The notes under the pieces are model-generated. The model did no database searches, was not told where the DNA came from, and was given only the letters and a program-made list of their open reading frames with translations. Below are positions 1 through 36,028 of a stretch of DNA of 36,028 bases, in pieces. The stretch is from positions 1-36,028 of the forward strand of contig JAENVV010000253.1 in the NCBI GenBank assembly GCA_016650365.1, in the 5' to 3' direction. This stretch comes from Acidimicrobiia bacterium (GTDB lineage: Bacteria > Actinomycetota > Acidimicrobiia > Spongiisociales > JAENVV01). The position numbers and the translations under genes are program-made. Within the stretch, counting starts at the first letter, position 1; the number at the start of each line of letters is the position of its first letter.

Positions 1-494
1 GAGATTCCACTAAATTCCTGGATCTCGCCGGACCGGGCCTTCGCATACAGCCCTTTGACGTCGCGTCGTTCACAAAGCTCAAGCGGTGTATCGACGAACA
101 CTTCGATAAAGCGACCGTCCGGGTGCAGAGCGCGCACCCGACCGCGATCGGCTGCGTATGGTGAAATGAACGCGGTCAAGACGACCATCCCGGCATCCTG
201 GAATAGGCGACAGACCTCGCCAATCCGCCGAATATTCTCGGTCCGATCCTCCGGGCCGAATCCGAGATCGCGGTTGAGTCCAAAACGAATGTTGTCGCCG
301 TCGAGCACATAGGCCGCTACACCACGTTCGAGCAGGGCCCGTTCGACCGCAAAGGCAAGCGTCGATTTTCCGGAGCCGGACAGCCCCGTAAACCAGACGG
401 TAAATCCCTCATGGCCGAGGTTGGCGGCCCGCTGAGCGGCGGTCACCTGGCTTTCGCTCCGCACAATGTTCTGGGAAACCGGGCTATCAACCAC
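1..494 (-). CDS. cysC: Adenylyl-sulfate (APS) kinase, stand-alone, 3' end outside window
   Basis: It phosphorylates adenosine 5'-phosphosulfate with ATP to give PAPS, in the cytosol. Reading the minus strand from GTG at 494 gives 164 codons with no stop before the window edge. Visible motifs are the P-loop GLSGSGKST (about residues 37-45), LDGDNIR (64-70), LNRDLGF (73-79), the FISPY loop with Ser111 at the position of the E. coli phosphoserine, and [10 protein letters not shown] (132-141). Family members are about 180-200 residues, so only the C-terminal tail is missing. The GTG overlaps the end of the upstream cysNC frame by 8 bases, which suggests translational coupling. A start at the later GTG (residue 11) is possible but would shorten the N-terminus. 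It is the second APS kinase in this operon and, unlike the one fused to CysN, keeps the canonical residues. Confidence 0.9.
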
Positions 495-2406
495 GGAGAA
501 AACCCCGGTCGCCCAATACTCGAAGGATCTCGCTCACACACTCAGGTACACCCTGCACCGAAGTGTCAAGCCGAAGGTCCATGTCAGTTGGCCGCTCGTA
601 AGGTGCCGAAACGCCAGGAAACTGAGCGATCTCACCCCGATCGGCTGCATCATAGAGCCCGTTCGGGTCCCTTCGGCGACACACTTCAATCGGGGTATCC
701 AGGAACACCTCGACATACCGATCGTTTCCGATCAGTTCCCTGGCCCGGCTTCGAACTTCGGCGTTGGGAGCGACTAGAGCCGCCACCGCAACAAGCCCCT
801 GATTGTTCACCAACCGGGCAACCTCAGAAACCCGGCGCAAGTTCTCCGACCGGTCCTCGGCGCTAAACCCCAGGTCACGGCTAATCCCCATGCGGATGTT
901 TTCACCGTCGAGCCGAATCGACACCTTGCCACGATCAAACAATTCACGCTCAAGAGCGGTGGCGATGGTCGACTTACCGGCCGCGGTGAGGCCGGTTAGC
1001 AAAACGGTGCAGGGCTGCTGTCCATATCGGATCGCTCGTTCGGTGTCGTCGATTCCCGATGCGTGCCGGACCAGCCCCGTCTCAGGGGCCCGATCCCAGG
1101 CCGAAGCGGCCCCGACGATCATGCCCGCTGCCACCGTGGCGTTGGTAAGGCGGTCCACGAGGATGAACGATCCCGTGTGACGGTTTTCGCCATACGGGTC
1201 GAACAGTAACTCTCGGTCCGATCGCACCGTGCATTGAGCTATGTCGTTGAGCCCCAGAACTGAAGCTTGCTGGTGTTCAAGCGTGTTGATGTCTACCCGG
1301 TGGCGGATCGCGGTGATCGTGGCATTACTGAAGCCATTCGTGGAATGCAGCAGATACTGTTGGCCGGGCTTCATTACGACGTCGGCCATCCACACGATCA
1401 TCGCATCGACATCGTGGGCTCTGTGGGGCTGATCGCCGGCTTTGACGAGAAGATCGCCGCGACTGACGTCGATCTCGTCGTTGAGCGTCACAGTCACGGC
1501 TCTGCCTGGTCCGGCTACGTCAAGATCACCATCAAACGTGACAATCCGACCGATGCTCGATCGAACACCCGAAGGAAGCGAAACGATTTCATCCCCGGGG
1601 CGTATGACGCCCGATGCAATGGTGCCTGCAAAGCCGCGGAACCCGAGATCGGGACGGACGACGAGTTGAATGGGCATCCGAAAGTGCTCGAAGTCGATCC
1701 CGGTTGCTACGTCAACGGTCTCGAGATACTCCATGAGAGGAGGACCGTTGAACCATTCCAACTCGGTCCCCGGATCAACCACATTGTCACCGAGCAGGGC
1801 CGACATCGGAAGAAAGTACGGACTCCCTAGGTCAAGTCCTTTCGAGAACTCCCGGTATTCGTGACAGATCTCGTCGAACCGATTCTCCGACCAGTCGACG
1901 AGGTCCATCTTGTTGATGGCCACAACCACGTTGCGAATCCCCAGCAGGCTGGCGATGTAGCTGTGTCGCTTCGTTTGTGGCAGGACTCCGCGACGAGCAT
2001 CGATCAAAATGATCGCCAGCTGACAGGTTGAGGCTCCGGTAACCATGTTGCGGGTGTACTGCTCGTGGCCGGGCGTGTCTGCGATGATGAACTTGCGACG
2101 AGCCGTCGAGAAATAGCGGTAGGCGACGTCGATTGTGATGCCCTGCTCGCGCTCGGCTTTAAGTCCGTCCATGAGAAGCGCCAGGTCCACTTGGTCACCG
2201 GCCGACCCCATCGTGGTCGAGTCGACCTGAAGAGTCGCCAACTGATCCTCGTAGATCATCTTCGAGTCGTGCAACAAGCGCCCGATGAGCGTCGACTTTC
2301 CATCGTCGACACTGCCGCAGGTGAGAAATCTGAGAAGGTCTTTTCTCTCGTGTTCGGCGAGATATGCCCCGATATCGGTGGCAATGAGTTCCGATTGGTG
2401 GCTCAT
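487..2406 (-). CDS. cysNC: Bifunctional sulfate adenylyltransferase subunit 1 / APS kinase (CysN-CysC fusion)
   Basis: The protein has 639 residues. The N-terminal EF-Tu-like GTPase half drives ATP sulfurylase (with CysD), and the C-terminal half is an APS kinase domain. G-motifs are visible: GSVDDGKS (31-38), REQGIT (86-91), DTPGHEQY (110-117) and NKMD (155-158). The kinase domain starts near residue 465 with the P-loop GLTAAGKST (472-480), then LDGENIR and DTPIEVC. In the substrate loop the usual ISP is replaced by VAP (Ala546), so the serine that is phosphorylated in E. coli CysC is absent. The ATG at 2406 shares one base with the cysD stop (TAATG), which fixes the start; a longer frame upstream runs inside cysD. 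It is third-to-last in the order cysD, cysNC, cysC. CysN function is very likely; activity of the fused kinase is less certain. Confidence 0.95.
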
Positions 2407-3368
2407 TAGAAGTAGCCCTCCCGCTTCTTCTCCTCCATCGAACCTGATTGGTCGTAGTCGATGACGCGCCCCTCCCGCTCGGACCGGGTAGCAAGAAGCA
2501 TCTCCTGGATGATTTCGGGAAGCGTGCGCGCCGTGGATTCGACGGCGCCAGAGAGGGGATAACACCCCAAGGTACGAAAGCGGACCGACCGCATTTGTGG
2601 GGTTTCGCCCTCGTCGAATCGGAACCGGTCGTCATCGACCATAATGAGAACTCCATCCCGTTCTACAACGGGCCTGACCGCCGAAAAATAGAGCGGGACG
2701 ATCGGTATTTCCTCAAGGTAGATGTACTGCCAGACATCCAGTTCGGTCCAGTTGCTGATGGGAAAGACCCGGATACTTTCGCCTTTGCTGACCCGACCGT
2801 TGTACAGATTCCATAGTTCCGGCCTCTGATTCTTCGGATCCCACCGGTGGTGCTCGTCACGAAAGCTGAACACCCGCTCCTTGGCCCTCGACTTCTCCTC
2901 ATCGCGCCGGGCTCCGCCAAAGGCCGCGTCATAACGCCCGGCCGTCAGCGCCTGCTTGAGTGCCTGGGTCTTCATAATATCGGTGTAATTCTTGGAGCCG
3001 TGATCGAACGGATTGATACCCCTGACAATCCCGTCCTGGTTGGTGTGCACGAGGAGTTCCAATCCGAGTTCCGCTGCCATGCGGTCTCGAAAGGCGATCA
3101 TCTCTTTGAATTTCCAGGTTGTGTCGATGTGAAGCAGCGGGAAAGGAATCTTGGCAGGATGAAACGCCTTTCGAGCCAGGTGAAGCAACACCGTGGAGTC
3201 TTTCCCAATCGAGTAAAGCATGACCGGCTTTTCGAACTGAGCAACCACTTCCCGAATGATGTATATGCTCTCTGCTTCCAGCTGCTTGAGATGGGTCAAC
3301 CGAAGCTCCGGGGGAATCACGAGATCAGGCACCGTAGCCACCATCCACTCGAAACAAAACTGCGCCAT
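2406..3368 (-). CDS. cysD: Sulfate adenylyltransferase subunit 2
   Basis: This is the catalytic subunit of ATP sulfurylase, which forms APS from ATP and sulfate. It has 320 residues against about 300 in the family, with an N-terminal extension of some 20 residues before the conserved [13 protein letters not shown] segment. The PP-loop signature appears as [14 protein letters not shown] (about 51-64). It is followed by [13 protein letters not shown], then [14 protein letters not shown], and the C-terminal REGYF. A second in-frame ATG at codon 9 (3344) is a possible alternative start. The stop overlaps the start of cysNC by one base, so the two subunits are likely translationally coupled. It is the first gene of the sulfate activation operon; the 121 bases separating it from the upstream Rieske gene must hold its promoter, though I see no convincing -10/-35. 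Confidence 0.95.
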
Positions 3369-3489
3369 CGACTTCGACCTGCACCTGGCATTGTGATCAC
3401 TACCCCCTGACTACGGCCAACATCCTACGCGACCACTATCCGTTTGAACATTCGACCGGCGCCCGGTCCTATCCCGACCAATGTGGGAC

Positions 3490-4695
3490 TCATAGAACCG
3501 TTTCGTCCAACCCGTCCATATACGGGTCCCATTCGATCAGGGGAGGCGGCACGAATCCCTCGCCGAGATAGGCACGACCGATCATGGCGTGGAACTTCGC
3601 CAGCGACGACTCCCAAGAACTGAGCGGACCCGGCTGGAAACCCCGGTTTGACGCCCCTCGCTGAACCCCCTCGCAGGCCGCCCAATCTTCCTGATTGGTT
3701 TGATCCCAGAAATCGACGGCATACGAGGGATCAAAGTCATCCTGCCCGGCTACTTCGGGAGCAAAAAGCCATTCGCAAACGATACGGGTCTTCCCGGTAG
3801 ATGCCGGGGTCAGCGTGTGGGTCATGATGTAGTCCGGATGGGCGCTGATGAACAGATTCGGCATGACGAGCAGGTAAAGAACCTCGCGTTCAAGTCCAGG
3901 ATCAAGATTTCGAAACCGGGGCAGTCGCCGCTCCCCACTAAAGGACATAGTCTCGGCCTGGGGCTTGAGATCCATGGTCCCGCCGCACCACATGCCGTCA
4001 GAGGGAATCGTACGACCACTGCTTGGCGGGCTGACCTCGCAGAGGGCCGGATGGATGGTGGTGCAGTGATAACACTCAAGGTAGTTCTCGGCTATGAGTT
4101 TCCAATTGGCCGCGACTTCGTATTCGTGTTTGACGGCGCTGACCAGTCGTACGGGCTCGTAAGATGCCAGGACCTTCCCGAGCGAACCAAGGGTCGCTTC
4201 GAGCGTGTCGCCGTCGCCCGAGCTATTGACGAACAACCAGCCGAGCCATTCCCCGACCCGGACCGATTGAAGAGGCCAGTCCGCAAGATCGAATCCAGGG
4301 CTCTGGGTGAGAGTGGGGGCAGTGCGCAGGGTTCCGTCGAGCCGATACGCCCATGAATGGTACGGGCATCGAATCTGGCGAGCATCGATCCGCTCACCGA
4401 CGGCGAGCAACTCATGACCGCGATGCCGACACACGTTCGAGAACGCGGCGACTTGTCCATCGGGCTGCCGGGAAAGCAGAATCGTCTCTGCTCCTAGTTC
4501 CATCGCTCGTAGCTGGCCGGGGGAGAGCAGGTCGTCGAGTCGGCCGAGACAGACCCAACCGCCTTCGAACAACTCCTCCTGCTCCCAGGCGAATAAGCCA
4601 TGGGACGAATAGGCATCTGCTGGCAGCGTCCGGCTTTGACCGCCACGCAGGAGGAGCTTCTCGATGGTTTCTGTGGGAAGCGGGGCTGGATTCAT
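3490..4695 (-). CDS. Rieske [2Fe-2S] non-heme iron oxygenase, alpha subunit; likely demethylase
   Basis: The protein has 401 residues from ATG 4695, chosen because AAGGTG lies 6 bases upstream; the frame opens at ATG 4722 (410 residues). The Rieske cluster motif C-x-H (C89, H91) and C-x-x-H (C110, H113) is intact. The catalytic mononuclear iron motif ENYLECYHC-x3-H (about 203-215) and a later FWDQTNQEDW segment supplying the Asp ligand are also present. That last segment and the downstream GP-S-WE pattern resemble the glycine betaine/stachydrine/choline oxygenase branch rather than benzoate-type dioxygenases. The enzyme would use O2 and electrons from a separate reductase (not encoded here) to oxidise an N-methyl group, releasing formaldehyde. 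It is divergent from a GcvT-like gene across 170 bases. The substrate is inferred from family resemblance only. Confidence 0.85.
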   Translation of the reverse strand: MNPAPLPTETIEKLLLRGGQSRTLPADAYSSHGLFAWEQEELFEGGWVCLGRLDDLLSPGQLRAMELGAETILLSRQPDGQVAAFSNVCRHRGHELLAVGERIDARQIRCPYHSWAYRLDGTLRTAPTLTQSPGFDLADWPLQSVRVGEWLGWLFVNSSGDGDTLEATLGSLGKVLASYEPVRLVSAVKHEYEVAANWKLIAENYLECYHCTTIHPALCEVSPPSSGRTIPSDGMWCGGTMDLKPQAETMSFSGERRLPRFRNLDPGLEREVLYLLVMPNLFISAHPDYIMTHTLTPASTGKTRIVCEWLFAPEVAGQDDFDPSYAVDFWDQTNQEDWAACEGVQRGASNRGFQPGPLSSWESSLAKFHAMIGRAYLGEGFVPPPLIEWDPYMDGLDETVL

Positions 4696-4865
4696 TCCGG
4701 TCACCTTACGCCATTTCGCCATGCTGTAGCCGCTTCAAACGTCCCCTTCGGGATGACGATGAACGGCCCGTGTGAGCAGGCCGATCGGCAGGTAGCTAGC
4801 CTCACCAAACATGTTCAGTCGGTCAGCTCAGCGCGTCAATCTCGTAGCTCGTTCTAGGAGAGGCA

Positions 4866-6062
4866 ATGGTCCGTTACACCGCCTTTCATGACCGAACGAG
4901 GGCACTGAACACCACCGAACTGTGGTCTCATTGGGCCGGGTACCTTGCTGCGGACCGGTATCAACTCTCGGAGAAGTTCGAGTACTTCGCCATTCGCAAT
5001 AGCGTTGGCATGTTCGACACCTCTCCGCTCTACAAATACCGGATTCAGGGCGGCGATGCGGAGACATTTCTGGCAGGCCTACTTACCAGGAACATCCGTA
5101 AATGCCGGCCGGGCAACGCCCAGTACACCATCTGGTGCGACGACAACGGATTCATCATCGAAGACGGCGTGATCATTCGGCAATCGGAAACGGAATTTCT
5201 GCTGAGTACCGCCGAGCCAAACCTCGCCTACTTCGAGGATCGAATCGGCCGACTCCAGGTGACCATCGACGATATTTCCGACGACATGGCTGCCCTGGCG
5301 GTCCAGGGTCCCCGTTCGAAGACGATCCTGACTGAACTGATTCCCGAAGTAGCCGGGCTCGGCTACTTCCAGGCGACCGAAGCCAAGATTGGTGAAGCGC
5401 CCGTCGTCATCTCGCGAACAGGTTTCACCGGTGATCTCGGTTACGAAATTTGGGTGGAAAACGATTATGGGCTCGCTGTCTGGGACGCGGTTGCACGGGC
5501 CGGCGAAGGCTATGGCATTCTCCCGTTCGGAACGACTGCTCTCCTGATGGCTCGGATCGAAGCCGGGCTGGCCCTCATCGACGTGGACTTCTCGTCGTCT
5601 CGCTATGCATGGACCGATGCGGATCGAACGACGCCGATGGAATTGGGGCTTGGATGGATGGTACGCGACATCGACGATGGCGACCGCCAGTTCATCGGCC
5701 GTCGGGCCATCCTGCGCGAGATGGTCGCTGGATCTCGCTGGAACTTGATCGGGTTGCTGATCGACTGGAGGGACTGGTTCGACGTGTATGACCGCAACGG
5801 TCTCGTTCCGCCCAAAGACCACTTGCCCCATGAGTCCGAGTCAATCCTGTACGACGCGACAGACCAGCCGGTGGGCTACGCAACAAGCTTGATGTACTCG
5901 CCAATGGTCCAGCGACATATTGCCATCGCCCGGGTTCAACCGGAGCTGGCGGTTCCCGGCAATCAAGTCAACATGGAAGTCACCATTAACCACACGTGGC
6001 AACAGGTCAAAGCCCAGACAACCCGGATGCCCTTCTACAACCCACCCCACAAGACTGCATAA
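4866..6062 (+). CDS. GcvT-like aminomethyltransferase / folate-dependent demethylase
   Basis: The protein has 398 residues. It belongs to the glycine-cleavage T-protein fold family, whose members (GcvT, DmdA, the dimethylglycine and sarcosine demethylases) move a one-carbon unit from an N- or S-methyl substrate to tetrahydrofolate. Recognisable stretches are SVGMFDTSPLYKYRIQG near residue 50, LLTRNI, AVQGP-S (about 145), SRTGFTGDLGYEIW (about 182-195, the most conserved T-protein signature) and the C-terminal barrel with GLGWMVR and FIGRRAI. It starts at ATG 4866 behind AGGAGAGG. The flavoprotein gene follows after 9 bases, so the two form an operon. There are no GcvH, GcvP or Lpd genes nearby, so this is unlikely to be the glycine-cleavage T-protein itself. 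The substrate is unknown; a methylated amine or sulfonium is inferred. Confidence 0.85.
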   Translation: MVRYTAFHDRTRALNTTELWSHWAGYLAADRYQLSEKFEYFAIRNSVGMFDTSPLYKYRIQGGDAETFLAGLLTRNIRKCRPGNAQYTIWCDDNGFIIEDGVIIRQSETEFLLSTAEPNLAYFEDRIGRLQVTIDDISDDMAALAVQGPRSKTILTELIPEVAGLGYFQATEAKIGEAPVVISRTGFTGDLGYEIWVENDYGLAVWDAVARAGEGYGILPFGTTALLMARIEAGLALIDVDFSSSRYAWTDADRTTPMELGLGWMVRDIDDGDRQFIGRRAILREMVAGSRWNLIGLLIDWRDWFDVYDRNGLVPPKDHLPHESESILYDATDQPVGYATSLMYSPMVQRHIAIARVQPELAVPGNQVNMEVTINHTWQQVKAQTTRMPFYNPPHKTA

Positions 6063-6071
6063 GGACTGCGC

Positions 6072-7664
6072 ATGGCAATGGATCGAACCTATGACGCCAT
6101 TATCGTCGGAGGGGGCCACAACGGATTGGTGAATGGGGCCTACCTCGCCAAGACTGGACTCAAGACGCTCATCATCGAGCGACGGCATCTGGTCGGAGGG
6201 GCGGCGATCACCGAGGAGCTACACCCCGGATTCTCGTTCACCACGTTTTCTTATGCGCTGAGCCTGCTGCGACCCGACATCATTCAGGAGCTCGAACTCG
6301 TCAAGCACGGCTTCAAACCGCTACTCATGGAGTCAACGTTCGCTCCCATGAAAGACGGAAACTATCTCCTGTTGGGGCAGGACCACCAGGCCAACATCGC
6401 CGAGATTCGTCGACACTCCAAGCACGACGCAGACGCGTACGACCAGTATTCGCATGACGTAAATCGGGTATGCCGGGCGATCAAGCCGCTCCTCGATAAC
6501 ATACCGCCCGATATCACCAGCCGGGATCCGGAAGAACTCATCCGGATGGCAACTCTCGCTCAACACATGCGCGATCTGGACCCGGCGGTTCTCCACAATG
6601 CAGTTCGTCTGCTGACAGGCAGCGCAGCCGACTTTCTTGATGACTATTTCGACAGCGAAATACTCAAAGCGACGCTTGCCTCTTCGGGCATCATCGGGAC
6701 AAAAGTCGGTCCGATGTCTCAGGGTTCGGGTCTCGTTTTGCTCTACCACAAGATGGGAGAGCACGACGGTGATCAGTCTTCATGGGCGTTCCACAAAGGT
6801 GGCAACGGGGGCTTCACCCAGGTCCTCGCCAGGGCGTTCGAGTCATACGGTGGCGAGATCAGTCTCGAATCGCCCGTTGCCGCGGTAATCACCAGTAACG
6901 GCAGAGCCCGCGGCGTGGCGCTCGAAGATGGGACTGAGTTCAAAGCAGACATCGTCGTAAGTGCCCTTGACCCCCGGCGCACGTTCCTCGAGTTGGTGGA
7001 CCCACGCGAGCTTCCGTCAGATCTCGTGGAAAACATCAACCGCTTCCGATTCCAGGGAACCTCTGCAAAGGTCAATTTCGCTCTCGATGGTTTGCCAAGG
7101 TACCCGGCTCTCGGGAATCGCGGAGACCAGTTTCGCGGGTTCACCAATATCGGACCAACCATCGATTATCTCGAGCGGGCGTTTGATGACGCCAAGTACG
7201 GCTGGTACTCCAAGCAGCCGTACATCGATGCCTGTTTCCAATCCACGATCGATCCCGACATGGCTCCGCCCGGTAAACACGTGATGTCGGGATTCATCCA
7301 ATATGCCCCGTACGAACTGAAGGGGAGTGACTGGGACACCGAGCGCGAGACTTTCGGGGATACGGTCCAGGCCGTGCTCGAGTCACATTTTCCCGGATTT
7401 GGGGACCTGGTTCTCCACCGCGAAGTCGTAACACCCCTTGACATTGAACGGGTCGTGGGTCTATCGGAAGGTAACATTTTCGGAGGAGAGTTCCTCGCCC
7501 CACAGATGTTCTTTTTCCGACCTGCTCCCGGCTGGAACCAATATCGGACTCCGATCGAGGGCTATTACCAATGCGGCTCTGGAACTCACCCCGGCGGCTG
7601 CGTCATGGGGGCGCCAGGGAAACTGGCGGCAGCGCAGATCCTCAAGGACCAACAGCATCCCTAA
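6072..7664 (+). CDS. FAD-dependent oxidoreductase, PYROXD2 / phytoene-desaturase-like
   Basis: The protein has 530 residues. The N-terminus carries the dinucleotide-binding motif DAIIVGGGHNGL (about 8-19), then LIIERRHLVGGAA with the acidic residue that binds the ribose of FAD. The C-terminus has the second FAD contact, in YQCGSGTHPGGCVMGAPG (about 500-517). The length and the GTHPGG pattern match the NAD(P)/FAD-dependent oxidoreductase family that includes PYROXD2, rather than true carotenoid desaturases, and no crtB-like gene is nearby. It starts at ATG 6072 behind AAGGA, 9 bases after the GcvT-like gene. In this context it may oxidise an amine or a one-carbon intermediate produced by the Rieske and GcvT-like enzymes. 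That role is inference from neighbourhood. Confidence 0.85.
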   Translation: MAMDRTYDAIIVGGGHNGLVNGAYLAKTGLKTLIIERRHLVGGAAITEELHPGFSFTTFSYALSLLRPDIIQELELVKHGFKPLLMESTFAPMKDGNYLLLGQDHQANIAEIRRHSKHDADAYDQYSHDVNRVCRAIKPLLDNIPPDITSRDPEELIRMATLAQHMRDLDPAVLHNAVRLLTGSAADFLDDYFDSEILKATLASSGIIGTKVGPMSQGSGLVLLYHKMGEHDGDQSSWAFHKGGNGGFTQVLARAFESYGGEISLESPVAAVITSNGRARGVALEDGTEFKADIVVSALDPRRTFLELVDPRELPSDLVENINRFRFQGTSAKVNFALDGLPRYPALGNRGDQFRGFTNIGPTIDYLERAFDDAKYGWYSKQPYIDACFQSTIDPDMAPPGKHVMSGFIQYAPYELKGSDWDTERETFGDTVQAVLESHFPGFGDLVLHREVVTPLDIERVVGLSEGNIFGGEFLAPQMFFFRPAPGWNQYRTPIEGYYQCGSGTHPGGCVMGAPGKLAAAQILKDQQHP

Positions 7665-7769
7665 TTCGGGTCCGCCGTGGGCTCGGTATCGATACTTCCG
7701 TCGTCTCGCCTAGCCGGGGAGATCCGCACTACCGGCGGGGATACTGGATGCCTGCACCCCCGGAAACGA

Positions 7770-8906
7770 TCACCGGAGTTCGGCGACCATCGCCCTGGCT
7801 ACCCAGTCGTCAATGTCGGCCGGCACCGGCTGATCGCCGACCGAACAACTCGCCGGGTCGATCGCCAGACGTTCGAGGCACAACGCTTGCAGGCTGAACC
7901 CGAGGTCCATGATTTCGATCGAGTTTCCCCGGCTACCGGTCACCGCCAGATTCACCATTCGCCCTTGGGCGACCACATCGATCGACCCACCCGATGCGAA
8001 CCGATAGCGGGTTATGTCGGCACCCCGATCGCTTGGCACAGCAACCTTGCGAAGTCCTTCGACGTCAATTTCGTTGTCGAAATGGCCGGCGTTGGCGAGC
8101 ACCGCATTCGGTTTCATCCGTTCCATGTCTTCAACAGAAATGACATGAGCGTGTCCTGTTGCCGACACGAAAAGGTCACCAAGCGACGCCTCCTCCTCCA
8201 TGGTTGAGACCGCATAACCATCGATCGCCGCTTCGAGCGCCTTGATGGAATCCGGCTCGATCACAACGATATCGGCACCGGCGGCTCGTCCATATTGGGC
8301 GATGCCTCGACCGCACCAGCCGTAACCAAGCACGACCAACCGACGTCGATGCAGCAGAAGATTCGTAGCCGACCTGATCGACTCCACGACGGACTGGCCA
8401 ACCCCATGCTTGTTCTCAACGATCGCTTTCAGAGGACTGTCGTTGATGACAAGCACCGGGAATGGCACTCGACCCCGGAGCGACCCTCGCAATGTGATCG
8501 CGCCAGAGGTGGTCTCTTCGGTCGCCCCGAGCGGGGATTGATTGTCCTCAACAAGAAGTTCGATCATTTCCGCCCCGTTGTCGAGCGCCAGGTCAGGGCG
8601 CTCCGCCACAAGACGATGAAGGTTGGAGGCGATCGTCACATCGTCATCGGCTCGACTCCCGAACACTTCGATTCCGAGGTTCCGGAGGTACCCGGCGAGG
8701 AGATCGTCCGTCGTGCCTTTGTTGCCCATCGCTACGACCCGGGCACCGCCACCGACCAGCGCCCGTATCAGGACCCCGGTTTTCGGCTCGACGTGGATGC
8801 GAACCGCAATGGTCAGACCCTCGAACGGCCGTTCCTCGCTGAAACGACGTGCGATTGCCCTCAGAATGGGCATGTGGTCCGAAACGAACCCCATCCGACC
8901 ATCCAT
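7770..8906 (-). CDS. S-adenosylhomocysteine hydrolase-like protein, short (archaeal-type) form
   Basis: The protein has about 378 residues from ATG 8906, preceded by GGGGGAA; the frame opens 15 bases earlier at ATG 8921. Adenosylhomocysteinase cleaves SAH to adenosine and homocysteine with a bound NAD. Seen here are DNGAEMIEL, VINDSPLKAIVENKHGVGQS (where the usual K-x3-D-N reads K-x3-E-N), the NAD motif VLGYGWCGRGIA, VSATGHAHVI and NAGHFDNEID. The length, near 380 rather than about 430-470, is that of the archaeal/Thermotoga type lacking the 40-residue insertion. It converges on the flavoprotein gene, in a neighbourhood of methyl-transfer enzymes. Some short-type relatives act on S-inosylhomocysteine, which cannot be excluded. 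I leave the symbol blank for that reason. Confidence 0.85.
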   Translation of the reverse strand: MDGRMGFVSDHMPILRAIARRFSEERPFEGLTIAVRIHVEPKTGVLIRALVGGGARVVAMGNKGTTDDLLAGYLRNLGIEVFGSRADDDVTIASNLHRLVAERPDLALDNGAEMIELLVEDNQSPLGATEETTSGAITLRGSLRGRVPFPVLVINDSPLKAIVENKHGVGQSVVESIRSATNLLLHRRRLVVLGYGWCGRGIAQYGRAAGADIVVIEPDSIKALEAAIDGYAVSTMEEEASLGDLFVSATGHAHVISVEDMERMKPNAVLANAGHFDNEIDVEGLRKVAVPSDRGADITRYRFASGGSIDVVAQGRMVNLAVTGSRGNSIEIMDLGFSLQALCLERLAIDPASCSVGDQPVPADIDDWVARAMVAELR

Positions 8907-8962
8907 TGCCTGTTCCCCCATGCACCGAGCCTAGATCGTTCGGTACCGGCACACCGTCGGAG

Positions 8963-9175
8963 TCACCCGGCTCGGCGACGACGCTGGCGCCAAAACGCCA
9001 CTACGCCACCGATGACAACTCCGGCAGGAATCAGAAATACTGTCGTAACCGCGGCAGCTGCCAGGTCACCGAAGCCACTATTCGGGGCCAGAGCGATGGC
9101 AACAAGACCGATTCCGAGTCCCATGAGGGCACCCAAAACGGCGCCGATAATGACCTTCACCGGGGTCGATTGCAC
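8963..9175 (-). CDS. Small two-helix membrane protein, unknown function
   Basis: A hypothetical protein of about 70 residues starting at GTG 9175, which has AGGAG 8 bases upstream; an ATG further upstream at 9205 has no such site. Two hydrophobic segments (VIIGAVLGALMGLGIGLVAIALA and AAAVTTVFLIPAGVVIGGVVAFW, residues about 8-30 and 38-60) are followed by a very basic tail, RQRRRRAG, so the C-terminus probably faces the cytoplasm. The glycine-rich first helix resembles small glycine-zipper membrane proteins. It lies between the SAH hydrolase and SLH-protein genes in the same direction, with about 95 bases to the former. I do not recognise a family. Confidence 0.6.
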   Translation of the reverse strand: MQSTPVKVIIGAVLGALMGLGIGLVAIALAPNSGFGDLAAAAVTTVFLIPAGVVIGGVVAFWRQRRRRAG

Positions 9176-9270
9176 GCACTGATCTCCTAGATGGAAGCAG
9201 TGCACACGTTAGTTCACTCGATCACCGTGGGCGCGTAGATCGCCGGTAAGTTGAGGTTGTGTCGGCACGG

Positions 9271-10689
9271 TTATGGCATCAGCCAGACGGCTACTTCTCG
9301 CACATCTAGGCGGGCACCATCCTTCGGGGAGTTCCACCACACCTGAAGAGTCCCCAGCTCAGGGCGCGGCACCGTATACGAGATGTCGATAGACATCGCT
9401 CCAAATTCAGGCCCGCTCCCGCCGGTCGTTTCGAATCCTGATGCCAATTCCAGGCCGTCGTTGTCAAAGAGCGCCCAGGCCACGGTCGCCTCGAACGTGC
9501 GACTGAGTCCTCGGACCTCGATCGGACTCTCGACGAACTCGAACCAGGCGGGGGTCTCCGGGCTCACTTCCGCCACGATTCCCGCACCGAGCTGATCCGC
9601 CATCGTCGGAAGGAAATAGGCCCGATCCAGCCCCCCGTCGGGGATAATCAAGCCCTCGGAGGAAAAGACCGTGACCGGCACTCCGTCCAATTCGAGTTTG
9701 ACACGATCGATCGTGTCGAAGGCGGTCAGGGTGAAAGTCAGCTCGGCGAGCCGACCCGTCATGCTGGCAGTTCCCCCACCGTCGTCGAAGGTCTCGGACA
9801 GGTCAACCGTCGCCGTCCCAGCTACGACGACCACAGAGTCGTTTCGAACGACGCCCGCTGGAATGGTCGACGAGAACGCAGGAATCTGGGCGAGCTCCCC
9901 ATCGGTCGGTCCCTCCAACAGCAGATCAACCGCGGTATCGGGGGTAACCGGCTGAGCCAGATAGCGGGAAGCGGTGGCCAGAAATGGTCCACCATCTGGC
10001 TGATTCAAGAAGAAAAATATCCGAGCGACGTTGGCGTCGGCAACCGAGGGAGGTGGCAGGGGGGTGAGTCCAAGCGCTCGAGCAACGAACGTGGCCATCT
10101 GGGCCCTCGTGACGGGTGCGGTCGGGCAGAACCGATCGTTGTCCGGCGGATTACATCCGACCGTGATCCCGACGGCCGCGATAGCGTTGATATTCGCTTC
10201 ATGTACGGAACCCGTGTCATCGGTAAACGCATCAGCCGCCGATGGAGTCACGGCAAAGGCTCGCACCAGGAACGAAGCCATCTGCCCCCTGGTTACCGGG
10301 GCGGTCGGGCAATACCGATCGTTGAGAGGAGGATTACAGCCGAAGGTGTAGCCCGCCGCAGCGATGGCGTTGATGTTTGCTTCGTGGATGGAACCGGTGT
10401 CGTCGGTAAATGCGTCATCCAACGATGGTTCGAGCATGCGAGCTCGGACCAAGAACGATGCCATTTGCTCCCTGGTTACCGGGGCGTTGGGGCAATACAG
10501 ATCGTTGGCAGGTGGGTTGCAGCCGAGGGTGATTCCTGCCTCGGCAATTGCTTCAATGTTGGCTTCGTGAATACTGCCGTTGTCATCGGAAAACGTACCG
10601 GCGGGTGTGAGCGGGATGGCTCCAACCGAAGGAGCGAGTAGAGCGATGACTGCGAACAGTGCCACGAGCACGGTAGACGAACGACGCAT
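9271..10689 (-). CDS. Secreted SLH-repeat protein with GerMN and Gmad2-like domains
   Basis: The protein has 472 residues. A signal peptide (MRRSSTVLVALFAVIALLAP…) ends near residue 24, which is why ATG 10689 (behind AGAGGTG) is preferred over the frame opening at 10812. Three S-layer-homology-type repeats follow with a period of 61 residues (starting near 33, 94 and 155). Each carries DD-GS-HEANI, GCNPP-ND--CP and PVTR-QMA-F. A GerMN-like domain covers about 220-345 (ARIFFFLN, LLLEGPT, IPAG-V, VDLS) and a Gmad2-like immunoglobulin-type domain covers about 385-465 (SPIEVRGLSRTFEATV, LDVREVAVW). GerMN/Gmad2 pairs are known from spore germination and other envelope proteins. Here, attachment to the cell surface through the SLH repeats is the likely arrangement. 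Ligand unknown. Confidence 0.85.
   Translation of the reverse strand: MRRSSTVLVALFAVIALLAPSVGAIPLTPAGTFSDDNGSIHEANIEAIAEAGITLGCNPPANDLYCPNAPVTREQMASFLVRARMLEPSLDDAFTDDTGSIHEANINAIAAAGYTFGCNPPLNDRYCPTAPVTRGQMASFLVRAFAVTPSAADAFTDDTGSVHEANINAIAAVGITVGCNPPDNDRFCPTAPVTRAQMATFVARALGLTPLPPPSVADANVARIFFFLNQPDGGPFLATASRYLAQPVTPDTAVDLLLEGPTDGELAQIPAFSSTIPAGVVRNDSVVVVAGTATVDLSETFDDGGGTASMTGRLAELTFTLTAFDTIDRVKLELDGVPVTVFSSEGLIIPDGGLDRAYFLPTMADQLGAGIVAEVSPETPAWFEFVESPIEVRGLSRTFEATVAWALFDNDGLELASGFETTGGSGPEFGAMSIDISYTVPRPELGTLQVWWNSPKDGARLDVREVAVWLMP
10075..10593 (-). repeat. Three tandem 183-bp repeats encoding SLH-type units
   Basis: Within the surface protein gene, three in-frame copies begin at about 10593, 10410 and 10227 with a spacing of 183 bases (61 codons). 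On the plus strand, similar phrases such as 'ggttaccggggcg' and 'cgttgatgtttgcttc/cgttgatattcgcttc' recur. Copies 2 and 3 are closer to each other than to copy 1. They could recombine to expand or contract the array. Confidence 0.75.
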
Positions 10690-10749
10690 GTCGGCACCTC
10701 TCATTCGAGTGGTCCTGGCGGGCCCTTCTGGCGGCCAGGTCTGGCGCGA

Positions 10750-10755
10750 ATTATA
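10750..10755 (-). promoter_or_regulatory. Probable -10 box of the SLH-protein gene
   Basis: A perfect TATAAT hexamer occurs on the minus strand about 60 bases upstream of the chosen start. The hexamer 17 bases further upstream (TAGTTC) is a poor -35, so the promoter is proposed on the -10 element alone. Confidence 0.4.
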
Positions 10756-10847
10756 TCGATCCAACCGGTAGAGAACTAGAGCCGAAAGGCTGCCTGCGGC
10801 CGATAACCACAAAAGGGCGAAAGTTCATCCAGGCACCTCCACTAAAT

Positions 10848-10863
10848 GCTTGACGATTCAAGC
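10848..10863. promoter_or_regulatory. Palindromic operator-like site overlapping the -35 of the dioxygenase gene
   Basis: GCTTGA-CGAT-TCAAGC is a perfect 6-4-6 inverted repeat. It covers a -35-like TTGACG (10850-10855) that stands 15 bases before an extended -10, TGGTAGAAT (TAGAAT at 10871-10876). The TTGA-N4-TCAA core is the kind of site bound by MarR-family repressors, which often control aromatic dioxygenases. No regulator gene is adjacent, so the binder is unknown. Confidence 0.45.
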
Positions 10864-10912
10864 AATGTGGTAGAATATTGACATTCAGAGATCAACCTCC
10901 AGTGGAGATCCC

Positions 10913-11788
10913 GTGTCAATCATGAATCCCGCCCATCCCGGAGAAGCGTTCGATCAGTTTCTTGCATCACAGGCGCCTGCAAGCGCCTCTCAGACCGTAT
11001 GGACTCCCGAGTTTGGCCCGCTGCCGTCTCTGTACCTGAGCCACGGTGCGCCACCCGTATTCGACGATCCGCATTGGATCGACCAACTGTTCACCTGGTC
11101 GCAGTCACTCCCGAAACCCACGGCCATCCTCATCGTGAGTGCCCACTGGGAATCAGCCCCCCTCAGTCTTTCCGCCTCCGCAGCCGGAACCCCGCTCGTG
11201 TATGACTTCGGGGGTTTTGCGCCCCGATACTTCGCGATGCGATACGCCACACCTGATGCCTCTGAGCTGGCGGGCCTGGTAGCTGCACTCATGCCGGACA
11301 CCGAGCCAGTCCATGAGCACACCACTCGAGGACTCGATCACGGTGCCTGGGTACCACTCAAAATCATGTATCCGTATGCCGATATTCCGGTTCTTCAGCT
11401 CAGCATGCCTACTCACGATCCGGGTCGGCTATTCGACCTCGGCCGCCGCCTCCAGCCACTCAGGGAACAAGGCGTCCTCATCATCGGATCGGGATTCATG
11501 ACCCACGGATTGCAGTTCGCCACCCGCGAAATGTTCGAACACAACACCATCCCCGGATGGTCGAAAGAGTTCGACATCTGGGTTGCCGAGGCGTTGGCCC
11601 GGGGTGACTTCGACACGCTCGCAAACTTCCATCAGGCTCCGGGGATGCCATTCGCCCATCCGACCGCGGAACACTTCACACCGTTGTTCATCTCCCTCGG
11701 GGCGGCCTCGGACCCGCAGGCCGCCCCGACGACGATCATCGACGACTACCAGTTCGGCTTTGCCAAACGCTCCGTCCAGTTCGCCTGA
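10913..11788 (+). CDS. LigB-superfamily extradiol dioxygenase (4,5-DOPA dioxygenase-like)
   Basis: The protein has 291 residues and belongs to the class III ring-cleaving dioxygenases (YgiD/plant DODA branch), which open catechol-type rings with Fe(II) or Zn-bound sites. Metal and catalytic histidines are visible in YLSHGAPPVF (about 42-51), VSAHWES (about 74-80), HTTRGLDHGAWVPL (about 138-151), SGFMTHGLQF and PFAHPTAEHFTPLF. The start is GTG 10913 with GGAG 5 bases upstream; the ATG three codons later is too far from that site. A promoter with an overlapping palindrome lies just upstream. The physiological substrate of bacterial members is mostly unknown; an aromatic diol is inferred from the family. 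Confidence 0.88.
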   Translation: MSIMNPAHPGEAFDQFLASQAPASASQTVWTPEFGPLPSLYLSHGAPPVFDDPHWIDQLFTWSQSLPKPTAILIVSAHWESAPLSLSASAAGTPLVYDFGGFAPRYFAMRYATPDASELAGLVAALMPDTEPVHEHTTRGLDHGAWVPLKIMYPYADIPVLQLSMPTHDPGRLFDLGRRLQPLREQGVLIIGSGFMTHGLQFATREMFEHNTIPGWSKEFDIWVAEALARGDFDTLANFHQAPGMPFAHPTAEHFTPLFISLGAASDPQAAPTTIIDDYQFGFAKRSVQFA

Positions 11789-12118
11789 CAGGGGACCCGC
11801 ACTGAAGTCCCACGGCTGACTGACGAACGGGCCACCGGGCGGGACTTCAACAGGGCTGGTCTCCTCGTTGCATCTCCGCTGGACCGTCAATTCAATCCGC
11901 GACGGCAACACGGGAATGGGGGAGTGGGTCTGGGTGGTTCGCGAAGAGTGCCCCAACGACGGACGGGTCCAAATTGCGATGCTCACGAGGCCCGCCGGAT
12001 CGTTCTCGGCCCCCATTCGGTCACCCAGCACCAGCAGCTATGGGAAGCGTGTGAACTCTGGTTGAAACCATGCAAGACCGGTGCGAAGAGCGCCTTCCGA
12101 CTCTCGTAGACTGAGCCA
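11789..12118. other. Intergenic stretch with inverted repeat; no convincing gene
   Basis: This is 330 bases between the dioxygenase and the peptidase. A 9-bp perfect inverted repeat, TGAAGTCCC / GGGACTTCA, lies at 11803-11811 and 11841-11849, around a 29-base GC-rich interior. A frame opening at TTG 11868 and closing at 12065 (65 residues, with the phrase GEWVWVVREECP) has a G/C-rich third position typical of the local genes. However, it has no clear ribosome site and no family that I recognise. A long antisense frame (11429-12031) is a shadow of the dioxygenase gene. Confidence 0.4.
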
Positions 12119-13075
12119 ATGGCCGAATTCTTCCCACCGATCGAACCGTACGACAGCGGTATGCTCGACGTCGGAGATGGCCAGCGAATGTATTGGGAAA
12201 CCTGCGGCAACCCTACCGGAAGACCCGTGCTCTTTCTGCATGGTGGGCCCGGGTCTGGCAGTTCACCAGGCCAACGGCGACTCTTCAACCCGGCTACCTA
12301 CCGGGCAGTGCTTCTGGACCAGCGGGGATCGGGCCGGAGCCGCCCCTTGGCGGGCGACCCTTCGGTTGACCTGGATACCAACACGACTCACCACCTCATT
12401 GCCGACATCGAACTACTCAGAGTCCACCTCGACATCGAGCACTGGCACGTCCTCGGGTTCTCCTGGGGGACCACCCTGGCATTGGCCTACGCACAGTCGC
12501 ACCCGGAGCGGGTTTCTGCGTTGGTCCTGGGCCTGGTCACAACGACCTCCCGTCGAGAAGTAGCCTGGCTAACCGAGGGGGTTGGACGACTCTTTCCAGA
12601 ACAGTGGGCACGGTTCACAGCGGCGGTCCCTGACCCATACCGTTCTCTGCCGCTCATCGACGCCTACGCCGAGATGCTCAACTCGGCCGAGTCCCAGGTC
12701 CGTAACGACGCCGCCACCGAGTGGTGTGCCTGGGAAGATGCTCACATTTCGCTGGGGCCGGACCATGCGCCGAACCCTCGGTTCGATGACCCCGCCTTCT
12801 GCTACCTGTTCGCCCGTCTCGTGACTCACTACTGGCGCAACGGGGCCTTCCTCGAAGAAGACCAACTTCTCCGCGATGCCGGCACCCTCGACGGAATCCC
12901 CGGAGTTCTGATCCATGGCCGCTACGACGTGAGTAGCCCACTAGAGACGGCCTGGCGGTTATCGCAAGCCTGGCCGACGAGCGACCTCCACGTCCTCGCC
13001 GATGCAGGCCACGGCAGTCAAGAAAGTTTCCCCTCAGCCGTGCTCAGCGCCCTGGCAGACTTGAATCGCGGCTGA
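12119..13075 (+). CDS. pip: Proline iminopeptidase, alpha/beta hydrolase family S33
   Basis: The protein has 318 residues, the usual length for prolyl aminopeptidase, which removes N-terminal proline from peptides in the cytosol. The oxyanion-loop signature HGGPGSG starts at residue 41 and LDQRGSGRS follows near 66. The nucleophile elbow GFSWG places Ser115, and Asp270 (GRYDVSSP) and His298 (DAGHGS) complete the triad. The N-terminal EPYDSGMLDVGDG segment is characteristic of this family. It starts at ATG 12119; no strong Shine-Dalgarno sequence is visible, so a leaderless or weakly translated mRNA is possible. No obvious operon partner. Confidence 0.92.
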   Translation: MAEFFPPIEPYDSGMLDVGDGQRMYWETCGNPTGRPVLFLHGGPGSGSSPGQRRLFNPATYRAVLLDQRGSGRSRPLAGDPSVDLDTNTTHHLIADIELLRVHLDIEHWHVLGFSWGTTLALAYAQSHPERVSALVLGLVTTTSRREVAWLTEGVGRLFPEQWARFTAAVPDPYRSLPLIDAYAEMLNSAESQVRNDAATEWCAWEDAHISLGPDHAPNPRFDDPAFCYLFARLVTHYWRNGAFLEEDQLLRDAGTLDGIPGVLIHGRYDVSSPLETAWRLSQAWPTSDLHVLADAGHGSQESFPSAVLSALADLNRG

Positions 13076-13136
13076 CCTGATTTGATTTGAACCAGTTAAG
13101 CATGAGACCGCCAGGTGGGTTCCGGGAGGGCGAATC

Positions 13137-13311
13137 ATGGATGCCAACGGCAACCTGCTCGTGAGCGGGGGCACTGTGACCATCGTCAAGGATGTCAAAG
13201 TCAAGGGCAGCTCATCCACCGTCAAAGTGGGGATGCGAATCACCGATATCCGGATCATGGGCGGCGACCACGATCGTCGATTGCGAAGTCAAAAAGGGAA
13301 GTTCCCAATAA
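13137..13311 (+). pseudogene. PhnA-domain (YjdM-like) gene broken by a frameshift
   Basis: From ATG 13137 (behind GGGAGGG) the frame encodes DANGNLLVSGG-VTIVKD-KVKGSS, which is the C-terminal domain of the PhnA/YjdM family. That family is small zinc-ribbon-associated proteins named after a phosphonate operon but of unclear function. About 44 residues match well as far as GGDHD. There the frame departs into basic low-similarity sequence. One base later, the +1 frame reads VDCEVKKG and stops at TAA 13309-13311, restoring the expected HD-[IV]-DCEV continuation. A single-base insertion near 13275 is therefore the simplest reading. The original frame continues open to 13349. Even when restored, the protein would be about 57 residues, shorter than the about 70 of stand-alone relatives. 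Confidence 0.6.
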
Positions 13312-13425
13312 GGCGTGGCTGCTGGGAAAAGCACAATCCGCAGTGCTGAGAGCAGCAAGAGGAATCTCTGCAAACTCCAAGACACCGATATGATGGCCGT
13401 ACGTCCCTTCAAGAAAGCACCGCCC

Positions 13426-13977
13426 ATGACAACAGCCCTTGTCATCCTCGACATGCTCAACGATTTTGTAGATGGAACTCTCGCCAACTCCGCCGCAGAA
13501 CCAATTATTGGCACAATCGATCAGTTGGCTGCCGCTGCCAGGAAACGTGATGACTGGGTTGTCGTGTACGCAAACGACGCTCACGTGGCGGGAGATTATG
13601 AATTCGAGGTATTCGGAGAACACGCTCTCGCCGGCTCGAACGGCGCTGAGGTGGTCAGCCGCCTGGCGCCGGGTCCTGACGACATCGTGGTACCGAAAAG
13701 GTACTACTCGGCCTTCACGCAGACCGACCTCGACGCCACTTGCCGGGTTCACAATATCGATAAATTCGTAGTTGTTGGACAACACACAAATTGCTGCTGC
13801 CGTCACACCACGTACGACGCCTTCCTCCGAGGCATCGCCGTATCGGTCGTTTTGGACGCAACGTGCGTATTCGCGCCGATGGTCGGCGACCGATACGACC
13901 AGGTCCAAAGCGAGTCACTCGAGTACCTCCAGACCTTCTACAAGGCACAGGTCCTTGAGAGCACCGAACTCTTATAG
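13426..13977 (+). CDS. Isochorismatase-family cysteine hydrolase
   Basis: The protein has 183 residues from ATG 13426; upstream in-frame ATGs at 13390 and 13393 are alternatives, and none has a strong ribosome site. The family includes nicotinamidase, isochorismatase and N-carbamoyl-amide hydrolases, which use an Asp-Lys-Cys triad. Here the triad is Asp9 (VILDMLNDF), Lys91 (VPKRYYSAF) and Cys124 in the GQHTNCCCRHT loop. The YANDAHV segment (about 48-54) matches the metal-binding D-x-H of nicotinamidases. Nicotinamide deamidation to nicotinate is plausible but not proven. The stop codon lies inside a strong hairpin. Confidence 0.82.
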   Translation: MTTALVILDMLNDFVDGTLANSAAEPIIGTIDQLAAAARKRDDWVVVYANDAHVAGDYEFEVFGEHALAGSNGAEVVSRLAPGPDDIVVPKRYYSAFTQTDLDATCRVHNIDKFVVVGQHTNCCCRHTTYDAFLRGIAVSVVLDATCVFAPMVGDRYDQVQSESLEYLQTFYKAQVLESTELL

Positions 13978-14000
13978 GTCTGCTAGTTAGCGGACCTATA
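13973..14000. terminator. Strong hairpin overlapping the isochorismatase stop codon
   Basis: TATAGGTC (13973-13980) pairs with GACCTATA (13993-14000). A T-G wobble and three more pairs (GCT/AGC) close on the loop AGTT, making a 12-bp stem with a 4-base loop. The stem includes the TAG stop. There is no U-tract, so it may be an mRNA-stabilising or Rho-assisted end rather than a classical intrinsic terminator. Confidence 0.55.
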
Positions 14001-14074
14001 AAGGCCCATCGATAATTCTATTTGAGGCAACCCGCTATCTCATTCTCGCCACGGCCGTCTGGATTCCGTGGCGT

Positions 14075-15145
14075 GTGGTGATCTGGCGCCGGCGAGGCGG
14101 TGACACTGCTCGTGAGTTCGTCATTGCGGGGCTATTCATTTGGTCACTGGTCGTGGTGTATTTCACTTTTTTCCCGATGACCATCATCTTCTATGCCTGG
14201 TACGGAAGGTTCAACCTCGTGCCCTTCGCGAGCATCCTGCAGTTGATTCGCGAAACGTCGAAAGGTCTGGCTTCATACAACATCGGGGGAAACCTATTGC
14301 TCCTGGCGCCCCTCGGCGTCTTTCTGCCACTGCTCTTCAAGACGCTCCAACGTCCATTCCCGCTCCTGTGGCGGGTTGCCGTCATTTCGACATCAATCGA
14401 GGTAACCCAACTTTTCACAAGGGCCAGAGCGGTCGATATCGATGACGTGATCCTCAATACCACGGGCGTTGCGCTGGCGTACCTGCTCTACAAAGCGTTG
14501 GTTCGGGTGGCCGATACGACCCAACCAGGTCACCGGCTACTTGACCGTCTCGCCGCCGAACCCACCACAGAGCCGCTACTTCAGCCGGCGGTTCCGGTGG
14601 TTGTAACCGGTACGATCGCAGCTGCACTCATGCTGTCGGCGATTGCCGGAGCGACCCTGAGCGAGGGCGCCGGGGGCATCGTCGCGTACGCCTTGGCCGA
14701 TTCGCCTGGCAGCACTGTTGTCAATCGCGTCGATGTCGAAGATTACGCGTTGGTGATGGTGCGCTCGCCAGATCCGGACGTCGAACAGTTGAGTCTCTAT
14801 GGCTACAAGAAGGTGCTGCCGGGGAGATACACGTGGGTCATGGGACCCGCCTCCGTTCGGTTTGCCGGATCGGGCTACAGCTCCGGCATTACTGCGTTCA
14901 ACCCCACGGTCGGCGAGGCACCCACTATCTAAGTGTGGGGCATGAACCAGGCCGGGGCCAGCACTGTCGAAGTGACCGGCCCTGGCGTCGATCTCGAACT
15001 TTCCCTACCTGCCCAACCGTACTTTGTAGTTGGTTTTCCATATGAATCTGATCCAACCACCGGCCTCCTGCCAACCTTCGGCTATGTGTTCAGTGATGCG
15101 ACCGGAAGAAACCTCACGAGTGAGTTCGTGTCGCCAGACCAATAG
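14075..15145 (+). pseudogene. VanZ-like membrane protein split by an in-frame TAA
   Basis: The first part (14075-14932, 285 codons) has VanZ-family features: hydrophobic segments at about 14-33, 65-85 and 125-143, the FNLVPF and NIGGNLLLLAPLG motifs, and DIDDVILNTTG. A further helix near 172-192 leads to an extracytoplasmic domain. The frame stops at TAA (14930-14932) and continues, in the same frame with no gap, for 70 more codons (14933-15145) that read as the missing end of that domain. A one-base change from TAC/TAT (Tyr) to TAA would explain the break. The frame upstream of GTG 14075 also reads as membrane protein (ATRYLILATAVWIPWR) back to about 14015, with no ATG, GTG or TTG. The start has therefore been lost or is non-standard. 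VanZ relatives are linked to teicoplanin resistance, but most have unknown roles. Confidence 0.65.
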
Positions 15146-15194
15146 ACGCACGGTCGGTTCCACCGATACCTACTCTCCGGGTATCGTTAGAAAC

Positions 15195-15863
15195 ATGAGA
15201 GTCATCGATCTGACCGTCACCATCGGTCCCACCACGTACAGCCCGCCTTCGGTGAACAAACCTATTGAGGTGAACGTGATTCACCGAAGCCCGGGGTACT
15301 GGCAGGTGACCCAGGTAGCGATGGCCCTTCACGCCGGATCCCACGTCGACTTCACCCGGCACTTCCAGGAGGACGGTGAGACAGCTGAGCAAGTCGCTTT
15401 GTCACGCACGTGCGGCGAGGCCGTTGTCCTCGACCTCGGGAGCCTTGAACCGGGCCACGTCATCACACCTGCCGACCTGGAGGGCTGCAACGTCACCCCG
15501 AAGCGTGGAGAAATCGCCCTCGTACGAACCGGTTGGACCGACCAGGCATGGGGCTCATTTCCCCGGTACTACGTGGATTCCCCTTCGTGCAGTCCAGCGG
15601 CGGCCGACTGGCTGGTGGCCACCGGAGCGACCGCCATCGGGTTTGACTGTTTCCCGGAAGGCGCCGCCAAGTTGACGAACTACTTGCCTGCGGACTTTGT
15701 CATTCACCACAAAGTCGGGGAAGGTGGAGCCATTCTCATGCAGTCGCTTTGCAACCTTGGAGAGTTGCCTACCGACGGCGCCCGCTTTCAGTTCTTCGGC
15801 GCGTTCCTCAAATTCGAAGGAGCCGAGGGCGTGCCTGCCCGATTCTTCGCGCACGTCGACTGA
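15195..15863 (+). CDS. Cyclase-family (kynurenine formamidase-like) hydrolase
   Basis: The protein has 222 residues. It is a metal-dependent hydrolase of the polyketide-cyclase/arylformamidase family. The signature H-x-G-S-H-x-D is present as HAGSHVDF (His46, His50, Asp52). It is preceded by the family N-terminus RVIDLTVTIGP and followed by LVRTGW (about 102) and a GFDCFPEGAAKL segment near 155, where catalytic His/Glu residues usually lie. The C-terminal HHKV-EGGAI-M-SLCNLGELP matches the conserved end. It starts at ATG 15195; the longer frame from 15030 overlaps the VanZ-like remnant in another frame. Formamidase, cyclic-imide hydrolase or isatin hydrolase activities all occur in the family. 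I cannot choose between them. Confidence 0.85.
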   Translation: MRVIDLTVTIGPTTYSPPSVNKPIEVNVIHRSPGYWQVTQVAMALHAGSHVDFTRHFQEDGETAEQVALSRTCGEAVVLDLGSLEPGHVITPADLEGCNVTPKRGEIALVRTGWTDQAWGSFPRYYVDSPSCSPAAADWLVATGATAIGFDCFPEGAAKLTNYLPADFVIHHKVGEGGAILMQSLCNLGELPTDGARFQFFGAFLKFEGAEGVPARFFAHVD

Positions 15864-15916
15864 TCCGCGCTGGATCCGCCGGATTGAAATCCGTCAACAC
15901 CAATATCAACGAAATC

Positions 15917-15950
15917 AGAAGAGGCCCCGCATGGCGGAGCCTCTTCTTTC
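15917..15950 (+). terminator. Rho-independent terminator after the cyclase gene
   Basis: AGAAGAGGC (15917-15925) pairs with GCCTCTTCT (15939-15947). After one C-A mismatch, CCGC pairs with GCGG around the loop ATG. The stem is followed by TTTC. This is the clearest intrinsic terminator in the window, 53 bases after the cyclase stop, and it separates that gene from the GH13 gene. Confidence 0.85.
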
Positions 15951-16125
15951 GATCAGTCATCTTTCAGACAGATCCTTCGTTAAGCCACGCGAGTGGATTG
16001 TCATAGACTAGCCGCCCCGTTGCAGCGCTCGCTCTCGGCGTGTGCGTAGGCGCCAGCCGGGTGGCAGGATGACAGAGTGAAGAGACCACAGACCCCACCA
16101 AACCGGAGAGACGGAGCCTGGCCGA

Positions 16126-17925
16126 ATGGCACATGAGCAAGCGTCGGGTATGGGAGCGATCCCCGACGGGGAGGGCACCACATTTCGCGTCTGGGCTCCC
16201 CATGCCGAGTCGGTAGCCGTAGCGGGAACGTTCAATGATTGGTCACTTGATGCCAACGCGTTGGAGCCCGAACCGGGAGGCTACTGGGCCGGCCGGGTCG
16301 AAGGAGCACGTATCGGCAACGAGTACAAGTTCGCCATCAAAGCCGGCGAGGTTCTCTTGCGTATGGATCCGTACGCCCGACAGGTGACGAGCAGCATCGG
16401 CAACGGGGTTATTTACCCGCGCGATTCGGACCCCTGGCTGATACCCGACGACTACCGAACCCCACCGTGGAACGAAATGGTCATTTATGAACTCCACCTC
16501 GGCACCTTCACCGATCCACCCGGCGACTCTCCCGGGAATTTTGAGTCGGCGATCGGACGCCTCGGCCACCTGAAGCGTTTGGGAGTCAATGTCATCGAAT
16601 TGATGCCACCCATGGAGTTTGCCGGTGAAAGGTCCTGGGGATACAACCCGGCCCACCCCTTTGCCATCGAGTCGAACTACGGAGGTCCTACTGCGTTCAA
16701 GCATTTCGTGCAGTCTGCCCACGAAGCCGGCATCGCCGTCTTCATGGACGTCGTCTACAACCACTTCGGCCCGTCCGACCTGGACCTGTGGCAATTCGAC
16801 GGTTGGACGGACAACGACGACAGCGGCGGCATCTACTTCTACAACGACTGGCGCGGCCAGACCCCTTGGGGACACACCAGACCCGACTACTCGAGACCGG
16901 AAGTGCGGGACTATCTACGCGACAACGCGCTGATGTGGCTCGAAGAATTTCGAATCGATGGGCTTCGATGGGATGCCACCGCCCACATTCGTAACGTATG
17001 GGGGGGTTCTGATCCAGGAGCGAACCTGGATGACGGATGGAGCCTCATGCGCTGGATCAACGATGAGATCAACGCCAGGCAGCCATGGAAAGTGTCGATT
17101 GCAGAGGACCTCCTCGGCGACCCGGCCATTACTGAACCCACTACCAATGGGGGAGCCGGGTTTGATGCGCAATGGGACGACCGTTTTGTGCACCCGATTC
17201 GCTCGATATTGACGCTTCGCGAAGATCAAGGCCGGGACATGTCATCGGTCGCTCGCGCCATCGACCACCGGTATGGTGAAGACGCGTTCCGACGGGTCGT
17301 CTATACGGAGTCGCACGACGAGGTCGCCAACGGAAGCGCCCGCCTTCCCGAAGAAATCTGGCCAGGCAACGCCAATGGGTGGCACGCCCGTAAGCGGGCG
17401 GCTCTCGGAGCAGTGCTCGTCTTCACGGTGCCGGGCATTCCTATGATTTTTCAGGGCCAGGAACTCCTCGAAGACCAGTGGTTCCGCGACGACCATCCGA
17501 TCGACTGGGAGCGACTCGACACCGAGTCAGGTGTCGTGCGGATGTATCGGGACCTCATCGGATTGCGTCGCAACCTCGGCGGGACGTCGGGAGGTCTCAC
17601 GGGTCAACACGTGCGAGTCCATCACGTCAACCAACAGGACAAGGTGGTCGGCTTCTACCGATGGGACCAGTCCGGACCCAACGACGATGTCCTGGTAGTC
17701 GCCAATTTCGCCGAACAACGTCACGAGGCCTACGTCATCGGGGTGCCGATCGAGGGGATTTGGGACGTCGTTTTCGACGGTGACGCGCCTGTCTATCACG
17801 AAAGTTTCGAGGGTAGCGGTGCATCCCGTGTGGAAGCCACCGCCAGCGGGGCGGACGGTATGCCGGCCTCAGTGACAATCGGTTTGGCCCCGTACTCAGC
17901 CGTCATCCTCAGCCGGGCCGACTGA
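16126..17925 (+). CDS. GH13-family alpha-glucan enzyme, branching-enzyme-like, with CBM48
   Basis: The protein has 599 residues. The N-terminal CBM48/early-set domain (about 10-105) shows FRVWAPHAESVAVAGTFNDW. The GH13 barrel has all conserved regions: DVVYNH (208-213), GLRWDATAH with nucleophile Asp283, IAED with acid/base Glu327, and TESHDEV with Asp398. The SHDEV form of region IV and the C-terminal all-beta domain resemble 1,4-alpha-glucan branching enzymes (GlgB). Relatives of about 600 residues are also annotated simply as alpha-amylase family proteins or trehalohydrolases. There is no signal peptide, so it acts in the cytosol on glycogen-like glucans. It starts at ATG 16126 with GGAG 9 bases upstream. 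No other glycogen gene is nearby. Confidence 0.88.
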   Translation: MAHEQASGMGAIPDGEGTTFRVWAPHAESVAVAGTFNDWSLDANALEPEPGGYWAGRVEGARIGNEYKFAIKAGEVLLRMDPYARQVTSSIGNGVIYPRDSDPWLIPDDYRTPPWNEMVIYELHLGTFTDPPGDSPGNFESAIGRLGHLKRLGVNVIELMPPMEFAGERSWGYNPAHPFAIESNYGGPTAFKHFVQSAHEAGIAVFMDVVYNHFGPSDLDLWQFDGWTDNDDSGGIYFYNDWRGQTPWGHTRPDYSRPEVRDYLRDNALMWLEEFRIDGLRWDATAHIRNVWGGSDPGANLDDGWSLMRWINDEINARQPWKVSIAEDLLGDPAITEPTTNGGAGFDAQWDDRFVHPIRSILTLREDQGRDMSSVARAIDHRYGEDAFRRVVYTESHDEVANGSARLPEEIWPGNANGWHARKRAALGAVLVFTVPGIPMIFQGQELLEDQWFRDDHPIDWERLDTESGVVRMYRDLIGLRRNLGGTSGGLTGQHVRVHHVNQQDKVVGFYRWDQSGPNDDVLVVANFAEQRHEAYVIGVPIEGIWDVVFDGDAPVYHESFEGSGASRVEATASGADGMPASVTIGLAPYSAVILSRAD

Positions 17926-17955
17926 ACCAGTTCCTAGTCCGCAGTCATCTACCGT

Positions 17956-18693
17956 CTATCTCAGACCTGCCACCGACAGGCCCGTCACACCGTGCCGATC
18001 TATGGAGTCGGCTACCAAGCCGCTCGATTTGGCCTCCTCTACGAACCGCATCAGGAACTCAAGACCTACCGGATGGCGATCTCGAGGTGTGCCGATCGCC
18101 TGCTGAACCACGGAGAACCGGCCGTCGAGAACTCGGGCACCAGGGATTTTTTCGACGTCGGACATCAACCCCGGCCGGAGACCCGCCAGGGCATCCAAAC
18201 CGCGTTCGAGGAATACCTCCAGCGATGAATCCGGGCTCTCGACCTGCACCAGTTGGGCATGTTTGAGATTCCGCTCCAGCCACAACCCGTATGCCGCTCG
18301 AGCTTTCACACATACTGTATGACCAGGTTGATCCACAGCCTCTACGGTCTCGATCGGAGACCCGGCCGGAACCAAATACGTGCTTTCAATCTCCGCGTAC
18401 GCCGCGGTGAAGTTGATGAATTCGGCGCGAACTGGCTCGGCTCCAATATTGGCAATATCCCATTCGGTTAGGGCATCGGCTACATCTCCGGGGTTCGGGT
18501 ACGTCAGATATTCGACTCCCACGTCAAGTTGAGCAGCGAGAGCCGAAGCCATGTCGGGCGACACCCCGACCGGTGTGCCATCTGTCGCGGTGGATGTGAC
18601 AAGCAGGAAGTTGCTCAGGTTGATGCCAGCCCGCAGGGTACCGGTTGGCGCTATTGCAGTGATGGCCGCCTGGGAGGGATTCAGATGTTGCAC
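17956..18693 (-). CDS. Solute-binding-domain (SBP_bac_3-like) protein without signal peptide
   Basis: The protein has about 245 residues from GTG 18693. The fold is that of the amino-acid ABC transporter binding proteins: GTLRAGINLSNFLL near the start, GVSPDMASALAAQLDVGVEYLTYP (about 44-67), GAEPVRAEFINFTAAYAEIESTYLVP, and a second-lobe hinge. No signal peptide or lipobox follows this start. The frame extends to 18813, overlapping the neighbouring hydrolase gene by 41 bases, with a short hydrophobic run (ILVAVRVVAV) too weak to be a clear signal. No permease or ATPase gene is adjacent. It is either an orphan binding protein exported from another start or a cytosolic ligand-binding protein. 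Substrate unknown. Confidence 0.75.
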   Translation of the reverse strand: MQHLNPSQAAITAIAPTGTLRAGINLSNFLLVTSTATDGTPVGVSPDMASALAAQLDVGVEYLTYPNPGDVADALTEWDIANIGAEPVRAEFINFTAAYAEIESTYLVPAGSPIETVEAVDQPGHTVCVKARAAYGLWLERNLKHAQLVQVESPDSSLEVFLERGLDALAGLRPGLMSDVEKIPGARVLDGRFSVVQQAIGTPRDRHPVGLEFLMRFVEEAKSSGLVADSIDRHGVTGLSVAGLR

Positions 18694-18772
18694 AGCCACG
18701 ACTCTAACTGCGACCAGGATGCACCGTCCGATGGCCGGTTTGCGCGCCTCATCCCGATGAGAGCTTGCCCGA

Positions 18773-20137
18773 TCACGGTTGCGCGACGAGCCATTGGCGC
18801 ACCTGTTCGGCAACGACCGGATCGCGGGCCAGGTCGGAGTGACGACGACCGCCGATGACTGCTACATGAGTGGCTTCAACGCGCCGCCGACGTCCCCGGC
18901 CGGTCCCACTGGGCACCCGAACGATGAGATCTCCAAGAAGCGAGCCGACCGGATGTCCTGGATCGCCGGTCAAGACTCCAGCGATGAAGTGTTGCGTTAT
19001 GCCCTCCGGTTCGGGGACCACCTGAGTCCCTCCCTCGGCGGCCGTCCGGGGATCGTCCCCGCCGATGGAGCCAGAACGTAGGTCTTTGAGGCCGGCGCTG
19101 CGTCGTTCCAGGAACTGACTCAGCGGTCGGGTTTCAGGTGACACTCGAAGGCCCAACGAGGCCAGGTGGGCACCCTTCGCCAGCGGCGCACCCAGGTGCG
19201 GAGATCCAAGCGTAACCAGACGGCGCACGACGTTCGACCACTCACGTTGAACCGACAGGCCGGTCTGAACGGCACTGCGTGCCACGAGCCCGCCCATCGA
19301 GTTGCCAACCAGAGCGATCTCGTCGACGGCCACCGGCCAGGCGCGGAAGAGGTCTTCCAGCAGGTCGGACATGTGGATTCCGTTTTCGGCGACAGACCGG
19401 CCGGTGTTGTAGCGCATCAGGAGGGGAGTGAATCCCGCAGAAGACAACAGGCGGGCCAATCCCGGGATTGGTGCATCCGATGTCGGTTCGGCCGTCCAGC
19501 AGCGCTCGGTCTCGCCAAGTCCATGGATCAACACGACCACTCGGGAAGTAGGAACCTCAAACGCCAACGCCAAAGCGTCCCGAGTCGGGGAAATTTGAGC
19601 ACCGCCATCATCTCTGATGCTCATGTCAATCGCCAGCGGACTCGCCTGGATGGCCAATTGGTCACCCCACACGGCATTGGCGACAGCTTGCACGCCACTA
19701 CCGACCCTCGAGTCCCATAGGCGCGGCACCGGCCGAACCCGTTGGATAACCGAACCGCCAACGGCCAGGATCCTTCCCAATGCCCAGCCGGTCATTCGCA
19801 CCGAGCTGTATACCGCTCCGACCGATCTCAGATAGACGTCTCGAGCGGGATCGATTGGCGGACCCACCAGGTCAAACCAGCGACCGACGATCGCTCGATG
19901 CATCCCCTCGACAGGTTCTGCCAGACGTTCGACCGTCAGCGTTACCAGATCGCCGAGTCCTGACCAATCATCAGATACGGTTTGATCAGGCGCAGTTCGT
20001 TGGTTACCTGGTCGGGTGAGAGGTTCGATCTGGCGAGGATACCTGGTTCCTCCGACAAGCTCGGAAATGTCGGCATGAAGTGCAATCTGGACGGTGCCAC
20101 CGGGTGTAGGTTGAAGGCAACCGAACGAGGGAAGCAA
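18773..20137 (-). CDS. PGAP1/lipase-like alpha/beta hydrolase
   Basis: The frame has 454 codons. Catalytic features are the oxyanion motif HGLGET (about 246-251), the nucleophile elbow GNSMGG (Ser near 319), TLGSPHLGAPLAKGAHL typical of triacylglycerol-lipase/PGAP1-like hydrolases, DLIVRVPSGTG with the likely Asp, and GGRRHSDLA with the likely His. The start is unclear. The only normal start codons are TTG 20137, 5 bases from the divergent stress-protein ATG, and ATG 19903, which would remove a stretch that already looks conserved (GLGDLVTLTVERLAEPVEGMH). A CTG start between them is possible. No signal peptide is evident, suggesting action on intracellular or membrane esters. It is followed by the binding-domain gene after about 80 bases. 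Confidence 0.78.
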   Translation of the reverse strand: MLPSFGCLQPTPGGTVQIALHADISELVGGTRYPRQIEPLTRPGNQRTAPDQTVSDDWSGLGDLVTLTVERLAEPVEGMHRAIVGRWFDLVGPPIDPARDVYLRSVGAVYSSVRMTGWALGRILAVGGSVIQRVRPVPRLWDSRVGSGVQAVANAVWGDQLAIQASPLAIDMSIRDDGGAQISPTRDALALAFEVPTSRVVVLIHGLGETERCWTAEPTSDAPIPGLARLLSSAGFTPLLMRYNTGRSVAENGIHMSDLLEDLFRAWPVAVDEIALVGNSMGGLVARSAVQTGLSVQREWSNVVRRLVTLGSPHLGAPLAKGAHLASLGLRVSPETRPLSQFLERRSAGLKDLRSGSIGGDDPRTAAEGGTQVVPEPEGITQHFIAGVLTGDPGHPVGSLLGDLIVRVPSGTGRGRRRRVEATHVAVIGGRRHSDLARDPVVAEQVRQWLVAQP

Positions 20138-20142
20138 GGGTT

Positions 20143-20577
20143 ATGAAGGTCTTGGTGGCAGTGAACAGAGGGTCGAGCACCCGCAAGGTGCTCGAATTTG
20201 GTGCGCGTCTCGCCGAACAGACATCGGGCACGCTGCAGGTGCTGCACGTCATCTCGAACGAAGAGCGTGAAGCCCGTGAGCAGGTGCCCGGGCAAAGCCA
20301 CTACGTCGACGTAATGATGGACGAGGCGAGACGAGACCTCACGACCAAACTGAGCGAAGTCGGCGTTGCCGACGCCGCCGACGCAGTGATGGTTCGGGTT
20401 GGTCAGCCAGTTGCAGAAATTGAGAAAGTTGTAGCCGAAGTTGAGCACGACGTGCTGGTCATAGGTATGCGCAGGCGTTCACGAGTCGGCAAGTTTCTGC
20501 TCGGCAGCGACCTCCAACAAGTACTTTTGGTGAGCAAACACCCGGTCGTAGCAGTTCCGACCGACGACCTCACCTAA
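20143..20577 (+). CDS. Universal stress protein (UspA family)
   Basis: The protein has 144 residues in a single Usp domain. It begins with KVLVAVNRGSSTRKVLEFGARLAEQTSGTL, with the acidic ATP-contact residue replaced by Asn8. It ends with VLVIGMRRRSRVGKFLLGSDLQQVLLVSKHPVVAV, close to the ATP-binding G-2x-G-9x-G-S/T pattern of the nucleotide-binding class; the first glycine pair is altered to GMRRRS. Such proteins form dimers and modulate survival under stress. It starts at ATG 20143, divergent from the hydrolase gene, whose start region it nearly abuts, so the two promoters must overlap coding sequence. Confidence 0.88.
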   Translation: MKVLVAVNRGSSTRKVLEFGARLAEQTSGTLQVLHVISNEEREAREQVPGQSHYVDVMMDEARRDLTTKLSEVGVADAADAVMVRVGQPVAEIEKVVAEVEHDVLVIGMRRRSRVGKFLLGSDLQQVLLVSKHPVVAVPTDDLT

Positions 20578-20665
20578 AGAGGCATACCGCTCAGTCGTTT
20601 CGTCGGCTAGTTCGACAATGGGGTCTCGAACCCGGTAGCGTGCCCCAAATCGGACAGAATCGCTC

Positions 20666-21286
20666 GTGAAAACACCAGCCTCATCAAAGATCGCCTTTAT
20701 CGGGTCGCATTCGGTTCGCAAGACCAACGCCGTGCATTCCTTTGCCGGCGCCGTGGGTCGGAGCGGGCGAAGTGTGGAGGTCGGACGTGAAGTCATCAGA
20801 TTCAACCCACTCGGACTGAATGAAGGATCCACTCCCGAAGCCCAACTGTGGGTCATCATGGCGCAAATCCAGCAGGAGTTGGAGCTCCGATATCGAGCTG
20901 AGGTGCTGGTGACCGACCGTGCGGTTATCGACAACTTCGCCTATTTCCTCCGGGCGACCGGGGGTGACGACCCATTCGATGTGAAGCCACTTGTCCGAAA
21001 GTGGTCCGATACGTATGACCTCTTCGTGCGATTACTCCCCGATGTGCCGCTCAAGGTCGATGGGGTCCGGAGCATCAACCGAAAATTCCGAGACGAGATC
21101 GAGTCGATACTTGACCTCATCCTGCCTTCCTACGTCCCGAAGGATCGACTGGTCACGATTCGGGCGTCAGAGATAACCGAGGGCTTCGATTGGGCGAACC
21201 TCATCGAACGCCTAGTCGGCCCTCCCGATCCAGCCGAACCCGCAGTTCCCCAGCCGGTATCTTTGCATCCGACGTTATGGGACTAG
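20666..21286 (+). CDS. NadR/AAA_28-like NTPase with a degenerate P-loop
   Basis: The protein has 206 residues from GTG 20666, with no clear ribosome site. The layout is that of the AAA_28 / NadR ribosylnicotinamide-kinase-like fold: an N-terminal P-loop strand KIAFIGSHSVRKTNAV (about 8-23), LNEGSTPEAQLWVIMAQIQQE (about 51-71), and the DRAVIDNFAYF motif (about 85-95) usual for these kinases. The Walker A normally reads GxxGxGK[ST]. Here it is GSHSVRKT, with two glycines replaced by Ser and Arg, and Asn following the Thr. Nucleotide binding may be reduced or lost. It sits between the stress protein and the sulfotransferase with no clear functional link. Confidence 0.7.
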   Translation: MKTPASSKIAFIGSHSVRKTNAVHSFAGAVGRSGRSVEVGREVIRFNPLGLNEGSTPEAQLWVIMAQIQQELELRYRAEVLVTDRAVIDNFAYFLRATGGDDPFDVKPLVRKWSDTYDLFVRLLPDVPLKVDGVRSINRKFRDEIESILDLILPSYVPKDRLVTIRASEITEGFDWANLIERLVGPPDPAEPAVPQPVSLHPTLWD

Positions 21287-21425
21287 CCGGACCAGCACAG
21301 TCGCAGTCGAGGTGGGCTGGTGGGGGCGGCGATCGAACTGGCGTGAGTAGAAGTAGTCGCGACAGGTTCGGGTCACGATCTAGTTCCACCAGGGGCAGAA
21401 CCCGTCCTCGATCAAAGCGGTGATC
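21287..21425. other. Convergent intergenic gap, nothing recognised
   Basis: This is 139 bases between the convergent NTPase and sulfotransferase genes. I find no hairpin with a T-run and no reading frame with a convincing start. Confidence 0.4.
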
Positions 21426-22322
21426 TCAGGAGGTTACGCGCAGCTGCTCGACAACGTCGTCATACGAATGTAGGTCATAGGTGGCACCCATCGTTTCGGC
21501 CCAGTTCCGTTCCATCGTGGCGAGAATCTCGGGGGAGAGTTCGTAGCGCTGTGGGTCGAACGTACTGTCGGTGATCTTGGTCGAGCCGGCACCGAGCGGT
21601 AAAGCCCCAACTTCGTCCGAGCGTTGTCGGTGCAAAAGATCGTCAAAACGATCCCCATGTTCCAGCATGAATTCGCGGGAAGACTGGCGGACAACCAGGT
21701 CGATCAGCGCCTCATCAGCGTCGATCCCGATGAACTGTGCCACGGCGATGATGACCGGCCGGATATCTTCTTTCATGAGTTCGTAAGAAAGGAGCAGCAC
21801 GTCTTCATTGTCACGTTGACCCCACCATGACGCCATGTGAGTCCAATAGTCCTTACCCCGGCCCCGATCAAGATGAGGGGCGAGATACTCGGCCAACGTG
21901 ACCGTTCCCGGTTCGAACATCCAACCTTCGTAGAATCGGTAATACGAGACGAGCGTGCTGCGGGGCTCCCGGAACGAAACGATGTATCGGGCACCTTTGG
22001 GCACGGCGTTGTACGAATAGTGACTCTTGAACGCCCGCGGCCACCAGCCCTGGTCGGCGTCAAGGTCGATCCCGAGCGCATCAGCGACTTCGATCCACGG
22101 GGTAAGCCGGGAGATGTCGTCGAAATCCATATCCCCGCCCGAGCGAAGCTCATGCACGATCTGCTGGAGCCAGGTGGTCCCGGACTTGCTCCAGGGAGTG
22201 ATGATGACGTCATCCGGTCTCGGCTTGAACTCTTTCCCGCGTTCGAAGGTGATTGGCGGGAAGATGAGATTCTTGGCTGCAATCATCTCATCAAAGGATT
22301 GCGGGTAACGGTCAGCAGACAT
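21426..22322 (-). CDS. PAPS-dependent sulfotransferase
   Basis: The protein has 298 residues and transfers a sulfonate group from PAPS to a hydroxyl or amino acceptor. It resembles the cytosolic sulfotransferase (SULT) family: the 5'-phosphosulfate loop PWSKSGTTW (43-51), catalytic-type His101 in FKSHYSY, and the 3'-phosphate motif SFREPRSTLVSYYRF (116-130) with Arg118 and Ser122. The C-terminal GAGSTKITDSTFDPQRYELSP lies near the place of the family's RKG loop. It starts at ATG 22322 with GGGAG just upstream; the longer frame from 22679 overlaps the divergent SDR gene. Its donor would be supplied by the cysD-cysNC-cysC operon some 19 kb away in this window. The acceptor is unknown. Confidence 0.88.
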   Translation of the reverse strand: MSADRYPQSFDEMIAAKNLIFPPITFERGKEFKPRPDDVIITPWSKSGTTWLQQIVHELRSGGDMDFDDISRLTPWIEVADALGIDLDADQGWWPRAFKSHYSYNAVPKGARYIVSFREPRSTLVSYYRFYEGWMFEPGTVTLAEYLAPHLDRGRGKDYWTHMASWWGQRDNEDVLLLSYELMKEDIRPVIIAVAQFIGIDADEALIDLVVRQSSREFMLEHGDRFDDLLHRQRSDEVGALPLGAGSTKITDSTFDPQRYELSPEILATMERNWAETMGATYDLHSYDDVVEQLRVTS

Positions 22323-22423
22323 GGCTCCCGAGCCTACCTCGGAACACCGGCCATTTGGTCTGTTCCAGCCGCAAAGGATCCCGCAAAGGGTATCGTCTGC
22401 ACATTCGAGTCCAGGAGGCGCAA

Positions 22424-23128
22424 GTGTTCGTTGTGACAGGTGCATCCTCTGGCATCGGCCGCGCCGTAACCGTTGCTCTCGCCGAGCGTGACCAATCCGT
22501 CCTTGCCGTCGCTCGGGACTCAGCCGGGCTGCGCGAGCTTCCCGCGAGCTACCCCCATGTGACCGCCCTTGCCGCTGACCTCTTATCTGGCGAAGGAGCG
22601 AGCCGAGTTGTCGAAGCCTGCGCCTCGTATCCCGCCGTTGGCGGAATCGTTCACGCAGCAGGCACCCTGATCGAACCACAAGCGTTTGGCTCGATCGACT
22701 CCGGCGTACTACTCGACGAGATGCGGGTTCATGTCATGGCTCCGATCGACCTCAACCAGCAACTGCAGACACAGCTGGGGCGGATCGTGTTTCTGGACAG
22801 CTACTCGTCCAACGATCTCAGGGTTGGCTGGGCTGCCTACTCGATCGTGAAGGCCGCGGCGCAAATGGCAGCTCGCTCGGCGGCCGAAGAACTCGTGAAT
22901 GTCAAGGTAATCCGAGCTTTCCCTGGAGCAGTTCGAACGCCACTGGTCGATGCCGTGTTGAAATCGCCGCACGATTCACCGACCAGGCAGACCTTCCGGG
23001 CGCTTCAAGCGGAGGGAAAGCTCTCCCCACCAGACGAAATCGGCGAATGGATCGCCTACCTCCTCCTCGATACTTCGGATGAGGAACTCAGCGCCCGGCC
23101 AACCTGGCAATACGGCGAATCCTTCTAG
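22424..23128 (+). CDS. Short-chain dehydrogenase/reductase
   Basis: The protein has 234 residues from GTG 22424, which follows AGGAGG by 5 bases, an ideal site that rules out the longer frame. It is a Rossmann-fold NAD(P)-dependent oxidoreductase: TGASSGIGRAV (cofactor loop, about 5-15), ADLL near 63, HAAGTL (about 83-88, in place of NAG), Ser in LDSYSS, and the Y-x3-K pair in YSIVKAAAQ. FPGAVRTPLVD follows, as in the PG motif. It is shorter than the usual 245-260 residues. Substrate unknown; it heads a run of small redox enzymes. Confidence 0.88.
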   Translation: MFVVTGASSGIGRAVTVALAERDQSVLAVARDSAGLRELPASYPHVTALAADLLSGEGASRVVEACASYPAVGGIVHAAGTLIEPQAFGSIDSGVLLDEMRVHVMAPIDLNQQLQTQLGRIVFLDSYSSNDLRVGWAAYSIVKAAAQMAARSAAEELVNVKVIRAFPGAVRTPLVDAVLKSPHDSPTRQTFRALQAEGKLSPPDEIGEWIAYLLLDTSDEELSARPTWQYGESF

Positions 23129-23274
23129 AGCGGACACTCTTCCCAACCGCCTGGAGCCGGTCAGGTACGATCTCGGTACAACGCTGAAAGTCGCGATCGA
23201 GGCGACATCCACCACACCCATCGCGACGCCCACCTGATCGACACCCACAGCAAGCAACGAGAGAAGAACATGCC

Positions 23275-24246
23275 ATGAGAGCGTTCATCCGCACCGAATA
23301 CGGATCGCCTGACGTCCTTGAGCTCAGTGACGTACCGAGGCCGACACCAGAAGCCGACGAGGTCCTGGTACGAGTTGTGGCGTCTTCCGTGAACATGGCC
23401 GACGTCGACTACTTGCTGGGGCGTCCTTCCATCGCTCGGTTGGGGACGGGACTACGAAGGCCGCGCAATCCCCGCTTGGGCTTGGACGTCGCAGGTGAGG
23501 TCGAAGTGGTCGGTGCCAACGTGACACACTTTGGGACAGGTGATGAGGTGTTTGGGGATCTAACCGCATATGGATTCGGCGGGTTTGCCGAGTACGTATG
23601 TGCCCCAGAGGCAGCCTTCGCATTGAAACCACTGAACATGACGTTCGAAGAGGCCGCCGCGGTACCTCAAGCGGCCGTGATGGCTTTACAAGGCCTTTGC
23701 GGCAAACGACCCATCCGACCTGGTGATCGGGTTCTAATCAACGGAGCAGGCGGGAACATCGGCCCGTTCGCGGTCCAAATCGCCAAGTCGCTCGGAGCGG
23801 AAGTGACCGCAGTTGACAGTATGAAGAAGCTGGAGATGTTGCGAAGGATCGGTGCCGACCATGTCATTGATTACGGCGCCGTCGATTACACAGAGAACGG
23901 GCTTCGGTACGACAGGATCTTCGATATCGCGGCCTTTGGCTCAATCCTCGCCAGCAGACGCTCTTTGACCAGAAACGGCGTCTACGTCATGGTTCCCGGT
24001 ACGATCCCTGGACTGTTCCGAGCGATGTTCCTGGCGCCCCTGATATCGATGTTCGGGAGCCGGAAGATGTCCATGCTCGCCTGGAAACCGTTCCGACAAG
24101 AAGACGTGGTTTTTCTGAAGGAACTGATCGTTTCGGGTGATCTGAAATCGATCATCGACCGAACATTTCCGTTCTCCCGCATCCCCAAGGCGCTCGAGTA
24201 TCAGCAGCACGGGCATCCACAAGGGAAAATCACGATCCAGATGTGA
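23275..24246 (+). CDS. Quinone-reductase-like MDR-family NADP-dependent oxidoreductase
   Basis: The protein has 323 residues. It is a medium-chain dehydrogenase/reductase without the zinc ligands of alcohol dehydrogenases, of the NADPH:quinone reductase / reticulon-4-interacting-protein type. Motifs are MRAFIRTEYGSPDVLELSDVP at the start, SSVNMADV, PRLGLDVAGEVE, GDEVFGD, the cofactor loop INGAGGNIGPFAVQIAKS (about 159-176) and the C-terminal IDRTFPFSRIPKALEY near 300. It starts at ATG 23275 behind AGAGAAG. It follows the SDR after 146 bases, perhaps under its own promoter. A remnant of a related gene lies about 5 kb downstream. Confidence 0.9.
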   Translation: MRAFIRTEYGSPDVLELSDVPRPTPEADEVLVRVVASSVNMADVDYLLGRPSIARLGTGLRRPRNPRLGLDVAGEVEVVGANVTHFGTGDEVFGDLTAYGFGGFAEYVCAPEAAFALKPLNMTFEEAAAVPQAAVMALQGLCGKRPIRPGDRVLINGAGGNIGPFAVQIAKSLGAEVTAVDSMKKLEMLRRIGADHVIDYGAVDYTENGLRYDRIFDIAAFGSILASRRSLTRNGVYVMVPGTIPGLFRAMFLAPLISMFGSRKMSMLAWKPFRQEDVVFLKELIVSGDLKSIIDRTFPFSRIPKALEYQQHGHPQGKITIQM

Positions 24247-24288
24247 GGATCAGGCCCGGTTACGGCTGGCTATGCCCGGGGCTGGGCT

Positions 24289-24804
24289 TCACCACGAGTC
24301 GAAATGGACGACCTCATCAAAGGGACGCCTATCCAGGTTCTTTATGGGCATCAGGGGACGATCGGCCGGATAACCGAGCGCCACGAGGATGGCTACGAAA
24401 CGATCCTGAGGCAACCCGAGCACTTCCCGGGCCAGGTCCTGGTCCCGGCAGGCCGCCAGTCCGCTTCCCACTCCTTGATCGGCAGCCACGACGGCGAGTT
24501 GAAGGGCGGCTTGGCCGAGATCGAATCGGTTCATGAGGCCCATGCGTTCATCGTCAGAAATCGGCTGAACGAAGGCGACCACAGTGGCAGCACCAGCCGT
24601 GAATCCAGCCCCCTGCCAAACCGCCGACAGGCGGGTCTTCTGGGCCTGATCACTGACGACCACGAAATCCCATGGCTGACGGTTGCTCCCGGAAGGAGAC
24701 AGGCGAGCACCCTCAAGAATGCGGCGCAGGACCGCATCGGGTATCGACTCATCGGTGAAGCTGCGGACCTGACGGCGAGATGTGATGGCGTCCCATGTTT
24801 CCAT
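24289..24804 (-). CDS. Nitroreductase-family flavoprotein
   Basis: The protein has 171 residues from ATG 24804 (AGGGTG 5 bases upstream; GTG 24810 is the alternative). It is an FMN-dependent dimeric reductase of nitroaromatics, quinones or enones. Family features: AITSRRQVRSFTDE at the N-terminus (SRR-R FMN phosphate contacts), GARLSPSGSNRQPW near 35-48, and a C-terminal ALGYPADRP segment. At about 170 residues it is at the short end of the family. It converges on the MDR gene with about 40 bases between. Substrate unknown. Confidence 0.88.
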   Translation of the reverse strand: METWDAITSRRQVRSFTDESIPDAVLRRILEGARLSPSGSNRQPWDFVVVSDQAQKTRLSAVWQGAGFTAGAATVVAFVQPISDDERMGLMNRFDLGQAALQLAVVAADQGVGSGLAACRDQDLAREVLGLPQDRFVAILVALGYPADRPLMPIKNLDRRPFDEVVHFDSW

Positions 24805-24856
24805 GTGCACACCCTAGAGGGTCGGCACCGACCGTGTCATCTGCTCCCGGGTCCGC

Positions 24857-25429
24857 CTAGATATTGTCGAGGAACTCAAGCATCCGACGCACCACGAGCG
24901 TCGTGGCGGCTTCGTCGTATGCCGGAAGCGAGCTATCCGTGAAGTAGTGCTGATCGCCGCTGTACAGGAACAGTGCGCCGTCGTCGGCTTCTTCGACGAG
25001 CTCCCGGGCGGCATCGAGATCGCCCTCATCGACGAAGAACGGGTCCGCGTCCATACCGTGAATTTGAACCGGAACGCCTGCCGGCCACTCCCCAAACTCC
25101 GACGTCGGCAAGCACGAATAGAGGAAGACTGCGCCGCGGGCACCTGGTCGGGTCTGTGCGAGCTTTTGGGCCGACATGACGCCTAGCGAGAGCCCAACAT
25201 ACACGAGGTCGGCAGGGAGGCCTTCAACGGCCTTGACGCCCAAATCCATCGTCTCCTCAAACCCGATTGTTCGCACAAAGGCGAGCCCCTCTTCGATGGA
25301 GTCGAAGGTTCGACCGTCAAAGAGATCGGGCGTATGCACCGTGTGGCCGGCCGCCCGAAGTCGGTCGGCGAAAGCCACCAGACCGGATGTCAATCCCTGC
25401 ACGTGGTGGAACTGCACTATCTCAGCCAT
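24857..25429 (-). CDS. Dienelactone hydrolase-like protein
   Basis: The protein has 190 residues from ATG 25429 with GGAGG 7 bases upstream. It is an alpha/beta hydrolase of the DLH family: HHVQGLTSGLVAFADRLRAAGHTVHTPDLFDGRTF at the start, then the nucleophile elbow GLSLG (about 90-94) where typical dienelactone hydrolases have G-x-C-x-G, Asp in MDADPFF, and His in YSGDQHYFTD. The replacement of Cys by Ser suggests an ester hydrolase rather than a true dienelactone hydrolase. The 52-base gap and common direction suggest cotranscription with the nitroreductase. Cytosolic. Confidence 0.85.
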   Translation of the reverse strand: MAEIVQFHHVQGLTSGLVAFADRLRAAGHTVHTPDLFDGRTFDSIEEGLAFVRTIGFEETMDLGVKAVEGLPADLVYVGLSLGVMSAQKLAQTRPGARGAVFLYSCLPTSEFGEWPAGVPVQIHGMDADPFFVDEGDLDAARELVEEADDGALFLYSGDQHYFTDSSLPAYDEAATTLVVRRMLEFLDNI

Positions 25430-25526
25430 GATGATCCTCCATCTGCTCGCCACGAGACAAGCCTGGTCACAAGAGAACCAACATTACCGGTCCTTCACGC
25501 TGCGGCAGATGCCAAACCGGGGCTCC

Positions 25527-25853
25527 TCACTGGCTCCGGCAGGACAGTAGATCGTCGACGGTCGAAGAAGTGATCTGGTGGCGTTCCCCATTGGCGGTCA
25601 ACCATAGGTCTCCATCGATTTCATTGACGGTCACCGACACCGTGCCGCAATCGGTTTCGACGCGTCCATCGCCGGCGCGTGGACCCACGCTGACCCAGTC
25701 AACCTCTAGACCGATTGAAGCGACGCGATCCCGGAATTCTTCGGGAGTTCCGACCGCCCCGTCGGCCAGCCAGTACACAACCGAACCTCCGAAGATCACC
25801 AGAACAACGGTAAGGCTGACCAGAAAGATGAGGCGGCGCCGATCTACGACCAC
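25527..25853 (-). CDS. Small membrane-anchored protein, unknown function
   Basis: The protein has 108 residues starting at GTG 25853 (GAAGGA 6 bases upstream), which overlaps the end of the GNAT gene by 10 bases. The N-terminus is basic (VVVDRRRL), followed by one hydrophobic helix (about 9-30). An extracytoplasmic domain of about 75 residues ends in LLSCRSQ, with a Cys pair (one in ETDCGTVS). The tail reads like a conserved small beta-domain, but I do not recognise the family. Overlap with the acetyltransferase suggests translational coupling. Confidence 0.6.
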   Translation of the reverse strand: MVVDRRRLIFLVSLTVVLVIFGGSVVYWLADGAVGTPEEFRDRVASIGLEVDWVSVGPRAGDGRVETDCGTVSVTVNEIDGDLWLTANGERHQITSSTVDDLLSCRSQ

Positions 25854-26560
25854 GGTTGATCCTTCTCGACCGGACGAAACGACTGAAGAGATCGCAACTG
25901 TTCCCCGAGTTCGTCGAAGTTTTCTGCGCTCAGCCACGCTTGAAACGAAGCCCGCAACAGCGGCCAGTCTCTATCGATGATGGCGTACCAGGCGGTATCA
26001 CGGTTGCGGCTCTTGTAGTGGGTCGCCTGCCGGAAGACTCCCTCGAATTGGAAGCCGAGTCGACGGGCGGCCGCGTGCGAAGGAGCGTTGAGATGGTCAC
26101 ACTTCCATTCGCACCGTCGGTATCCGAGTTCAAAGCAATGGTTGATCATCAGGTACAGCGCCTCCGTTGCAGCGCTGGTTTTCTGAAGGCCCGGTGAGAA
26201 CGCCAATGACCCGATCTCAAGCACCCCGTTTGGTGGGTCGATGCGCAGGTATGAGGCCAACCCGACGGCGACTCCAGAAACGACGACCGCGTACGGCAAC
26301 CAACCATCGAGCGTGTTGAGTCCATCGAGTATCCGAGAAAGCTCATGAACATCGGAGAATGGGCCGAACGACATGTAGGTCCAGAGCGAGGTCGAGGCAG
26401 GAGCGAATGCTTCGAACAATTCGGCGGCATGGTCGCCAGGATCAAGCGGGACCAGATCGACCCGAGCCCCCTGGAGCGGGACGCGAGACGGCCGGACGGG
26501 CTCCTGCCAGCCGAGAAGATCGTCCCCGATCAGTTGTCCAAACTCATTGGTCCGGGTCAC
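25844..26560 (-). CDS. GNAT-family N-acetyltransferase
   Basis: The protein has about 238 residues from GTG 26560; the frame is open to 26752, and ATG 26626 is an alternative. It resembles the RimJ/RimL branch that acetylates protein N-termini or small amines with acetyl-CoA. Features: GARVDLVPLDPGDHAAELFEAF at the start of the fold, LASYLRIDPPNGVLEIGSLAFSP (strands 3-4), then an acetyl-CoA loop region with LQKTSAATEALYLMINHCFE in place of the usual G-G-T, and C-terminal NAPSHAAARRLGFQFEGVFRQA, the most characteristic stretch. No specific substrate can be assigned. It is divergent from the TrpF-like gene. Confidence 0.82.
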   Translation of the reverse strand: MTRTNEFGQLIGDDLLGWQEPVRPSRVPLQGARVDLVPLDPGDHAAELFEAFAPASTSLWTYMSFGPFSDVHELSRILDGLNTLDGWLPYAVVVSGVAVGLASYLRIDPPNGVLEIGSLAFSPGLQKTSAATEALYLMINHCFELGYRRCEWKCDHLNAPSHAAARRLGFQFEGVFRQATHYKSRNRDTAWYAIIDRDWPLLRASFQAWLSAENFDELGEQLRSLQSFRPVEKDQPWS

Positions 26561-26671
26561 GCAGTGATCGTAGTGGTTGCCGTGGCATCCATACGCCCAA
26601 CCTGCCTGCAGTGAGGACTGCTCCATGGCCAGTTGGCGACCCGGGTGCCGAAGTGCGATTATCCGACGGAC

Positions 26672-27361
26672 GTGAACAACCTCATTGTCCAGATCTACAC
26701 GATGCAATCTGTCGAAGAAGCCCTGGCAGTGGCAGCGCTCGGTGTCGACCACCTCGGAGTTACCCCATCCGATCGAGGTCTACCGGGCGAGATCTCCAAT
26801 AGCCTCGCAGCGGATATCTGCTCGACATTGATCGGGGTTGCCAAGTCGGTGGCGTTGACTGTCGAAACCGACCTCGACGCCATCGAATCCATGGTCAGCG
26901 ATGTCCGCCCCGACATTCTGCACCTTTGTGCCCCAGCGGGCGCGTTGGGGCCGGCCAGAGTGGAAATCCTGCGGCGTCGGATCCCTGGAACTCCCATCAT
27001 GCAAGCGATCGCGGTGACTGGCCCGGAGTCGGTTGACGTGGCCAGGTCGTACGCTCCCTTTGTCGACTACTTGATAGTTGATTCCGTCGATCCAAACATC
27101 GCAGGCGTCGGAGCAGCGGGAACGATCCACGACTGGGCCGTGAGTGCCGCAATAGTCGCCGCCGTGGAGCTGCCGGTGATCCTGGCCGGTGGATTGTCAC
27201 CTGAGAATGTGTCGGCGGCCATCGCACGCGTCCAACCCTCGGGAGTTGACTCGCTTACCCACACGAACCGGCCCGTAACCTCGGGCGGCTTCCGAAAGGA
27301 TCTTGTCAAAGTTCAGCGCTTTGTCAAGGAAGCCAGGGGAGCGACACCATCGGACGGATAG
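26672..27361 (+). CDS. TrpF-like (phosphoribosylanthranilate isomerase family) protein
   Basis: The protein has 229 residues from GTG 26672. It has a (beta/alpha)8 barrel related to phosphoribosylanthranilate isomerase: ALAVAALGVDHLGVTPSDRGLPGEIS near residue 18-43 corresponds to the GAD-LGF-F-SPR region, and PVILAGGLSPENVSAAIARVQPSGVDS (about 169-195) is the conserved phosphate-binding end. The catalytic Cys of true TrpF (in KICG at the end of strand 1) is absent; the equivalent stretch reads IVQIYTM. The GGTG loop reads GAAGTIHDW. No other trp genes are present, and a PfkB kinase follows after 2 bases. A different sugar-phosphate isomerisation or aldolase-like reaction is more likely than tryptophan synthesis. 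Confidence 0.75.
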   Translation: MNNLIVQIYTMQSVEEALAVAALGVDHLGVTPSDRGLPGEISNSLAADICSTLIGVAKSVALTVETDLDAIESMVSDVRPDILHLCAPAGALGPARVEILRRRIPGTPIMQAIAVTGPESVDVARSYAPFVDYLIVDSVDPNIAGVGAAGTIHDWAVSAAIVAAVELPVILAGGLSPENVSAAIARVQPSGVDSLTHTNRPVTSGGFRKDLVKVQRFVKEARGATPSDG

Positions 27362-27363
27362 TT

Positions 27364-28302
27364 GTGATTGGCGACGCCAATGTGGACCTCGAAATTCGCC
27401 TTCCCAAACGCGGAGTTTCCCCGCACGCCAATCCGGACCCCCGACTCTTCGGCGGGGGATCTGCGGCAAACACCGCAGCCGCTCTCGCCCGACTGGGAGA
27501 GCAGTGTTCGTTTGTTGGCACGGTCGGAGACGACAGCTACGGCCGATATGCAGTCGAAAGTTTGCGCCAAGTGGGAGTCGACACGGAATCGGTCGAGACC
27601 ACCCCTGATGAATCCACCGTGACCGTCATTACGGTGCTACCGACCGACGGAGACCGGCTTATCTATGTGTGGCCGCCCCGGGGCGGTGCTCATGGCCGCC
27701 TCCATGAGGCCCAAACCGTCGCATCCCTTATGGGCTCCGATTGGCTTCACGTATCTGGCATTTGTTTGCGCCTGTCTCCTGCACGCGAGGCGATTCTTGA
27801 GGCGATGCGACGGGCGAAAGAGGCCGGCATTCCCGTGTCTTTCGACCTCAACCTCCGCCTTGAGAACTGGGGATGGGAAGACAGCTTTCGAGATGTCGTC
27901 GAAAGAGCCATGACGAGCGCGGACGTGATCCTCGGCGCGGCAGCCGACGAAATCATCCCCCTTACCGGACTCAACGATCCGATCCAGGCGGCCACGCAGC
28001 TGGCTGGCCCGAATCGCGTGGTCATAGCTCGATTAGGAAGAGGAGGGGCTGTGGCTTGTTCCGCTGATGGGATAGCCCGGGCAGGCAGCTTCGACGTAGA
28101 GGTAGTCGACACGGTGGGTGCGGGCGACGCCTTCAACGCCGGCTTCATTACGGCACGGAGACGAGCCCTGGACCTGGCCGAAGCCATCCGTTGGGGCAAT
28201 GCCGTTGCTGCTCTCACCATCGCCAAGGCGGGTGCCCGCTCGACGCCAAGCATCGACGAGGTGGAGCGGCTGCTGGCTTCGGTGACCGCACCGCTCGAGT
28301 AA
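27364..28302 (+). CDS. PfkB/ribokinase-family sugar kinase
   Basis: The protein has 312 residues from GTG 27364, 2 bases after the TrpF-like stop. Motifs: VIGDANVDLEI at the start, GGGSAANTAAALARLG (about 35-50, PfkB signature 1), GTVGDDSYGRY, FDLNLRLENW (about 160-169), and signature 2 DTVGAGDAFNAGF with the catalytic base Asp255. It phosphorylates a sugar or nucleoside hydroxyl with ATP. The tight spacing implies cotranscription and probably a shared pathway with the TrpF-like barrel, for example phosphorylation followed by isomerisation of a ribosyl compound. The sugar is not predictable from sequence alone. Confidence 0.88.
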   Translation: MIGDANVDLEIRLPKRGVSPHANPDPRLFGGGSAANTAAALARLGEQCSFVGTVGDDSYGRYAVESLRQVGVDTESVETTPDESTVTVITVLPTDGDRLIYVWPPRGGAHGRLHEAQTVASLMGSDWLHVSGICLRLSPAREAILEAMRRAKEAGIPVSFDLNLRLENWGWEDSFRDVVERAMTSADVILGAAADEIIPLTGLNDPIQAATQLAGPNRVVIARLGRGGAVACSADGIARAGSFDVEVVDTVGAGDAFNAGFITARRRALDLAEAIRWGNAVAALTIAKAGARSTPSIDEVERLLASVTAPLE

Positions 28303-28421
28303 CTGCTCCAAAGTCAAATGGCTGGTGTCTCACCACCGGACAGAAGACCGACTGCCTGCTCGGCAGACGAACCCGGCTGAGCGCGACCGATATACGGAGG
28401 CCCGGTTCAGCGGACGGGATA

Positions 28422-29366
28422 TCAGGCGTTAAGCAGGATCGGGTACATCGCCGCGTACATCAAGATGAAGACGAAGCCACTCTTGCGATCGTGGCGTTCC
28501 CGCACGGACAGCACCAGGGTAACGAGCAGGGCCACGACGACCGCCATCAGGGACGACCAGAGGGCATACGAAACGGTGACGGCCACCGGAGCTATGGCCG
28601 GGCCGGCACCGACCGACAGCGAGGCGTCGACCATCGACGAACCAAGAACCTCTCCAACCGCAAGATCTCGCTGTCCTTGTCGCAACGCGGTGAAGTCGAC
28701 GATCAGTTCCGGCAACGAGGTTCCGATTGCCAGACCGAAGAAACTCACCAGAAACTCCGGTAAACCGAGTATCTCCGCAATCTCAATAAGCGAGAACACA
28801 GCTGCCATCGCGCCTGCCGCAACAATGCCAAGCGCGAGAATCGTGGCCGCGACAAGCCGCATCGACTTCTCTGGTCGCACAACCAGCACTGGGTCGGATG
28901 CGACCAACCGCCGCTTCGCGACGAACACTGACATCCCCAACCACAAGACGATCAGGGTCATACCGTCACCACGAGACATCCAACCGTCAGCCACCATCAC
29001 GGCGAGCACCGTGAGCGCAACCGCAGTGAGCAGCCCAATCGTTTGGACACGTCGACGCGTCACCTCAAACGGCCCAACAAGAAAGGGAAGCAATCCCAGG
29101 ATCAGCGTGATCTGGGTTACTGCCGACCCGACTGAATCACCGAGATTAATGTCACCATTTCCGGACAACGATGACACGACCGAGTTGGCGACTTCCGGGA
29201 GATCAGTACCAACGGATAGAAGGACCGCCCCAACGACAAAGGGTGAGACGCCAAACCCAAGCGCTACTCGTGATGCGGAGTCCACGGCGCGGCGACTTCC
29301 CCATACTGCCACGGCGAGACCGACGGCCGCTACCAGCACCCATACAGAAACCATCTCATAGGCCAC
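28422..29366 (-). CDS. Sodium/calcium exchanger-family (CaCA) membrane transporter
   Basis: The protein has 314 residues with about ten hydrophobic helices in two inverted halves. Each half carries the alpha-repeat that binds the cation: SVGTDLPEVANSVVSS-SG then NLGDSVGSA (about 51-80), and AIGTSLPELIVDFTALRQGQ then GEVLGSS (about 212-243). A charged cytoplasmic loop (about 148-168) links the halves. Family members exchange Ca2+ or other cations for Na+ or H+. The start is GTG 29366 by frame, or ATG 29354; neither has a strong ribosome site. It converges on the PfkB gene with about 120 bases between. Confidence 0.87.
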   Translation of the reverse strand: MAYEMVSVWVLVAAVGLAVAVWGSRRAVDSASRVALGFGVSPFVVGAVLLSVGTDLPEVANSVVSSLSGNGDINLGDSVGSAVTQITLILGLLPFLVGPFEVTRRRVQTIGLLTAVALTVLAVMVADGWMSRGDGMTLIVLWLGMSVFVAKRRLVASDPVLVVRPEKSMRLVAATILALGIVAAGAMAAVFSLIEIAEILGLPEFLVSFFGLAIGTSLPELIVDFTALRQGQRDLAVGEVLGSSMVDASLSVGAGPAIAPVAVTVSYALWSSLMAVVVALLVTLVLSVRERHDRKSGFVFILMYAAMYPILLNA

Positions 29367-29746
29367 GCTATCGAAGCCGGTTCCGGCTGACCAGAGCGAT
29401 AGGACCCAAGATCCGGCCTTCCGCTATGACAATCGTGGCGGGACTCCTTGGGGTTAGTCGCCAACTCGATTGACTACTTCACGGGTAGATACCTGGGCAG
29501 GCCAAGTAGGCGATGGTCGCGTCACGATTCATTCCGCGGAAGCTGCGCCCGTTTTCGGCCAAAGAGATCCGTAGCGACCTTGCCGATCTTATCCAAGCCG
29601 GCAGGTATATTCCAGCGACCGACACGACAAAGCCGTTCGATGCGCTCGCTGACGCTCACGACGACTGCGGGTAAGGTCACACCTGTGGATACGGCGTGGT
29701 CACGATCCCGGCGAACGACAACAGCCTGACAACAGAGAGTGACTGA
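29367..29746. other. Intergenic stretch of 380 bases holding only the MDR remnant
   Basis: Apart from the remnant at 29513-29674 I see no gene. The last 40 bases upstream of the four-helix membrane protein carry AGAGAGTGA as a possible ribosome site. A plus-strand frame at 29448-29729 is arginine/serine-rich and looks like a shadow. Confidence 0.4.
29513..29674 (+). pseudogene. C-terminal remnant of an MDR (quinone-reductase-like) gene
   Basis: A 53-codon frame encodes SRFIPRKLRPFSAKE, then DLADLIQAGRYIPATDTTKPFDALADAH. This is the C-terminal pattern of quinone-reductase-like MDR proteins ('LRPF-AK--DL--L-ELI-AG---P-IDR-YP---I-EAH'). No N-terminal part or cofactor loop exists upstream, where stops occur in frame. 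After ADAHD the frame hits TAA, while the +1 frame continues with TTAGKVTPVD, like the usual GKVV ending, so a frameshift is also likely. It compares with the intact MDR at 23275-24246 but is not a close copy. A decayed gene rather than a functional peptide. Confidence 0.5.
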
Positions 29747-30121
29747 ATGATGGTAGAAGTGAGGATCGTTCTTTCCGGGCTTTGGGTAGCGCTCATGCTC
29801 ACCTACCTGTTGGGAGACGTTCTGCGAATCTTCGCGGGAGATTTCGTCGCCGGAGAGATGGATGGCAAGCCGGTATCTCCAGCGCTCTGGGTGGTTGCTG
29901 CCTTCGTCATGCTGATTCCGATCGTCATGCTCGTCCTATCCCTCACACTGGGATATCCGGCAATCCGATGGGCCACCATTGTCGCCTCGGTGTTTTTGGT
30001 TCTCTTCAATCTGGTTGGGTTGCCATACGATGGCCTCTACGACAACTTTTTGATCGTTGTCGGATTCGTGTTCAACGCGCTAATCGTTTGGCACGCTTGG
30101 AACTGGCAAGTTGGCGGGTAG
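29747..30121 (+). CDS. Four-helix membrane protein (DUF6326-like)
   Basis: The protein has 124 residues with four hydrophobic segments (about 7-29, 46-67, 74-95 and 100-120). MMVEVRIVLSGLWVALMLTYLLGDVLRIFAG at the start recalls the DUF6326 family of small bacterial membrane proteins; the family name is from memory and unchecked. ATG 29747 and the adjacent ATG 29750 are equivalent starts behind AGAGAGTGA. Function unknown. No clear operon partner: the next gene is on the other strand and its stop lies 5 bases beyond this one's stop. Confidence 0.7.
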   Translation: MMVEVRIVLSGLWVALMLTYLLGDVLRIFAGDFVAGEMDGKPVSPALWVVAAFVMLIPIVMLVLSLTLGYPAIRWATIVASVFLVLFNLVGLPYDGLYDNFLIVVGFVFNALIVWHAWNWQVGG

Positions 30122-30126
30122 GTCCG

Positions 30127-30627
30127 TCAGGAGCTCCGTTGCCAACTGAAACTAGGTACGAGGATGCCCTCACCCGGCACCCCATATTTGATCAACGTGA
30201 AACAAATCAAGATTGTGGCGAGAGGCACCGGGCGCTCCGCATACAGGGAGGCTGACTGAAAGGTGGCCAGCTTCGCACCGTATTCGGTCAGCAGCCAGGG
30301 CGATCGGTCGTATCGTTTCCGGCTCGTCGGAAAGAAGTTGTAGGCGTAGTCCTTGCCGTTGATACCGTAGGACCGTTGGCCGACCGAAGATCCAATCGCC
30401 AGCCTGCCGGTTGGGCAGGTGACAATCGGAACAAGCTCCCCACCCATTCCGCCGGAGCCGATACGCCATCGAGTACCGTCCGGGAGCTCGACACGACGAC
30501 CCCGCCCGAGAAAAACTCGGAACCAACTATCGCGGCCCAACCGGGCGAGAATCTTTTGCTCGCCGTCGGGGGATCGAGCTTGGACCAGCAATGATGAAGG
30601 GAATCGGATCCACCTCACCCGCTGCAT
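30127..30627 (-). CDS. Hypothetical protein with a C-terminal hydrophobic segment
   Basis: The protein has about 166 residues from ATG 30627 (MQRVRWIRFP); the frame is open to 30711. A mainly beta, Gly/Arg-rich domain (VELPDGTRWRIGSGGMGGE, TCPTGRLAIGSS-GQRSYGINGKDYAYNFFP) is followed by a hydrophobic helix LATILICFTLIKYG (about 137-150) near the C-terminus. The repeating beta-turn pattern recalls tubby-C-like (LURP-one/scramblase-like) barrels, which often end in a membrane-inserted helix. That is a guess from pattern only. It is convergent with the four-helix protein gene. Function unknown. Confidence 0.55.
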   Translation of the reverse strand: MQRVRWIRFPSSLLVQARSPDGEQKILARLGRDSWFRVFLGRGRRVELPDGTRWRIGSGGMGGELVPIVTCPTGRLAIGSSVGQRSYGINGKDYAYNFFPTSRKRYDRSPWLLTEYGAKLATFQSASLYAERPVPLATILICFTLIKYGVPGEGILVPSFSWQRSS

Positions 30628-30827
30628 GGATGCCGAACCAACAATACGATCGATACCTAAACAGTACGCGACGCAATTGAGCGGCAAGGCCAACCGAACG
30701 AAGGAGACCACTGGCAGGGGAGGGAAGCGGGCTGACCTGGGAAAACACCGCTGGCGCAGCGGTCAGTTCAAGCCGGTAGATCGTCAGACGCACCACTGCG
30801 CCGGTACGCTGGGCGAAGATTCAACCA

Positions 30828-32159
30828 ATGGGGCAGAGGGTGAAGAAGTATCTCGCTTACACGGCCAAGCTCGCAGCTGACACTCCGGCTGACCGGAACC
30901 GGATCGTCGACTTTTGGCGCGTGGTGGCGATTCTCGTTGTGGCCTTCGGCCACTGGTTGGCGGCCTCAATCTGGCTCAAGCCGGACGGCGAGATCGCCCT
31001 GCTGAATTCTCTCGAATGGATCCCCTATGCGGCGTGGGTCACGTGGATCGTGCAGGTAATGCCGATCTTTTTTCTGGCGGGCGGATATGCCAACGCGCGA
31101 GGATTACGCAAGGTCGAGGCGAATGCCGCACCGCGCCGCGACTGGATCACAGCCAGGGCGCGCCGCCTCTTCACTCCCGTTGTCCCTCTGCTCGTCGTCT
31201 GGGTGGGCCTCATCCTGGTGATGCGGACGTTCGTGCCTGCTGAGGTCATTTACGCCGGAGCCATGTCAGCCACAGTGCCTCTGTGGTTCCTTGCCGTCTA
31301 CCTGCTCCTCAACGCGATAGCGCCGCTAACGCACGCCTGGTGGGAGCGATCAGGTGTCGTCACGATCCTCATCCTGTCTGGCGCGGCCATTGCGGTAGAC
31401 GTCGCCCGTTTCGCACTTGACGTTCCGGGAATCGGCTGGGCCAACTTCTTGTTTGTGTGGGCCACCGTTCATCAAGTTGGCTATTGGTGGTCAACGCATG
31501 ACCGGGGGAATGGGGTACCGGCTCGGACCGGGTGGATTATCTTCGGGACGGCCCTGGCCATGCTCATCGCAGTCACATGGATTGGCTGGTACCCCGTAGC
31601 CATGGTCGGGGTCCCTGGTGCAGGGCTAACCAACATGACACCGCCGACGTTTGCGATCGCCATCCTCAGCTTCATGCAATTCGGGATAATCATTGGCACG
31701 CAACACAGCATTCGGCGCTTAACCGCGAAACCCAGGGCGTGGCACGGCGTAGTCACCGTTTCCGGCATCCTGATGACCATCTACTTGTGGCACCTCTCGG
31801 CGATGTCACTGATAGCGGCGGCCGGTCTGTTCACGTTTGGTGGTCGAGTCTTCAAAATCGAACCAGGTACGATGTTGTGGTGGGTAACTCGACCGATCTG
31901 GCTGCTTGCCCTCGCCGCTGCGACCATCGGATTGCTGGCGATCTTTGCTCGCTATGAATGGCGCATTAGCCGGGCACCGACGCCCGAAAGCCGGAGGGTC
32001 GTCGCCATTGGCCTACTCCTGATCGCCGGTTCCGCAGCTGCGGTCGCAACTATTGGCATCAGCACACGAGATGCGGTCGTGCAGTGGACGATCCCGGTCG
32101 CGGCGATCGCCGGAGCAGCCATGCTCGGTGCATTGCCAACCCGAAAGAAGCCCGGTTAA
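30828..32159 (+). CDS. Acyltransferase-3 family integral membrane protein
   Basis: The protein has 443 residues with about ten to twelve transmembrane helices. The family transfers acyl (often acetyl) groups to sugars or lipids of the envelope. Characteristic features are NRIVDFWRVVAILVVAFGHWL near residue 24-44, with the conserved R and H of the first helix, PIFFLAGGYANARGL (about 79-93), RARRLFTPVVPLLVVW, WFLAVYLLL (about 157-165) and LWHLSAM near 322. It starts at ATG 30828; GTG 30840 is an alternative. There is no neighbouring polysaccharide gene, so the acceptor is unknown. Confidence 0.85.
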   Translation: MGQRVKKYLAYTAKLAADTPADRNRIVDFWRVVAILVVAFGHWLAASIWLKPDGEIALLNSLEWIPYAAWVTWIVQVMPIFFLAGGYANARGLRKVEANAAPRRDWITARARRLFTPVVPLLVVWVGLILVMRTFVPAEVIYAGAMSATVPLWFLAVYLLLNAIAPLTHAWWERSGVVTILILSGAAIAVDVARFALDVPGIGWANFLFVWATVHQVGYWWSTHDRGNGVPARTGWIIFGTALAMLIAVTWIGWYPVAMVGVPGAGLTNMTPPTFAIAILSFMQFGIIIGTQHSIRRLTAKPRAWHGVVTVSGILMTIYLWHLSAMSLIAAAGLFTFGGRVFKIEPGTMLWWVTRPIWLLALAAATIGLLAIFARYEWRISRAPTPESRRVVAIGLLLIAGSAAAVATIGISTRDAVVQWTIPVAAIAGAAMLGALPTRKKPG

Positions 32160-32517
32160 CGTGTCAGGGTGAGCGCCTGCAGAAGCATCAACGACGAGGC
32201 TATTCATGCTTCTTCGAGTCCCTGGCAAGCATGAAAATCACGGCAAAACCGCCAATCCGATTGTGAGTAGCGCGACAGGCACGACGAACGTTTCTTTCGT
32301 TTGAGGACCACCGTCTCACCATCCATCATGTAAAAGGCATGTTCAATGGGTAGAGGCGAACTGCCCGGCCGAAGAGCCGCTTCGTTGGTATGGGCCGACA
32401 GACCTCGAATCGGGACCTGTACGTGGATTAGCCGACCCGATTCGCCGTCTTCTTCGACTCAGGGAGTGCGATACTTGGATCGACAGGAGTTCAGGATCGG
32501 ACAGAGGAGGCGGACGC
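32160..32517. other. Intergenic stretch of 358 bases with one inverted repeat
   Basis: The only structure I see is a 9-bp perfect inverted repeat, TTCATGCTT (32203-32211) and AAGCATGAA (32227-32235), with a 15-base spacer, 44 bases after the acyltransferase stop. It is followed by AATC rather than a T-run. The end of the stretch carries AGGAGGCGG, the ribosome site of the SDR gene. No convincing reading frame. Confidence 0.45.
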
Positions 32518-33279
32518 ATGGACCTGAAGCTTGAAGGACGCACCGTCCTGGTCACTGGCGGTACCAGGGGAATTGGGAGGGCGATCGTTGACGGTTTTGT
32601 CGCCGAAGGCGCCAACGTCGGTTTCTGCGCTCGTACCGTCTCCGAAGTCGAGGCAACCGAACAGGCCATCACTACCGACACTGTCGATGTGGTCGGCACG
32701 GCCCTCGATATGGGCGACCCGGCGGCCATCAACGCCTGGGTGGTCGATTCCGCCGAGCACTTCGGGGGTATCGACGTCATCGTCAGCAACGTCAGTGCCC
32801 TGGCCATCCCCGATACCGACGAGAACTGGGAGGCGTCGCTCCGGGTAGACCTCATGGGAACCGTCCGTTTGGTCAAGGCAGCGATGCCGTATCTCGAACA
32901 CAGCGACGCCCCCTCGATTGTCGCCATATCGAGCGTCTCGGGTCGGGAGGCCGATTTCGCCTCAGGTCCCTATGGCACGGCCAAGTCGGCAATTATCGCC
33001 TACGTACAGGGTCTGGCTCTTCAGTTGGCGGAAAAGGGGATCCGGGCAAATACCGTCTCTCCAGGGAACACGTACTTCCCGGGTGGCGTATGGGAAAGCA
33101 TCGAACGCGACAACCCGGAACTGTTCGGATACGCCATGGGTCTGAACCCGACCGGCCGCATGGCAAAACCCGCTGAGATTGCCGCCGGAGTCGTATTCCT
33201 GGCGAGTCCGGTATCCAGTTTCACGACCGGTACCAATCTCGTCATCGACGGCGCCCTCACCCGCGGGATCCAATTCTGA
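32518..33279 (+). CDS. Short-chain dehydrogenase/reductase (FabG-like)
   Basis: The protein has 253 residues, the classical SDR length. The cofactor loop TGGTRGIGRAI lies at about 14-24. GTALDMGD and SNVSAL (in place of NNAG) follow, Ser is in AISSVSG, Tyr and Lys are in PYGTAKSA (about 157-164), and SPGNTYFPGG follows. The C-terminus has FLASP-SSFTTGTNLVIDGALT, typical of FabG-like members. It starts at ATG 32518 behind AGGAGG. It reduces a 3-oxoacyl or other keto substrate with NAD(P)H; the exact substrate is unknown. Confidence 0.9.
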   Translation: MDLKLEGRTVLVTGGTRGIGRAIVDGFVAEGANVGFCARTVSEVEATEQAITTDTVDVVGTALDMGDPAAINAWVVDSAEHFGGIDVIVSNVSALAIPDTDENWEASLRVDLMGTVRLVKAAMPYLEHSDAPSIVAISSVSGREADFASGPYGTAKSAIIAYVQGLALQLAEKGIRANTVSPGNTYFPGGVWESIERDNPELFGYAMGLNPTGRMAKPAEIAAGVVFLASPVSSFTTGTNLVIDGALTRGIQF

Positions 33280-33381
33280 CAAAGCGGATTCGCTGACGAA
33301 TCTCGTCTTGAGTGACGAAATGACAGTTGGTATCACGTAGTCATCCGGTAGCGGGTGGCTCGCAAGAGCATTGGAAGATGT

Positions 33382-34383
33382 ATGGACATTGTGGAATTCA
33401 CACCGAGCCCTGAACAGTACGCATACACGTTTGGTGGGGTGGCACCCGTCATGCGGATCAAGCCGGGATCCGTGCTCCGTCTCTGGTCGGAGGATGCCTT
33501 CAACCATGCCCTGAAGTCGATTCACGACCTACCCAGCGAGAAGGTTGACCTCCGGTACGTGAACCCGCAGACCGGTCCCTTCTATGTGGAAGGGGCCGAA
33601 CCGGGGGATACGCTCGCCATTCACATCGTCGACCTTGCTCCGGCCCGGAGCTGGGGGGCTTCGGCGACCATTCCATTCTTCGGTGGCCTGACGGGCACAG
33701 ACCGCACGGTCAACCTCCAGGACGGGCTCCCGGAAACGACGTGGATCTATGAAGTCGACACCGCCAACAACACAGTCGGTTTTCAGGCCCGGTTTGGAAC
33801 GTTCGAAGTTCAGCTTCCCATGGCCCCCATGCTCGGTACGGTCGGAGTTGCCCCGTCGGGAGGCGAGGTGCGTTCGTCACTCGTTCCGGAGCGCTTCGGC
33901 GGCAATATGGATTCGCCAGAGGTCCGGGCCGGAACGACGGTGTTTCTTGGTGTCAACCAGGAAGGCGCATTGTTCTCTGTAGGTGACGGCCACTATCGGC
34001 AGGGTGAAGGGGAGGCATGCGGAACTGCGGTCGAGGGAGCGATGAACTCGACGATCATCGTGGAACTCATCAAAGGTCAGGCACCAACCTGGCCCCGGTT
34101 GGAGAATGACGATTACTGGATGGCGGCCGGTTCGTCCCGACCGATGGAAGACTCCTGGCGCATCGCTCAAGTTGAGATGGTGCGGTGGTATCAGGAACTT
34201 TTCGGCCTGCATCAAATGGACGCGTATCAGCTGTTGTCTCAAACCACGGAGGCACCAATCGCGAATGTCGTCGATGCCAACTACACGGTGGTGGTGAAAG
34301 CAGACAAGGCCCCGTTGCCAACGGTCGATGCGTTCGACGGAATGCACGCCGAACTACGTGACCTGGCCCGCCAATTGAAATAG
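33382..34383 (+). CDS. Acetamidase/formamidase-family amidohydrolase
   Basis: The protein has 333 residues from ATG 33382, with GGAAG shortly upstream (the frame opens at 33355). The FmdA/AmdA family hydrolyses short amides to ammonia and the acid. Features: VMRIKPGSVLRLWSEDAFNHAL near the start, NPQTGPFYVEGAEPGDTLAIHIVDL (about 57-80, TGP--V-GAEPGD being the family signature), PMLGTVGVAP, RFGGNMDSPEVRAGTTVFLGVNQEGALFSVGDGHYRQGEGE (about 173-213) and GTAVEGAMNSTI. The metal-binding GDGH with surrounding acidic residues is intact. Cytosolic. Possibly linked to the SDR gene upstream, about 100 bases away. Confidence 0.9.
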   Translation: MDIVEFTPSPEQYAYTFGGVAPVMRIKPGSVLRLWSEDAFNHALKSIHDLPSEKVDLRYVNPQTGPFYVEGAEPGDTLAIHIVDLAPARSWGASATIPFFGGLTGTDRTVNLQDGLPETTWIYEVDTANNTVGFQARFGTFEVQLPMAPMLGTVGVAPSGGEVRSSLVPERFGGNMDSPEVRAGTTVFLGVNQEGALFSVGDGHYRQGEGEACGTAVEGAMNSTIIVELIKGQAPTWPRLENDDYWMAAGSSRPMEDSWRIAQVEMVRWYQELFGLHQMDAYQLLSQTTEAPIANVVDANYTVVVKADKAPLPTVDAFDGMHAELRDLARQLK

Positions 34384-34713
34384 CCGATCTCGCCCACGGC
34401 GGGGCGGGGGATAGCAGAGACGACTATTCGCCGGGCGACTGGCTTGAACCTGACTCGCACAACCTCGGGCCCCGAGCTCCAGGACCACCGCCAACGGATA
34501 CAGCGCGGCGAGCGCCAGAACTGATGACCGGATTCCCTGTCGGGTTCGGTTACGGAACAATACAAGGAACATTGCCAGGCCTGCCACCGCCACGATCACA
34601 TAGGTGATGTGCGCGTCTCGGTGATCAATATGTGCCCACAACGCCAGGGGTTCGGCCATCGAAACGGCCGCAAGCATTGTCGCAGCAACCAGTTTCCGAG
34701 CCGGGTTCTTCAA
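34354..34713 (-). CDS. Small predicted membrane protein
   Basis: About 119 residues if started at TTG 34713, or 107 from ATG 34677. Three hydrophobic segments are apparent (LVAATMLAAVSMAEPLALW, AHITYVIVAVAGLAMFLVLF, SSVLALAALYPLAVVLEL), separated by an Asp/His loop (HIDHRD) and a basic loop (RNRTRQG). The C-terminal 35 residues are basic and of low quality, and overlap the end of the formamidase-family gene by 30 bases in opposite orientation. It directly follows the CoA-transferase remnant in the same frame as the remnant's second part, so its true start is uncertain. No family recognised. Confidence 0.5.
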   Translation of the reverse strand: MKNPARKLVAATMLAAVSMAEPLALWAHIDHRDAHITYVIVAVAGLAMFLVLFRNRTRQGIRSSVLALAALYPLAVVLELGARGCASQVQASRPANSRLCYPPPRRGRDRLFQLAGQVT

Positions 34714-34739
34714 CCCGCTGCCAACTACCGCCGATGCCG

Positions 34740-34985
34740 GCCCCGCGATTACCTGAAGCACCGTGTTGAGCGGACCGTTCGGTACGCCCGCGCCGCCCAG
34801 ACGCTCGAGAGCCTCGGCTGTTGTGAAGTGGCCGATTGCCGCCTCGACTGCTTCATCGACCTCGCTCCGAGCCTCGGTGCACCTTCCGGGGGCTCCAATT
34901 CGATGACATCCGCCCCCATCTCGGCAAGGATCTGGCCTGCGTACGGTCCGGCGAGGACCCGGACCCCGTCGAGCAATCCGCTCAT
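34740..34985 (-). pseudogene. CaiB/BaiF-type CoA-transferase remnant with internal deletion
   Basis: ATG 34985 opens a frame reading MSGLLDGVRVLAGPYAGQ, then ILAEMGADVIELEPPEGAP, the N-terminus of family III CoA-transferases. Within about 40 codons, after a change of frame near 34870, the sequence reads EVDEAVEAAIGHFTTAEALERLGGAGVP, then NGPLNTV, which belongs near the C-terminal end of the same family. About 300 intervening residues, including the catalytic Asp region, are missing, and five residues (DLGR-type) are absent after GVRVL. The ATG overlaps the MmgE/PrpD stop by one base (TGATG), so the intact ancestor was probably coupled to it. A non-functional relic. Confidence 0.7.
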
Positions 34986-36028
34986 CAGCCCACAATCAGA
35001 TCGAGGACGTCTGAGATTGGGCGGTCTGGTTCATCGAGTGAACCGATCAGGCGATCCCCCGAGAGTTGTCGTACCTTGGCCTCGAGTTGCTCGGCAGTCA
35101 TGGGGTGTTGGGGTGACCCACGGGCGGCATCGACCTCTATCGAATCGGATTCCCAGGAAAATACGGCAGCCGACTCGTCGAGTTGATCGTCCAGGCGAAC
35201 GGTGACCTTGCTAGCGAGCTTTCGGGCAGCGCCGTCGACTCCGGCGAAATCCTCAACGTTGGGCGCCCCGTAGAGCAACGCAAAGGCAGTCGTATAGGGG
35301 ATCGAGAACTTGGCCTCAAGGCCTGTGGTGACGTCATCGAGCGGAGCCGCCTGACGGGACCGGGGATGGACCATGACCGTTCCGCCGTCAATTGGATCGA
35401 CAGATCCGGAGGCGGACGCCTGGATCGCGGCTTCGATGGAACTGTGGGTTTGGAGGCAACACGGGAAGGCTTTGATCCAGTTCTCTTCAATAGCTAGATC
35501 GGAGGGAACCGGCTCAGCCCATGGCGCACCGTAGGCGGATTCATAGCCGCGGCGGACGTTGGTGCTGGTCGCCGCCCCGTTGGCGGCTAGCAACGCGGCG
35601 TTGACGCCCTGGGCTGCTGCCATCCCCACCTGGAGGGACTTTCCGTCCGTTCCGAAGGCCGTACGCAGCCCGCCTGCGCCAAGGATGGCCAGAAGCTGAG
35701 CATTGACGGTCTGTGAATCATCGAGCCGTAGAAGATGGGCAGCGGCCGTGGCGGCGCCCACCGTCCCGGTTACGGCGGTGGGGTGCCAGCCGCGTTCGTA
35801 CAGCGTCGGATGTCCCGCCTTTGCCAAAGCAGCCATCGCTTCGAAACCGGCTGCGTATGCGGCCAACACCTGTCCCACAGACCCTCCGACGTGTACTCCG
35901 ACCACGACGGCGGCAGGAGCGGTGGGAGCGGTGATATGTGAGAGTCCGGGGGTATAGGTGTCGTCGAAGTCGAGGACATGGCCGGCCACCCCGAGCCGGG
36001 CTGTGCGCTGCACCAGTCCGCCATCATC
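34985..36028 (-). CDS. MmgE/PrpD-family protein, 5' end outside window
   Basis: 347 codons are visible, open at the right edge; full members have about 450 residues. The family includes 2-methylcitrate dehydratase PrpD, cis-aconitate decarboxylase and iminodisuccinate epimerase. Conserved parts: VLDFDDTYTPGLSHITAPTAPAA near the visible start (the HP/H-motif region), ERGWHPTAVTGTVGAATAAAHLL, AFGTDGKSLQVGMAAAQGV (KxL-GMAA-NG type), the segment EENWIKAFPCCLQTHSSIEAA, and RLDDQLDESAAVF toward the end. An internal GTG at 36013 is not the true start, since the frame and family similarity continue past the edge. Together with the CaiB remnant it suggests a former CoA-dependent acid catabolic operon. 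Confidence 0.85.
   Translation of the reverse strand, partial: DDGGLVQRTARLGVAGHVLDFDDTYTPGLSHITAPTAPAAVVVGVHVGGSVGQVLAAYAAGFEAMAALAKAGHPTLYERGWHPTAVTGTVGAATAAAHLLRLDDSQTVNAQLLAILGAGGLRTAFGTDGKSLQVGMAAAQGVNAALLAANGAATSTNVRRGYESAYGAPWAEPVPSDLAIEENWIKAFPCCLQTHSSIEAAIQASASGSVDPIDGGTVMVHPRSRQAAPLDDVTTGLEAKFSIPYTTAFALLYGAPNVEDFAGVDGAARKLASKVTVRLDDQLDESAAVFSWESDSIEVDAARGSPQHPMTAEQLEAKVRQLSGDRLIGSLDEPDRPISDVLDLIVG

Follow-up and report, generated by a model that had tools for sequence, protein, structure and literature searches.

A Rieske oxygenase beside an obligate flavoprotein and GcvT-like gene pair: a candidate core for methylated-amine catabolism in an Acidimicrobiia bacterium

Known systems and the layout of the locus

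The Rieske oxygenases of Group V, with CntA/YeaW, choline monooxygenase and OxyBAC in Group Va and GbcA and Stc2 in Group Vb, share a domain order, a bridging glutamate of the E205 type, the C206/C209 cysteine pair, a His-His-Asp site and a fold, all of which recur in the oxygenase described here. Group Va enzymes (carnitine, choline and benzalkonium oxygenases) have Tyr or Phe at the position of CntA Y203, and the N-demethylases of Group Vb (GbcA, Stc2) have Asn (PMC7948474), a rule which, it should be kept in mind, is based on few enzymes. Dimethylglycine dehydrogenase or oxidase and sarcosine oxidase follow the same logic as that proposed below, the flavin-dependent oxidation of an N-methyl amine being coupled to a folate domain; their flavin half is however fused or of the DAO type, whereas that of our locus is of the CrtI/MAO type and is encoded by a separate gene. 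There is also a precedent for a GcvT-domain protein that stands alone and is linked genetically to an enzyme of amine demethylation, namely the DmmD of Ruegeria pomeroyi and Paracoccus aminophilus, found with DmmABC. R. pomeroyi requires DmmD, encoded beside the dimethylamine monooxygenase, to grow on TMA and on TMAO, and the role proposed for the protein is to conjugate formaldehyde with THF (PMC5520151). DmmABC is nevertheless not a Rieske-flavoprotein system, and we found no paper joining a Rieske oxygenase with a GcvT protein in the present way in the open-access full text searched. The parts are of known kinds, while their combination appears to be undescribed, in line with the initial annotation, which had suspected an undescribed route.

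The window, that is, the whole stretch of 36,028 nucleotides that we analysed, comes from a 3.49 Mb genome that is 97.8% complete. Read directly, it contains the three expected open reading frames: a Rieske oxygenase gene (3490..4722, minus strand), divergent from a two-gene unit made of a GcvT-like gene (4866..6062, plus strand) and, 9 bp after its stop, a flavoprotein gene (6072..7664, plus strand), so that the divergent arrangement first described stands. Both promoters are presumed to lie in the 143 bp that separate the divergent genes (4723..4865), a gap that has the same length in the closest relative, G001; a consensus scan, which says little in this genome, found no sigma-70-type site there. 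None of the three proteins reaches the NCBIfam cut-off for a named function. The flanking genes, coding for CysD, CysNC, an SAHH-like protein, an SLH/GerMN protein and a LigB/DODA-like protein, accompany the cassette in the closest loci only and look unrelated to it. The SAHH-like protein (7770-8921, minus strand) has 383 residues for adenosylhomocysteinase models of 416-418 positions; it passes the cut-off of just one of these, and is possibly a divergent paralogue.

A Group V Rieske oxygenase and its signature residue

The first protein is a Rieske non-heme iron oxygenase alpha subunit (PF00355 and PF00848). Aligned to Stc2 and CntA, it conserves the [2Fe-2S] ligands C98, H100, C119 and H122, the mononuclear iron ligands H219, H224 and D346, and the bridging E216 with the cysteine pair C217/C220, the equivalents of CntA E205, C206 and C209 (CntA residues after PMC7948474 and PMC10952381). 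The Group V motif NYLECYHC...H is intact, whereas aromatic ring hydroxylases carry DxxH (DGYH or DMYH in BenA and a PAH dioxygenase). In the tree, the oxygenase belongs to a clade of its own, made of 15 rows of cassette Rieske proteins (support 99/99) and separate from the GbcA/Stc2-like, YeaW and aromatic references sampled, the last of which form their own branch (99/96). The matches of its sequence in the PDB are Stc2/3vca, 3n0q and CntA, and its AlphaFold model (pLDDT 88.5) retrieves Stc2 and CntA at the top of a Foldseek search, the 18 best matches being all Stc2, 3n0q or CntA, with any aromatic oxygenase ranking lower. Motif, tree and fold therefore bear out the quaternary-amine type assigned at the outset: judged by sequence and model, the protein is a Group V oxygenase, predicted to oxidize a quaternary ammonium substrate. 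An aromatic ring hydroxylase, the assignment that the initial annotation had named as fatal to its reading, is excluded by the glutamate in place of the bridging aspartate and by the separate position of the aromatic references. A plasmid-borne A. baumannii protein, taken at one point as CntA-like, had to be set aside as it is not CntA (its motif is EAYHL).

The same evidence speaks less well for demethylation, which the initial annotation had taken for granted. Y214 of our oxygenase occupies the position of CntA Y203 and is a tyrosine in all 15 members of the clade, while the GbcA/Stc2-like references show Asn. With a Va-type residue where the Vb demethylases have Asn, the label of demethylase is not supported by the signature; tyrosine for asparagine and a clade separate from GbcA and Stc2 both place the protein outside Group Vb. 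Identity with GbcA was likewise discarded (NF058607, 172.7 bits for a curated cut-off of 670), and with it the plain glycine betaine pathway (GbcA score 173/670, no GbcB). A rival reading is that the oxygenase works like CntA and choline monooxygenase, hydroxylating the carbon beside a quaternary nitrogen; cleavage of the C-N bond would then give an aldehyde together with a methylated amine, such as one resembling di- or trimethylamine, and this amine would be demethylated by the other two proteins. The attribution of Tyr/Phe to Va and of Asn to demethylases (PMC7948474) argues for this course of events, as do the aldehyde dehydrogenase and acyl-CoA dehydrogenase genes of several related loci. 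Modelling of the substrate pocket, proposed as a check, helped in part: it gave the match of Y214 with Y203, but the further pocket residues of CntA align unconvincingly with ours (a comparison of low confidence). Since moreover the best fold matches are Stc2 and the Va/Vb rule comes from few enzymes, we hold C-N cleavage to be rather unlikely, although because of Y214 it stays a strong rival.

The electron supply of the oxygenase raises a question of its own, as two-component Rieske systems have a cognate reductase. In agreement with the initial annotation, which had seen no reductase, there is none of the CntB/GbcB/YeaX type beside the trio and none genome-wide by PF00175, the only proteins with this domain being, as far as their sequences and gene neighbours tell, a PaaE-like and an FNR-like one. 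The enzyme must draw its electrons from a general donor or from a type of reductase outside PF00175, such as a GR-type ferredoxin reductase; a generic ferredoxin with its reductase would be our candidate. The genome holds a second Rieske gene, interrupted by a contig end (L084, G000:C275), whose product is about 37% identical to the first and has Phe at the signature position; the hydrolase-like gene that adjoins it also neighbours a Rieske gene in L075 and L077.

The folate protein, the flavoprotein and their pairing

The second protein (PF01571 and PF08669) is a stand-alone GcvT/DmmD-like folate-binding protein. None of the 75 sequences aligned departs from its D100, which falls by counting in the alignment on D96, the catalytic residue of the Thermotoga maritima GcvT. 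The best match in the PDB is the C-terminal domain of the TMAO demethylase Tdm (9q59, phmmer 1.8e-46), the closest characterised folate domain by sequence, and both proteins have an N-terminal TAFHD start. Ours lacks the N-terminal half of Tdm, however, and the corresponding NCBIfam model is matched in its C-terminal half only (239.3 bits), so that TMAO demethylase identity, which asks for two domains and 1100 bits, was rejected. The tree gives a clade of 23 rows (100/99), including the alphaproteobacterial cassette proteins, and distinct from the sequences sampled for the C-terminal domain of Tdm, E. coli GcvT, the DMGDH-like domains and DmmD, which sits on a long separate branch. DmmD is the nearest functional model, and the product would probably be 5,10-methylene-THF.

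The third protein belongs to the CrtI/CrtO/PYROXD2-like branch of the amine-oxidase superfamily. PF01593 (Amino_oxidase) covers it in full, with an NAD_binding_8 motif, while a DAO match is confined to the first ~40 residues; the FAD motif G13-G14-G15-x-x-G18 with E36 and a C-terminal H506-P-G-G are present. Membership of the dimethylglycine dehydrogenase/oxidase family was rejected, the genes being separate and the flavoprotein of the Amino_oxidase, not the DAO, type. The AlphaFold model (pLDDT 89.9) has a carotenoid-desaturase/amine-oxidase fold, and the Foldseek matches are led by gamma-carotene desaturase and CrtI, with nicotine oxidoreductase, MAO and putrescine oxidase among the others. 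That the nearest solved structures are carotenoid desaturases and not N-demethylases is a point against a role in methylamine metabolism, and one could propose that the protein is a carotenoid or lipid desaturase or isomerase in a neighbourhood foreign to methylamines, all the more as its best NCBIfam model is CrtO. The scores are however far under the cut-offs (283.8 bits, roughly 284, for 1000; phytoene desaturase 101 for 238.1), the annotated loci showed neither a phytoene synthase nor any further crt gene, amine-type transporters occur nearby, and the strict pairing with a folate protein also speaks against such a role. This gene context and these scores led us to reject the carotenoid label, and we find the reading as a whole very improbable. 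A further difference lies in K333, present in 64 of 66 sequences and aligned with no lysine of CrtI; it is, we suspect, the equivalent of the catalytic lysine of MAO and LSD1-type enzymes.

Among 296 genomes of the class (GcvT at E<=1e-110, flavoprotein at >=70% identity, close Rieske at >=53% identity), the GcvT-like and flavoprotein genes occur in the identical 22 genomes, adjacent in 22 of 22 with a gap of -1 to 44 bp: they form an obligate pair. A close Rieske gene is found in 16 genomes, every one of them within the 22, and in 0 of the other 274, a co-occurrence of naive hypergeometric probability 7e-22, or 3e-12 at genus level (10 of 10 genera within 15 of 148), shared ancestry being uncorrected in both figures. 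The trio, whose conservation had been put forward as the first thing to verify, is thus conserved, and its arrangement is far from chance. In seven of the 16 genomes the Rieske gene lies at most 150 bp from gcvT, in four within 17 kb and in five on another contig.

A wider survey of 84,980 species genomes yielded 55 loci with a relative of the GcvT-like protein. Beyond the class, further Actinomycetota, Chloroflexota and Alphaproteobacteria also carry the module. The flavoprotein gene follows 3' of the GcvT-like gene in nearly all loci long enough, in Acidimicrobiia, Actinomycetes (including acI/Nanopelagicales) and Chloroflexota, and two flavoprotein genes stand upstream of it in Alphaproteobacteria. 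L007 and L011 were not retained as evidence for another phylum: their NCBI label, Acidobacteria, looks wrong, and the records match G051 and G210, of the window's own order.

It must be noted that the pair can work without the Rieske enzyme, six of its 22 genomes having no close one, and that many acI/Nanopelagicales and Chloroflexota loci show the pair with no adjacent Rieske gene. The two proteins might be a two-subunit demethylase in their own right, a split counterpart of dimethylglycine dehydrogenase that acts on a polyamine or an amino acid with a tertiary or secondary N-methyl nitrogen, and the oxygenase would be an optional upstream accessory. Yet the close Rieske gene never occurs without the pair (16/16), often at less than 150 bp, and the genes that seem to be absent may lie elsewhere in incomplete genomes; we rate this proposal as distinctly unlikely. 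More distant Rieske proteins behave in another way, and do not help the methylated-amine reading. Fifteen further genomes of the class have a Rieske protein of 46-50% identity and no close GcvT. Nine such loci were retrieved, and in six of them (L106, L107, L108, L109, L111 and L112) this ~45-50% Rieske gene adjoins that of a different flavoprotein (33-40%), with no GcvT; the transporter nearby is of the Pot type in some Acidimicrobiia families and of the family-3 binding-protein type in others.

Extended cassettes and the proposed function

The notion of a three-gene cassette holds in the window but is too narrow for the relatives. Their loci add a PotABCD-type transporter (its ATPase is present in 25 loci), class-III aminotransferases, an aldehyde and an acyl-CoA dehydrogenase, and a TetR regulator whose C-terminal domain is of the BetI type. 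Sometimes there is a second Rieske or a second flavoprotein gene, and acI genomes also encode a fused FAD-GcvT (DMGDH-like) protein. In Rhodobacteraceae (Alphaproteobacteria) the order aminotransferase-FAD-FAD-GcvT-Rieske-Rieske-PotDABC makes up a single run. In G004, of the window's genus, PotABCD genes sit between the Rieske and GcvT genes, and a second Rieske gene lies 3' of the flavoprotein gene. The window and G001 have the trio with neither PotABCD nor a second Rieske gene adjoining it, and we can therefore understand the window as a reduced version of a larger assembly.

Some alphaproteobacterial cassettes are followed by a PF16867 'DMSP lyase' cupin, a modest Pfam match (L056:15783-16682 and L059:15509-16360, with an amidohydrolase next to it in L059), which was not seen in the actinobacterial loci; this made us consider DMSP or another S-methyl compound as a possible substrate. 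In Parasedimentitalea (L060:11087-13126) and Shinella (L139:9405-11441) the cassette comes with a flavin oxidoreductase of ~680 residues, which matches a dimethylamine dehydrogenase or StcD-like enzyme in size. The papers that we found gave no gene link for homarine as a substrate, and the Ruegeria pomeroyi transporter screen, where potFGHI takes polyamines, had no link to the cassette.

The rest of the genome puts the trio in perspective. Two long frames, on C32 (820 aa) and on C335 (756 aa or more), encode FAD-plus-GcvT proteins, and C192 contains the beginning of a further gene of this kind. Since these separate genes exist, the pair is an addition and not, as had been supposed, a replacement of the usual dimethylglycine oxidase. 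C192 (L095, G000:C192:1-6586) carries a class-III aminotransferase gene divergent from PotDABC, then the start of the DMGDH-like gene at the contig end; its Pot binding protein, 27% identical, is the only one of its kind in the genome, and the set is a second amine-catabolism cluster.

Taken together, the initial interpretation is partly supported, and we think it slightly more probable than not that the trio is the catabolic core for a methylated, probably quaternary, amine, with capture of the one-carbon unit on folate. The substrate class and the order of steps that we infer are as follows. The oxygenase would make the first dioxygen-dependent attack on the cationic substrate, by removal of a methyl group or by hydroxylation of the carbon beside the nitrogen; the flavoprotein would oxidize the N-methyl amine so formed, a tertiary or secondary one, to an iminium or formaldehyde-level species, and the GcvT-like partner would transfer the carbon to tetrahydrofolate, giving 5,10-methylene-THF. 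In the relatives, uptake of the substrate would fall to the PotABCD-type importer and control of the pair to the BetI-type TetR repressor, and the amine, once stripped, would be handled by the class-III aminotransferase and the aldehyde dehydrogenase. The Group V motif and ligands, the match of fold with Stc2, 3n0q and CntA, the invariant GcvT aspartate, the likeness to the TMAO demethylase folate domain and the analogy with DmmD (PMC5520151) all agree with this scheme, as do the pairing and a context that combines transporter ATPase, aminotransferases, dehydrogenases, regulator and DMGDH-like protein. Against it count the characterised members of Group Va, non-demethylating enzymes whose signature the oxygenase shares, so that it may feed an aldehyde branch, and the window itself, where no transporter, regulator or aminotransferase adjoins the trio and the Pot and aminotransferase genes lie far away on C192.

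The wider proposition, to which we give somewhat less than an even chance, is that a Group Va-type Rieske oxygenase acts together with the obligate pair of CrtI/MAO-fold flavoprotein and GcvT protein, as an undescribed catabolic module, to break down a quaternary amine that is common in the environment and to pass its methyl carbon to folate. Carriers of the pair or of the whole module include freshwater acI-type Actinobacteria (Nanopelagicales), Chloroflexota and marine Alphaproteobacteria. The strict pairing makes this reading directly testable. Were it true, abundant uncultured bacteria would have a route from methylated nitrogen compounds to nitrogen and folate-bound carbon, and a large family of flavoproteins, which databases name after carotenoid enzymes, would have found a function.

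Follow-up and report, generated by a model that had tools for sequence, protein, structure and literature searches.

A TrpF-like (β/α)8 barrel with a rebuilt active site is partnered with a PfkB-family kinase across phyla, and both this partnership and the distinctness of the barrel from the tryptophan enzyme TrpF are well supported. Because the pair recurs in distant bacteria and in one archaeon, with genes for nucleoside breakdown next to it in several cases, it is probably an uncharacterised route for nucleoside sugars and not part of tryptophan synthesis. The window, meaning the whole stretch of 36,028 nucleotides that was analysed, comes from a member of the Acidimicrobiia and carries the following genes:

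26672..27361, + strand: TrpF-like (β/α)8 barrel, 229 aa, with Tyr replacing the catalytic Cys (PF00697, clade alignment, 1LBM mapping, tree and model)
27364..28302, + strand: PfkB-family carbohydrate kinase, 312 aa, with a DTVGAGD motif (PF00294, cross-phylum conservation beside the barrel)
25844..26560, - strand: GNAT acetyltransferase in divergent orientation, start taken from homologues, outside the module (PF13302, E = 1.6e-11)

The barrel frame is open from a TTG at 26633 and its stop codon occupies 27359-27361; the GTG at 26672 is the best supported start, since homologues begin at that position. The kinase starts with a GTG at 27364, which leaves an intergenic gap of exactly 2 bases after the barrel end at 27361, as the initial annotation had stated. 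That annotation also described the barrel as fused to the kinase, which is incorrect, the genes being separate and adjacent. Its proposal of the GNAT gene as a possible third part was abandoned, as this gene is seen only at loci of the window’s genus and is missing from barrel loci outside it. Rfam returned zero matches across the window, and promoter and terminator prediction made no call near the two genes.

The barrel belongs to the PRAI family of Pfam (PF00697, E = 1.3e-10). Its AlphaFold model (mean pLDDT 94.0, pTM 0.91) was compared with known structures using Foldseek and VIA-align, and the best matches were all TrpF, with a Z-score of 26.8 for the T. maritima enzyme (1NSJ). The fold is thus common to both (Z about 26, rmsd about 2 Å for 1LBM and 1NSJ), at 22-26% identity between the barrel and its TrpF structural matches, while the next-best folds, which include ribulose-phosphate 3-epimerase and hexulose-phosphate synthase, score well below TrpF.

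Discrepancies appear at the active site. TrpF employs Cys7 and Asp126 as its catalytic pair. With the clade profile aligned full length to T. maritima TrpF (1LBM), Cys7 corresponds to Tyr9, Lys5 to Gln7, Gln81 to His84 and His83 to Cys86, whereas Asp126 is retained as Asp137 and is invariant across the clade. Tyr stands at the Cys7 position in all aligned clade members, and the clade alignment shows Q7, Y9, D137, H153 and D154 to be invariant across phyla, with H84 nearly so. The GGTG loop of TrpF is replaced by GVGAAG..HDW, so that two absences first noted on inspection of the window, those of the catalytic Cys and of the usual GGTG loop, are both confirmed. The accompanying statement that the phosphate-binding end is kept holds for the β7 loop (AGGL.PENV), which is common to barrel and TrpF, but not for the β8 ‘SSG’, which has become S(L)THT. 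The sole conserved lysine, K209, is conserved in TrpF too, and the clade alignment offers no conserved lysine inside the barrel as a Schiff-base candidate.

Phylogenetic analysis placed the QxY-motif sequences (n = 31) in one clade with support of 100/100, apart from TrpF and from two other PF00697 groups; as the sequences were gathered with the clade’s own profiles, the tree shows separation and not group limits. Members occur in Acidimicrobiia, other Actinomycetota, Chloroflexota, rhizobia and one haloarchaeon, and some lie on rhizobial plasmids and on one haloarchaeal plasmid. The barrel was present in 18/296 genomes of the class sample. The phylum sample (396 genomes) yielded two further members, G155 and G114, its remaining two matches (G077 and G220) keeping the Cys, and a sample of 400 Chloroflexota contained five member genomes (six loci) among the hits inspected. 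The Chloroflexota genomes with hits numbered 40, most of them carrying other PF00697 groups (KICC..MPSGPGVI or QIAG). A phage collection gave just four weak matches, each below 60% identity. The distribution is patchy, and this spread across phyla suggests horizontal transfer. The module kept by Sinorhizobium medicae has apparently disappeared from S. meliloti: in the latter, a short barrel-gene remnant, with ~40 residues matching, lies in the corresponding region (L057 11265-11432).

Two neighbouring groups emerged alongside the clade. A second divergent PF00697 group, K(I/V)CC...MPSGPGVI, keeps Cys and GGTG on its own branch apart from TrpF (loci L136, L138-L145 and L056, from Chloroflexota G811, G805, G479 and others, and Actinomycetota G220). 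In a third, VQ(I/V)AGI, Ala occupies the catalytic Cys position and PfkB is missing from the vicinity (L134 9592-10230 in G655; L135 9491-10108 in G575).

A PfkB gene lies within the same cluster at 28/31 clade loci, as opposed to 0/29 control PF00697 loci, where PfkB was sought within about 1.5 kb (26 KxCG, 1 KVCC type, 2 not resolved). Fisher’s test gives p = 4e-14 for sequences that are related and hence not independent. Co-occurrence of this clade with PfkB, which the initial annotation had put forward as a check, is well supported and far exceeds chance, and the barrel differs from TrpF in being accompanied by a PfkB kinase gene rather than by trp genes. The kinase gene is adjacent and on the same strand at 24 of the 28 linked loci; it is adjacent but divergent in G015, where the barrel sits at a contig end, and lies 5-6 kb away within a divergently arranged cluster in three rhizobia. 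Spacing at loci other than that of the window ranges from a 1-3 bp gap to a 4-14 bp overlap. At one locus, L132 1270-2183 (G444), the partner kinase frame is broken by a frame change, by sequencing error or decay.

The three kinase-less members constitute one subclade. Two of them, L045 10004-10663 and L060 8004-8663, are found on Aminobacter and Mesorhizobium plasmids, with purH, SAICAR synthase, a GMC oxidoreductase, a BtpA/SgcQ protein and a beta-RFAP synthase-like gene as neighbours, perhaps a biosynthetic cluster.

The window kinase comprises a full PfkB domain (PF00294, E = 2e-52), with the GG motif and the catalytic GAGD motif (DTVGAGD), the latter retained in the alignment. Its closest PDB entry is 1TYY (E = 7e-37; entry title ‘putative sugar kinase’), which we take to be aminoimidazole riboside kinase. 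Domain, GG and GAGD are common to fructokinase, 5-dehydro-2-deoxygluconokinase IolC, ribokinase and 1TYY; however, the window kinase falls under the curated cut-off of every specific family listed (126.5 bits against 299.65 for ribokinase, TIGR02152), and its substrate is therefore unassigned. For several partner kinases, ribokinase or ribose-1-phosphate kinase ranks first or second with scores below cut-off, and fructoselysine kinase is the top-scoring family for none. In the kinase tree, the partner kinases are divergent, with long branches and no single supported clade, so the substrate may vary.

Gene neighbourhoods point towards nucleosides. In five lineages, namely G833, G935, G114, G444 (two loci) and Halostella, the pair has a nucleoside hydrolase gene (PF01156) as its neighbour; the chance of at least five such adjacencies is about 1e-8, a rough figure from assumed gene counts. 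The hydrolase gene shares one base with the barrel gene in the streamlined genomes G833 and G935, and one G444 operon has the order nucleoside hydrolase, adenine deaminase, kinase, barrel. Downstream in Halostella are genes for an ABC ATPase and for a substrate-binding protein of the BMP (PnrA-like) type, and an ADP-ribosylglycohydrolase is also present. In the window, as in most Acidimicrobiia, the pair has no nucleoside gene beside it; the window’s genome has two nucleoside hydrolases, both on other contigs, and these enzymes are common in the taxa concerned, occurring also in two barrel-less relatives. The setting of the rhizobial barrels is different: their neighbours encode a sugar ABC transporter of the CUT1 type, a regulator of the RpiR type and a PLP enzyme whose closest counterpart is methionine gamma-lyase. 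A nucleoside role of the module is likely but not certain, and the repeated hydrolase linkage lends support to the early suggestion that the kinase supplies a phosphorylated sugar or nucleoside.

The genomes themselves bear on tryptophan synthesis. The initial annotation reported no trp genes, which is correct within the window; the genome, however, carries trpC-trpF-trpB-trpA together on another contig (G000:C39 3261-6593), where trpC was identified by a Pfam hit and trpB and trpA were recognised from sequence. The second PF00697 protein of this genome, encoded there, carries the normal KVCG motif. The initial annotation had named the lack of any other trpF in the genome, combined with conserved catalytic geometry, as a finding that would count against a new function; a canonical trpF is present on C39. 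Among 12 genomes tested for an IGPS gene, no match was obtained in the barrel carriers G833, G886, G902, G935, G114, G1033 and G444 (91-99% complete for G833, G114 and G1033; 63-77% for G886, G902 and G935; G444 without a figure). The f82/g256 genomes, of the same class as the window’s genome, measure about 1.1 Mb in the most complete cases with a GC content of about 33-35%, and look like Ca. Actinomarinales, an identity that we infer. Throughout the order Actinomarinales, auxotrophy for tryptophan, histidine and arginine is described, together with nucleoside uptake and degradation (PMC7771536). The complete trpCFBA set in its own genome and the seven barrel genomes without detectable IGPS together indicate that the barrel is not TrpF.

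On this basis, we tentatively propose, at somewhat below even odds, that the pair is a catabolic module for a nucleoside-derived sugar, with a pentose or pentoside as the kinase substrate and the phosphorylated product isomerised by the barrel. The sugar, either released from the nucleoside or still attached to it, would receive a phosphate on its terminal (5-) hydroxyl from the PfkB kinase. The TrpF-descended barrel, with part of the phosphate-binding end and the putative general acid Asp137 kept, would act next, yielding from the phosphorylated aldose (or N-glycoside) a ketose that could enter the pentose phosphate pathway. Isomerase chemistry is suggested here by the fold and the retained Asp, and the reaction order and the 5-phosphate are likewise inferred. 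A fuller version of this proposal, which we hold more tentatively still, is that a rebuilt TrpF-derived sugar-phosphate isomerase and a PfkB kinase may together provide a hitherto undescribed pathway for a nucleoside pentose that is modified or other than ribose, spread between bacterial phyla and to archaea, with the ~1.1 Mb Actinomarinales-like genomes among its carriers.

One alternative, which we regard as unlikely, is a barrel that serves as ribose-5-phosphate isomerase for this pathway alone, with the nucleoside hydrolase releasing D-ribose, the PfkB protein acting as ribokinase and the barrel yielding ribulose-5-phosphate. The hydrolase linkage, the chemical nearness of an aldose-ketose step to the TrpF reaction and the sub-cut-off ranking of ribokinase or ribose-1-phosphate kinase for several partner kinases would all suit it. 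Nevertheless, RpiB is found in all barrel genomes of at least 90% completeness, missing only from G886 and G902 (75-77% complete), and a canonical ribokinase is encoded elsewhere in 23/23 genomes tested, 21 of them barrel carriers; its gene immediately adjoins that of another nucleoside hydrolase in G1007, G1005, G899, G998 and G1033. The window kinase is, moreover, far under the ribokinase cut-off. Ordinary ribose therefore already has a route, the module being either redundant or for another sugar, and plain D-ribose is an unlikely sole substrate given that ribokinase and, in the genomes at least 90% complete, RpiB coexist with the module. The likeness to classical ribose salvage lies in a nucleoside hydrolase adjoining a PfkB kinase; that pair exists separately in several of these genomes, and what sets the module apart is its TrpF-like barrel and a PfkB protein other than ribokinase. 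With RpiB present, a role as the sole ribose-5-phosphate isomerase was rejected, as was a pentose bisphosphate/RuBisCO route, the RuBisCO large chain occurring in just 2/23 genomes tested. An aldolase or epimerase acting on a phosphorylated pentose, e.g. 2-deoxyribose-5-phosphate or arabinose-5-phosphate, would suit a second nucleoside pathway alongside the ordinary ribose one, and epimerase and synthase folds do feature among the next-best matches; their scores well under TrpF, and a barrel whose K209 is common to TrpF and which has no conserved Schiff-base lysine, make this reading quite improbable.

TrpF itself catalyses an Amadori rearrangement, and a deglycase pathway would draw on the same reaction type, with an Amadori compound (1-amino-1-deoxyketose) as kinase substrate and a reverse Amadori reaction in the barrel giving sugar phosphate and amine. 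There is precedent in FrlD/FrlB, where a fructoselysine PfkB kinase is followed by a deglycase acting on the phosphorylated sugar-amine, although FrlB is a SIS-domain protein unrelated to the TIM barrel here and the gene context differs. The rhizobial operon, with its transporter, regulator and PLP lyase-like enzyme, does resemble sugar/amine catabolic operons; glycated amines are not predicted, however, by a context of nucleoside hydrolase and adenine deaminase, and with fructoselysine kinase topping the scores of no partner kinase we find this pathway rather unlikely. Loss of the TrpF Cys and the tight coupling of the genes could also fit a barrel that assists or regulates the kinase without catalysis of its own, but the invariant and near-invariant residues would be typical of an active enzyme, and three members have no kinase, which makes such a role very unlikely. 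A divergent TrpF isozyme for tryptophan synthesis is the reading to which we give least credence: membership of PF00697, the TrpF fold and the catalytic Asp would accord with it, whereas the catalytic Cys is gone clade-wide, the genome’s own trpCFBA includes a Cys-bearing TrpF, the barrel is maintained in genomes without detectable IGPS, and it reaches at best 91.3 bits against the NCBIfam TrpF equivalog cut-off of 216.

Our literature search, which covered few subscription journals, retrieved no description of the barrel-PfkB pair, and in the accessible part of the AGeNNT paper TrpF is mentioned solely in trp or his context (PMC5445326). Publicly annotated clade members are labelled ‘phosphoribosylanthranilate isomerase’, a label that probably misnames every member of the clade; a barrel so mislabelled would give tryptophan-auxotrophic genomes an apparent part of the trp pathway. 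If the proposal is true, the module would provide a natural example of a TrpF barrel re-tooled for catabolism, and would point to two candidate genes for the use of nucleosides by streamlined bacteria that are probably marine.
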